Source: Gerris lacustris
Taxonomy: Eukaryota; Arthropoda; Insecta; Hemiptera; Gerridae
Reading direction: 5' to 3'
NCBI GenBank assembly: GCA_951217055.1
Contig: OX578283.1
Span: 67,040,475-67,104,474, forward strand
DNA length: 64,000 nucleotides
Below, in pieces: positions 1-64,000 of this stretch. The position numbers were made by a program, and so were the translations under genes. Each line of letters opens with the position of its first letter. The first letter of the stretch is position 1. The notes under the pieces were generated by a model. The model searched no databases and was not told the origin of the DNA. It saw only the letters and a list, made by a program, of their open reading frames with translations.

Positions 1-1737
1 TATATAAACTTTATATTAAGTAAATAATTAAATAAATTTTTGTCGTAAATTTGTTTTTATTATTTTTATTTTCATGTAGAGCAATAGATGGGGAAATAAA
101 GAAAAAAACAAAATACGTGTGGTGTCGCGGGAAACCCGGTAGGAACTAAATTCCTTTTACGCGGAGAGACTGTTTGCTGCCCATAGATATGGATATGGGA
201 GCGTCTATGGAGGTAATCTTAAAGAAATTAGTGATGTCGTGCATAAAGAACTCGCGCAGAATTGTGGTCATTATATCAGTCGTACTACCATACTGTTCTC
301 AATATTGCGACCAGGATAATTTATACGTAAAAACCTGATTTATTCAACCAGAAAAGAGCTTAAAAATTATTTTACTTAACACACCATATAAGTATGAGCT
401 TACTTTTTAACATCCTCATCTCGGTCACAATTGTTACAAAATTTTTGTAACAATAGTTATATTCATTTGCTTACTCATCAAGCCCTTTAAAACAATGTAT
501 GGCAAGTCATGCAGATTAAAATCTTCCTCTTCAATCGTCTTCAATATAGGCCCCAATCTTAAATTTATAGTTGTCAAAAGAAGCCGAGATGATGTAAGCT
601 CAATTTCGTATAAATTCGCACATTCTCGGTAGCTAAAACTGTTTTCCTTTCATCCGTACACATAATCCTTATTTAATAAAATGTTTGCAGCTCGCTACGC
701 TCACCTGTTGTAAAATCATTTGTCCACAATCATTGTTTAATAATATTATGTTTCTCTCTTCAGGCTTGATGTTTCTACAGCATTTGTAGCACTAATTTTC
801 TTTAATAAAATGATTGAAGGCTCGCTACGTTTGCCTGTTGTAAAGACATTTTTCCTCCTTTTCTAGAGTCATTTATATTGATGTATAAACATGTCATACT
901 GACAAAAAACCTTTTGTTTAGTCGTCCGCCTTATTGGCCGCCATCTTGGAAATGTTTAGTGTGGAATTTGCAAAAACTATACTCACAAATGCTGAGATGT
1001 ATATATGAGCCAAATTTCGTTGAAATGGGTCAATTTTTACTCCAGTTATCGTTAGACAAACAAACAAAAACACAAACTTTTAAAATCCTAAGTCTCTGAA
1101 ATAAAGAACTCACTACGCTCGTTCAATTACACAAACTGTCTCTCCAATTAAATTGAAATTACTTTAATATCAAAGAAGCTTTCAGCCTTCAAAAGGCCAT
1201 CATCAGTGGGTATTATGGAAGAATAATGGCTACATTATTAAAAAGGTTTAGTGAGAGACGAGTCTAATTCATTTCGGAGATCGACGAGAGCTGCTCTGAT
1301 GTTCATTTAAATTTTTGTGGAGAGACACTTTGTGTTATTTCTTTATTAAACAAGTGTTAAGCTCTAATGCAGTGCTTAAAAGGAAGCACTTAAGGAGCTG
1401 CTTAAAGGAGCTTATAACGAACTTAAAAGGAATCCATGTTTTTATTAATACAGTCCATGAATAACTGCTCCTTGGAAGTAAACTGTTATTAATGTTCTTG
1501 AACTTTAATACGTTAAATATGAACTTCAACATTTAAATAAGTCCTACATGGGTTTATACAATCTATAGGCTTTGTTAAGCAATAAAACTAGAAGTGGTTT
1601 GTTTGAATTTTTCAAGAATAAAAACAAAGAAACATCAAAGCAAATATTTAGAGTCTTGTTTCACAGTGAGATTTATATGTTGAAGTAGATTTATAATTTA
1701 AAAGAAATCACATTTTTAGATGTAAACGAAACATAAG
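1..1737. other. AT-rich flank with repeat fragments
   Basis: No credible gene. Positions 105-160 match one end of the repeat seen at 11401 and 31353 (shared 'tacgtgtggtgtc' and a degraded copy of its 'ggaacgaagttcc' end). Positions 665-720 and 795-850 are two diverged copies of a segment containing 'ctcgctacg' and 'cctgttgtaaa'. Positions 850-1135 resemble the dispersed repeats that carry phrases such as 'ttgaaatgggtcaattttt'. Open frames here are short and look random. Confidence 0.5.
1174..1206 (-). other. hammerhead-like motif, degraded
   Basis: Read on the minus strand: CTGATGA, one unpaired T, a ~6 bp hairpin (GGCCTT against AAGGCT), then GAAAGCTT. This is the order of a hammerhead core (CUGANGA, stem II, GAAA), but the flanks do not form a convincing stem I. 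The extra T before stem II is shared with the motifs in the Penelope pLTRs at 40091, 43079 and 46858. Probably a decayed piece of a Penelope-related terminal repeat. Confidence 0.35.
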
Positions 1738-1739
1738 TA

Positions 1740-1963
1740 CCGTAAAATCTCGCGTATAATACGCTTTATTATTTACCACTTTTTTTATTTCAAAATAGGG
1801 GTGCGTATAATACGCGAGTGAAAACTTCACTTTTTGCCATTTTAGGTAAATTTGCGACTTTAGTTAAATTTGCAACTTTAGGTAAAATGCGAATTTATAA
1901 TTGAACCTGAAATTTCAGCCAGCGTATTATACGTGAGTTCATAATACATGCTAGATTTTACGG
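1740..1963. mobile_element. Tc1/mariner-like MITE, TA target duplication
   Basis: A 224 bp non-coding element starting CCGTAAAATCT and ending AGATTTTACGG, flanked by TA on both sides. TA duplication and short inverted ends are the mark of the Tc1/mariner/pogo superfamily. The motif CGTATAATACGC recurs near both ends in opposite orientation. No transposase, so it is non-autonomous. Confidence 0.75.
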
Positions 1964-2065
1964 TAATCCAATCAATAGTAAATATTAATTTCTATGAAAG
2001 TGCTTTCCCGAAAACTAAAATTAATAATTGGTTTACTCTAAAATTTCAATTAAATTATATCCAAT

Positions 2066-2240
2066 TTTAAGTTTTGGTAGTTTTCATACTATGGAAAGTT
2101 TAAATTTTAATTTAAATCAAATTATAATTATTATTTACTACGGGAAACAGACAGTGAAAAATACACTCCTGTATTTTTCACTGTCTGTTTCCCGTAGTAA
2201 ATAATAATTATAATTTGATTTAAATTAAATTATATCCTAA
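2066..2240. repeat. Short palindromic derivative of the tRNA-bearing MITE family
   Basis: Begins with the family's outer sequence ('tttggtagttttcatact') and then becomes a near-perfect palindrome centred at about 2169 (arms about 2107-2167 and 2172-2233). Compared with the copy at 21102-21458 the internal tRNA-like part is missing: both arms stop at 'acactcctg', where the tRNA-like part would start. A deletion derivative. Confidence 0.7.
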
Positions 2241-2274
2241 AATAACTATTGACAGAAAATATATTAAATTAAAT

Positions 2275-2880
2275 ATTGCTTCCGAACTTACCGAAGGTAA
2301 CGGAAGCTATGTGATCGTTTTAGGTCTCCGATTTCAAAAATTCCAAGACAGAAATCTGTTTCAGACATCAGGGATCATTTTTGGTTCCGTGTCTGTCTGT
2401 CGGTCTGTCGGTGGATCTGTCGGTCAGTCTGTCGTTCAATTTTTGCAAACAAACGTATCTTAAAAACTACACGTCCAATTTTAATGAATTTGAATTTGGA
2501 TGGTAGGTCATGAGTAGCCTATTGTTGGTCCCATATAAGTTTCAACTTTCTACGCTCATTTGTTTCTCTTCCACATGCGCACAAACATACATTAATTTAC
2601 ACCTATAACTTCAAAAGTACTTAACTGATTTGTATGAAACTTTTATAGTTTATCAAAAGTAGCCCGTAGATAGCCCAAGATTACTTTGAACCGTCTGCGC
2701 TCTTTAACTTTTGCTTAATTGATACTTTAATTCAAGAAAAACAGATTAAAAAAACAGTGGAAACAATTAAACAAATTAAACAATAATGACTTGTAAAAGC
2801 ATAAAATCAAAGTACATGAGGATTGTTGAATTGATAGCATATGAGGAAGCTGTGTGCCATACCAATTGGCAGTCTATTTT
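2275..2880 (+). repeat. Dispersed repeat family E, full-length copy
   Basis: A ~600 bp non-coding repeat found at least nine times in the window. One end is 'cttaccgaaggtaacggaag'; the other is 'gaagctatgtgccat...ccaattggcagtc'. The phrase 'gaagctatgtg' occurs near both ends. Internal (GTCT)n-like sequence near 2390-2430 varies between copies. I see no terminal inverted repeats and no coding capacity, so the class (SINE, Helitron derivative or DNA element) is open. Confidence 0.75.
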
Positions 2881-3828
2881 TAAACACTATCAAGCATTGT
2901 GTTATCAATTAAAGTGTTAAGCTACAAGTTATCGTCTGTTATCAGTACATCCCCTTGTTACATCGATTGTTACAATATTACGACCGTAAAGTTGTTTACT
3001 GTCGGAACGTAAAGTTGCTTTCATCTGGGTTGAAGGCAATATTACGGTGGCAGTTATTTCGAGTTTATATAGCTATTGTTGTGGGTGTGAAACTACGTGA
3101 GGGGACACGGCAATATCCACTGTCTAAACCTAGTCAAGCCAAAGTTACGCTGACGTAACATAAATAAAATATGAATTGTATCATGTCTCTCCAAAACCCC
3201 CACTGAAAGCTTTATTCAAACTTATAACTATGTTTAGCATGATGAAATACTGACGCATACAACATTATATTACGTGGTTTCGGGGATGGAGGGGGGACTG
3301 AGAAGAAAATTTATAGTGTGCGAAACTAAATTGTTGATTTATGCTCGGGTCGGTAAGTGAACCTGGGCTGGAACATAATTAGATGTGTGACAAAGTGCCG
3401 ACCTAAGTTCATTAACTTGGAAGGCAATAAGCGACAAATTAGATGCTGCGGCTTCGGGAAAGCGGAAATTTCTACTCGTGTGTCTGTGTTTCGCCGAGCA
3501 AACGTTGTATTTAATTGTGAAGCCGTGTTAGGACGATATGTAAAACCGGTACAGTGTGTGTGTTGTTAACTCTACGGACGTGTGCTGGTGGGGGGGGGGG
3601 GGGGGGGGGCTTGTTGTATCCCCCCCCCCCCCTATCTTTCTCATTGCCTCCTACAAAATACAATTAGAGAGAACATGTTAAATTATATAATTGAAAAGGT
3701 TAAAGATGATGTCATAGAGGAGAAATTAAAAGATTTATCTTATCTTTTACATTGTTTAATGTTAATTACATTAGTTTTTCTTTAACTGTATAAATAAAGT
3801 AATTGCATTTTTTTAACAATTATTCTCA
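2881..3828. other. Unassigned stretch with a G-run/C-run hairpin
   Basis: No recognised gene. At 3590-3609 there are 20 G residues and at 3620-3632 13 C residues, separated by about 10 bases: a potential G:C hairpin or G-quadruplex. Open frames across 3357-3785 read through this homopolymer and are not credible. Confidence 0.5.
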
Positions 3829-3974
3829 TAGTCCAGGAGATAGCGTGCAAAAATGTGTGTGACTAACATCAAGCTAGAATTTTGTTTATAAGTAAATATT
3901 TTAGTGCCTTTTAAGAATATGTGGTCGGCTAAGTTCACAAACCGGTGGAGAGCTGCCATGTCCACCGGTTTGTA

Positions 3975-4007
<33 letters not shown>

Positions 4008-4389
4008 TGAATAGCGGGAAAAGACACAACGGCGCCTGCAGGGCAAAAGTTTTATGCCCCAGGGTGTATGAAGCTAAGCTAAGCCACCCTGGAGCCTCGC
4101 TATCCTACTCTCGATAGCGAGACCTATCGCAGGAACCCGGGATCCCTGAGTGTGGGGATTGAGCTACTTCCCGACTGCTCAGCCGACACCGAGACAGACG
4201 CTGGTAGCCCCTACCCCACTAAAATCCCTGCCGGTGAAAAACCCTCCATTTTGGGTAGCATACTCTTGAAGGAGCATATGGTACCTCACGCGACTATAAT
4301 TATAATTATCACTAACTACCAAGAGCTACAACGTCATCATCGTTTCATATGATGATCGTGTGCTCCTGGTTTCCTAGACTTACCCTTCC

Positions 4390-4735
4390 TCTATGCTTCC
4401 TGCTCCAGTCAGGAAGAAGAGGCTCAGGATTCATCGATGTCAGTTACTTCTCTGTACGACGATGACGGTAAGAAGAAAGCGCCCCCGAGCACTCAGCGGC
4501 CACGAGCACCCCGAGCCAGAGAGATACCCCGAGGGGGATCCGCCCCCACAGTGGACCCACCAACCCACCGAGCCACCCAGAGCTTCCGGCCCCTCTCCCT
4601 CCGATAGAAGAAGAACCTTCTCCCCGGCCCCCCCAACGACCGACAGATCCAGCGGAGGCCGCGACACCCCCCGACGCAGCCCCAAAGCCGCAGCACCAGA
4701 GGACCTCCTCACACCCAGAGACGCTGTAATGATGG
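4390..4735 (+). pseudogene. Possible LINE ORF1-like fragment, frameshifted
   Basis: A GC-rich stretch that in one plus frame gives a Ser/Glu/Asp-rich segment followed by Lys, Arg and Pro-rich sequence (from about 4392 to 4610). After a frame change it continues as Pro-rich sequence (to about 4728, then stops). This composition resembles the disordered N-terminal part of ORF1/gag of non-LTR elements, but there is no CCHC knuckle or other diagnostic domain. The opposite strand also has long open frames here (4440-4869) because of GC bias; I treat those as shadows. Confidence 0.3.
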
Positions 4736-5544
4736 TGAGTAGAGTACAGAAGAAGTTGATGAATCCTGCAGGGTAAGGTCACAACACAACTAGGTCCAAC
4801 AAAGTTTCCGACTGCGTCTCTTGGCGGCGAAAAGGCCGCTTCAGAACGGAATCGACTCCGGGGAAACATATAACCGGAACGAGACCTGACGCAGCCGGCC
4901 TGCCTAACGCAGCCTAATGTCTCACTAGCCTAATGACAAAACAACTAAAGCCTAATATCACATGAAAATTCGGCCACCGCCTCTCCGAGAGAGAGACTCA
5001 GCCACCGCGGTTTGAACAAATAGCCGGGGTGGTGATAACGGTGGTCGATCCTAATCTAAACACTGACTAAACCTAATAATAAATACTTAACCCTAGTTAA
5101 AAACATATTTACATGACCTAGCCTAATATCACAGGATGTCGATGATAAGCCAATCAGCTAGGTTGAAACTTCGCTAGAATTGGTATCATCGACCTACACT
5201 AACTAAACTAAATATCACAGATTTGGGTGAGAGCCTCCTCCAGCTATGCTGTGGGAGCACATCCGGTTTGGGAATGGTACCCAGATGTGTTTAACCCTCA
5301 CCCCCTAACTAAGCCTATCTTAAAAAACTAATATCACAGGGTTACTTAAATAAATAAATAAATAAATTAACCTTAACGACACTATCTAAACCTAATATAA
5401 ACAAACCGACTGCCGTATCCTCTCGGCCAGCGAGAGGAGCCTACCCACCACCGGTTTGAACAAATGGCCGGGGTGAGCAGTTACGACAGCCGATGACCTA
5501 AACTAACCTATTTTTAAACTTAATCTAACCTGACTTTGTTGAAC
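4736..5544 (-). repeat. Probable LINE 3' untranslated region
   Basis: Directly downstream, on the minus strand, of the LINE coding end at 5545. Non-coding, with recurrent short motifs ('cctaatatcacag', 'taaacctaa') and two similar GC-rich blocks with 'accaccggtttgaacaaat' or 'accgcggtttgaacaaat' (about 5000 and 5448). These look like degenerate internal duplications. The T29 tract at 3978-4006 could be the poly(A) tail of this minus-strand element, but the intervening 4030-4735 block may not belong to it. Confidence 0.4.
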
Positions 5545-5815
5545 CTAAATCTCCTCATAAAATCCTGCTCTACGCAGGAAGTCTAGGTCAGAATCTCGGA
5601 GAGAATCCTCGTTGAGGGCGACTGCCACACTCGCCGGTGCGCCACAAGTCGTCCTCAGCTCCACCAGTGAGTTACACTCTTCAAACATGTGACTCACTGT
5701 CAGCGTTGCTCTATTGCAGTGTCGGCATCGAGGGGCACGATCGTTTCTGAGAAGGTGCCCGTGCGTCAACTGCGTCTGTCCCAATCTCAGACGCGTGAGT
5801 ACGACACTGCTTGAT
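5545..5815 (-). pseudogene. C-terminal end of a LINE ORF2 (I/Jockey/R1-like)
   Basis: About 90 codons. They begin with a segment of the type 'LTRLRLGQTQLTHGHLL', followed by a Cys-His cluster CX2CX7HX4C (CRHC...SHMFEEC), and end in a natural stop. This arrangement, after the RNase H region, is typical of the C-terminus of I-, Jockey- and R1-related non-LTR retrotransposons. The reverse transcriptase and endonuclease are missing: the copy is cut at about 5815, where the inverted-repeat end of the enclosing element begins. A dead 5'-truncated fragment. Clade cannot be fixed from this piece alone. Confidence 0.7.
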
Positions 5816-5854
5816 TTCAATCAGACACTTTTTTGCATACTATTTCCTGGACTA

Positions 5855-6404
5855 TAGGGTTGAAAAATAAATCAGTTTAAAAGTAAATCAATTGTTTATA
5901 TTTTACTACAAATGATAGTAGAGTTTTGTCAAGTGTAAGACTTACAACTTTTAAGTTGTATAAACATTGACTGTGTGAGAATGGGGTACATAGATATTCC
6001 TGTCTAGAAAACTTGAGCAGAACATTAATAAAATATATAGTAATTTGAGCCAAAATCTACTAACATTCAAACTGGTGGTTTGGCTGACAGATATTGTACA
6101 CAATTATAAACAGCTTAGTTTTCCGGTGAAATCCACAATGAAAATGAAAAACATCGTAGGAAAGCGGTCTTGTCCAGTCCTTTTTGGTGGACAATGTGAT
6201 TTTCATGATCCTAGATACGAAATTAGTTAGTAGACCAAAAATCAAGTTGATGTTAGTTTGTCACTTAACAGGTGACCACTTTGATTTGGAGTAATATTTG
6301 AATAACTTACCTAATAAGTGACATACTACCATCACCTTGATTATTGGTCTACTAACTAAATACGTACTCAGAATCATTATAATCACATTATCCACCAGAA
6401 TGGG
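5855..6404. other. Unassigned AT-rich stretch
   Basis: No gene seen. Overlapping open frames on both strands at 6045-6245 are about 61 codons each and have no recognisable features. Confidence 0.4.
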
Positions 6405-6600
6405 CGAGACATAGCCACTCTCCACCAGTTTTTTTTTTTTTTTTTTTTTTTTTTTTCAAATGCTTATTGCTAAGCGTCCCGGAGACGAATTTAGCCGACT
6501 ACATATTCTTAAAAGGCACCAAAAGATTTACTTATACACAAAAATTTAACTTCATGTTAGTCAGACACTTTTTTGCACGCTATCTCTTAGACTATTAGCG
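6405..6600 (-). repeat. Fragment related to the 3829-5854 element
   Basis: Reverse-complemented from about 6592 it starts with a form of the same end (AGTCTAAGAGATAGCGTGC). It then follows the 3829 copy through 'taaat...ttttggtgcctttta' to the 'gtcggcta' motif, for about 100 bp. A T-rich homopolymer (about 6430-6456) preceded by 'ccactctccacca' matches the layout of the 3940-4006 segment, though in the same rather than opposite orientation. Confidence 0.55.
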
Positions 6601-7711
6601 AGATTATTTATAAGTGATGAAGGCATGGATATTTACTCAGTGCTAAATAGTTTTAGGTCAGACGTAAATCATGAAAACATGATTTAAATAACAAAATATA
6701 TTTAGGAGATACAGAAATTTTTATTATAAGGCTGGGCCACGTTGAAAGGTGTCGCAGGAAAGAGCTGCGCAGTGGCGTAAATAGCGCCCCCGCCAACCCC
6801 GCGGCGCGGGGGGGGGGGGCGCCTGCTCTAGGGGGCGCCGAAAAATAAATAAACTATAATATTTATATTTAATAATAAAAATTAATTGAAACTCTATTTG
6901 GGTGGAATTATTTTAATAAAATTATTTTTGGGAGATGAAAATAAATGAGAGATAAACAAATAATAGAATTTAAAAAAGGTGAGAATGATATGAGACGTTA
7001 TGGTTTAGAGTTTATTGCTCAGTTTGGTTTTCTAGTTAAGTGTCACTATACCTATAATAATATGGGTAAGTATATCGGGCTCCCTACTTCATTTTCGACT
7101 CGCAGGAGATCAAAGTGTTTATTACAACTAAAATTTTTCTTATCTAATCCGGTTTTAGCTGTACTAGATAAGGAAATCTGTTCCAAACTTTAACAAGTTA
7201 TACTTCCATCTCTTTCTCTACCGCTTGTCTTTGCTATATAATATGTATTTCTCTTTCCTTCTTAACCCCCCCTTACTTCTTCTTCCCTATCACAACCTCT
7301 TTATATTTAGTTTCTAACTCTTTTCTACCTAGCTAATTTTACCTCCCTTTAGAGTTGTTATCTTTTCTACCCTTCCCTTTTTTAGAATTGTTATCTATTA
7401 ATCACAATGATCAAGCTCAGTTCTGTTCAGTTATAGCTCTCGTACGGGGTGGTTGTTGTATTTGCTGTGAACTTTAACTTTCCTTTCGCTAGAAAACTCG
7501 GTAATTTTTTATTTCTTACTCTACGTTCAGTTATTTTGTGCGTAAAATTAAATTATTTTGGTGAAGAATTCATTTGGAAAGGGTGAGTGCATTTTTCAGA
7601 CTATCATAATATAGCCGTCAGGACTCTAGAGGAGCCCCGTCACGTCTATTTGTTAATAACTAAAATATCGTCATCTTCCTCCTCCTCCAGTAGCAAACAC
7701 TTTTTTCTTTT

Positions 7712-8795
7712 GCTTCCGAGCTTACCGATGGTAACTGAAGCTATTGTGATCGTTCTAAAGAAAGAACAAATTTTATGTCTCAGATTTCAAAAATTCGGTA
7801 AATCTGCACTATTTGGCCCACTAACTTCTAATTGTCCGATTTACTTGCAATTTTTTTTAAACTGTTCCTTTTTACATATTAAAAAATTCCGGTTGTACCA
7901 TCTCGTTAAATTCAATAGTTTTTTCGTAAAAAAATACGTAAAAGCGTCACTTTCTTAGGGAAATGAGGAAGGTTAAGGCGAAAAGTACTAATCTTAACCT
8001 AAACTAACTATAACCTTCCAGTATTTTTCTTAGGAAGTGACTTTTTACGTATTTTTTTGGCTAAAGTTAAAGTGATAATTTAGCGAATTTTATACTTAGA
8101 TTTGGACATCTACCTGGTCTATATGCAGCAGGGTTGTTTTTCTTCAGAAAATGAGCGGAGCACCGCGAAGCGGCCGTTAAAAATAATTCGTTTCTCTAAA
8201 CAGCACTGAACACTTCACTTTTACGTATTTTTTTACGAAAAAACTATTGAATTTAACGAGATGGTACAACCGGAATCGTTTTTAATATGTAAAAAGGAAC
8301 AGTTTAAAAAAAATTGCAAGTAAATCGGACAATTAGAAGTTAGTGGGCCAAATAGTGCAGATTTACCAAAAATTCTAAGACAGAAATCCGTTTTAAATAA
8401 CAGGAAACATTTTTGTTTTCGTGTCTGACTGTCTGCCGCTAATACTCATCCAATTTGAATGAAATTCGGATGGTGGTGGTGGGTCATAATTTAACTTATT
8501 GTTGGTCCCATATAAGTTGAAACCGTGAGCGCCTACTTCCCACCTATTTTTTTGGATAGTTTGTCGAAAGTAGCCCGCATATAATCCCAGATTAATTTCA
8601 ACTGTTAGCACTCATTAAATTTTGCTAAATTGGTACTATATTTCATGTTAAATTAATCAAAACAATTTTTATAAATTTAAAATCTATAGGGGGGAAAATG
8701 AAATAAATTCAACAATAATAAGTTTTAAAAGCATAAAATCATTAAAGAATACAAAATAGGACGCGAGGAAGCTATGTGCCACATTAATTGGCAGA
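7712..8795 (+). repeat. Family E copy, split by a MITE
   Basis: The left part (7712-7796) matches the 'cttccgagcttaccga' end. After the 571 bp insertion at 7797-8367 the repeat resumes with 'ctaagacagaaatccg' and runs to the 'aagctatgtgccac...aattggcag' end. Sequence decay is moderate. Confidence 0.75.
7797..8367. mobile_element. Palindromic MITE with 8 bp target duplication
   Basis: A 571 bp element with long inverted ends (GGTAAATCTGCACTATTTGG at the left, its complement at the right). The ends match over about 150 bp (7797-7950 and 8215-8367). It is flanked by AAAAATTC on both sides (7789-7796 and 8368-8375). An uninterrupted family E copy (for example at 2330) shows one copy of this octamer, confirming a true duplication. 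The size suits hAT or P superfamily. Non-coding; the open frame at 7587-7958 is chance. Confidence 0.85.
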
Positions 8796-9184
8796 TAAAT
8801 GTGCTTAGTTGTATATTGTATTTTAGTTTCTTAATTAGGTATTGAGTGGCTTTATGTGCATCTGTATATGTGTATAAGATATTCCAATTCAAGTCTTCAA
8901 GCGAGGAGCAAGGTTGTTGATTTGTTTTCATCATATTTATATTATAATTTTACTACTTTTATTAAGGAATAAAAATAAAATAATTACTGTAATAGTACTG
9001 TACACGAGCATTTAAAAAAATAGAAAATAATAATCTATTTGCAAATTAAATAAATTGCAAAATAAATTATTTTTACAAAAAGTAGTAGGGGGGGGGGGGG
9101 GGTAAATTTTGTTAGCTATAGGAGGCGCATTTTCAAAAGCTGCGGGGGGGCGCCGGATTTCTTAGTTACGACACTGGAGCTGCG

Positions 9185-9869
9185 CTTTTATTAAATCGCA
9201 AAAGTATGAGAAACCACCCGAATTGAGACTACGAGCGGGGCAGGGGCAGGAAAGGGCAGTATACTTCGCCACTTGTGGCGTACCCGACGCTAATGGATCT
9301 CATATATACCTAACTGTGCTGCCCTGCGTCACCTGCGTCACATTGTGCGCCCGGTCTTATGCTCTTATTGTATTATGATGTCGATACATAGTGGATTAGA
9401 ATATTCAAACCGTGTATGTTTATCAAATTCTTGTACCTAGAAATAGATTTTAATGACTTTTAAGGAGAAATTAATTACGTTGCTACATCCGATCGTTGTT
9501 ATAACCTATGTTGTTCTAAAAAATATCACGTGTAACATGAATCTAGAGGCAAAACCTTTCCGTCGTTATAAGCCAGGGGTGGGCTTGCATGAGGTGAATG
9601 AGACCCGCATTACAGTTTTTGATGTATTATAAAAAGCCATACCTTAATTACAGAGTATTAAATACACAAATTAAAATTTAATTTAATTAATATATTTGCA
9701 TATTCTACACAAGTGCTATGTAAAGTACACATAAAAGAAAATACTTTTAAGATAGAAACAATACAAATAATTATTTCAACAATTAAATAATTGAAATCAA
9801 ATAAAAGTTGAGCGAAGAACTTTGGTCAAATCTTGGGAATATTCCGTAAAATATATGTAAAAAAAAAAA
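9185..9869. other. Unassigned AT-rich stretch
   Basis: No gene, tRNA or repeat boundary recognised. The T-rich and A-rich content rises toward 9600-9870. Confidence 0.4.
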
Positions 9870-10495
9870 AATCGGTCCGAGACAACTCAGACAAACTTTC
9901 TCATATACGAGTTTATAATTACTTAGTCCAGTGTTTCCATTTATTATTTTTCAAATGTACATTTAAATATTATTAAACATTTCATCAAAATTTATCATAA
10001 AAAATAACTTTTCCTGGGCGGGGAATCGAACCCGGGCTCTCTCCGTCCGCGTTTTAAGTTTTTTTCTCAGGAACTAGATTTTTCCTGGGAGAACGGCTTA
10101 TATCGTTGGATTTGTATTCAAATGGACTACATTTTAGAATTTTTTAATCAAAATCGTCGGAACAGTTATCGAGAAATTTTTTTTTTTCATGTTTTTTCAG
10201 AGTTTTTGGGGGGTAGCGCCCCCAAATTTGGAGCTAAAATTCAATTCTCGATTTACCCTCGGGGTATGATTTTTGTGAACATGTATGCCAAATTTTGTCA
10301 AAATCGGCTCAGTAGTTTAGGCTCCAGGCGTCTGCACAGATGACAGAAAGACGTCAGACGACAGAAAGTGAGACATTTTTTAAAAACCACTTTTTTGGAC
10401 TCAGGGGACCTCAAAACTTGTAAATCCATCAAAATCTCAAAATCGAATTTTCGCGCCATCACAATACTTTCTCTTTACATGAGAAAGTAAAAATC
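9870..10495 (+). repeat. Dispersed repeat with tRNA T-arm-like segment, copy 1
   Basis: About 625 bp shared with 33930-34535. It starts near 'atcggtccgagacaactc' and ends in a short inverted repeat ('ctttctctttacatgagaaag'). At 10013-10055 it contains, on the minus strand, a sequence with a perfect tRNA B-box (GGTTCGATTCC) inside a GC-rich stem. A tRNA-derived origin for that part is possible. The open frame at 10122-10343 is preserved in part in the second copy (34037-34330) but has frameshifts and no known domain. Confidence 0.65.
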
Positions 10496-10962
10496 CGTCT
10501 GATGCAATTCTATTTGAGTTAGATGGTGATTGGTCAACTGAGAACGATATTTCGACTTGATAAACTTTATTGTGGAGTACAAAGATTCATAGCAATATGT
10601 TGTAACAAAAACAAAAATTGAAATTTGACTGCAAGCAACTTTCAACTTAAAGTCAGGATATTTCGATTCTGGCACAAGTTTCTAAAATTCAACTGTAGAA
10701 GTTTATTTGTGCTGCATTTGCAATGGCTGGTCCTCTTTCACCTCTAATTACACAAACTTCTTATACAATTTTTCAACAAGTATTATTTCTGAAATTTGAA
10801 ATCAATTTTCAATTATGTCACAAATGAATTGGTTTACAAAATATGAAAATGTTGATTTCGAACCTAACAAATCTTCAAACATCAAAAAGATTTAAATCTT
10901 TAATGGGAGCCGCACCTAGCTCAATGAAGAGCCGTATTTTCCCACCCCTTTTTTAAACGTTA
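10496..10962. other. Unassigned stretch
   Basis: No gene or recognised repeat. Ordinary AT-rich sequence with no long open frames on either strand. Confidence 0.4.
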
Positions 10963-11400
10963 GTTGTTATAAGTTGTATAACCGACGTCGTTATTAGCGG
11001 TAGGTTGTTATAACCGACGTCGTTATAAGCTGTAGATTGTTATAACCGACGTTTTTATTAGCGTTAGGTTGTTATAGCCGACGTCGTTATTAGCGGTAGG
11101 TTGTTATAACCGACGTCGTTATTAAAGGTAGGTTGTTATAACCGATGTCGTTATTAGCGGTAGGTTGTTATAACCGATGTCGTTATTAGCGGTAGGTTGT
11201 TATTACCCGTCGTTATTAGCGGTAGGTTGTTACTATCCGTCGTTATTAGCGGTAGGTTGTTATTACCCGTCGTTATTAGCGGAAGGTTGTTATTACCCGT
11301 CGTTATTAGCGGTAGGTTGTTATTACCCGTCGTTATTAGCGGTAGGTTGTTATTACCCGTCGTTATTAGCGGTAGGTTGTTATTACCGATGTTGTTATAA
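10963..11400 (+). repeat. 30-32 bp minisatellite
   Basis: About 14 head-to-tail units built on 'gttattagcggtaggttgtt'. Early units carry 'ataaccgacgtc' and are 31-32 bp; later ones (from about 11200) are homogenised at exactly 30 bp with 'attacccgtc'. Because 30 is a multiple of three, two frames stay open through the array (11177-11452 and 11197-11400). These are by-products, not genes. Confidence 0.9.
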
Positions 11401-12180
11401 AAATACGTGTGGTGTCACGGGACCTTACGCTTTCGTTAAACATAAATTATAAAATCACACTGCTAAGTATACGATGCTAACTACTTATACATGGCGGAGT
11501 TAGAAAAGAGACAAAATTATAAGTAACTAACTATTTGTACTTAGCGGAGTTAAGGCAAAATTAAATGAAAAGCGTTTTTATCATTGTAGCGAGAGTCAAA
11601 AAAAATCATAATGAGTTGATAGATAAAAAGGGAACAAGGTCTGTTCCCTCAGACTCCTCCTGCCAGACTCCATTTAAAATATACCACTTCACTGCACAAA
11701 AACTTTTGCTTGTATCAAGTTGAAATTTGACATGCCTGTTTCAATTGTACTTTAGACGAAGTGTATTTAGAATTATTAAAATCTTTACGTTTGAACGTAG
11801 ATATCGGTAAAACATCTGTTTTCTCTATTTAAAATGTGTAGGTTAGCTTTACTAGTTTTAACCATCTTTTACACTTCATAGCGGTGTCGATGATGGGTTT
11901 ACTAAAATAATTATTTAAGAATCATTTTTCCTTTCAAAAATTCCAATTTTACATTTAAAGCATGCGTTTACACGAGCGTTGTGCGGGATCGCTTGGGCGG
12001 ATAACGTTGTTTAAAAAACTCGTCCTGGGCATTGGTAAAATAAACATGCATACCAAATTCCAACGAAATCGGTCAACTTTTACTTAAGTTATCGTTATCG
12101 GTCGATTTCGTGACGGCCCTTTTTTTTGGATTCACTCCTGGGGCTCCAGACGCTGTAACGTGCCATAAGAAACTTCGTTC
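11401..12180 (+). repeat. Dispersed repeat, ~0.8-0.9 kb (related to 30427-31353)
   Basis: Starts 'atacgtgtggtgtcacggga', directly after the minisatellite, and ends near 'cgtgccataagaaacttcg'. The same ends occur in reverse at 31353 and 30427. Shared interior phrases include 'catggcggagttag', 'tgaaatttgacatgcctgtt' and 'cgaaatcggtcaacttttac'. Non-coding; superfamily not identified. Confidence 0.65.
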
Positions 12181-13566
12181 AAAAAATGTTCAGTGTATTT
12201 TCATAGTCAGAGAAAAAAGGGTTTAATGTTTAGTTTCTATTCAACATTATGGAAATTCTCGTAATATCTATAAATTTTTAACAACCATGGCTAATCCATA
12301 AAATAATGTTTTTTATCTGAATCAGACTTATTGTTACCCCAATGTTTTACATGCATTTAAAAGTAATGATTAAAATGTTAATAAGCTCAAGCTTCTAAAA
12401 GAACAATTCTGTTCTATCGCAGATATTATTTCACAAAGTATAACACAGTTAAAAAATAACTACTTTATCTGATACAGAGGTATTAAAAAAATTCACAATT
12501 AAGGTAGAGACTATAGAAGCAATACCTAATATCCACAACCTGATATAACATTATGCACTCTACCTACTATAAAAAATATTAGTTGTGTAAAAAATAACAG
12601 TCGTGACATTCTTCCCTCTGCCCCAAGAATTTATTGTTCACCTAGCCCACCCCCTGTCCTAGATTAAAATTAAATAAAGTTAAATTTATTTACCAAAGTG
12701 TACCATAATTAAAATTCAATTAGTATTAAATACAGCCACTCTACTTTCATTTAGCTTTTTTTTCAAAGGTATCCATGTAAATTACTTTTTGTCGTAAAGA
12801 TAATAATTAGCTTTTTTTTATGTTCAGTTTTTGTAGCTTTTTTTTAAACATGAAGAATGAAATGCTAATGACCCTAGGCTTTTATCTTTTCTTTTACATA
12901 GCTTATTTTTGAGCGCCGTAATTAATTCAAGAATATATGTATAAAATGTATAAACTTTTTTTTCTTTTAGATACATAACGTCCATTTCCTTGACTTTATG
13001 TTGAAAAGAAAATGTTTAATACATTAAAAAAGATGAGTTAAGTTTATTCATTACATATTCACAAGCGTACATATTAAGTGTAATAAATATATACATAAAA
13101 TTAAGTTTATGTATAAAGTAAAAGTATATACTTCTTCATTAACAGCTTGGGTTTCACGACAAAGGCAGCACCTGCGTGATTGCATCATCCCGACAAAGGA
13201 TCACCCCGAGTACTGGGACACCCAGGTACCGGAAACCCAAGCTGTTTATGACGAATCTACCCGCGGAAGCCTACGGACCAAGTTATATACTTCCTACATA
13301 TTATTAGGGAAGTAAGCTTTCCTTTATTAAAACGTCTGTGAAAAACGTTTTATGTGATTTAATTAAATATTGAGCGTTTCTTTTATACTTGTAGTTTGGT
13401 GCACGTGGTTTTATTATCTAGATGTAGCCTCGTGGCTCGTGCAAAGTAAACCAACTGAACTACTAAATCCCGTTTGTCCAAACTTCAGTCTGGATAAAAG
13501 CGTGTTTATTTTTACTCTTAAGTAATTGAAGATAGCATAGGATCGAAATAGTTATTTATGTCACTA
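12181..13566. other. Unassigned stretch with a 15 bp inverted repeat
   Basis: Mostly AT-rich with no gene. A local GC-rich island (about 13140-13290) is bracketed by a perfect 15 bp inverted repeat, AACAGCTTGGGTTTC at 13141-13155 and its complement at 13232-13246. These could close a 76-base loop. The open frame 13109-13315 across it has no recognisable domain. Confidence 0.4.
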
Positions 13567-14355
13567 GGCAGCAAAATGGAATTTTGCTGACAAGTTTTTT
13601 AAGTTTTAGTTCCGAGACGAAGGCGAGGATTGACTTAACAAATTTACTGCTGAGGCGAAGCCGAGGCAGGAAATTTACTATTTTGCTGACGAGGCGAAGC
13701 CGTGTCAGGAATGTTTCCTTTGCTGCATAGTTACAAAAAATATTTTATCTACTAACGGCAGAAAAATTATCCTAAAGATTTTAGTACCTGATTTAGAGGG
13801 CAATAAACTTTCCTTGTATAATGTTGCAATATTTGCAATTTCGGGTGGCGTGTTATCAAACAAGTCTTCAACGTCTTGCACAACATTATCATCCATATAT
13901 TTATCAAAATAATAACAGAAAACTATTAAATTATCTTTTTTTGATAGATAAAAGATTTAAAGCAATGAAAGTTGTAAAAATCAAATTGATAACTCGAAAG
14001 GTTGAGTAAGTGTAAAGACTCGAAAGTTAAAACAAAACAATCAGTGTTGCCACTTTTTTTTATTAACAGCTGTTTTTTATCTCCATTTTTTAAAAATAAT
14101 CAAAAAACATATAAATATTTAGCAGAATATTACGCTTAAATATACAAAAAAGTACAATGTGGGAGAGTTCATAACCTGACATGTGGTAACTTTTTCTTAA
14201 AATTTGGCAGCCTGTTTGTTATTTTGCTGACACTTTGAACTTTTGCTGACACTTTGATATTTTTCTGCGTGTTTTTTTGACTTGTTACAAAAGAATCAAG
14301 AAAAATTACATTTTGCAGATTTAAAACAGTACAACAATGCCTAATTTTGCTGCCG
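13567..14355. repeat. Possible mobile element with GCAGCAAAAT ends
   Basis: Left end 'ggcagcaaaatggaattttg' and right end (complement) 'ggcagcaaaattag' are inverted, about 790 bp apart. Near the left are repeated 'gaggcgaagccg' blocks that form stem-loops (about 13655 and 13690). On the right are two 'ttttgctgacactttga' copies (14222-14262). It carries the small exon-like frame at 13788-13896. The class is uncertain; a Crypton-type remnant is a guess. Confidence 0.35.
13788..13896 (-). pseudogene. Short exon-like reading frame, possibly tyrosine-recombinase element N-terminus
   Basis: About 36 codons starting with ATG: an acidic N-terminus (MDDNVVQDVEDLFDN) followed by a segment ending LLPSKSG. 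The frame runs into CAG|GTAC on the minus strand, a plausible splice donor; beyond it the frame decays. A motif of the type 'LLPSKS' followed by a helix is common at the start of the core-binding region of Crypton and other DUF3504-like tyrosine recombinases, but nothing catalytic is present here. Composition looks more coding-like than neighbouring frames. Low confidence in function. Confidence 0.3.
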
Positions 14356-16510
14356 TGAGTAGATAAATAAATTTTAAATTTTTAAATTGTTAAACTTTGC
14401 CAAATTGGCAACACTGTTTTCTTTGGAAACGGTTGCAGAACCCCCTTGTGATGCAACTCATTGAATTCCATCTTGCAACTTTTTGGTTAAATTTGTGGGC
14501 GCAGGACCGTGCAACTGCAACCAAACAGTTGCACAACTGAAAATTAAAGCTAGCTCTTAGTCTATACATTTATAGAAATGTTGTACAAGGATAAATCATA
14601 ACCGATTTATACATGCGAGTGAATTCAGGTTATTTATTTTGTATTTTATAGTTTTACCAATAATCTTATATCTTTTTAGTGTTTCTCGAATACATTACTA
14701 GTTTTGAGAAGTAGGAGACTAACAACATTCAAAAAACTTAAAGAAACTATGAACGCATCAAAAATAGACAATATACGACATCCGAATATAGTTTTCAAAT
14801 TTATGTTGAAACGACTCTGGTTTGTGGCAGGAAAGGAGGGGGATGTTCTATACTTCGGAGTAAGTAACACGACGGTACAGAATAAACATAAAGTTTGAGG
14901 GTAGATAATAGAAAAAGATAGGATTTCGGTAGAATCGTAAGTTATATCAGTTATGCACTCCCTTTCTTGCCAGCATGTAAATATCAAATTTTACGAGATT
15001 ACGACCCCCGTAGTACGAGTTAGTACTCTGATCCCGTAAATTTTTACTCGTAATAAAATAAGGATTTTTATGGAACTTGGTGATTGCCTGTGCAATCACG
15101 AGCCGCAGTTTTTCGCGTTTTATCCCTGAGGAATTCAATCTTCAGGAAATATATTTTAAATTATCTACTTTCTTTATGTAAGAGGGGAAAAAATTCGAGC
15201 AGCTGACTGAGTAAGATAAATATTTAACACATAATGAAATGTGGTTGTCTTTGAGGTTTTGAGTCGTAAACCTAAGATAGCTAAAACCAGTTGTAATATA
15301 ATAATTCATTGTTCCTTCGTCCTCTTTTCTGTCAAGATGAAAATTGTTTCTTTGTACATCTTTCTACGTGTTCATGCTGCCTAAGTCTGCAATATCATAT
15401 ATACAATACTATGTGAAATATACTCGTATTGTATATTACACTAGCTTTCACCCCGCGCTCCGCGCGGGGCTCATGCTAGGTATTAGTGGCTATGTTTCCT
15501 ATAATCATGTAGGCCTAGAAATTAAATTAAATTCCTAAATAGTTTTGGTTTCCAAAGCCTTCTAGGAATAAAATCAGGACTATATTACACATTATTAATT
15601 CCATTACTAAGAATATAATACTCTCCAAATCGTAGTTTGGAGTCTATCTGTACATTTAAAAAATAGCCAATGGAAACTAAGTAATATAGTAATAAAAAAA
15701 CAATGCTATACAAATATAATAAATAAGAAAATAATAAATAATAAATAAGAAAATAAAATATAATATATAAGAAAATAAAAAAGATAAAACCAATTAGACT
15801 GGGAAGTCATTGAACAATCATCAACCATGATGGTGCATTAATTTAATTATACCAGCCTCTTCTCTCAATTTGGCTGTTGCACCAGTAAATATTCAATAAT
15901 TCTAGTTCTGGGAAAAATTAATAAAATAATAAATACTCGATTTAAAGAGCATTAAAGTGAGGTGTAAGCGCCTTAATCAGAAATTAAATCGGTCAACATT
16001 TGCGGACGCCATAAGTCCTCATAGTCAAATATATTTTTAAAAAAAATCAATTTTAGCTTATTTAAGGTGAACCGATGGAGTTACGACAAAAAATCATACG
16101 ACCAAAGTTGTAGATCTTTTAAAATCTTTAAAAGGGGTTTATTTACGGTGGGTCAAACAATTAAAAAAAAAAAAAAAAAAAAATACATTTTATTTTATTA
16201 AATTGTTAATAACTTTGGTTCTACTTAATATTTTTTGATGAAACCAAGCCTACAAATTGTGCAACATGTTTGCGCTCATCACTGAAAAAAAAATTAATCG
16301 ATATCGCTTAGCCAGTTTTTTTACTATAAAGTTTGTCTGGGGCGACAGACATACACACATACACGAAAAAAGTTAAGGCCGGATTCAGTTTTTATAGAAT
16401 GTATAAAATGAAAAAGTATCCAGCAAATTTTCACTTCTGACCAGTGTACAGACAAAACTTTAATTTTATATAATATGTATAAATCAAATATTATAATAAA
16501 CTATGTGATT
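14356..16510. other. Unassigned stretch
   Basis: No gene supported. At 15440-15482 a GC-rich stem (CCCGCGC TCC GCGCGGG) follows 'ctagctttca', a pattern often seen at ends of dispersed insect repeats. 15700-15790 is a simple (ATAAA)-rich run. An A20 tract lies at 16164-16183. Frames at 14676-15138 and 15344-15538 have no recognisable features. Confidence 0.4.
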
Positions 16511-16683
16511 TGCTTCCGAGGTTACGAAAGGTAAAGGAAGCTATGTGATCGGTCTGTCTCCGATTTCAAACATTCCAAGGCAGAAATCCGTTCCAGACAT
16601 CTGGGAACATTGTTGGTTCCATGTCTGTCGCTCAATTTTTCGAACCAACACATCTTAAAAACTAGTCGTCCGATTTTATTGAA
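16511..16683 (+). repeat. Family E fragment (left part)
   Basis: Matches the first ~170 bp of family E, from 'gcttccgaggttac' through 'ttccatgtctgtcg' to 'cgtccgattttattgaaat', then stops. A truncated copy. Confidence 0.7.
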
Positions 16684-17965
16684 ATATGGAATGAAATATT
16701 TATAAATAAAAAAAGCTTTCTATTAGAGAATTTTAACCCCATACTAATGGTAATTGGATGGCTGATATTACTAAACCTTCATCGATTCGACTAACATATG
16801 CAGAAAATATATTAATTGGGTTGAAACTACACTTTTATAAAGAGAAAACTATTAAGAACTTATCATTAAATCTTTATTGAGATATACAAACATTTGATGA
16901 CAAATAACTTAGTAGGAACATCAAAAGAATCTGAACTTGAGTGAACATTAATGCACCAGGTCCCATGGCCCAGGCCAAAAGCCCTAAGCCCTTTGCTAAG
17001 TGCTCCAGGCCCCAGATTATCGACCATTGGTCTCTGGCCCAAGGCCAATTACCCTATGCCCATTGCCCCTTACCCCTAGGCCTATTGCCCCTTACCCCAG
17101 GCCCATTTTCCCACGCTATATAGGTTCATTCGACGACCAATTAATTCCCTACGTTTATTACTAAACATTAGTCGAATCGACGAAGTAGCTTTGACGGGAA
17201 TTTGCCAGAAAACGAGTGTATGCTCAAAAGGACTACTACCGCTACACTAGCAGGTGTGTTACTAACCAGTGCAAGCACTGCAGAAGGATGGGGTACCCAT
17301 CACCATCGCATACGAGCTTAAAAGGTTAAGGTTCAAACTGTGCTCGACAAGTCGATTCGACTACCATTAGCATTCCAGGGTTAAGGATAAATGCCCAGAA
17401 ATTATGTTTTTTGCGAATATCTCGAAAACAAAGCTGTTCCGGATCCATGTTTATAGGAACTTTTTTGTTCAGCGTCAAATTTCCTATAAGAGCACGAGCA
17501 GTTTCGTGCAGGGAAAATATTTTTGCTTTTGTACAAGAATTGGTTGAGATCATCCTGTCCGAATAATTTCACGCCTGATAACATTCAATCCCCCATAATT
17601 CAAAAACTAGTCGGTTGATCTTAAACTTCAATTATACGATTCAAAAGTTTATGAAAAGTAGAAGTTTTTCCAGAATTTATCACACTTCTGACATCCCTTG
17701 ATTAAGAGAACAAAGCACCGATAAAATTCACCATTTTGAATGTATAGATGACTTTATTTAAATTCAGCGGAAGTTAATAACATTTTCCCGGAGAAAATTT
17801 AAGACAGGATTTTTAAAATTGGCTAGTATTTTAGCCTTAGTGTTACCTAATTTTTGTATTTTAAAATTATTATTTGACGGTTCTCAAGACTAAATCTCAA
17901 GACTAAAGCCGAGTAGATTATCAATTAGCTATATTAATTTAATATTAAATTAATTTTTTCCGTGG
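16684..17965. other. Unassigned stretch with a degenerate C-rich minisatellite
   Basis: 16955-17108 holds an irregular array of short units built on 'ggcccattgccccttaccc', visibly decayed. Short frames on both strands (16866-17123) come from that array. The rest shows no gene. Frames at 17326-17584 have no known domain. Confidence 0.45.
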
Positions 17966-18464
17966 TAGGCTGTGAAATAGTAACTTTAGAGCCTAAAAGA
18001 CATAGCTAAAATCCATTTTTTCATTACGTGGACTTAAAAAATCTTTTCATTACTCCTAGCTGTAAAGAAAAAATCTTTTACGTCCTAGGAACTAAAAGAT
18101 GTTTTATGTACGGCGGGTAGTTGTCAAAACTTCCGTTAGTACCGCTGCAGTCTTTGTAGAAATGCTTCTAGTACGATTAAAATCCGCTAGATGTCAATGC
18201 GTTTTATTTATCTTTTCTTATAGTGTAACCTTTTTTTAAGGTTTCTTTTTTTAAGTCTTAAGTATGTACTAATATTTGTTATTATTATATATTGATTAGT
18301 GATTAATATTTAATATTTTTTCATTGTCTGCTACCTCGGAAAAAATAGCATATGCTACGTGACTGTGAAGTGTTTTTTCTTTACCTTGGCAATATTTACT
18401 GTCTCGCTTCGCTCGACAGTAAATGTAAATGCCGCGGTAAAGAAAAAACTCACTTCACAGCCTA
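17966..18464 (-). mobile_element. Non-autonomous element family D, copy 1
   Basis: About 500 bp with short inverted ends TAGGCTGTGAA (left) and its complement at the right (ends 18464). The interior includes an A/T-rich hairpin-prone segment ('gtaaagaaaaaatctttta') and a palindrome ending in 'tttactgtctcgcttcgctc'. If the first TA is the target, the ends are GGCTGTGAA with TA duplication. Other copies: 22210-22707 (opposite), 47755-48192 (opposite), 55682-56160 (same). Non-coding. Confidence 0.7.
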
Positions 18465-19668
18465 GTAACATAATATACTATTATTATTGAGTTATTGAAT
18501 ACATAAAAATCAATGTTTGATAAAAAAAAATAATTCTGTCGATATTTTGTAAATTAAATACTAAGATTGAACGGCTTACTAAAGATATAAAAAGTACAAG
18601 ATAAAAATAAGTTACGATTTAATAATCCTGCGTTCTAAAGCTTTTTCTAAATCAATACAATCTTTAAAATAAATCGGTGTTAGACTTTACAATTAGCATT
18701 TACAATATCGTGTAAAAAAAAGAAATAAAAATAAATTTCACTAAAATTGAAAATTACAGAGTGTCAAAAAGATTATTTCAAGGCGATTGAACTTAAGGGT
18801 GAGGGTGCCAAAAAAGATTTTCAGTTCTTTTCTCTGTCAAAAGAAAACTGGTGAAATGACAGAGACTGTCAAGGAACGAGAGCTTATTGGTCATTAGCAA
18901 AGGGCCGCGTTCCCTTCTGAAAAGAGACAAATCATAAAAGGGACGTCATCTTTTCGCTTACCTTAATCCCTTCCTTTTTCCTTTTAATTAATGTCTTTCT
19001 AGAAGGAGATTTCCACGAGGAATGTAATCAAAAGGACTGGAAAACCTTGGGAAATTCCTTGGAATTTCCACTCCCCTCACTTTTCCACCCTCTTTTTTTA
19101 ACAATCTCCCTTGACGTTCGACAAACAAACAAAATATCGTGGAATTAATTAGTTGAACAAAGTTATTAAGGGTTTCTATGTCTCTTTAAATTTGTCGGAC
19201 TATGGGAGGTGACGGATTAAAGTAGTTTTTAGGAGAGATTAATGATTCTATTTCATTCATTTATTGATGTTTCAATTGAATATAATTGTATTTGTATATT
19301 TTAAATCAAATTATAATTATCATTAACTACGGGAGACATACAGAGAATGTATTTGTATTAGTTGTAACGAAATTTTAAATATTTTTGACGCTGCACCCTT
19401 TTTTTGGTAGAATTGATTGGCACTTCTTTAGATTGTTACTCCCCTTATAAAATAACACAGGGGAGTAACAAGCAATAAAGAAAGTGGACGGAATGTTCTT
19501 CTTTAGACTCCCCTTATAAAAACAGTAGTGTGATATTCCTTTGTCCCAAAGTACATTGGCAAGCATCCCTTTGTCTTAATAGTTATTTAGTCCTAGTAAT
19601 TTAATATTCTAAAAAAAACTTAGGGGAGTAACAATCTAAAGATGTACCAATTGAATTATGACAGTATG
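18465..19668. other. Unassigned stretch with repeat fragments
   Basis: 19290-19350 is a fragment of the tRNA-bearing MITE ('aaatcaaattataattatca', 'actacgggaga'). 19420-19640 is a repeat built from inverted 'tagattgttactcccc' blocks; related copies lie at 57690-57830 and about 60310. No gene. Confidence 0.45.
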
Positions 19669-19760
19669 ACAATATTATTTATTTTAATCAATTTTTGATG
19701 GATTTTTAAGGTGTAATTAAAATAAAAAACTAGTAGATTTCCATTTCTTTAATTTGTGAG

Positions 19761-19794
19761 ACGTTTCGACCCTCTAAGGTCATCTTCCCATCAC
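19761..19794 (-). other. Hammerhead-like motif, degraded (left arm)
   Basis: Minus-strand order: GGGAAGA where CUGANGA is expected, one unpaired T, stem GACC(T)/GGGTC, then GAAACGTC. The first two core bases are wrong, so it should not cleave. It is the mirror of the copy in the right arm. Confidence 0.35.
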
Positions 19795-20314
19795 ATCATT
19801 TTTTTTCATAAATTTGCGTGTAGCCACATTGAATTTTTAATTACTTGTTTTTATCGTTAAAATTAAAATTATTTTTCTCCATAAGAGTCGTCAATACAAA
19901 TACATAAAAAAAAACTTGACTAATTAAAAATTTCATTCATAATTACACTTAATAACACTATTACATTAAATAAAATTGAATTTCAAGTCTTTATAATAAT
20001 AAATACAATATACATGAAGTTAAAATAATATATCTTTCGTAAGAAATAATATATCTTTTTTAAGAAAGATATATTATTTTAACTTCATGTATATTGTATT
20101 TATTATTATAAAGACTTGAAATTCAATTTTATTTAATGTAATAGTGTTATTAAGTGTAATTATGAATGAAATTTTTAATTAGTCAAGTTTTTTTTTTATG
20201 TATTTGTATTGACGACTCTTATGGAGAAAAATAATTTTAATTTTAACGATAAAAACAAGTAATTAAAAATTCAATGTGGCTACACGCAAATTTATGAAAA
20301 AAAAATGATGTGAT

Positions 20315-20348
20315 GGGAAGATGACCTTAGAGGGTCGAAACGTCTCAC
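20315..20348 (+). other. Hammerhead-like motif, degraded (right arm)
   Basis: Same motif as in the left arm, plus strand. The retained GAAACGTC and stem II point to common ancestry with the Penelope pLTR motifs rather than chance. Confidence 0.35.
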
Positions 20349-20862
20349 AAATTAAAGAAATGGAAATCTACTAGTTTTTTATTTTAATTACACCTTAAAA
20401 ATCCATCAAAAATTGATTAAAATATACAATTAAAAAAGGTGTTTACTATTTTTTACAACGTTTGTTGAAGAAAAAAATATATATATAACAATATTATTTA
20501 TTAATTCTATCTTGTAAGATATTCTTGTACTTTAAGTAGTTAAAAATTCAGGTGAGCACTTATTTTGGTTGTAAAGAAATTAACCATTAGGTTTATTTCT
20601 TTATCTACGAAATATAAACATTGTATCTCTGTTTAGATGCGTAGAAAGTGATTCTTTACGTACTTGTATTCATTGCGTATGCGCATTTGATAATTCTTCT
20701 TTTTTTTCGCCCTTGTGTGGTAAAAAAGAAGAATTCTTCATCTTAACGCACGATTAGCGAGTTTGTTTACATTTAACAAAACTAATTTGCAGTTTGTTTA
20801 ATTAAAGCAACTGTTTATATCGAGTTTTTATTAGCTACGGGAAACAGACAGTGAAAAATACA

Positions 20863-20936
20863 CTCCTGTGCCGGGATTTGAACCACGGGCCTCTATATTT
20901 CCAGTATAGCGCTCTTCCATCTAAGCTACGCAGGAG
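20863..20936 (-). tRNA. tRNA-like sequence (pseudo), anticodon loop GGA
   Basis: Minus-strand cloverleaf. An acceptor-like stem (TCCTGCG against CACAGGA, one mismatch), a D-arm with a good A-box (TAGCTTAGATGG), a perfect 5 bp anticodon stem CTATA/TATAG around CTGGAAA, and a B-box-like GGTTCAAATCC. The anticodon would read GGA (Ser), but the long variable arm expected of tRNA-Ser is absent. The T-stem has mismatches that are shared by the other copies. Best seen as a tRNA-derived module carried by mobile DNA, not a working tRNA gene. Confidence 0.5.
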
Positions 20937-21210
20937 AATGATTTTTCACTACCGTAATCGATAACTAGTCCCGAATCCAAGCTTTCAATATTCATATACA
21001 TTTAGACAGTCAATATTTATGACATTAGAACTAAACCAGAATTAACGCTTATAATTATAAAGTACTCAATTAGTACCAGTACCTTGTACAATCAATTCGA
21101 AATTCAATTTTTTAAGTTTTTGGTAGTTTTCATACTACGGAAAGTTAAATTTTAATTAAAATCAAATTATAATTATTATTAACTACGGGAAACAGACAGT
21201 GAAAAATACA

Positions 21211-21284
21211 CTCCTGTGCCGGGATTTGAACCACGGGCCTCTATATTTCCAGTATAGCGCTCTTCCATCTAAGCTACGCAGGAG
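21211..21284 (-). tRNA. tRNA-like sequence (pseudo), second copy
   Basis: Identical over the whole cloverleaf to 20863-20936, as is the flanking sequence for about 35 bp on each side. The two therefore arose by recent duplication. Confidence 0.5.
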
Positions 21285-21616
21285 AATGATTTTTCACTAC
21301 CGTAATCGATAACTAGTCCCGAATCCAAGCTTTTAATAATAATTATAATAATTATAGTCTACTATTATAATATAATAGTTAATAATAATTATAATTTGAT
21401 TTAAATTAAAATTTAACTTTCCGTAGTATGAAAACTACCAAAAACTTAAAAAATTGAATATCGAGTTTTTAGTGAAAAACACTAAGTGATTTATGTCATT
21501 ATGATGAAAATGAGGAGAATAATACGGCTCCCGAAATAATTAATTCGGCACAAACTAATGAATTAATGTCATCTTCATCAAAAGAGAAATACGAACTTAT
21601 ATGCAGAAAGTTTATT

Positions 21617-21757
21617 ATAGTACATTACGCGTCGAGTGCGGAAAGTAGCATTTTGCATGTGAGTGTGGAGTTTGCACCCGAGTGACAGCGAGGGTAGTAA
21701 AACCACACGAGCAATGCAAAATGCCGTTTTCGCACGAGTTGCATACCGTACTTTATC
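21617..21757 (-). repeat. Element family C
   Basis: About 140 bp with imperfect inverted ends: 'tagtacattacgcgtcgagt' at one end and a related 'agtacggtacgcaactcg' at the other, both leading to 'gcattttgca'. It abuts family B here and at 32386, so B and C may be parts of one element. A third copy is at 22757-22907. Confidence 0.6.
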
Positions 21758-22190
21758 TACGATTGTTAGATTTAAATAATAAATACAGAAAACAATAAAC
21801 TTGCTGTATGTAAGTTCGTATCTCTTCTCTTGATAAAGATGGCATTAATCTTGAGTTGTATTTTTTGCTGAATTAATTATTTCTGGAGGAGTATTATTCT
21901 CTACATTTTCGTCAAAGCCACTTGATTCATTCATTGTTTTTCACTAAAAACTCGATATAAACCGTTACTTTAATAAAAGAATAGCAAATTAGTTTTGTAT
22001 AATGTAAACAAACTCGCTAATCGTGCGTAAAGCTGAAGAATTCCTCTTCTTTACGGCGCTAGCGCGGTAAAGAAGAGGAATCCTTCAGAACTATGAGACG
22101 CGCATGCGCAATGAATACAAGTACGTAAATAATCACTTTCTACGCATCTAAACAGAGATATAATGTTTATATTTCGTATCAATCGTAGAT
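21758..22190 (-). mobile_element. Element family B, minus-strand copy
   Basis: About 430 bp, bounded by 'tatctacgattg' at both sides in inverted orientation. It contains a strong hairpin ('gaattcctcttctttac' against its complement, about 22039-22090). Non-coding. Together with 20601-21600 it forms an inverted pair. Confidence 0.7.
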
Positions 22191-22209
22191 AATAGTATAT
22201 TATGTTACA

Positions 22210-22707
22210 AGGCTGTGAAGTGAGTTTTTTCTTTACCGCGGCAATCACATTTACTGTCGAGCGAAGCGAGACAGTAAATATTGCCAAGGTAAAGAAAAAA
22301 CACTTCAAAGTCGCGTAGCATATGCTATTTTTTCCGAGGTAGCAGACAATGAAAAAACATTAAATATTAATCACTAATCAATATATAATAATAACAAATA
22401 TTAGTACATACTTAAGACTTAAAAAAAGAAACCTTAAAATGAGGTTACACTATAAGAAAAGATAAATAAAAAGCATTGACATCTAGCGGATTTTTATCGT
22501 ACTAGAAGCATTTCTACAAAGACTGCAGCACTACTAACGGAAGTTTTGACAAATACCCGCAGTAAAGAAAAAATCTTTTAGTGCCTAGGACGTAAAAGAT
22601 TTTTTCTTTACAGCTAGGAGTAATGAAAAGATTTTTTAAGTCCACGTAATGAAAAAATGGATTTTAGCTATGTTTTTTAGGCTCTAAAGTTACTATTTCA
22701 CAGCCTA
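22210..22707 (+). mobile_element. Non-autonomous element family D, copy 2
   Basis: The inverted partner of 17966-18464, nearly identical in layout: same 'ggctgtgaagtgagtttttt' end, same 'tttactgtcgagcgaagcgag' stem, same 'cacagcctacc' end. Sequences next to it (22720-22760) match family B near 32345, so it probably inserted in a B copy. Confidence 0.7.
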
Positions 22708-22756
22708 CCACGGAAAAAATATTTTTTTTTTGTATTTATTATTAAAATCCAACAAT

Positions 22757-22907
22757 CGTAGATAAAGTACGGGACGCAACTCGTGGGAAAACTGCCAGTT
22801 TGCTTTGCTCGTGAGGTTTTTCTACCCTCGCTGTCGGTCAAGTGCAAACTCCACAGTCGCATGCCAAATCCTACTTTCCGCACTAGACGCGTAATGTAGT
22901 ATTATGT
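22757..22907 (+). repeat. Element family C, diverged copy
   Basis: Matches 32386-32522 from 'aagtacgggacgcaactcg' to 'cgcgtaatgtagt', with several substitutions. Confidence 0.6.
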
Positions 22908-23457
22908 GTTCATTAAGATTATTCTTTGTGTATTTTCACATGATGTCATTTCAACATGAAAACCTGTGAATTTTGAGCAACACAATTTTGAGCACAATTT
23001 GTTTGCCCTATTTCAACTTCATACTACAATAAATACTACAACCATACTGCAAAAGTTTTATCTTTGTATTGAAATGGCACCATTACTATTTATCATAGCA
23101 AGTTGAAATAGGGCTCAAAGTGTGCAGAATTAAAATTGGAAATGAAACCTGTACTTTGATTTTTGATATCTTGCTTAGAACCAATATAATTTTTATTTTA
23201 ATGTTTTTTCTAACCTCAAAGGGCGGTAGAGCCTTAACAACTGCCTCTTGGAGATTGAGGTTTTTACTTAGTGGACTATTAAATAAATCAAAACGACTGA
23301 AGATGGTTTTAATAAAAAACTGAAAAGTATCAAATATGAATTAGGGTTCTCCTGTTTTTAAACAGGACACCTCATCAATAAGAACATCTATCTATATTAT
23401 TAAAAAAGTTTTGGAAACAAACAAGTTCAGTGAGAGTGATATATACTTAACTGCTTG
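22908..23457. other. Unassigned stretch
   Basis: No gene supported. The frame at 23120-23323 has no known motif. Confidence 0.4.
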
Positions 23458-23784
23458 TAAAGCCTTGTTCGCACTTGGCAAGTAATTTAGTCGAGTGGCG
23501 AGTAATTTAGTAACCGAGCTAGTAGCAACTTACCAAAATCGTTCGCAGTTGGCGAGTAATTTAGTCGAGTGGCGAGTAGATTAGTAAATAAACGTATCCG
23601 AACGGCAAGATTTTAGTAAAGTAATTTAGTCACTCACTAAACTACTTGACTAAATACCCAATTCATTTTACTCTATTTTTTCGGGCGAGTAGAGCCTCTA
23701 CCCAAGCCGCATACTATCCACTAAGGAAGTGCGAAGTTGTAAAATTAGTTTATTTCATAAGTTGATATCTGTAGTACAACAAAT

Positions 23785-23979
23785 ATGTCACGATGGAATG
23801 AAGAGACAACGTTGAAGTTTGTTACGAACTACTTGCAACACGAGTGCCTGTGGCACTTTAAATCTCCGCTTTATAAAAATAATCAAATCAAGCAATCTGC
23901 TTTTGTTAATATTGAAAAAGAAATGAATATACCTGGGTTTGGTCAGAAGGAGATAAAATCAAAAATCAAAAACATCAGG
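23785..23979 (+). pseudogene. MADF/Myb-like DNA-binding protein, first exon only
   Basis: 65 codons from ATG (MSRWNEETTLKFVTNYLQHE). The protein has aromatic and acidic residues spaced as in MADF/SANT-like domains: W4, a 'LKFVTNY' helix, 'CLWHFKSPLYKNN', 'AFVNIEKEMN' and a third helix 'EIKSKIKNIR'. The frame ends exactly at CAG|GTAAGAG, a strong splice donor, so this looks like exon 1 of a spliced gene. In PIF/Harbinger elements a second gene of this type helps the transposase bind and enter the nucleus (family knowledge). The following exon is not visible: a MITE lies 40 bp downstream and the transposase is gone. Probably a relic, though the exon itself is undamaged. Confidence 0.7.
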
Positions 23980-24020
23980 TAAGAGTTAACTGTTTTTATT
24001 AATATATAATAATTATAAAT

Positions 24021-24210
24021 TCAATTTTTAAGTTTTTGGTAGTATTCAGACTACGGAAAATTTAAATTTTAATTTAAATCAAATTATAATTATTATTAAC
24101 ACTGGGATACAGACAGATAAAAATAGACTCTAGCGCCGGGACTTGAATCACGGGCCTCTACACTGGAAATGTAATAATTTAATTTGATTTAAAATAATAA
24201 TTATGTAGTT
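24021..24210. mobile_element. tRNA-bearing MITE, decayed copy
   Basis: Starts with the family's outer end ('aattcaatttttaagttttt'). It retains a broken tRNA-like part (24128-24170, with 'cgggacttgaatcacggg') and ends at 'atttgatttaaa'. It inserted just downstream of the MADF-like exon. Confidence 0.65.
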
Positions 24211-24585
24211 ACTACAAAAAAAGCATATTCATTTCTTCTTCAACTTCTTCTAAAATAGACATTGCAATAAGCATTATTAGCTTATTTAATTTTTTGCGTT
24301 GCCTGTCCATGTTGCAAATACACTAGCTACTAATGTACTAGACAGCTTAGTAATGTACAAGAGCGAACGATTTTTGGCGAGTTGCTACTAGCTCAGTTTC
24401 TAATCTACTCGCCACTCGACTAAATTACTCGCAAACTGCGAACGATTTTTGGTGAGTTTTCTAGCTCGGTTACTAAATTACTCGCCACTCGACTAAATTA
24501 CTCGCCACTCGACTTAATTACTCGCCACTCGACTAAATTACTCGCCACTCGACTAAAATACTTGCCAAGTGCGAACAAGGCTTAA

Positions 24586-26528
24586 GAGTGCGATAGGAGA
24601 TAAGAGGGGTTAGGGGGAGGTCCTCGGGGGGAGAAAGGGGAGGTTCTCAGAGTAAATAGACTGTGTTGAGCGGAATGACACGGGGAACTGTGAATTGTGA
24701 CGTCATTCCCGAGGCAATAAACAAAACACGGGGCGGTTAGCTCAGTGTAATAATGAAAGCACATTGTTTGTTTACATGCCTTAATCAAAAAGTGACAGCT
24801 TTCAATACAAAACAAATCAAAAATATAGTTTTAATAAAATGTCGGCTACTATTTTGATAATTTATTATATCTATTTGAAGACCAACAAATCAAAACAAGC
24901 CTATACTTTTATTGGTAGCAAATAAAAAAATGTAATCTTATTCATTATAAAGTTTAGTTTTGATAAAATTATCGGTCACTATTTAGATAAGTTATTATAT
25001 TTTTTTCAACTCCATCAAATCAAAACAAACCATTATTTTTGTTGGTAACAAATAAAAAAAATATGTGTGAGGCTCTCACGCATCAGAAGTGAAACTTAAG
25101 TTCTAGAATGCATTGTTCTCTTTTATTTTTTGACGAATTTATTATTTCAGGATTAAGAAATGGTTATTGAAAATTGGAAAAAAATGAAAACAATGTTTAT
25201 ATTATATATTATTATATTATTATCATTTATATAATCAAGTAGTGTCCCGACGTGGCCGACCTACCTCGAAATGATTTGTTATTGCTATGCTAATATTCAA
25301 ATGATTGTTATTTTATTCCAATAAAAATATATGTTTGTTTTGATTTGCTGGTCTTTAAATAGATATAATAACGACATTCCGTAACACAAATTTAATTTCA
25401 AACCTTTGGTTTTTATATTTATATTGGATAACTAAACCCTAATCATCTTGTTTTCATTGTTTGATTGTTCTTCATTTTTCGGGCAAATTAAAAAAAAAAA
25501 AAAATCGCTCTTCCTTTATATATATTTATATAGGATATTTTTGTTCCAATGTAACATCTTTATTTTAATTAAGTGCAAAAACTATTAAAGCGGTCGCGGA
25601 CTTAAACTTTGAAAACGGTCCTCGGTTCACATAGTAAATAGACAAAATAATAGTATTACTCTATACTAGGCAGCGGCCGCTTTTGGGGGGTTGACGAGCG
25701 AAGCGAGTAGGGGGCGGAGCCCCCTAGTTTGTATTAAATATATTTCTACTGATAAGACTTTTTAAACAAACCTAGACTGGGTATTAACCGTTTTATGATG
25801 TTATATCAACCTTCTAGGTGACAAATTTATAAACTGAATTTAGTTAATAGAAGGGGACTAATTGTAATTCTCACCTAATGAAAGTAAAGTTCAAATATCT
25901 AGGTGGGAGGGTAATTTAATTCAGTACAAAGTAAGACGCATTGCTTGAACATAAGGGAGGATATAAAGTCTGTTAGGGGAGAGAGAATAACTCCCCTGGG
26001 ATGGAAGTACTACCCTCCCCCCTGCAACTACTACCCTCCCCCCTGTAACTCAAAGACAAGCAATTCCATCGGATAAACAGCTGTAATTATTTGCTTTTCG
26101 GTTTTGCTCACTGCAGCTATTTGGTTGACCCCTCAGGACGTCTTGGCAACTTCATACTTCCCTCTTCTTAGAAAATACCTTTAGCAACTACGGGATTTTC
26201 AACAATTAAGAAGGAATTCTTGAGGTTCCCTTTTGAAGAAAGTAATTTGATTTATCTTCAAAGCCTTCTTTCGTTCTATTCACTTGAGGATTACGAGCAG
26301 GGAATTCACAATCTTCTAAAGTATTAGGAATTCAGTTCTTACATGTAGAGAGAGAGACAGAGCTAATCCTGCAATTCTCAATCTGATTAAATCAATCGTA
26401 TACGCATTAATGTCATTAATTCTGTTGCTTTAAACCAACTCAAACCGTAATCTTCAGTATAATATATCATTTATACACTTTAAAACTTTAATTCTACTTA
26501 GTTACAAACAATCTAAGTTTAAATTATA
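24586..26528. other. Unassigned stretch with local duplications
   Basis: 24825-24935 and 24952-25060 are diverged direct copies of a ~127 bp unit; a related inverted piece lies at 25305-25375. At 25667-25735 is a GC-rich tail with a strong hairpin (TAGGGGGC GGA GCCCCCTA) and 'gagcgaagcgag', typical of dispersed repeat ends. 25990-26045 has C-rich short repeats. No gene. Confidence 0.45.
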
Positions 26529-26559
26529 ATAATTTCAAGATAAAAAGAACTTTTTATAT

Positions 26560-27140
26560 ACTACGTTTTTAAATTTTCTGTTGAATCGTATGTAATGTTG
26601 ATAATATAATTGTTATTGTTATATAATATATAATGTTAGCGAAAAAAAAAAATAGTTCCGAATTAATTTACTTCACATAAATGACAACCATCTAGAGAGC
26701 TGATCTTAAACCTATAAAAGGACGAATCTTTGTACAACGGATCTCACCAACACCAAATCTAATGCGTGCCATCGATATATTTAAAATAATAGAATCGATA
26801 TTTCCTGTTTTGCTGTCATTCAATGATTATCTATCACAAATTTGAGACCCGTCAAAATGAAGATTGCTTAAATATGGGATATGGCAAAACAAATAAAATA
26901 ACTTGCGGATTTTTTCCGAACTAACTTTCAGTTCAGCAAAATTTGCTGGAAACCAATTTAATTCTGCTGAAATATGGCTAAAAGTATTAAAATAATGCAT
27001 TGTCATCGTGTTCTGAGCTATGCTAAAAGTTTCAAATGTCTAGCTATTCGGGAAGTTAGTTAGAAATCGATTGCCAGATTTGTACCGGACAAACAAACAA
27101 ACAAACAAACAAGAAAGCAAGCTAATAAAAACGTAGTAAT
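26560..27140 (+). mobile_element. Dispersed element with TACTACGTTTTTA ends, copy 1
   Basis: About 570 bp, inverted ends TACTACGTTTTTA / TAAAAACGTAGTA. The interior includes 'ttcctgttttgctgtcattc', 'aaagtttcaaatgtctagct' and a (CAAA)n run near the right end. Copies: 32896-33470 (minus) and about 38100-38515 (plus, internally deleted). Non-coding DNA transposon derivative. Confidence 0.7.
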
Positions 27141-27199
27141 TATTAATTAATTTAAAATTAATTTGGGACTAGGTTTCGTTAACGACAAAGGAAATTATT

Positions 27200-27276
27200 C
27201 TCCAGTGTAGCTTAGTTGGCTAGAGCGTGTATACTGGAAATATAGGAGGCCCGTGGTTTGAATCCCGGCGCTGGAG
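27200..27276 (+). tRNA. tRNA-like sequence (pseudo), plus strand
   Basis: Same tRNA-derived module as at 20863, diverged. The acceptor stem pairs differently but still pairs (TCCAGTG against CGCTGGA), and the A-box is TAGCTTAGTTGG. Compensating changes in the acceptor (CTG to CAG on one side, CAG to CTG on the other) suggest past selection on the fold. T-stem mismatches are shared with the other copies. Confidence 0.45.
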
Positions 27277-27392
27277 TCTATTTTTCTCTGTCTGTCTCCT
27301 GTTGTTAATAATAATTATAATTTGATTTGAATTAAAATTTAAACTTTCCGTAGTATGAATACTACCAAAAACTTAAAAATTGAATTACTATA
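27277..27392 (+). repeat. Right end of a tRNA-bearing MITE
   Basis: Follows the tRNA-like module with 'tctctgtctgtctcctg', then the inverted end ('tttccgtagtatgaatacta') to 'aacttaaaaattgaatt'. The matching left end is not present upstream of 27200, so this copy is 5'-truncated. Confidence 0.65.
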
Positions 27393-27550
27393 TTGTAAAG
27401 AAATTTATATATACCATTTTTGAAAACAAAATTATAGTAGAATTATTTCTTTATTCATTTATTTAAGATGAGTAACTCTTTGTCTCCTATAGTCCACACC
27501 TAAAGTCTGTTAAGTAGTTTTTATTATTTTTAGCAATATTATGTTGATTT

Positions 27551-28133
27551 TGCTTACAAGCTTACCGAAGGTAACGGAAGCTATGTGATCGTTTTGAAGA
27601 ACGAAACGATTTTGTATCTCCGATTTCAGTATCTCAGAAATCCATTTCAGGCATCAGGGAACATTTTTGGTCCCGTGTCTGTCTATCGGTCTATCGTTCA
27701 ATTTTTGTGAACCAACGTATCTTAAAAACGTCCAATTTTGATGAAATTTGGGTGGTAGGTCATGAGTAGCCCATTTTTGGTCCCATATAAGTTTCAACTT
27801 TCTACCCTAATTTGTTTCTCTTCCACATGCGCACAAACATACATGAATTTACACCTATAGCTTCAAAAGTACTTATCTGATTAGTATAAAAGTTTTATAG
27901 TTTATCGAAAGTAGCCCGCAGTTAGCCCCAGATTACTTTGAACCGTCTGCGTTCTTAAACTTTTACTTAATTGATACTTGTATTCAAGTAAAAAATCAAA
28001 ACAATTTTGACACATTAGAAAAACAGGGGAAACAATTAAACAAATTCGACAATAATGGCTTGTAAAAGCATGAAGTCAAAAAGTACGTGATAGCATGCGA
28101 GGAAGCTATGTGCCACGCCAATTGGCAGTCTAT
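27551..28133 (+). repeat. Family E, full-length copy
   Basis: From 'cttaccgaaggtaacggaag' to 'ccaattggcagtctattttt'. Followed within 60 bp by an inverted partial copy. Confidence 0.75.
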
Positions 28134-28189
28134 TTTTAAATTTGTCAAATAAGTTTTGATTTTTACACGAATTAAAGTATGAATTTAGC

Positions 28190-28560
28190 AAAATTTAAAG
28201 AGTGCAGATATTTGAAATTAATCTGGCGCGTTCTGCGGGCAACTTTCGACTAACCATCCAAATTACATAAAAATCATATGAGTACTTTTGAAGATATGGA
28301 TGTAAATAAATGTATGTTTGTGCGCATGTAGAAGAGAAACAAATGAGCGTAGAAGGTTGCAACTTATTAGGGACCAACAATAGTTTGGTCATTAAAATTG
28401 AACGAATAGTTTTTAAGATATGTTGGTTCGCAAACATTGGGCGTCAGACAGACGCGGAATAAAATTGTTCCCTGATGTCTGAAACAGATTCCAGTCTTGC
28501 AATTTTTAAAATCGAAGACATAAATAATATTATTCGTTCTTCAGAACGATCATCATATAT
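28190..28560 (-). repeat. Family E, inverted partial copy
   Basis: The complement of the middle and left parts of family E ('gcgggcaactttcgac' to 'cagaacgatcatcatat'). With 27551-28133 it makes an inverted pair. The frame at 28195-28437 is the usual non-coding read-through of this repeat. Confidence 0.7.
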
Positions 28561-29255
28561 CACATTTTATGTCACTCGGTTGGAATGTGTATTATTTTAA
28601 TATTTCAATTATATTTCGCATGCTCTCTTATATGGGGACAGATTTCCAATTTGATTTATACGACTTTAAGATGAATCGTATTAATAAACTATGACAGAAG
28701 ACGACCTTTAAAAGTGTCGAAACGTCTCATATAATTACGTCTACTATTACACCTCTTCAACCATGTATTATGTATAGTACAAGAATTTCAAGGGTGTATC
28801 AAATTCAATTATCATCAACAATTTAATTAATTGTTTACGTTAAAATTAAATTACAGATGAAATTCAATACTAAAATTAGATGAGAAAATCAGTTTGGTAG
28901 CTAAATTATATATTGAACAGTAATTGCAAACTGAAGTAAATACATGATTCATTAGTTTATCTACATTTAGAAATTATTATTTCACCTTTAACCTTTTTTG
29001 TTTGTTTTACAGGTGAATAACTACTACGACCGTTGTGGAGGTTACAGTGTGAATATGAGGTTATAGATTTAGATAATAAACAAAATTAAAATAAATAAAT
29101 TGTGTATTTAGCAGCAACATTATTATCTTGTGCTTTATCTAGGGCAACACTGAAGGGAATTATGAGAGTTCATGATTCTCTTATTTTATTTTATGATTTT
29201 TTCTTATTTGTTAAACCTGACTGGTTGCAATGAGTAGCTTTCTCATTGCAACCTC
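28561..29255. other. Unassigned stretch with a degraded hammerhead-like motif
   Basis: At 28695-28726 (plus) is CAGAAGA, one extra base, a GAC...GTC stem, and GAAACGTC: the same layout as the Penelope pLTR motifs with a core change (CAGA for CUGA). No gene. Confidence 0.4.
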
Positions 29256-29493
29256 TAACCACTTCTAACCACCTCTAACCATCTCTAACCACCTCTAACC
29301 ACCTCTAACCACTTCTAACCACCATTAACCACCTCTAACCACCTCTAACCACCTCTAACCATCTCTAACCATCTCTAACCACCTCTAACCACCTCTAACC
29401 ACCTCTAACCATCTCTAACCACCTCTAACCATCTCTAACCATCTCTAACCACCTCTAACCACCTCTAACCACCACTAACCATCTCTAACCACC
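29256..29493 (+). repeat. 10 bp satellite (CTCTAACCAC)n
   Basis: About 24 units of CTCTAACCAC with frequent single changes (CATCTCTAAC, CACTTCTAAC). The unit is not the insect telomere repeat (TTAGG). Confidence 0.95.
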
Positions 29494-30035
29494 TCCTGGT
29501 AAGCTAGGGAAAAAAGTTTGTTTTTTTTGTTTTTTTTGAAAACCTCAAATATAATTAATTCTGCAGCGTCGATTGTTGGAGAAAATACCTTTAGAGGCCT
29601 TATTCGCCTCCTCGTTTATAGGGCAGTAAATATTTATGATTATTTAAATAAATGATGTGAATAAAGCCGAACGTGGGTTATATATGTCGTTAAGTATTCA
29701 TCAGACCTAGCTATTTTTGAGATCCAATAAAATTGATGTTTTATACCTTTAATATAATTATTATGACTACGACGATGGTACCTTTAGAGTCCTCAATTAC
29801 CTCCTAGTGCCTAGACCAATGAATATTTCACCTTTAACAACAATAAATATTTATATTAGTAAGAATCGAACACTCTTATTATGACGTACGAGAGCTTTAT
29901 ATGTTACAGTAAGTTATTAATCAGACACATATTTTTAAAAAACCAAACCAAATCATGTTTTATACATATATATATTATATATATATTATTCCTAACATTT
30001 AATAGTGATTTAATTTTTAAATATCATATCCTTAA
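29494..30035. other. Unassigned stretch
   Basis: Two diverged copies of a ~180 bp segment: 29580-29700 and 29760-29900 share 'acctttagag', 'aataaatattta' and 'cgt...aagtattcatcagac' or 'aagttattaatcagac'. No gene. Confidence 0.4.
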
Positions 30036-30267
30036 GGCTACGGCCACATCGGAGCTACCTCCCTTGGAGCCTAGTGGCTTGGAGAGTCGTCAGGCGTGTA
30101 ATCCATGTGAACCAACCTTCTAGAACATACGAGACCGGCCACACCGCGAGCTTGGTTACTAGGCGAGTTACCTAGCGAGTGGCTAGACCAACAGTCCATT
30201 CTGTTCTACATGCCGACTCACCAAGCCACTAGGCTCCAAGCGAGGTAGCTCCAGTGTGGCCGTAGCC
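30036..30267. mobile_element. PIF/Harbinger-like MITE with TAA duplication
   Basis: A 232 bp element with long inverted ends (GGCTACGGCCACA then 'ggagctacctc', 'ttggagcctagtggcttgg'), flanked by TAA on both sides (30033-30035 and 30268-30270). The arms match over ~55 bp. Confidence 0.8.
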
Positions 30268-30426
30268 TAAAAAGTACTTGGATGTAAGCTCTTCCCTGTG
30301 ATTTTTTAAAATTTCCTAATTAATGCAGCATTTCTAGCTACATAATGTAGCTATATTTCAATTTGGAGAAACCTATTTACTATCAATTTTGTATGAGGTG
30401 TTCATCAGATGCTATTAATACATTTT

Positions 30427-31353
30427 GGAACGAAGTTCCTTATGGCACGTTCTGGAGCCCGGGAGTGAATCCGAAAGAAACGACCAAAATCGCCGTCACA
30501 AAATCACTGTCACAAAATAACCGTCAAGAAATCTAACGATGTCGATAACATGAGTAAAAGATGACCGAGTTAGTTGAAATTTGGCACACATGTTCATTTT
30601 ACCAATACCTAGGCTGAGTTTGTTGGACAACGTTATCCACCCAAGCGTTCACGGGCAACGCTCGCGTCAACGTAAGCTTCAAATTGAAAATTGGAATTTT
30701 AGGATGGGGAAAAATTCTAACTTCATCTATTTAATGAGACAAACAACTTTTTTAAATATTTTTTTTTTAGTAAAACAAACACAGACACTGCTATGAAGTG
30801 ATAAATATCGCTAAATTTATTAAAGCGGACCTAAACGTTTAAAATAAAGAAAACCACGTTTTTACCGATATCTTACGTTCTGACGTAACGATTTTAATAA
30901 AACTTCTTACACAGTGCCTTAAGTGAAATTGAAACAGGCATGTAAAATTTCAACCTGATACAAGCAGAAGTTTTTTAGTGTTGGTGATTTATATTTTATA
31001 TTATAATATTTTAATTGGATATTTGCCGACGGAGTCTGATGGGACAGTTCTTTTCTTCTCTACAACCATCTGCTTTAACTATAAACTAATAAAAATTAAC
31101 TTTTTTCTCAATTTACAATACATCATTTATTGTAAGACGCTCTTTTCAAAGATAATAAAAAGTTTTTCTTTTAATTTTGCCTTAACTCCGCTAGTACAAA
31201 TAGTTACTTTCAATTGTGTCTGTTATTCTAACTCCGCCATGTATAAGTAGTTAGTATCATATACTTAGTACTTTAATAATATAATTTATATTTAATATAA
31301 AGCGTAAGGAACTTCGTTCCTACCGGGTGTCCCACGAAACCACACGTATGTTT
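30427..31353 (-). repeat. Dispersed repeat, ~0.93 kb, minus-strand copy
   Basis: Reverse partner of 11401-12180. It starts with a short palindrome (GGAACGAAGTTCC) and ends 'ggaacttcgttcctaccggg...cacacgta'. Both ends therefore contain GAACNNNGTTC in similar context. The phrase 'gagttagttgaaatttggca' is shared with the 43236-44037 repeat. No coding function. Confidence 0.65.
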
Positions 31354-31485
31354 TTACTTCTACGGCCATTTGAGCCTGACTAACTCTATTCCCCCACCTC
31401 TTCGATATAATCATTGAAATAAATCATTTGAGTATGGCAACTTAAAGTAACTTGTTGCTATCAAAAGACGATAAATAGGGTAGGG

Positions 31486-31700
31486 GGAAGGTTGGCTTAG
31501 TGTGGTGAGTTGTAAGGGCCTGGCAGCTGCAGCAACGTCTGAACACCGACATTGTATTGCGGTTCAATTCTCATAGAGGTGAGAAACATGGTACGTTATT
31601 GATTGCCACGTTATGTCTGTGAAGTGGCCATGTAATGACCCAACTGTCTGGACATAAGTCACTACATCATCTCACCATGATATAACACGCCTCTATATTT
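31486..31700 (+). repeat. tRNA-derived SINE
   Basis: Starts with an A-box-like TGGCTTAGTGTGG. A B-box (CGGTTCAATTCTC) follows at about 31560-31572, the spacing of an internal Pol III promoter, and a non-tRNA body runs to about 31700. A poly(A) tail is not evident. Confidence 0.55.
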
Positions 31701-31759
31701 CCAGCCTTCAATATGTATCTGAATTATACCCACATAATAAGGTATTGGTTCTTTTCTGT

Positions 31760-31880
31760 TAACCCCCCGCCCCCCCTCACGCCTTCCGGGCGCTATTTCG
31801 CATATACAGGGTTGCACCCTTTAACTTTTATGAAGCATACCAATTTTCCACAACTGTCTAGTGTACAACAAGCTGAAAAA
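31760..31880 (+). repeat. Short dispersed repeat (inverted partner at 33585-33705)
   Basis: Begins 'acgccttccgggcgc' after a C-run. It shares 'cagggttgcaccctttaac' and 'ttttccacaactg' with the complement of 33585-33705. The two copies bracket the 31.9-33.5 kb block. Confidence 0.6.
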
Positions 31881-31933
31881 ACACTCACTAGGTTGAGCAC
31901 CTTATTATTTATCGGTGTACATACATAACTACT

Positions 31934-32385
31934 TTTATCTACGATTGATACGAAATATAAACATTATATCTCTGTTTAGATGCGTAGAAAGTGATTATTT
32001 ACGTACTTGTATTCATTGCGCATGCGCGTCTCATAGTTCTGAAGGATTCCTCTTCTTTACCACGCTAGTGCGGTAAAGAAGAGGAATTCTTCAGCTTTAC
32101 GCACGATTAGCGAGTTTGTTTACATTTAACAAAAAACTAATTTGCTATTCTTTTATTAAAGTAACTGTTTATATCGAGTTTTTAGTGAAAAACAATGAAT
32201 GAATCAAGTGGCTTTGACAATGTAGAAGGAAAATGTAGAGAATAATACTCCTCCAGAAATAAATAATTCGGCAAAAAATACAACTCAAGATTAATGCCAT
32301 CTTTATCAAGAGAAGAGATACGAACTTACAATCAGCAAGTATATTTTTTTCTGTATTTATTATTTAAATATAACAATCGTAGATA
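31934..32385 (+). mobile_element. Element family B, intact copy
   Basis: About 450 bp bounded by inverted 'tatctacgattg'. It contains the 'gaggaattcttc' hairpin and the undisturbed 'tatcgagtttttagtgaaaa' site that is interrupted at 20830. Non-coding. Confidence 0.7.
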
Positions 32386-32522
32386 AAGTACGGTACGCAA
32401 CTCGTGCGAAAACGGCATTTTGCATTGCTCGTGTGGTTTTACTACCATCGCTATCGCTCGGGTGCAGACTCCACACTCGCATGCAAAATGCTACTTTCCG
32501 CACTCGACGCGTAATGTACTAT
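32386..32522 (+). repeat. Element family C, intact copy
   Basis: From 'aaagtacggtacgcaactcg' to 'cgacgcgtaatgtact', with related inverted ends leading to 'gcattttgca'. Directly abuts family B, as at 21757. Confidence 0.65.
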
Positions 32523-32895
32523 TTCCGACCTCTGTCCAAAACAATACAATACTGATATCCATAAAATATCCTTATTATTAATTTATTGAAATAAACATAT
32601 GAAACACTGTTTTTGACCTTGGTCACCAAAACAATGAAGTGTAGATATTGCTGTTATCTCATTTTAGTTTTTAAGAGAAACCCTATCACTCTAATACGTA
32701 TTAGTGTAATAGAAGCTTCTTTGTGCCGAGAGTTTGGTGTCCAATATTTACAAAGGCGGAGCGTATTACACCTGACTCGTCTTTGTCCATCTGGCCATGA
32801 CATGGCATAGTCACTGTCCGACAACTTTATGCACTGTCTTTCCAATAACAAATATGACAAATATGAGTTTCAAGCCGTAAGTTGTGTCTTTTTTT
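32523..32895. other. Unassigned stretch
   Basis: Overlapping frames on both strands (32613-32860) contain no known motif. Confidence 0.4.
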
Positions 32896-33470
32896 TACTA
32901 CGTTTTTATTAGCTTGCTTTCTTGTTTGTTTGTCCGGTACAAATCTGGGAATTGATTTCTAAGTAACTTCCTGAATAGCTAGACATTTGAAACTTTTAGC
33001 ATAGCTCAGAACACGACGACAATGCATTATTTTAATACTTTTAGCCATCTTTCAGCAGAAGTTAATTGGTTTTCAGCAAATTTTGCTGTATGGAAAGTTA
33101 GTTCGGAAAAAATCCGCCAGTTATTTTTTTTTTTGCCATATCCCATATTTACAATCTTCGTTTTGACGGGTTTCAAATTTGTGATTTTTATAAATAAGAG
33201 ATAGACATTGAATGACAGCAAAACAGTAAATACATCGATTATATTATTTCAAATATATCGATGGCACGGTTTAGATTTGGTGTTGGGAGATCCGTTGTAC
33301 AAAGATTTATCCTTTTATAAGTTTAAGATCAGCTCTCTAGATGGTTGTCATTTATGTGAAGTAAATAAATTCGGAACTTTTTTTTTTTCACTAACATTAT
33401 ATATTATATAACAATAACAATTATATTATCAAGATTACATACGATTCAACAGAAAATTTAAAAACGTAGT
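32896..33470 (-). mobile_element. Dispersed element with TACTACGTTTTTA ends, copy 2
   Basis: Full-length minus-strand copy of the element at 26560-27140, with the (GTTT)n run near its left edge and 'taaaaacgtagtatata' at 33460-33475. Confidence 0.7.
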
Positions 33471-33929
33471 ATATAAAAAGTTCTTTTTATCATGAAATTA
33501 TTAACCTTTTACTTTCTTGGAAAATTTGTTTATTTATGTATGTATGCCAATAAGAAATGAGGTGATCTACCTAGCACATTGTTTTTTAGCTTTCTGTGCA
33601 CAAAACAGTTGTGGAAAATCGGAATGTCCCATAAAAGTTAAAGGGTGCAACCTTGTATGTGCGAAAAAGCGCCCGGAAGGCTTGGGGGGGGGGGAATTAA
33701 CAGAAAAGGCCCAAGTTATTTGTTACGACATTTGGCCAGGATAGGTTAGCTGCAAACCAGGGGTGTACTGGATAATAACTTTTGTTTAATTGATTTACCA
33801 TATTATAAAAACTTATTAAAACCAGTCTTAGTACATTTCGTTGTATAGTTCATTCATAACCCCTCATCTAACTTTGTTAATGATATTTTAACCATTAACA
33901 ATGTTGCTACATGATCTAAATTCAACAAA
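33471..33929. other. Unassigned stretch with a short inverted repeat partner
   Basis: 33585-33705 is the inverted partner of 31760-31880 (includes 'aaagttaaagggtgcaacc' and a G-run at 33686-33694). No gene. Confidence 0.45.
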
Positions 33930-34535
33930 AAAAAATCGGTCCGAGACAACTCAGACAAACTTTCTCATATACGAGTTTATAATTACTTAGCCCAGTGTTT
34001 CCATTTATTAGTTTTCAAATGTACATTTAAATATTATTGAACATTATATCAAAATTTATCATAAAAAAAAAACTTCTCCTGGGCGAGGAATTGAACCGTT
34101 TTAAGCGTTTTAAGCTAATTTCTCAGGAACTAGATTTCTCCCGGGAAAACGGCTTATATCGTTGGATTCGTATTCAAATGGACTACATTTTAGAATTTTT
34201 TAATCAAAATCGTCGGAACCGTTTTCGAGAAATAATTTTTTTTTCATGTTTTTTCAGTGTTTTGGGGGGTCCAATGGGGGGACCCCCAAATTTAGAGCTA
34301 AAATTAATTTCTCGATTTCCTCGGGTATGATTTTTCTGAACATGTATTCCAAATTCGTCAAAATTGGTCCAGTAGTTTAGGCTCCAGGCGTCTGCACAGA
34401 CGACAGACGACAGACAGACATTTTTTAAAAACCACTTTTTTGGACTCAGGGGACCTCAAAACGTGTAAATCCATCAAAATCTCAAAATAGAATTTTCGCG
34501 CCATCACAATACTTTCTCTTTATATGAGAAAGTAA
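33930..34535 (+). repeat. Dispersed repeat with tRNA T-arm-like segment, copy 2
   Basis: Matches 9870-10495. In this copy the B-box part is damaged ('ggaattgaaccg', with most of the GC-rich stem deleted). Ends in 'ctttctctttatatgagaaag'. Confidence 0.65.
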
Positions 34536-34747
34536 AAAGAATCGGTACGATGACAAAATTATGTTATAAAAATAACTTTGTTTCTCAATTCAGAATGTGA
34601 ATATCTAATAGAATGATTACAAAATAAGTTGCTTAAATTATTTTTCGCACATTGTACTTTTTTCATGACACATATTTCCAAAATTCAACTATCACAAAGT
34701 TATACTTAAGTATGGAGATTCCAGGCGTGATTATTGATCTCTAGCTT

Positions 34748-34750
<3 letters not shown>

Positions 34751-34817
<67 letters not shown>
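34751..34817. repeat. (TA)n microsatellite
   Basis: An uninterrupted TA run abutting the outer end of the inverted Penelope copy. The same association occurs at 46975. Confidence 0.95.
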
Positions 34818-34821
<4 letters not shown>

Positions 34822-34885
34822 AGGCGCCTTATCTCAACTTGGGGGTTCGGTCAGGTAAATAAAAAATCAACTCCAAAATTTTCAC

Positions 34886-34935
34886 ATAGCCGACGTTTCG
34901 GCAACTATATTATGTTGCCATCTTCAGGGCGAGCC
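34886..34935 (-). ncRNA. Hammerhead-like motif in Penelope pLTR, copy 1
   Basis: Same motif as at 40091-40141, on the minus strand with its element, and identical across the core. Confidence 0.5.
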
Positions 34936-35286
34936 TATATAAAAACAAAAGTAATAGGTAAGAGGAGAGAAGGTAAGAATTTATAACAGTAAAGTAAAAG
35001 GTAAACAATATAAGTGGAAAATAGAAAAAAGAAGAAACAGAAAAAACCCGAGACAAGATCACTTACGTGAAGAACAGAGAATGGAGAGATTATAGCATAA
35101 AGATGGGGAAGAGAAACATAAAAGGTAGGAATTGGGAACAGAAGTTAAAAAGAGAGAACAAGGGGAGAGTATATGAAAAAGTAAACAAAGACGGTAAAGT
35201 GACAGCTTGGTGGCAGCAGAGCACCTAGTGGTGGAGGCGGCAAGTTAGTGCTGGAGGGTGCTGCGATCTAGCGACGAGAGGAAGAA

Positions 35287-36990
35287 TTATCCGGGCTCTA
35301 GGAGAAATTTGTAGAGATCACTAACACCTGCTACGTCGGATCTATAATTCATAGTGTGCCTGTTGCAGTGTATATATAACATTTCAAGGATTCTTCTTTT
35401 GTTAATATTTCTTTCCGAATGGAGGATCTTAATATTTTCAGCATTCAGGTCAGCTTGGTGTTGGAGATCAGTGCAGTGGCCTGCTAGAGCAGTAGTGTTC
35501 CGTGTCTTCTTGTCTATTGAGTTTTTATGTGCATTTAGTCTGTCCTTCATATAGCACATAGTTTCACCAATATAGACCATATCACAGTCCTTACAATTGA
35601 TCTGGTAGATAATATTCGACTGTTTCTTGGGGGATATGCTATCTTTGGTCTTCGAAAATAGGTTCCCAATAACCCTTGTTGTGTATTTTGCGAATACTTT
35701 GTCTGGCTTAACTTTTTTTAAAACACCTATGATACGTTCGGTGACGCCTTTAACATAGGGTAGTTTAGCGTAACCTCCTGTAGGTAGAGGTCTGTTTGGG
35801 GGGTTGGTACCCTGACTCCAGTTTTCAATAAGAGAGTGGACTGTACCACGAGGGTAGCCGTTTTTTCCCAGGATCTTCTTTATTGTGTTTTTGCTTTCTG
35901 TGATGTATTCTAAACTAGACATATCTAATATTCTATTAGTAAAATTACGAGCAACGTTCAATTTTGTAGACAAGGGATGGTGTGAGTCATAATGGAGAAC
36001 TCTTCCTGAGCTAGATGGTTTCTGGTACCATTTAGTAGATAAGGAGCCATCTGCGTTTTTTATTATTAGCATATCTAGGAAAGGGATGCTATTCTCTACA
36101 GGTAGTTCTATGGTAAATTGAATCCGGTTGTGAAAACTGTTAAAAATGTTTAAGGTTTGGTCGATCATATCATACGGAATCGATAAGAGCATGTCGTCTA
36201 CATATAGATGGCAAAGGTGAATTTCAATACCAATTTTGTTGAGGGAGATACTAATGGCTTCTTTCATAATTAGACTCGCTAAGCTGTTAGATAGAGGGCT
36301 ACCCATAGGGCAACCATATATTTGCATGTAAACTTGTCCTTGGGAGGTGAAATATCGGGTCTCGCAAGTGAAGTTGAGGATTTCAATGAAAAAACCTAGT
36401 GGAATAGTAGTGTACTTCTTGATTTCGACCCAGCGTTTACGTATGATATCTATAACGAGGTCGATTGGAACGTTAGTAAAGAGTGATGAAACATCTAGGG
36501 ATAGTAACGTCTCGTTCGAAGGTATAGATGTATTAATTATAATCTCTCTCATAGCAAGGGAATTATTGATATTAAATTCATTGTCGGTGATATTAATAAG
36601 GATATTGTTTAAGAACTTTGCTAGGTTGTAGGAGGGGCTGTTGATAAAAGAAACGATAGGTCTGAGGGGGATATCTTTTTTGTGGATTTTAGGGAGGCCG
36701 TATATACGGGGGGCCGTTGCATTTCTGCATTCCATCCGTGCGCCTTCAGAAGAACTGATATATCCGCCGTTCACAAGATCCTTAATGAAACCATTAGCTC
36801 TTTTTTGGTAGGAATTAGTAAGATCTTTACCTATTTTCTTGTATGTATTTGTATCACTGAGCATAGATAACATTTTGGTGTCATATTCAGATTTTAATAT
36901 GGCTACGGTGCGATTCCCTTTATCGGCACGGGTAATTAAAATTTCTGGATGTTTTTTTAGGAAATTTCTTGTTTTAAAATATGCTTTATT
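35287..36990 (-). pseudogene. Penelope-like RT plus GIY-YIG protein, N-terminally truncated
   Basis: An open frame of at least 567 codons with no internal stop. The first in-frame ATG (36873) is internal to the protein. It retains the DKG motif (upstream of that ATG), the catalytic RT aspartates including YVDD, and the C-terminal GIY-YIG nuclease with its Arg and Glu. Almost identical to the intact copy: one clear difference is TNRIL where the other copies have TKRIL. It lacks the N-terminal domain and its own start, so it cannot make the full protein. Confidence 0.85.
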
Positions 36991-36992
36991 GT

Positions 36993-37156
36993 ACTGCTTT
37001 AGCAGGCCACTGCACTGATCTCCAACACCAAGCTGACCTGAATGCTGAAAATATTAAGATCCTCCATTCGGAAAGAAATATTAACAAAAGAAGAATCCTT
37101 GAAATCTTATATATACAATGCAACAGGCACACTATGAATTATAGATCCGATGTAGC
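36993..37156 (+). pseudogene. Penelope-like element 3' coding remnant (interrupted)
   Basis: Plus-strand piece matching the end of the Penelope coding region from 'agcaggccactgcactgatc' (equivalent to about 42529), stopped at 37156 by the hAT insertion. It continues at 39690. It includes the GIY-YIG Glu region. The 8 bp GATGTAGC at the break is duplicated at 39690. Confidence 0.85.
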
Positions 37157-37203
37157 CATGGGCGTAGCCAGGGTTGCCTTTAGGGGGGGGCTAATTTTTT
37201 TGG

Positions 37204-37432
<229 letters not shown>

Positions 37433-37704
37433 TGTGGTGTATGTAAAACTAAAAAAGTGTTTTCCTTAAAAATGCCAAGAGTCTGACAGTACCATTATTA
37501 ATATTTTCAAAAGGATTTATTTTAATAAAAAAAAAAACTCAATAGAACTATTAATTATAGGGAAAAAAATTGTTTATTTGAAATAGATTTTTTTAAGGAA
37601 AACTTGCTGTTTAAATCCACTCTTAATGTAAAATAGTTCACCTTAAGATTGGACAGAGAGTATTTGAAGCGATATTAGCGCTTCCTAGAGATATTGTCTG
37701 AACT

Positions 37705-37918
37705 CAGTGGCGTAACTATGGGCCCGCATTGCGGGGGGGCCCCCAAATCTAGAAATATCTGGAAATACTATCCTTGTAACAACGTCGAGGGGGCCCCCAA
37801 TCCTGATTGCAAGAGGTTGTTTATTTATTTTTTTTTTTTTTTGCTCATCGATTTTCTTTGGCGAAGGGCCCCCAAAAATTGTTTGCGGGGGGCCCCCAAT
37901 GGTCTAGCTACGCCACTG
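37705..37918. mobile_element. Small hAT MITE with 8 bp duplication
   Basis: A 214 bp element: CAGTGGCGTAACTATGGG at the left and the complement of CAGTGGCGTAGCTAGACC at the right. Flanked by TCTGAACT and TATGAACT, one mismatch. G/C-rich subterminal blocks resemble those of 6770-9176. Nested in the larger hAT. Confidence 0.8.
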
Positions 37919-38074
37919 TATGAACTACTACATATCTAATTTTAAATTTTAAATAAATAGTAATTAATTGTTTTTTAAGAATCAAATATGCAGAACCATA
38001 CTGAGTTTTATTGCAAAACCATAACCAAATAAAAATAGTAGGGTATCTAACAGTCCAGTCAATAAATACAAATA

Positions 38075-38515
38075 ATTTCAAGATAAAAATAACTTTTTAT
38101 ATACTACGTTTTTAAATTGATATACATATTTGAAATTATAATAAATAATATAATCGATAAATAATATAATCGATATTTCCTGTTTTGCTGTCATTCAATG
38201 TTTATCAATCACAAATTTGAGACCCGTCAAAATGAAGATTGCAAATACTATGGGATATGTCAAAACAAATAAAATAACTTGTGGATTTTTTCCCCACTAA
38301 CATTCCGTACAGCAAAATTTCATGAAAACCAATTAAATTCTGCTGAAAGATGGCTAAAAGTATTAAAATAATGCATTGTCATCGTTTTCTGAGCTATGCT
38401 AAAAGTTTCAAATGTCTAGCTATTTGGGAAGTTAGTTAGAAATCGATTGCCAGATTTGTACCGGACAAACAAACAAACAAACAAACAAGAAAGCAAGCTA
38501 ATAAGAACGTAGTAG
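38075..38515 (+). mobile_element. Dispersed element with TACTACGTTTTTA ends, copy 3
   Basis: Internally deleted copy of the 26560-27140 element, including the (CAAA)n run, nested in the hAT at 37157-39689. Confidence 0.65.
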
Positions 38516-38952
38516 AAATAGTCTTCCTTACGAAAGGTCGGGTATCTGCGATTTTTGAAATCTTATTCTACAATTGAACCCGTTTCCAAATTAATTAATA
38601 TTAATTATTCGATAATTAAAAACTATTCTAATGACTGCTACTAACTATTTTAATTAAATTTAATTAATATATTAAAGTAAAACTGTAGATTAAAATAAAA
38701 ACTCTTAAACAAGAAAATATTTCATTAAAAACTTGATCTAAAAATTTTATATTGTAACCATTCATTCAAAATAAATAATGGATAATAATAGTCGGGAAGA
38801 AATTCGTCCCACTAAAAATTTCTGACCATGCGCAGTCGTAATTTTAGGTAGATTTTTTTTTCCAAGTTCTAAAGACTATAGACGACACTTTTTTACCCAG
38901 GAGGTATATGTACTTAAAGCTCCATCGTACATATACTAGGAGGTATATGTAC

Positions 38953-39305
38953 TTTGGCTTTAGGGGGGGGGGGGGGGGGTGGACGTCTTTTTAAACGCAA
39001 AAAAAAATATGTTGGGCTAAACTAGGTATATAATTACTTGTTATATTTATTTATTTTTTTGACGATCACAACACTATTACTTGAACATGTGCTGAAGAAT
39101 TGCATACTTAAATGTTAGGTCTTTGGCTTTGGAGGGGGGGGGGACGTATTTTTAACGCCAAATAACAAAAAAATGTAGGGCAAAACTAGGTATGTATATA
39201 ATTACTTATATTTATTTATTTTTTGACTATCACAACACTATTACTTTAAAATGTGCTGCGGAATTGCATACTTAAATTTTAGGTCTTTAGCTTTGGGGGG
39301 AGGCC
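38953..39305 (+). repeat. ~167 bp tandem duplication (about two units)
   Basis: Units begin at 'ttggcttta' plus a G-run (38953, 39121, and a third start at about 39288) and share 'actaggtat', 'tatttatttatt', 'gatcacaacactattactt' and 'gaattgcatacttaaat'. The G-run length varies from 6 to 18. Confidence 0.8.
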
Positions 39306-39689
39306 CCCCCCCCCTCTGGGTGCGCCACTGGCTGAGAGAAGGAAAACATAATTATTGTCCAGCTTCTTTTCCTATCATAGGCATATTTTTTACCAAAGCG
39401 ATGCTAACCAAACCAGTGCAACCACGCCACAGCTGTAGTAACTTGACAACTAAAACGAACTAAAAATTTTTTTTACCTGAAGACCCCCTCTAGCCATAAA
39501 ATAAATATGTATAATAATAATTATATATATATATATATTATTATTATTATACAGAATTATTTTTACTTTTTATTTATTTATTTTTTATTTTAACCTGTAT
39601 ATGTATAATAATCGTATTTTTTTTAGAGAGTTGAGCCGGCCTAGGGGGGGGCCATGGCCCCCCCCTGCCCCCCCCTGGCTACGCCCATG

Positions 39690-40246
39690 GATGTAGCAGG
39701 TGTTAGTGATCTCTACAAATTTCTCCTAGAGCCCGGATAATTCTTCCTCTCGTCGCTAGATCGCAGCACCCTCCAGCACTAACTTGCCGCCTCCACCACT
39801 AGGTGCTCTGCTGCCACCAAGCTGTCACTTTACCGTCTTTGTTTACTTTTTCATATACTCTCCCCTTGTTCTCTCTTTTTAACTTCTGTTCCCAATTCCT
39901 ACCTTTTATGTTTCTCTTCCCCATCTTTATGCTATAATCTCTCCATTCTCTGTTCTTCACGTAAGTGATCTTGTCTCGGGTTTTTTCTGTTTCTTCTTTT
40001 TTCTATTTTCCACTTATATTGTTTACCTTTTACTTTACTGTTATAAATTCTTACCTTCTCTCCTCTTACCTATTACTTTTGTTTTTATATAGGCTCGCCC
40101 TGAAGATGGCAACATAATATAGTTGCCGAAACGTCGGCTATGTGAAAAGTTTGGAGTTGATTTTTTATTTACCTGACCGAACCCCCAAGTTGAGATAAGG
40201 CGCCTTAAATATACATCTACGGTCGAGCTGAGTGGTGTGGGTGCTT
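39690..40246 (+). mobile_element. Penelope-like 3' end and pLTR (continuation of the split remnant)
   Basis: Resumes at GATGTAGCAGG, completes the last codons (stop at about 39738), and then gives a full pLTR to about 40210 plus a 36 bp junction ('acatctacggtcgagctgag'). This is followed directly by the intact element, so the two are in tandem, as is typical for Penelope elements. Confidence 0.85.
40091..40141 (+). ncRNA. Hammerhead-like motif in Penelope pLTR
   Basis: In order: GCC, CTGAAGA (fits CUGANGA), one extra T, a 6 bp stem II GGCAAC/GTTGCC with an 8-base loop, GAAAC, GTC, then GGC that pairs with the first GCC (stem I). Stem III would be only AC/GT with no loop, so folding as a dimer is more likely than as a single unit. 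Penelope-like elements are known to carry hammerhead motifs in their pLTRs (established). The extra T before stem II departs from the textbook core, so activity is uncertain. Confidence 0.55.
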
Positions 40247-40283
40247 TTATATATATATATATAAGGTACGTAAATTCATAAGT

Positions 40284-42728
40284 ATGGGGCTTTACCAAGA
40301 TATAAGAATTACTCATGGCAACGCTGCCTGGAGATTAGCTAAGAACCTCAGTAAAGAAACAAAACGGTTCTCTTACACCAAAGCCAGACGCATCTTTCTA
40401 CTACAATGCAGGTCTAGGCAAGTTTTTCCTAACTTTATACAACACTCCTGTAAACATCTAGAAACTAGGATACAGCCTAATCTCCCCACCAATAATGAAA
40501 TACATTCATTTATTCAACGCACTAAATTCAAGATCCTAAACTGTGAAATTAAGATTACCATTTATAACATTAAAAAACTAGAAGAAAATATTACAAATCT
40601 AAGATCCTCCATCCAGAACCTCCTACCATACGACATCTTTACTAGACTCACACGCTCTATTTCCCTGGCCCAAGACACTTCATTTCAAAAATGCCGTTAT
40701 AAACTCATATGCAAACTTAACTCTCTTTGCCGCGTCTATGGTTGTAATGGCCTCCAACTCCAAACTAATGATGAATGTAGTAGCTTCCACAACCTTACTA
40801 ATACGCCCATCCCGGAAGACTGTTGCAGACTGCTATCATTAGGCCCAAAATTCGCAATGAATCATCAAAAAGATAATTTTCCCTTGTTCGATTTCATTGG
40901 TGACCTGGAAACCATCATTCACGACTTACCTCCTGCTGAACAAACGCCTGTCCGCGCACAATGTGTGAATATCCTCACCAACTACAGAAATCGTATGTCA
41001 CAACATCATAACATTGATCAATACAATAAAGCATATATCAAAACAAGAAATTTCCTAAAAAAACATCCAGAAATTTTAATTACCCGTGCCGATAAAGGGA
41101 ATCGCACCGTAGCCATATTAAAATCTGAATATGACGCCAAAATGTTATCTATGCTCAGTGATACAAATACATACAAGAAAATAGATAAAGATCTTACTAA
41201 TTCCTACCAAAAAAGAGCTAATGGTTTCATTAAGGATCTTGTGAACGGCGGATATATCAGTTCTTCTGAAGGCGCACGGATGGAATGCAGAAATGCAACG
41301 GCCCCCCGTATATACGGCCTCCCTAAAATCCACAAAAAAGATATCCCCCTCAGACCTATCGTTTCTTTTATCAACAGCCCCTCCTACAACCTAGCAAAGT
41401 TCTTAAACAATATCCTTATTAATATCACCGACAATGAATTTAATATCAATAATTCCCTTGCTATGAGAGAGATTATAATTAATACATCTATACCTTCGAA
41501 CGAGACGTTACTATCCCTAGATGTTTCATCACTCTTTACTAACGTTCCAATCGACCTCGTTATAGATATCATACGTAAACGCTGGGTCGAAATCAAGAAG
41601 TACACTACTATTCCACTAGGTTTTTTCATTGAAATCCTCAACTTCACTTGCGAGACCCGATATTTCACCTCCCAAGGACAAGTTTACATGCAAATATATG
41701 GTTGCCCTATGGGTAGCCCTCTATCTAACAGCTTAGCGAGTCTAATTATGAAAGAAGCCATTAGTATCTCCCTCAACAAAATTGGTATTGAAATTCACCT
41801 TTGCCATCTATATGTAGACGACATGCTCTTATCGATTCCGTATGATATGATCGACCAAACCTTAAACATTTTTAACAGTTTTCACAACCGGATTCAATTT
41901 ACCATAGAACTACCTGTAGAGAATAGCATCCCTTTCCTAGATATGCTAATAATAAAAAACGCAGATGGCTCCTTATCTACTAAATGGTACCAGAAACCAT
42001 CTAGCTCAGGAAGAGTTCTCCATTATGACTCACACCATCCCTTGTCTACAAAATTGAACGTTGCTCGTAATTTTACTAAAAGAATATTAGATATGTCTAG
42101 TTTAGAATACATCACAGAAAGCAAAAACACAATAAAGAAGATCCTGGGAAAAAACGGCTACCCTCGTGGTACAGTCCACTCTCTTATTGAAAACTGGAGT
42201 CAGGGTACCAACCCCCCAAACAGACCTCTACCTACAGGAGGTTACGCTAAACTACCCTATGTTAAAGGCGTCACCGAACGTATCATAGGTGTTTTAAAAA
42301 AAGTTAAGCCAGACAAAGTATTCGCAAAATACACAACAAGGGTTATTGGGAACCTATTTTCGAAGACCAAAGATAGCATATCCCCCAAGAAACAGTCGAA
42401 TATTATCTACCAGATCAATTGTAAGGACTGTGATATGGTCTATATTGGTGAAACTATGTGCTATATGAAGGACAGACTAAATGCACATAAAAACTCAATA
42501 GACAAGAAGACACGGAACACTACTGCTCTAGCAGGCCACTGCACTGATCTCCAACACCAAGCTGACCTGAATGCTGAAAATATTAAGATCCTCCATTCGG
42601 AAAGAAATATTAACAAAAGAAGAATCCTTGAAATGTTATATATACACTGCAACAGGCACACTATGAATTATAGATCCGACGTAGCAGGTGTTAGTGATCT
42701 CTACAAATTTCTCCTAGAGCCCGGATAA
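40284..42728 (+). CDS. Penelope-like reverse transcriptase with GIY-YIG endonuclease
   Basis: An 814-codon protein that copies RNA into DNA at a nick made by its own nuclease. The N-terminal ~260 residues are basic and helical, as in the family. RT follows: DKG (about 270-272, the RT1 mark of Penelope-like enzymes), 'YGLPKIHK' (about 343), 'LSLDVSSLFTNVP' with the first catalytic Asp (about 412), 'GCPMGSPLSN', and YVDD (510-513). The C-terminal GIY-YIG domain has IYQI (about 709), a C-X2-C pair, YIGE (720-723), Arg 731 and Glu 783. All key residues are present, there are no stops or frameshifts, and the start has only ~20 bases of leader. The upstream pLTR of the tandem neighbour could supply a promoter. 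This is the only apparently functional gene in the window. Confidence 0.95.
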   Translation: MGLYQDIRITHGNAAWRLAKNLSKETKRFSYTKARRIFLLQCRSRQVFPNFIQHSCKHLETRIQPNLPTNNEIHSFIQRTKFKILNCEIKITIYNIKKLEENITNLRSSIQNLLPYDIFTRLTRSISLAQDTSFQKCRYKLICKLNSLCRVYGCNGLQLQTNDECSSFHNLTNTPIPEDCCRLLSLGPKFAMNHQKDNFPLFDFIGDLETIIHDLPPAEQTPVRAQCVNILTNYRNRMSQHHNIDQYNKAYIKTRNFLKKHPEILITRADKGNRTVAILKSEYDAKMLSMLSDTNTYKKIDKDLTNSYQKRANGFIKDLVNGGYISSSEGARMECRNATAPRIYGLPKIHKKDIPLRPIVSFINSPSYNLAKFLNNILINITDNEFNINNSLAMREIIINTSIPSNETLLSLDVSSLFTNVPIDLVIDIIRKRWVEIKKYTTIPLGFFIEILNFTCETRYFTSQGQVYMQIYGCPMGSPLSNSLASLIMKEAISISLNKIGIEIHLCHLYVDDMLLSIPYDMIDQTLNIFNSFHNRIQFTIELPVENSIPFLDMLIIKNADGSLSTKWYQKPSSSGRVLHYDSHHPLSTKLNVARNFTKRILDMSSLEYITESKNTIKKILGKNGYPRGTVHSLIENWSQGTNPPNRPLPTGGYAKLPYVKGVTERIIGVLKKVKPDKVFAKYTTRVIGNLFSKTKDSISPKKQSNIIYQINCKDCDMVYIGETMCYMKDRLNAHKNSIDKKTRNTTALAGHCTDLQHQADLNAENIKILHSERNINKRRILEMLYIHCNRHTMNYRSDVAGVSDLYKFLLEPG

Positions 42729-43078
42729 TTCTTCCTCTCGTCGCTAGATCGCAGCACCCTCCAGCACTAACTTGCCGCCTCCACCACTAGGTGCTCTGCT
42801 GCCACCAAGCTGTCACTTTACCGTCTTTGTTTACTTTTTCATATACTCTCCCCTTGTTCTCTCTTTTTAACTTCTGTTCCCAATTCCTACCTTTTATGTT
42901 TCTCTTCCCCATCTTTATGCTATAATCTCTCCATTCTCTGTTCTTCACGTAAGTGATCTTGTCTCGGGTTTTTTCTGTTTCTTCTTTTTTCTATTTTCCA
43001 CTTATATTGTTTACCTTTTACTTTACTGTTATAAATTCTTACCTTCTCTCCTCTTACCTATTACTTTTGTTTTTATAT

Positions 43079-43129
43079 AGGCTCGCCCTGAAGATGGCAA
43101 CATAATATAGTTGCCGAAACGTCGGCTAT
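43079..43129 (+). ncRNA. Hammerhead-like motif in Penelope pLTR (intact copy)
   Basis: Identical in core and stems to the motif at 40091-40141. It lies downstream of the intact gene, so transcripts through the tandem array would contain it on both sides of each unit. Confidence 0.55.
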
Positions 43130-43235
43130 GTGAAAATTTTGGAGTTGATTTTTTATTTACCTGACCGAACCCCCAAGTTGAGATAAGGCGCCTTAAATAT
43201 ACATCTACGGTCGAGCTGAGTGGTGTGGGTGCTTT

Positions 43236-43282
43236 TTGAAGCGAGCGTAGCGAGCTTCCTACATTCAACGAAATATGCTCCG

Positions 43283-43338
<56 letters not shown>

Positions 43339-44037
43339 AGTAACGTTTACGCGTGTGACGATAACTTGAGTAAAAGTTGACCGATTTAGTTGAAATTTGG
43401 TATACATGTTCCTCTTACTAATACTCAGGCTAAGTTCGTTGGACAGCGTGATCCGTCCATGAGTTCGCGCGCAACGCTCGCGTAAACGAGAGGTACAAAA
43501 ATTAAATTGGAATTTCAGGACGGGAAAAGATTCTATCATCATCTACTCGATGAGACGAACATTTTTTTCAAATAACATTTTTTACTAAAACCAACAGCGA
43601 CACCGCTATGACTTAATAAAGATCGCTAAAACTATTAAAGCGGACCTAAACGTTTATAATAGAGAAAACAACCTTTTTACCGATATCTTACGTTCTAACG
43701 AAACGATTTTAATAAAACTTCATATACACCATCTAATGCACAATTGAAACAGGTATGCAAAATTTCAACTTGATACAAGCAAAATTCTTTGCGTAGTGAC
43801 GAGATACATTTATAATAATTGTTTAAAAGCTACCGCGGGTGGTGAAGATTGTTAAAGTCGTAGCAGTGTATGGTTTGTTTAGGAAGGTGAGCTTTGTACC
43901 GAGTACCCCCACTCTTCCCTACCCCTCTTCCACTTATCTTCAACTATGACATTCATCATGATTAATAAATTTCAATATTCAGTATTTCATTGCAATACGC
44001 TCGCTTCAATGATAGAGCCACGCGATGCCTAGTATAT
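43236..44037 (+). mobile_element. ~800 bp insertion at the junction of two Penelope units
   Basis: Sits between 'ggtgtgggtgcttttt' and 'tatatacaaggtacg', which are adjacent at 40246-40263, so it came in after the tandem array formed. It begins with a 'gaagcgagcgtagcgagcttc' imperfect palindrome and has a (TGTC)n run (43281-43338). The body shares phrases with 30427-31353 ('ttgaccgatttagttgaaat', 'ttaaagcggacctaaacgtt'). Target duplication not clear. The minus frame 43153-43542 is a microsatellite read-through. Confidence 0.65.
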
Positions 44038-44062
44038 ATACAAGGTACGTAAATTCATAAGT

Positions 44063-46507
44063 ATGGGGCTTTACCAAGATATAAGAATTACTCATGGCAA
44101 CGCTGCCTGGAGATTAGCTAAGAACCTCAGTAAAGAAACAAAACGGTTCTCTTACACCAAAGCCAGACGCATCTTTCTACTACAATGCAGGTCTAGGCAA
44201 GTTTTTCCTAACTTTATACAACACTCCTGTAAACATCTAGAAACTAGGATACAGCCTAATCTCCCCACCAATAATGAAATACATTCATTTATTCAACGCA
44301 CTAAATTCAAGATCCTAAACTGTGAAATTAAGATTACCATTTATAACATTAAAAAACTAGAAGAAAATATTACAAATCTAAGATCCTCCATCCAGAACCT
44401 CCTACCATACGACATCTTTACTAGACTCACACGCTCTATTTCCCTGGCCCAAGACACTTCATTTCAAAAATGCCGTTATAAACTCATATGCAAACTTAAC
44501 TCTCTTTGCCGCGTCTATGGTTGTAATGGCCTCCAACTCCAAACTAATGATGAATGTAGTAGCTTCCACAACCTTACTAATACGCCCATCCCGGAAGACT
44601 GTTGCAGACTGCTATCATTAGGCCCAAAATTCGCAATGAATCATCAAAAAGATAATTTTCCCTTGTTCGATTTCATTGGTGACCTGGAAACCATCATTCA
44701 CGACTTACCTCCTGCTGAACAAACGCCTGTCCGCTCACAATGTGTGAATATCCTCACCAACTACAGAAATCATATGTCACAACATCATAACATTGATCAA
44801 TACAATAAAGCATATATCAAAACAAGAAATTTCCTAAAAAAACATCCAGAAATTTTAATTACCCGTGCCGATAAAGGGAATCGCACCGTAGCCATATTAA
44901 AATCTGAATATGACGCCAAAATGTTATCTATGCTCAGTGATACAAATACATACAAGAAAATAGGTAAAGATCTTACTAATTCCTACCAAAAAAGAGCTAA
45001 TGGTTTCATTAAGGATCTTGTGAACGGCGGATATATCAGTTCTTCTGAAGGCGCACGGATGGAATGCAGAAATGCAACGGCCCCCCGTATATACGGCCTC
45101 CCTAAAATCCACAAAAAAGATATCCCCCTCAGACCTATCGTTTCTTTTATCAACAGCCCCTCCTACAACCTAGCAAAGTTCTTAAACAATATCCTTATTA
45201 ATATCACCGACAATGAATTTAATATCAATAATTCCCTTGCTATGAGAGAGATTATAATTAATACATCTATACCTTCGAACGAGACGTTACTATCCCTAGA
45301 TGTTTCATCACTCTTTACTAACGTTCCAATCGACCTCGTTATAGATATCATACGTAAACGCTGGGTCGAAATCAAGAAGTACACTACTATTCCACTAGGT
45401 TTTTTCATTGAAATCCTCAACTTCACTTGCGAGACCCGATATTTCACCTCCCAAGGACAAGTTTACATGCAAATATATGGTTGCCCTATGGGTAGCCCTC
45501 TATCTAACAGCTTAGCGAGTCTAATTATGAAAGAAGCCATTAGTATCTCCCTCAACAAAATTGGTATTGAAATTCACCTTTGCCATCTATATGTAGACGA
45601 CATGCTCTTATCGATTCCGTATGATATGATCGACCAAACCTTAAACATTTTTAACAGTTTTCACAACCGGATTCAATTTACCATAGAACTACCTGTAGAG
45701 AATAGCATCCCTTTCCTAGATATGCTAATAATAAAAAACGCAGATGGCTCCTTATCTACTAAATGGTACCAGAAACCATCTAGCTCAGGAAGAGTTCTCC
45801 ATTAAGACTCACACCATCCCTTGTCTACAAAATTGAACGTTGCTCGTAATTTTACTAAAAGAATATTAGATATGTCTAGTTTAGAATACATCACAGAAAG
45901 CAAAAACACAATAAAGAAGATCCTGGGAAAAAACGGCTACCCTCGTGGTACAGTCCACTCTCTTATTGAAAACTGGAGTCAGGGTACCAACCCCCCAAAC
46001 AGACCTCTACCTACAGGAGGTTACGCTAAACTACCCTATGTTAAAGGCGTCACCGAACGTATCATAGGTGTTTTAAAAAAAGTTAAGCCAGACAAAGTAT
46101 TCGCAAAATACACAACAAGGGTTATTGGGAACCTATTTTCGAAGACCAAAGATAGCATATCCCCCAAGAAACAGTCGAATATTATCTTCCAGATCAATTG
46201 TAAGGACTGTGATATGGTCTATATTGGTGAAACTATGTGCTATATGAAGGACAGACTAAATGCACATAAAAACTCAATAGACAAGAAGACACGGAACACT
46301 ACTGCTCTAGCAGGCCACTGCACTGATCTCCAACACCAAGCTGACCTGAATGCTGAAAATATTAAGATCCTCCATTCGGAAAGAAATATTAACAAAAGAA
46401 GAATCCTTGAAATGTTATATATACACTGCAACAGGCACACTATGAATTATAGATCCGACGTAGCAGGTGTTAGTGATCTCTACAAATTTCTCCTAGAGCC
46501 CGGATAA
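44063..46507 (+). pseudogene. Penelope-like RT plus GIY-YIG, single nonsense mutation
   Basis: The same 814-codon frame as 40284-42728, but codon TAT (in 'LHYDSH') has become TAA at 45803-45805. This stops the protein after 580 residues, past YVDD and before the GIY-YIG domain. A downstream frame (45821-46507, first ATG-like start) keeps the nuclease. Other protein differences from the intact copy are few: VRSQ for VRAQ, NHMS for NRMS, IGKD for IDKD, IIFQ for IIYQ. The IGKD form is shared with the minus-strand copy, so IDKD is a private change in the intact copy. The mutation is recent; a truncated RT without nuclease might still be made. Confidence 0.9.
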
Positions 46508-46857
46508 TTCTTCCTCTCGTCGCTAGATCGCAGCACCCTCCAGCACTAACTTGCCGCCTCCACCACTAGGTGCTCTGCTGCCACCAAGCTGTCACTTTAC
46601 CGTCTTTGTTTACTTTTTCATATACTCTCCCCTTGTTCTCTCTTTTTAACTTCTGTTCCCAATTCCTACCTTTTATGTTTCTCTTCCCCATCTTTATGCT
46701 ATAATCTCTCCATTCTCTGTTCTTCACGTAAGTGATCTTGTCTCGGGTTTTTTCTGTTTCTTCTTTTTTCTATTTTCCACTTATATTGTTTACCTTTTAC
46801 TTTACTGTTATAAATTCTTACCTTCTCTCCTCTTACCTATTACTTTTGTTTTTATAT

Positions 46858-46908
46858 AGGCTCGCCCTGAAGATGGCAACATAATATAGTTGCCGAAACG
46901 TCGGCTAT
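46858..46908 (+). ncRNA. Hammerhead-like motif in Penelope pLTR, last unit
   Basis: Identical to the motif at 40091-40141 through the core and stems. Confidence 0.55.
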
Positions 46909-46972
46909 GTGAAAATTTTGGAGTTGATTTTTTATTTACCTGACCGAACCCCCAAGTTGAGATAAGGCGCCT

Positions 46973-46974
<2 letters not shown>

Positions 46975-47028
<54 letters not shown>

Positions 47029-47042
47029 CGTGTGTGTGTGTG
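46975..47042. repeat. (TA)n(TG)n microsatellite at Penelope 3' end
   Basis: A TA run followed by a short GTG/TG run, directly after the pLTR end 'ggcgccttaaata'. The outer end of the minus-strand copy (34817) also meets a TA run, which suggests insertion in, or growth of, TA repeats. Confidence 0.9.
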
Positions 47043-47754
47043 TTAAGATCAAGAAGTTTCAGTGTATCATTTGTTTTTTTTAAATAAATAAATTACAAAA
47101 GTCCACAAAGTGCCCAAAATATAGTTCTAATCAAAGGTGGTAAGTATATTTATAAACTTAATTGGTTATAACTCTAATAAAATGAAAAACACGGTTGAAT
47201 ATTGCCATCGTTTAGTGACGTTTAAGACTAAATCAAGTTAAAATTGAACATTAAAAGCTTTAGAGAAAATAAATCGCAATTGTATGTCAGTAAATCGCAA
47301 ACCCATCAATTTATAGGCAACATTGACAAGGCTCTGTGAAACACAACTCGCTCAACTCACTTTATTGGCTTCAACTGAACATTTTCGTGCGGTTTAAATC
47401 GTTCAAAGAGAACAACTATTCTTTATTTAGTGTTTTACCTCTCTATCTGCTTCTGAGTGGTGTATCGACGAATGAGTTTTTGGTTACTTTGCTATTTGTA
47501 GTTACGGTGGGTAGTAAAGTGTTCAAATTTAAATGGTCTTCCCTGACGTGTGTGGATCTCTAACAGAGTATGTATTTATTACATACATCTTTTGTAGTTC
47601 CCGAATCAGCTTGTATCGTTACATATATCTCAAAACGAAAGCTTCATTGCATCTAGTAAAGCTGACGGTTTCAACCTGAATAATATAATTTTGACTAAGC
47701 TAGAGAATATTTTTACTTTTCCTCACCTATGGTAGGAAATAGTATTTATGTTGC
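47043..47754. other. Unassigned stretch
   Basis: The frame at 47336-47563 (75 codons) has a hydrophobic core but no known motif or supporting signal. No gene called. Confidence 0.4.
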
Positions 47755-48192
47755 TAGGCTGTGAAGTGAGTTTTTTCTTTACCGCGGCAATTACATCTAC
47801 TGTAGAGCGAAGCGAGACAGTAAATAGTCGCGTAGCATATGCTATTTTTTCCGAGGTAGCAGACAATAAAAAATATTAAATATTAATAAATAATCAATAT
47901 AATAATAACAAATATTAGTACATACTTAAGATTTAAAAAAAGAAACCTTAAAAAGAGGTTACACTATAAGAAAAGATAAATAAAACGCATTGACATCTAG
48001 CGGAATTAAATCGTACTAAGCATTTCTACAAAGACTGCAGCGCTACTAACGGAAGTTTTGACAACTGCCAGCAGTACAATAAAAACTGTTTTCGTCCTAG
48101 GACGTAAACATGTTTTTTTTTACAGTTTGGAGTAATGAAAAATTGGATTTTAGCTATTATTTTAGGCTCTGAAGTTACTATTATACAGCCTA
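47755..48192 (+). mobile_element. Non-autonomous element family D, copy 3 (shortened)
   Basis: Starts TAGGCTGTGAAGTGAG and ends 'tacagccta'. It lacks about 25 bp in the 'agacagtaaata' region and is more diverged than copies 1 and 2. Confidence 0.65.
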
Positions 48193-48377
48193 CCACGGAA
48201 AAAGTTATATTTTCACACAAATTTTTCTTTCCAGAATCAACTGAATTATCCGTTTTTGTGGAGAAATAACTCAACACATGCCCATAAGAATGCAAAAGGA
48301 GACATATTCGCAATCATGTAATTACAGTAGAAGCAAGAGACCTACATACAAATGAATTAATTTAACTTATAGAAGCG
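48193..48377. other. Short unassigned stretch
   Basis: Nothing recognised. Confidence 0.4.
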
Positions 48378-48620
48378 ATATGTCAGAGATAAAAAGTGAT
48401 ATGCCAGAAATAAATAATGATAAGCCAGAGATAAACAGCCTATATGCCAGAGATAAACAGTGATAAGCAAAAGATAAACAGCGATATGCCAGAGATAAAC
48501 AGCTATATGCCAGGGATAAACAGTGATAAGCAAGAGATAAACAGCCTATATGCCAGTGATTAACAGTGATAAGCCAGAGATAAACAGCGCTATGCCAGAG
48601 ATAAACTATGATATGCCAGA
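48378..48620 (+). repeat. ~20-22 bp minisatellite
   Basis: About 11 irregular units built on 'gccagagataaacagtgata', alternating 'gcgata', 'gcctata' and 'gctata' endings. The minus frame 48367-48657 (repeated LSLAY-type peptide) is a by-product. Confidence 0.85.
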
Positions 48621-48656
48621 GTAGAATCTTTACTCTTACTATGCTAACACTTAACA

Positions 48657-48684
48657 CTGAAGATGATATAAATGTCGAAACACG
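48657..48684 (+). other. Hammerhead-like motif
   Basis: CTGAAGA, one extra T, a 4 bp stem GATA/TGTC with a TAAA loop, then GAAACACG. Core letters CUGANGA and GAAA are right. Stem III and the cleavage triplet are not clear, and it shows the same extra T as the Penelope pLTR motif. Confidence 0.4.
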
Positions 48685-50444
48685 TTTGTTAATAATTATT
48701 AATATGAATTTGTGGTGATCATATTGTTGTGTTACTTTTTATTAACCTCTCTAGTCATAATTATGAAGTGGTACCACAAAATTTCAGTCAAAATAACCAA
48801 TCATTTGATATGCCAGTTGGTTGAAATAATGAGATAGTCTTGTTATTTATTATGGTTGGTTAGTTTTTGCTTAAAAAGAAATACATACCACTATATTACT
48901 GTTTTTGATTTCGTCCTCCATATTAATAAATGATTTTGTTAAGAAATATTTTTTTTTTCTAAAATATTATGTTTAAGGTATTATTTTTGAAGTGACTCTC
49001 TAGACGTTGCAGGAAAGTATCCTATTATTTTCTATGATACAACGTCAGTAGTGCATTATTATGAGTAGGTACTAGTGATCCTTATTTTATAAAGTGTACT
49101 AAAAAAAAGTAGTGTGGAAGAGAATCTCCTATTTCCATATTCTTCTCATAAATATTTCCTAGTTACTTATTCTCCGGAAAATGTGCTTTTCTTTTTCATA
49201 GTATAGTTCTCATCTTTCAAGGAATGGAAACATTCGGTGGATTAAATATTTGAAGATGTACTTAGACGTTCTACATTGTGTACGTTTCCCTAGCGGCTTT
49301 TGTCCTCAAGGGTATTAGGGGGAATAATACTTCTTGACTACGGTCGCTTTCTGAATGTAACCGAACCCGGGGTTTTAAAGGATAAGTGACCCAAAAATTT
49401 CAAAAGAAGCACTCTGAAATTATGTATGTATTCTTAAGCTAGAACCATTTCCTAATTAGCAAAAAAGTCTATTCGCTTCCCAGAATGTGTAACTGGAGAC
49501 GAAGAAAACTGACCACCTCTTTGCAATTACCTAAGAGTACTCAAATAAGTACTTAGTATACATAACCTTACGACTCTCTTTAACTTTGATCACTTGGAAA
49601 AGGGTTGCAATTACTTAGAAGCCCATGTATTAAAGCTGACCCAAAAACGGCATCGTAATTTTCAACTGTTCTTAAATTTTGTCTTTCAGAAGAACTCAAT
49701 TTGTAGCATTGGTCTCCAAAAAAGAATCTAATTAGGCAATAAATATTTATAAAAAAACTCATTAAAATGAAGTAAAAAGCCTATCTTATAACAGTAAAAT
49801 GAAAATTTTGATGATCATAAGATTAATATGAGTCAACTCTTTTCAATTTATTTTGCTTTGTAAGAAATTATTATTCTAATTAAATTAACTGTAGCTAACA
49901 AAAATATTTGGTTTAATACCGTGTTTCTATGTAATGAACTCTACTAACTAATTAACTGATTAATACCTTCTATTAAAAAACAAAAGGTATGAATGCTTAA
50001 CTAATCCAAATGGAAGAATCCCATCAGATCTTCCATGGAAAATAGGAGTTGCTTGTTTTAGTTTAGAGTTATAACTTGAGATAACTCTTCAGAACCATTT
50101 AAATAAAATTTGAATAGTTGATGATGCACTGTGTCCTCTCAGCAACTACAGAACATCAGTAATGACGTTCCAGCATCTATTGGAATACATCTCTCTCAGC
50201 GATGCTCGAGATAATCTAAATATACGATAAGGAGCAAAATTTATCTCCGAACATCACGTATCCTAGTTGTACTGGACTGCTAGAGCAAAAATGGCTGAAT
50301 TTCCCCAAGCTGGCGTAGGTTAAAAAAAATCTGAAGAACTTTATCATGAGTGCACAGAAGTACGCTGCAACAGTACATCAGAATCAGCTAAGAAAGCCGT
50401 GATACCATTAGTTCCTTAATCCTTCTATAGCCGTAGTCTACCCC
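48685..50444. other. Unassigned stretch
   Basis: AT-rich, no gene supported. Frames such as 49580-49762 have no recognisable features. Confidence 0.4.
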
Positions 50445-50720
50445 CACTTTGTACTATTAATTTAGTGGTAGTAGTGGTCAGGCCACGTGGGTCCCATTTT
50501 ACTAGCCCCGTGGTGGAGAGTTCCATCCACTTCCCACACCATACCTGTACATTGTACATTGTACCACCGAAGCGGATATGGTATAGTTATTATTATTAGT
50601 GAGGTATTTAAATCAGAGCATCACGGGGATGGATCGAACCCATGACCTAGATTCACCTCGATTCATTGATAGCTGGGCGAGTACCTTTTGCACCTTGGCC
50701 ACGCAAGCTCCTACTATTAA
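50445..50720 (-). repeat. Probable tRNA-derived SINE
   Basis: Read on the minus strand from about 50715: an A-box-like 'gcgtggccaaggtgcaaaag' and then a B-box GGGTTCGATCC (near 50631-50641), with normal internal promoter spacing. A body runs to about 50450. The frame 50599-50829 crosses it and is not a gene. Confidence 0.5.
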
Positions 50721-53055
<2,335 letters not shown>

Positions 53056-53086
53056 ACAATTTGTGAGAGGCATTACGCCATGTCCT

Positions 53087-53129
53087 GCATCGTTTCGTTG
53101 CGTCCGACTCATCAGGGGCCCGACGATGC
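53087..53129 (-). ncRNA. Hammerhead ribozyme, satellite unit 1
   Basis: Same layout as the copy at 53689-53731 with full core (CTGATGA, GAAA, GTC). Stem II has one C/A mismatch (GTCG against CAAC). Might still work, weakly. Confidence 0.7.
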
Positions 53130-53386
53130 CCACCCAACTCTGGACCTATACCAGATCAAGAAGATCAGATATAGGACTTATCAGAGACGAGAGTGCTCTC
53201 ATACCGCCATTTTTGCTTGGCTGGCAAAACACAACAGCAATTTAATACCGTGTTTGCACACTGCAAAAGGCTACACAATTTGTGAGAGACACCAAGGGAT
53301 GTGCCACGCAAGCGTGACACATAGGAACTGTTCCAACAGCAGACATAACGTCATTAAGATGTTGTCTCGGCATTACGCCATGTCCT

Positions 53387-53429
53387 GCATCGTGTCGTTG
53401 CGTCCGACTCATCAGGGGCCCGACGATGC
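53387..53429 (-). ncRNA. Hammerhead ribozyme, satellite unit 2 (core mutated)
   Basis: Same layout, but GAAAC has become GACAC, replacing the conserved A14, and the stem II mismatch of unit 1 is present. Expected to be inactive. Confidence 0.7.
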
Positions 53430-53688
53430 CCACCCAACTCTGGACCTATACCAGATCAAGAAGATCAGATATAGGACTTATCAGAGACGAGCGTGCTCTC
53501 ATACCGCCATTCTTGCTTGGCTGGCAAAACACATCAGCAATGTAATACCGTGTTTTTGCACACTGCAATAGGCTACACAGTTTGTGAGAGACACCAAGGG
53601 ATGTGTCACGCAAGCGTGACACATAGGAACTGTTCCAACATCAGACATAACGTCATTAAGATGTTGGCTCGGCATTACGCCATGTCCT

Positions 53689-53731
53689 GCATCGTTTCGT
53701 CGCGTCCGACTCATCAGGGGCCCGACGATGC
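53689..53731 (-). ncRNA. Hammerhead ribozyme, satellite unit 3 (complete core)
   Basis: Minus strand, 43 bases in order: GCATCGT (stem III), C (cleavage site, so the triplet is GTC), GGGCCC (stem I), CTGATGA, GTCG-GACG-CGAC (perfect 4 bp stem II with 4-base loop), GAA, ACGATGC (perfect 7 bp partner of stem III, providing A15.1-U16.1). Every invariant core base of the hammerhead is present. Topology is type III (stem III open). Stem I is only the palindrome GGGCCC, so within one molecule it gives one or two pairs; a second molecule could give six. Confidence 0.8.
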
Positions 53732-53833
53732 CCACCCAACTCTGGACCTATACCAGATCAAGAAGATCAGATATAGGACTTATCAGAGACGAGCGTGCTT
53801 TCATACCGCCATTCTTGCTTGAAATATAACTTC

Positions 53834-53974
53834 TCGCTTCCACTACTGGAAGCATCTTAAGGGGTGAGGTGCATCGTGATGTTTACTTAAAGCAACAAGT
53901 ATTATCTTGATGTTGCTTCAAGTAAACATCACGATGCACCACATCTCAGAAGATGCTTCCAGTAGTGGAAGCGA
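53834..53974. mobile_element. Foldback element next to the ribozyme array
   Basis: About 140 bp with inverted arms of ~60 bp ('tcgcttccactactggaagc', 'tgcatcgtgatgtttactt' and complements) and a short loop. The outer part is itself a small palindrome (CTTCCACTACTGGAAG). No target duplication recognised. Confidence 0.8.
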
Positions 53975-54205
53975 AAGTCGGATGTTAACCCCTTCTTTTA
54001 AACGTATTGTTTATTAGTTGTTTTTAAAGTTTTGTGAAGATGAGCCGTTTAGGAAGAAATTATAAATAAATTAATTTTTACTATTTAATTTGTTATGTGA
54101 TGTGTTACTAGAGGTCATGTTAAGTTGTAGTTTTAATGTTAAGTTTAATGGGAAGATTGAAACTGGTAGAATTACTTTATATAAGTATAGACAAATAAAA
54201 TAGAC
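53975..54205. other. Short unassigned stretch
   Basis: No feature recognised. Confidence 0.4.
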
Positions 54206-54795
54206 TGCCAATTGGTGTGGCACGTAGCTTCCTCGCATCCTATCCACGTACTTTATTGATTTTATACTTTTACAAGCTATTATTGCCTAATGTGTCTAAT
54301 TGTTTCCCCCGTTTTTTTAACCTGTCAAAATTGTTTGGAGTTTTACACAAAAATTAAAGTATCAATTTTGCCATAGTTAAAAAGCGCAGATGGTTCAAAT
54401 TTATCTAGGGCTATCTGCGGACTACTTTCAATAAACTATACAATTTTCATTCAAATCAGATAAGTACTTTTGAAGCTATAGGTGTAAATAAATGTATGTT
54501 TGTGCGCATGTGAAAGAGAAACAAATTAGCGCAGAAGGTTGAAACTTATATGGGACCAACAATGAGCTAATTATGACCTACCATCCGAATTTCATTAAAA
54601 TCGGATGTGTAGTTTTTAAGATATGTTGGTTCGCAAAAATTGAACGACAGACCGACAGACCGACACGGAACCAAAAATGTTCCCTGATGTCTGAAACGGA
54701 TTTCTGTCTTGGAATTTTTGAAATCGGAGACCTAAAATTTTTTCGTTCTTCAGAACGATCACATAGCTTCCGTTACCTTCGGTAAGCTCGGAAGC
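54206..54795 (-). repeat. Family E, full-length minus-strand copy
   Basis: From 'gactgccaattggtgtggca' to 'ccttcggtaagctcggaagc'. One of the best-preserved copies. The frame 54573-54785 is the usual read-through of this repeat. Confidence 0.8.
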
Positions 54796-55284
54796 AAAAT
54801 TGTGGAAATAATATGAATGTGGGGTTTAGATTTAACCAGATTTGACAGTAAGTGTAATGGAAGCATTGAAATTAAATAGAAGTATAATGATTTGTAGAGG
54901 TATGACTATTCTGGTTATAACCATGAATTAAGATCAATATATAGATGCTTGAAAATGACTCGAAAGGGAGTCGAAATATAGCTAAATTGGACAACATGAG
55001 ATAGAGATTTTATTTATTAATTCATTCCTTAAGACCCACAATCTCCGAACCAAAAAAAACAACAAATTAGCTTCATTGCTACTTTGAAAAGAATAAGAAC
55101 AACAAAGAATATATTAAACACGCGGCGTACGACGCAACTTAATCCTCTCAATGCAGTCGGTCATATCACGCCCGACGTACAACGCTGGCATGGAACGTAT
55201 TGTGCTCTGTAAGAAAACACTACACTATAATTCTTACCACGAGTCCCGGCGTGTTGCGCTGGGCGTATCACGCTGTACGTGGCG
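54796..55284. other. Unassigned stretch
   Basis: 54950-54985 has a hairpin GACTC...GAGTC followed by GAAATA, a possible far relic of the hammerhead-like motif. 55110-55275 is enriched in 'cgtacgacgc', 'gcccgacgtacaac' and 'ggcgtatcacgc' motifs. No gene. Confidence 0.4.
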
Positions 55285-55505
55285 CACCTAAAGACGATAT
55301 CACTAAACGTGATGTCACGTGACATCACGTGACGTGATGTTTTGTATGTGCTGAAAAGCTACACTGATATCACGTCACGTGACGTGTCATCAGTGTAGCT
55401 GCAGTACATACAAAACTTGCTAAATCAACACCACACACTTTTTTCACGTGATATCACGTCACGTGATGTCATGTCACGTGATGTCATGTCACGTGACGTG
55501 ATAGT
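55285..55505. repeat. Cluster of CACGTG palindromes in an inverted repeat
   Basis: Seven CACGTG hexamers within ~185 bp (about 55316-55500), mostly as GTCACGTGA units mixed with 'atatcacgtcacgtgacg'. Two outer arms face each other across the centre: 'ttttgtatgtgctgaaaagc' (from 55339) and 'cagtacatacaaaac' (to 55415), with 'tacactga' and 'tcagtgta' inside. The layout is a foldback or satellite; CACGTG is also the E-box bound by bHLH factors. Confidence 0.7.
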
Positions 55506-55681
55506 AATGTGTTTTTACCTTAACACGCTTGCTAGGAAACCCACCTTAAACCCAAAAATTTTTCACACTGATGATCACAATAAGTCGATGTGTGTTGTGG
55601 TCAGTCTCTCTTTTCTATAATTCTTGTGTTGATTGGGACTTAAAAAAATCATATAAATAACGTAATTTCTTTTTTCCGTGG

Positions 55682-56160
55682 TAGGCTATGAAATAGTAAC
55701 TTTAGAGCCAAAAAAAAAGCATAGCTAGAAATCCATTTTTTCATTACGTGGACTTAAAAAATCTTTTCATTACTTCTGCACTGTATTGAAAAAATGTTTT
55801 ACGTCCTACGGATAGTTATTAAAAGTATCGTTTCCCGTTTTTAGCGCTGCAATCTTTGCAGACATGCTTCTTAGTACGATTAAAATCCACTAGATGTCAA
55901 TACGTTTTATTTATCTTTTTTTTTATAGTTTAACCTCTTTAAGGTTTCTCATTCTCAAAATCTTAAGTATGTTCTAATATTTGTTATAATTATATTGATT
56001 AATATTTAATGATTTTTCATTGTCTGCTACCTCAGAAAAAATAGCATGTGTTACACGACTGTGAAGTGTATTAACTTTACCTTAGTAAAGTAAATACTTT
56101 CCACAGGAAAGAAAATAAAATAATTGCCGCCGTAAAGAAAAAACTCACTTAATATATTAG
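55682..56160 (-). mobile_element. Non-autonomous element family D, copy 4
   Basis: Same orientation as copy 1, more decayed: 'taggctatgaaatagtaac' start and 'gtaaagaaaaaactcactta' end, with the terminal 'cacagccta' lost. Confidence 0.6.
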
Positions 56161-56687
56161 TAACATTGTACTATTATTAATAAAATTAGATCTTTTATCA
56201 TCAATAAATAAGTAAAAGTCAAGGAAAATGTTATGTAGTTTGTCGGAAGTTGCTTATTGATCGTGGAGTGGTAGAAGAAAGTAATATACATCTAGTGTAG
56301 TAGTAGTTGAAATTAGTGGGTTCCGGGTTGTGCTTAGCTTTGTATAAAACTAGTGAAGGGAGTTTGTTTTTCTTTGGCTGGTCTCCAGGAGGCCTTGTAC
56401 GCGTTGTTGCCTTGTAGTCGACGATGGCAGGACCAAACTCTGTTGTACCTCTCATGTTTATAACCTCAACTAAATCCTGTTCCTGACACGGCATTGTCTT
56501 TCTACCAAGTAAATGGAACAGTTAAAAGTAGGCTTTTATACGTCTCTAAAATGTAGCTGCTCTAACAGTTTCTATATAACTTACTGTTGCTAATAATGGT
56601 TTAAAGTAGACCATTCTCCTTGTTTTATCACTCATTGACTGGTTTGTTTGTGAAGTCTAGTTTCTCTAATCGGTCTGTTCTATAAAA
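56161..56687. other. Unassigned stretch
   Basis: A minus frame at 56231-56494 (87 codons) looks compositionally ordinary and has no recognised domain. Not called. Confidence 0.4.
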
Positions 56688-57256
56688 TATAATGCCAATT
56701 GGTGTGGCACATAGCTTCCTCGCATTCTATTACGTACTTTATTGATTTTATGCTTTTACAAGCAATTATTGTCTAATTTGTTTGTTTCCCCAGTTTTTTA
56801 AGGTTTTAAAATTGTTTTGATTTTTTGCTTTAATTAAAGTATCAATTAAGCAAAAGGTAAAGAGTGCAGACGGTTTAAAGTAATCTGGGGCTATCTGCGG
56901 GTTACTTTCGATAAACTATAATAGTTTCATACAAATTAGATAAGAGCTTTTGAAGCTATAAGTGAAAATTAATGTATGTTTGTGCGCATGTGGAAGAGAA
57001 ACAAATGAGCGTAGAAAGTTTAAACTTATATGGGACCAACAATACTCATGACCTACCACCCAAATTTCATTAAAATTGTAGGTGTAGTTTTTAAGATAGT
57101 TTGGTTCACAAAAATTGAACGACAGACACGGAACCAAAAATTATCCCTGATGTCTGAAACGGATTTCTGCCTTGTAATTTTTGAAATCGGAGACATAAAA
57201 ATTTCGTAAACATCGGAACGTTCACATAGCTTCTGTTACCTTCGGTAAGCTCGGAA
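56688..57256 (-). repeat. Family E, full-length minus-strand copy
   Basis: From 'aatgccaattggtgtggcac' to 'taccttcggtaagctcggaagc'. A plus-strand tail piece of the same family follows at once. Confidence 0.75.
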
Positions 57257-57257
57257 G

Positions 57258-57385
57258 CAAAATTAAAACAATTTTGTCAGATTAAGAAAACGGGGGAAAC
57301 AATGAAACAAATTAGACAATAATGGCTTGTAAAAGCATAAAATCAATTTGGATGCGAGGAAGCTATGTGCCACACCAATTGACAA
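57258..57385 (+). repeat. Family E tail fragment
   Basis: The last ~125 bp of family E in plus orientation, from 'caattttgtcagatt' to 'tgtgccacaccaattgac', placed head-to-head with the preceding copy, followed by a T14 run. Confidence 0.7.
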
Positions 57386-58102
57386 TTTTTTTTTTTTTTT
57401 CCTTTTCTAGATAAATTTCTTAACATCAAAAACGAAAAGGATTTTTTGTTTTGGTAATGCCTTTGAGGATAAAATGTTAGTCTTTAAGTGGGCGCCTAAT
57501 GAAGTAGGTAAAATATTTAATGGCTTTTGAGGTTATAATTTAACAATAGAATACTACTTAGATGTATTGCTTTACACGCAGCTTACCTAGCTTTACGTAG
57601 CTGCATATAATCACAGTTGTGAAAAGTGCCGGTGAAAAGGTAATTTTTTAGAATGTAAATGACTTTGGATTAATAACAATTGCGACAAAGGGTTGTTTAG
57701 TCCAATGTACTTTGGGACAAAGGAATATCACACTTCTGTTTTTATATGGGGAGTAACAGTCTAAAGATGAACATTCCGTGCACCTTCTTTAGATGGTTAC
57801 TCCCCTCTGTTTTATTTATTTGGGGAGTTGTAGAGTTGGGGGCTTCGGATCTAAACTGACCGCGAAAATCCTGCAATTCAAATGAAAAGGGGAAAAAGAT
57901 AAAGATAGTGCCCAGTAGAGGTATAAAAAATAATAATTATAAAAGTAATAATAAAGGAACGCAAAGTAAGCCCACGTATTTTGGATAGTAAAAGGGGGTT
58001 TATTAACAATGAAGAGGTTTATAATAATAAAGATAACATAATATAATATTGGCCTGGTGTATGGTGTGGAAAGTGGTGAAGAGTTGGAGTCTGCAAACTG
58101 GA
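57386..58102. other. Unassigned stretch with an inverted-block repeat
   Basis: 57690-57830 carries the 'agtaacagtctaaagatg' and 'ttagatggttactcccc' blocks of the repeat at 19420-19640, in reverse order ('aatgtactttgggacaaagg' included). The minus frame 57816-58178 is Tyr/Phe-rich low-complexity sequence, not a gene. Confidence 0.45.
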
Positions 58103-59790
58103 TTTTTTTTTTTGGATTTAATTTACCTTTATTGAATAAGAAAAAAATACAACATATTAATACATAATAATATTTCATTACATCGAGTTATCTTTTTTGC
58201 TGATTTAACAATTCAATACTACATTAGGTTATCTCTCCACTAGAGAACATGGAGTCCTGAGCTGTGGAGAGAGAGTTTACACAGTTTGTTAAGTATATTA
58301 CATTGTACAACAATAATTATTTTAAAAGGATTAATTAGTTATTTTACATAATTATATATTTATTTTAGTTTTAATTATATATTTATATTATTATATATTA
58401 TTTTAGTTTTTATAGTTTTAGTTATTTATAGTAATGATAATGACTATATACATTTAGTTTTTACACTTTTTTTATTTTATTTTATTTCATTTATTTTATT
58501 TTTTTAGTTTATCTTAATAGCTAAAGTATATTTATAAATCTAGTGTATGTCGGCAACATATTTTCTTATTTTAGTTTTGAATAGTACCAAGGATTTTATG
58601 TTTTTAAGCTCATCAGGTAGTTGATTGAATAGTATTATTGCGCAATAGGTCCAGTGTCTTTGGGCCATAGAGGTTCTGAGAGCTGGTACTATATAATTTC
58701 CTCTGATTTGACCTCTAGTCATAATTGCATGGTCAATTCTTTTTATGTTATGTTTTTCTTCCTTAAGGTGGGTTATACATTTATAATTATACATCTGTTT
58801 AAGAGTCAGTATCGAGAGCTGCTTAAATAGTGGCTTTGAATGTTCTATTCGTTTTTTATTTAAAATTATTCTTAAAATTGCTTTTTGCTTTAAAAATATT
58901 GTTTCCTTGATAGTGTCACAAGCTGATCCCCAAGTAAGAAGTCCATACTGTATTATGGAGTCAACGATGCCATAATACAAAACTCTCAACTGTGAGATAC
59001 TTAGATACATTTTTAGTTTCATGAATATAAATGTTAGCGCGCGTAATTTTGTATTCAACTTATTAATATGAGCCTTCCAATTTAAACAGTTATCGATAGT
59101 GACTCCCAAATATTTAACTGTGGAGACCCACTCAATACGTGGGCACTGGCAGTGTGGTAATTGGCAATTTTTGTTATGTACTATTAATTTTGGGATTTGA
59201 GGTAATGTACTTCTATGCAACGAGTAAGTCATTGCACATGTTTTTTTTTACACTTATAGTTAATTCATTGAATTCAAACCATTGTGTTATTCGTTGTAGG
59301 TCATTTTGAATAAGTGTTGCCGTTTGTATATATTGTTCAGACTCACATAGTAAAACTAGATCATCTGCAAATCCTATCAATGAAGAGTTTGTAACTATTT
59401 TAAAAATGGAGTTTATATAGATAATGAACAATAAGGGACCAAGGACAGTGCCTTGTGGAATCGAATAAGTGGATGTAAAGCTATTTCCTAATGTATTGTT
59501 TAGTTTAACTCTGTATAATCTGTTACTTAAATAACTTCGGAACCATCTTAGCATAGTACCATATATTCCTATGTCTTTCAATGCTTTAATTAGTTTACTA
59601 TGTGAAACACTGTCGAAAGCTTTCGTAAGGTCTATGTACACTGCAATAGGTTTTTTGTTTCTGTCCAAACTTTCTGTTATAAATGTCGATACTTTATTTA
59701 TAGCGTCTTGAGTATTTAAACCATTTTGAAAACCGAACTGGTTATTGGATAATATTTTATAAGTCTGTATGAATTTGTTAAGATGAATTT
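58103..59790 (-). mobile_element. LINE (non-LTR) retrotransposon, 5'-truncated
   Basis: About 1.69 kb. At its 3' end (low coordinates) an 11-base poly(A) (T-run 58103-58113) lies ~14 bases downstream of an AATAAA signal (58128-58133). The 3' UTR is ~425 bp of A/T. The coding part covers RT palm to C-terminus. The 5' end is cut at about 59785, where a duplicated 'gaatttgttaagat' run starts. Confidence 0.85.
58540..59787 (-). pseudogene. LINE reverse transcriptase, frameshifted
   Basis: Two overlapping frames form one protein. The first (59787 to about 59240) has 'NNQFGFQNGLNTQDAI', 'VYIDLTKAFDSVSH' (motif A Asp), 'SIPQGTVLGPLLFIIYIN' and 'GFADDLVLL' (catalytic ADD). The second (to 58540) begins in 'CAMTYSLHRS' and has 'YLGVTID...LNWKAHI' (thumb) and a C-terminal 'LRIILNKKRIEHSKPLFKQL' region typical of Jockey/CR1/L2-like elements. 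A nine-base A-run (59241-59249 as T) is where the frame changes by one base. The endonuclease and N-terminus are missing, so it is dead. The exact clade is not decided; the upstream Leu codon often taken as start (59668) is internal. Confidence 0.85.
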
Positions 59791-61344
59791 GTTAAGTATG
59801 AATTTGTTAAGATGAATTTGTTAAGATGTATGGATCAGGCGTTCAAATGGAGACAGACTCTGAAGACGATTATAATATGTCCGGGCGGACATACAAGGAA
59901 GAACTGGAAATATGCGGTGGCCTGGTGAACTGGATCGGTATAAAAGTGTCCGGGCGGACAAAGAAGGAAGGGTTTTAACTGAGGTGGAGAAAATAATTTA
60001 TCCGGGCAGATATTATCACTTCCACATACTCACTTCCATTACATGTGACTGGCAAAAAGGAACTGCTCTGGCTACGTTGGCCAATACAAAATAAATATTA
60101 AAATAAACTATACAAAGATTTGTTAGAAATAAGAAGGTTCTAAACAAAGATTAGCTTACAAAGGGGGACACACACAGCTGTGCCCCGAAACAAATAAAAA
60201 TATTTAATATAAAATCAAAATATACTTTTCTTTAACATATTATAATAAAATAAAATATAAATAAATAATATATACATATAAATAAATAAAATTAACTGTG
60301 GCTTTAACAGGGAGTAACAATCTTAAGAAGTGTCGAAGAAAATATAAAACATTTTGTTGAGCTCGAATAACGTGTACCTTTATCATTTATAAGTATGTTA
60401 CGACAACAATTGGATTTTGTAGGCGAGAGTTGAAATTAAGTCGTCTTGGGGTTTTGCGAAATTGCATTAGGTTTAAATTTTTCATGTTTGAAGTGGTAAA
60501 CATTTTACCCCAGTGGATAAACGAATAACTGGAAAACAAGGTGAAAACGGGTTTCAGATAATTTATGGTTTTCAGTAGCTTTACCAGTGGACGCAGATGA
60601 TAAAGGTTTGCACGCCTCGGGAAAATTACACAGGCATATAAATTCTCTTGATGACGCCCGAAAGCCGTAGGGGTTGAACCCGGAATCGTAACGCAGTGTT
60701 AAATTTAATATTGTAACATTCAGTTGACAATAACACTCCAGTCAGGGTTCTTGCTTTTCAGAGTTAGCCTTGTCGATGAAGTTGGGATTTGGTTCTCGTG
60801 CGTTGGAATTGTTGTAAACTCGGAGGTATGTAAACTATGTCAAAGGTTTTAGACCGTGCCGTTTCCTTTTGTTATGTTATGTTCACTCCACAATGTATCA
60901 TGTTCTCTTTCCTCATGTAAGAGATTCTAAGCTAAAGTAAAGGATGTAACACCGTGCTCTCGACATACGAATCCAAGCATGTATTACGAAAACGACACAG
61001 GTGTATAATACACGTGTATTTCATGTACAATATGTTTTGCACAGACCTCTCCGACGAGATCAAAGTCACTTCTACCCTTTATACATTTACACAAATATTC
61101 CGTTTTAAACGTGTGTACGTATACGTGTCTGTACATCGATGTGTATAGTGTATACCTAGGGCTCGGTCGCATTAATGGACGTGGAGAGATATTTGCATTT
61201 TACAGCCGGTCTCCCCTGCATCCAACGGACCGGAACTTTTACCGCTGAAATTTTAACTACACACACCTGACCATCTCACTCTTCCCTCCAAATAGTGGGA
61301 TTATTTAAATTCAATATTACAAGATTTAGTCGTTATTTAAAAAA
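59788..61344. other. Unassigned stretch with a short degenerate repeat
   Basis: 'tccgggcgga' occurs at about 59879, 59949 and (one change) 60000, spaced 50-70 bp, with 'caaggaag' or 'agaaggaag' after the first two. The frame 59912-60094 crosses them and has no known domain. 60650-60695 has a tRNA T-arm-like 'ggggttgaacccg'. No gene supported. Confidence 0.4.
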
Positions 61345-61950
61345 TAGACTCCCAATTAGTATGGCACATAGCTTCCTTTCGTCCTATTTTTTTCTATACT
61401 TAAATGATTTTCGGCTTTTCCAACCTATTATTGTCAAATTTATTTAATTCCCCCCCCCCCCCTCTTTCTTTTTAATCTGTGATAATTATTTTGATTTTTA
61501 CATAAATAAAAGTATTATTTAGCAAAATTTAAAGACGTTTGGAATTAAACTGGGGCTATCTGCTATCTAGGGCTACTTTAGACAAACCATCCAAATTTCA
61601 TTATCATCAGATGAGTACTATTAATGATATAGGTGTAAATAAATGCATGTTTGTGTACATGCTAAAGAAAAACAAATGGACGTAGAAGGTTGAAACTTAT
61701 ATGGGACCAACAATGTGCTAATTATGACCTACCATACAAATTTCATTAAAATCAGACGTGTAGTTTTTAAGATAATGTTTGTTCGCAAAAATTGATCGAC
61801 ACATCGACAGGCAGACACAGAACCAAAAATGTTCTCTGATGTCTGAAACGGATTTCTGTCTTGGAATTTTTGAAATGGAGAGAAAAATAAAATGTTCGTT
61901 CTTTAGAACTATCACATAGCTTTCGTTACCTTCGGAAAGCTTGGAAGCAA
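61345..61950 (-). repeat. Family E, minus-strand copy
   Basis: From 'agactcccaattagtatggc' to 'taccttcggaaagcttggaag'. More diverged than the 54206 copy; has a C-run at 61451-61461. Confidence 0.75.
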
Positions 61951-62595
61951 TAGTGTAATATGACAAAACACTGAGTGAACAATAATAATTGTTTAAGAGA
62001 AAACAGGAAATTTAGAACATTTTTTATGTATCAGGGTTGTATAAGCTATGAGGATGCTTCTCAAAATATCACCAGAAAACAATAAATTAAACAATTTTAA
62101 AACGGCAAAATGTTTCTACTTCGTTTAATTATTCTTTTGTATTTTCAAAGTTGCATAATATTAAAATTACAACAATTTCAAGAAATAACAGTTATAGTGT
62201 GCTGCTTCATGTGCCCAAAGAAAAGGTATACGGAATAATTTAATGACAATAATTAGGAATTGACAGCTTGTTAAATTTACCATAATGTGCTTTCAATGAA
62301 ATGACATCAATCAGGTATTGTATTTTATTTATCTGTAACATGTATTCAACTGGATCAGGTTTCGTTGCAAGCAGATATAATGGGCTTATAAACTGTAAAT
62401 ATATATATTTTTTTCTGCCAAAGTGGATTAACTAATTACATAATTGCTAAACAGCTTGTAAATTTGTCATTTACTTTCGTCTGTTAATGTCAGCTATAAT
62501 AAAATGAAATGTTTAATTCAATTCTAAATATTTTGTTTAATTTTCCAAAAGATATAAAACGCGTTGTGTATAATGATAAAAGAGACAATTATTTA
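61951..62595. other. Unassigned AT-rich stretch
   Basis: No feature recognised. Confidence 0.4.
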
Positions 62596-63485
62596 TTGAA
62601 TATAGCTTCCTCGAGTCCTATTAATGTCGAACATAGATTCCTTGCGTCCTATTAATGTGGAATATAGCTTCTTCGAGTCCTATTAATGTAGAACATAGAT
62701 TCCTCGCGTCCTATTAATGTATAACATAGCTTCCTCGAGTCCTATTGTAGAACATAGCTTCCTCACGTCCTATTAATGCAGAACATAGCTTCCTCGCGTC
62801 CTATTAATGTAAGACATAGCTTCCTCACGTCCTATTAATGTAGAACATAGCTTCCTCACGTCCTATTAATGCAGAACATAGCTTCCTCGCGTCCTATTAA
62901 TGTAAGACATAGCTTCCTCACGTCCTATTAATGTAGAACATAGCTTCCTCACGTCCTATTAATGCAGAACATAGCTTCCTCGCGTCCTATTAATGTAAGA
63001 CATAGCTTCCTCTCGTCCCATTAATGTGGAATATAGCTTCTTCGCGTCCTATTAATGTAGAACATAAATTCCTCGCGTCCTATTAATGTATAACATAGCT
63101 TCCTCGAGTCCTATTGTAGAACATAGCTTCCTCACGTCCTATTAATGCAGAACATAGCTTCCTCGCGTCCTATAATTGTAAGACATAGCTTCCTCACGTC
63201 CTATTAATGTAGAACATAGCTTCCTCACGTCCTATTAATGCAGAACATAGCTTCCTCGCGTCCTATTAATGTAAGACATAGCTTCCTCTCGTCCCATTAA
63301 TGTGGAATATAGCTTCCTCGCATCCTATTAATGTAGAACATAGCTTCCTCTCGTTCTATTATTGTAGAACATAGCTTCCTCGAGTACTATTATTGTAGAA
63401 CATAGCTTCCTCGCGTCCTATTATTGTAGAACATAGCTTCCTCGCGTCCTATTAATGTAGAACATAGCTTCCTCGCGTCCTATCA
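62596..63485 (-). repeat. 31 bp satellite derived from family E
   Basis: About 28 units of 'aacatagcttcctcgcgtcc' plus 'tattaatgtag'. The unit equals the terminal part of family E in minus orientation. Sub-variants (GCAGAAC, TAAGAC, TAGAAC, TGGAAT) recur in order. This gives a three-unit (~93 bp) period and a longer ~380 bp repeat of the whole pattern (compare 62645-62990 with 63025-63300). Confidence 0.9.
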
Positions 63486-63660
63486 TTTAGCTTTCCGCAT
63501 CCTTAGTATTAGAAGAATGGGTTACGAGCGCAGACGGTTGAAGCTTATATGGGGCCATCTGTGGTCTAAAAATGACATTCTGTTTAAATTTTATTTAAAT
63601 TGGTCGAGTCTGATGTCTAAAAAGGATTTCTATCTTGGAATTTTTTACAATAATAACCTG
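63486..63660 (-). repeat. Family E body following the satellite
   Basis: Directly after the last satellite unit the sequence continues as a decayed family E interior ('gcgcagacggttgaagctta', 'tatggggcca', 'tctgatgtctaaaaaggat', 'cttggaatttttt'), in the same orientation. The satellite therefore sits at the terminus of this copy. Confidence 0.7.
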
Positions 63661-64000
63661 ATTTGTGTAAGTTGGAAAGTTTTTGTTTTCCCTTTAAAAC
63701 CGATTCATATCTTTTGCCCCACCCTGTATATGTTTTAATTAAATGTTAAGAGAATAATTAACTTACTGTCCTAATCACACGTAATGTCCTTAACTAACGT
63801 AATGTTATTAACTAACATGACTTTACTCGACCCTTTGCCTTGTACGTGTACGTGTACGTGTGTTTGTATTCTACATAGAAAACTGAGTAACTAATGGATT
63901 GTGTAACCATGTTTTCGATATTAACAAAGGCTGTGATAACTATGCTTTATGATTAACTGGATAAACAATGGCTATTAGACGGGATAGTCGCTAGGAAACC
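63661..64000. other. Unassigned stretch
   Basis: 63841-63861 is a short (GTACGT)n run. No gene. Confidence 0.4.

Follow-up and report, generated by a model that had tools for sequence, protein, structure and literature searches.

A loopless type III hammerhead repeat in Gerris lacustris, probably copied from circular RNA by a Penelope-type reverse transcriptase

The window, that is, the whole 64,000-nucleotide stretch of Gerris lacustris DNA analysed here, holds at 53054-53821 a non-coding repeat of 302 bp in a broken copy that comprises two full units and two partial ones. We consider it probable (roughly 0.7) that this repeat is a non-autonomous, retrozyme-like retroelement whose 302-nt unit carries a hammerhead that probably acts only as a dimer, and that it is copied from circular RNA by a Penelope-type reverse transcriptase (RT). 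The first-pass annotation had noted type III hammerhead ribozymes in a tandem repeat and proposed that the array could give rise to unit-length circular RNAs; the observation is confirmed, and the interpretation is supported and appears largely right. The features of the window are collected in Table 1.

The array in the window and its hammerhead motif

Tandem Repeats Finder reports a period of 302, 2.5 copies and 96% matches at 53069-53821, which bears out the tandem repeat of about 300 bp that had been placed at 53056-53820. Beyond that extent, the feature also reaches left to an inverted 39-bp fragment (52947-52985) and to (AT)n tracts. A 253-aa frame over the array (52810-53571) was rejected as a gene, being the translated repeat, and Rfam matches to mir-3817, mir-297 and a pestivirus UTR in or beside the array were rejected with scores far under their gathering scores. 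Directly to the right of the array lies a long near-perfect inverted repeat (53823-53975), probably a MITE, which Rfam scores at 46.5 bits as mir-3817, whose gathering score is 90. Elsewhere in the window, a 31-bp minisatellite (62598-63483, about 29 copies) has a unit resembling a single stretch near the array (about 54220-54250), and two tRNA matches of equal score lie 348 bp apart on the minus strand (20863-20935 and 21211-21283).

Three minus-strand matches to the Rfam model Hammerhead_3 (RF00008), one per unit, agree with the three ribozyme sites claimed earlier. The E-values for copies 3, 1 and 2 are 8.8e-8, 1.4e-5 and 0.0016 in a search of 901 bases, and copy 3 reaches 6.2e-6 when the whole window is searched. 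All three scores are under the gathering score of RF00008 (48.5, against 42.6 bits for the best), and a default Rfam scan of the window thus shows none; the covariance-model search proposed by the first-pass annotation does yield matches, though under this curated threshold. As had been described, copy 3 has all core bases, a 7-bp stem III (GCATCGT/ACGATGC), a 4-bp stem II (GTCG/CGAC) with the loop GACG, the triplet GTC, and GGGCCC as its entire stem I. Cleavage is expected between complement bases 53724 and 53723. The motif reads GCATCGTC / GGGCCC / CTGATGAG / stem II / CGAAAC / GATGC, and its elements follow the order stem III, site, stem I, core, stem II, core and stem III, which is that of type III.

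The hammerhead is not a product of chance, because 82 of the 93 copies spanning the motif (in 21 loci, the window and 20 others) match the 43-nt consensus exactly, and because a core pattern, with the stem I and stem II loop letters free and two stem III pairs required, gives 1434 + 1463 = 2897 matches in the 937-Mb host genome against 0 + 0 for the reversed pattern. The 11 non-exact copies include both decayed window copies. The first-pass annotation had named core bases substituted at random elsewhere in the genome as an outcome that would speak against a ribozyme; these copies show no such thing. The features of RF00008, a core CUGANGA ... GAAA and an NUH site, are present in copy 3 and in the same 82 of 93 copies; stem III is open and stem II is looped as in the model, but the loop of stem I has zero nucleotides, in departure from the RF00008 layout in which stems I and II are looped. 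The earlier view that a type III order with a self-complementary, loopless stem I is unusual for animals also holds.

A pattern for the same loopless type III layout (GTCN6CTGATGAGN10CGAAAC) matches 13 stretches of prokaryote genomes and 11 of viral contigs, which we take as non-hammerheads. A palindromic hexamer is present in none of these 24 stretches, none adds at least 3 pairs to both stem II and stem III, and one similar sequence is common to 9 of the 11 viral stretches and one bacterial stretch; an exact 18-base pattern gave 0 matches in viral contigs. Among the papers listed in a limited literature search, mostly outside subscription journals, we saw none that describes a type III hammerhead whose stem I is both loopless and self-complementary.

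Table 1. Features of the repeat array and of the Penelope-like elements in the window
Position	Strand	Feature	Evidence
34808..36996	-	Third Penelope-like copy; tail-less 3' end in (AT)n, then inverted fragment 36992-37156	Profile and sequence comparison
39690..43236	+	Penelope-like element with RVT_1 and weak GIY-YIG match; 3' end with 36-nt tail; type proposed to mobilise the repeat	Profile and sequence comparison
44033..46986	+	Second Penelope-like copy; frame broken by a stop; tail-less 3' end running into (AT)n	Frame, sequence comparison
52809..53053		(AT)n target-type tracts, split by the 39-bp fragment	Sequence, Tandem Repeats Finder
52947..52985		Inverted 39-bp unit fragment (positions 203 to 165, the stretch between both start sites)	100% identity with 53533-53571, inverted
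53054..53068		Array start at the unit-206 start site, adjoining (AT)n; leading partial unit mostly missing	Sequence and junction listing
53069..53368	-	Full first unit, 300 bp	Self-comparison and junction listing
53087..53129	-	Hammerhead copy 1, single stem II mismatch	Hammerhead_3 (RF00008), 34.8 bits
53369..53670	-	Full second unit, 302 bp	Tandem-repeat and self-comparison
53387..53429	-	Hammerhead copy 2, decayed: stem II mismatch and core GAAA to GACA	Hammerhead_3 (RF00008), 27.6 bits
53671..53821	-	Partial third unit (unit positions 1-151), intact hammerhead inside	Tandem-repeat and self-comparison
53689..53731	-	Type III hammerhead copy 3, exact genomic 43-nt consensus	Hammerhead_3 (RF00008), 42.6 bits

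The palindromic stem I and the two-copy fold

GGGCCC is the sole stem I sequence, as had been reported, but this stem has no loop nucleotides and therefore cannot close within a single molecule. For a single 48-nt motif, RNAfold predicts a different, non-hammerhead fold (-15.1 kcal/mol), whereas for two such motifs RNAcofold predicts a double hammerhead (-41.9 kcal/mol) with two intermolecular 7-bp stems III (a strand swap), two stems II and a 6-bp GGGCCC duplex as the shared stem I. When the hexamer was permuted (n = 20, RNAcofold), the double hammerhead was obtained from GGGCCC and GCCGGC only. These predictions suggest that the hammerhead probably assembles only from two copies. The double hammerhead mirrors the dimers that, in the parts of the two sources on which we draw, are proposed for type I ribozymes whose helix III is short and palindromic (PMC3088659, PMC7229834).

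In a 422-nt RNA with two hammerheads and their natural spacer, the best fold (-153.2 kcal/mol) is without the shared stem I or swapped stem III pairs, and a forced double hammerhead (-150.7) is 2.5 kcal/mol less stable. This gap falls inside the usual error of such fold predictions, and the result thus neither makes nor breaks the dimer model; it does count against the simplest form of that model. The best fold of the 302-nt circle has an energy of -99.2, against a mean of -85.7 for 200 shuffles (4 of the 200 reach -99.2), and neither stem II nor stem III pairs form in it. Among 100 listed stem I hexamers, 12 differ from GGGCCC and none is another palindrome (counted by eye), so that the covariation sought in other genomic copies does not appear in stem I.

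A further reading is that one motif acts by itself, its stem I strained or left open, or that the hammerhead is inactive, the palindrome being incidental in either case; this reading bears on the ribozyme step alone and is compatible with the insertion model below. The absence of stem I covariation among the listed hexamers fits it, as do the decay of 11 of the 93 copies, the alignment of one copy by the Rfam model with a zero-length loop, and the longer RNA in which the double hammerhead is not the best fold. However, a stem without loop nucleotides cannot close, one motif is given another fold by RNAfold while two yield the double hammerhead, and 82 of the 93 copies carry the 43-nt motif unchanged. 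We regard a working single motif, or an inactive one, as unlikely, although it retains an appreciable chance.

Start sites, arms and the template

The loci were fetched in sets of 20, 18 and 20; L060-L062 are the same places as L067-L069 and were counted once, and L001-L020, which overlap the window or fetched loci, were left out. Of 60 loci (the window and 59 others), 39 are two-sided, with an inverted junction at which the units coming inward from either end meet; the other 21 loci are one-sided or outward-pointing. The outer starting ends are concentrated at two sites, which take up 86 of the 97 ends (50 at unit 198-216 and 36 at 160-170, with 11 elsewhere). In young copies the start sites are position 206 (TACACAATTTG) and position 165 (ATCAGC), 41 nt apart and in many cases directly abutting (AT)n. 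Across the genome, a pattern that joins (AT)n to 206 gives 84 + 81 matches and one that joins it to 165 gives 321 + 328, with 0 for the reversed-pattern controls of either; the 206 pattern is stricter than the 165 pattern, and the two counts are thus not comparable.

It is also evident that opposite ends of a locus usually differ. Both ends are classed in 32 two-sided loci, of which 26 are mixed (206/165; P = 0.0005 against one half), 3 are 165/165 and 3 are 206/206, and a further 7 two-sided loci have at least one end unclassed. On contig C1, all 13 convergent neighbour pairs within 10 kb are mixed among the places listed (29 for the 206 site and, for the 165 site, the first 100, a list that stops at 139.26 Mb); 2 of the 13 (L028 and L058) also belong to the first locus set, and 2 outward and 2 same-direction neighbour pairs are found as well. 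Several loci carry about one unit. Taken by their ends and arms, the copies look like retroelement insertions and not like plain satellite.

Some loci show further arrangements. An outward topology is seen in L052 and at 52947-53068 of the window, where (TA)n separates a 165 end from a 206 end facing it and the arms point outward, and the outer ends of L052 are near the ribozyme cleavage site (51 and 56). In the left flank of L050, a tiny insert within (AT)n consists of nothing beyond the initial bases of two 206-type ends, as though the two primers had halted almost immediately. In L081 and L073 the 206 start comes after the palindrome-like ACACAAATTGTGT in the RNA, and at 40173-46980 of the window the Penelope-like short end likewise comes after a palindrome (TAAGGCGCCTTA).

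The units of one locus are closely alike. Among 74 full units from 21 loci, 13 of which have a single full unit only, units differ at 0.43 positions within a locus (360 pairs) versus 7.15 between loci (2341 pairs). A private variant is present in every covering unit of both arms in 4 of 39 loci, namely L039 (25 of 25 units), L040 (5 of 5), L057 (4 of 4) and L025, where one private variant is in 3 of 3 units and another in 2 of 3. In L031 a private variant is in 2 of 2 units and covered by one arm only, and in the window one is in 2 of 3 units. L029 is a counter-example: it has 6 distinct units of 7 and six private variants each on some units only, several of them restricted to a subset of its plus-arm units. 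Of 21 loci that have at least 2 full units, 19 are uniform in unit length, the exceptions being the window (300 and 302) and one L037 unit, and lengths particular to a locus are 308 bp on both arms in L065, 307 in L063 and 301 in L064. The uniformity within loci could be explained most simply by a small RNA circle that is read repeatedly. If both DNA ends primed on one circle and each start site were usable once, this would explain why the two ends usually differ. From the genomic copies we infer a circular template with a two-site, two-strand start.

One locus, L033, is one-sided, begins exactly at the predicted 5' product end of the ribozyme and ends at 206, with an 11-bp target duplication; it keeps an uncut internal unit. 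Inner arm ends fall within 3 nt of the cleavage site in 7 of 100 cases against 2.3 expected (P = 0.009), all 7 coming from the first sample (70 ends) and none from the 30 ends of the second; a scan over all positions in the first sample gives P = 0.17. These ends were read by eye, and some unclear second-arm ends of later loci were left out. That arm ends mark ribozyme-cut RNA is weakly supported by these data, which are suggestive only. Target duplications of 11-12 bp, flush or 1 nt off, are present in 3 of the 20 loci without (AT)n flanks (L033, L054 and L077, the last with one mismatch), and the other 17 have no clear duplication, an 11-bp match in L072 not being at the ends; in a control, 3 of 60 mismatched pairs reached 10 bp.

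A Penelope-type enzyme might instead copy long linear multimeric transcripts, with no circle and no need for ribozyme activity. Such copying would agree with the finding that ribozyme cleavage is unnecessary for insertion of an anole element in vitro (PMC11167929), with the tandem arrangement of Penelope-like elements themselves, with the uncut internal unit of L033, and with the two-hammerhead transcript for which the active fold is not the best prediction. It would, however, require an RNA of more than 7 kb with intact hammerheads in the case of L039, a source array already bearing each private variant and unit length, and the reading of such long RNA by both arms, and we hold it to be quite improbable. 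Ordinary satellite DNA, formed by unequal crossing-over or rolling-circle DNA replication with the hammerhead as a relic, would fit the homogenised units and head-to-tail arrays of up to 23 full units (L039), but it is very hard to reconcile with hundreds of dispersed copies that start at two fixed points beside (AT)n, with arms converging in 39 of 60 loci, with the same private variant filling both inverted arms in four loci, and with the number of loci that hold about one unit.

The window holds three Penelope-like copies (Table 1). The two frames scanned have RVT_1 and GIY-YIG matches, the latter at 22.1 and 22.8 bits with a cut-off of 22.6, and all 7 named relatives of the protein among the matches listed (120 of 2006) belong to the ladybird Coccinella septempunctata. 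Among the four Penelope-like 3' regions there are two that stop at ..GGCGCCTTAAATAT in (AT)n, while the others have an extra 36-nt tail, one of these running into (AT)n. No long sequence is common to the repeat unit and the Penelope-like copies of the window, and the mobilising element may thus be another. The copies also carry CTGAAGATGGCAAC...GTTGCCGAAACGTC at 40100, 43088 and 46867 (+) and at 34927 (-), a motif that looks like a type I hammerhead in minimal form. Around 43088 the Rfam models match no hammerhead with E up to 10, nor do they at any of these sites in a window scan with E up to 5, and RNAcofold gave no clean double hammerhead for the motif. Another possible minimal hammerhead-like motif is CTGAAGATGATATAAATGTCGAAACACG between TTAACA/TGTTAA at 48657 (+).

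In the work of Frangieh et al. (2024; PMC11167929), a Penelope-like protein that had been purified is reported to cleave AT-rich DNA, to extend both strands and to start at two internal RNA sites. The authors saw the top strand and the bottom strand behave alike in their start sites, and the segment separating the two RNA sites is an optional 30-40 bp 'tail' of genomic copies. In the repeat, the two alternative insertion ends (206 and 165) are 41 nt apart, which we score as agreeing with the 30-40 bp, and the (AT)n flanks and convergent arms correspond to an AT-rich target and the extension of both strands. By this analogy the insertion pattern matches the published Penelope-like biochemistry. 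In the parts of their paper considered here, Cervera and de la Pena (PMC7229834) propose Penelope-like elements from co-existence and similar features, and the start-site footprint here is the more direct case.

A proposed cycle and its relation to known elements

We propose a cycle in five steps. The arrays would be transcribed on the minus strand. Since stem I is the bare palindrome GGGCCC and one hammerhead cannot close alone, two hammerheads, on the same or different RNAs, would pair GGGCCC with GGGCCC, swap stem III strands and cut; the fold is predicted for isolated motifs, and activity is presumed from it. The unit-length RNAs would be ligated into circles, and a single circle without a partner should resist its own ribozyme; this supposed immunity of monomer circles is the boldest step of the model. 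A Penelope-type RT with a GIY-YIG nuclease would then open (AT)n DNA and extend both 3' ends on one circle, with one end usually begun at unit 206 and the second at 165. Genomic copies show the fixed starts, the paired arms, and variants and unit lengths common to both arms; the enzyme type is the likely one from its footprint. By going round the circle repeatedly, the RT would lay down almost identical units in tandem on both arms, and the arms would be joined head to head at a point that varies; this is the pattern that the genomic copies display. The full combination, a copy-number-gated ribozyme in which multimers are cut and the single circle is immune, with two Penelope-type RTs reading one circle from two sites at one DNA break and writing convergent arrays, is offered tentatively, at a little under even odds.

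As parts of Cervera and de la Pena (2020; PMC7229834) describe them, metazoan non-LTR retrozymes are similar in having dispersed tandem units of 150-450 bp with one hammerhead each, target duplications of more than 4 bp when present (11-12 bp here), Penelope-like elements in the same genome, and circular RNA as the proposed template. They are described with type I hammerheads, unlike the type III with a loopless palindromic stem I found here, and the repeat is therefore not a member of the published metazoan type I retrozyme family. The element appears to work like a retrozyme, and we file it under that kind as a variant. The mobilising enzyme and the priming are left open in those parts of PMC7229834, whereas the insertion ends here give a Penelope-type two-site footprint. 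Plant LTR retrozymes, as outlined in part of PMC4918200, have a type III hammerhead and a circular RNA intermediate (proposed here), but they are 600-1000 nt long, with LTRs of about 350 bp, 4-bp target duplications and a looped stem I. With its 302-bp unit, no LTR layout in the loci read and target duplications of 11-12 bp, the repeat stands apart from them.

Penelope-like elements and Terminons have minimal type I hammerheads whose reduced helix is palindromic. As here, one helix has shrunk almost to nothing in these ribozymes, which may self-cleave as dimers, but the reduced one is helix III, whereas it is helix I of a type III hammerhead here (PMC7761336, in part). The same difference, helix III in a type I ribozyme, separates the repeat from those of newt, axolotl and Aedes, for which dimer action is proposed and in which a palindromic short helix or loop is able to pair between two ribozymes (parts of PMC7229834 and PMC3088659). 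Type III hammerheads do occur in animals, in termite and fly genomes and in delta-like RNAs of toad and termite, but with a long helix I contacting loop II where helix I here is loopless, and in the portion of PMC7936874 cited they are not described as this kind of repeat. PAc of Anolis (PMC11167929) has two internal start sites 30-40 nt apart, an AT-rich target and extension of both strands, as here, and its insertion in vitro is unaffected by ribozyme mutants; unlike the repeat, it is autonomous and coding, with no convergent tandem arrays described.

In the parts of Cervera and de la Pena (2020; PMC7229834) that bear on this, two things were left open: what stops the ribozyme from re-opening a circle of RNA, and by which enzyme such circles are made into tandem copies in the genome. 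For the first, the element suggests a built-in answer, no partner, no ribozyme; for the second, it gives genomic evidence in the form of two-site, two-strand Penelope-type starts on an apparently single circular template. The element is at odds with a suggestion of Perreault et al. The insertion pattern, with two fixed starts, convergent arms and shared private variants, independently points to circular RNA templates and Penelope-type target-primed reverse transcription. As copies with sharp ends number in the hundreds, the genome can be read for priming, for rolling synthesis and for the joining of ends.
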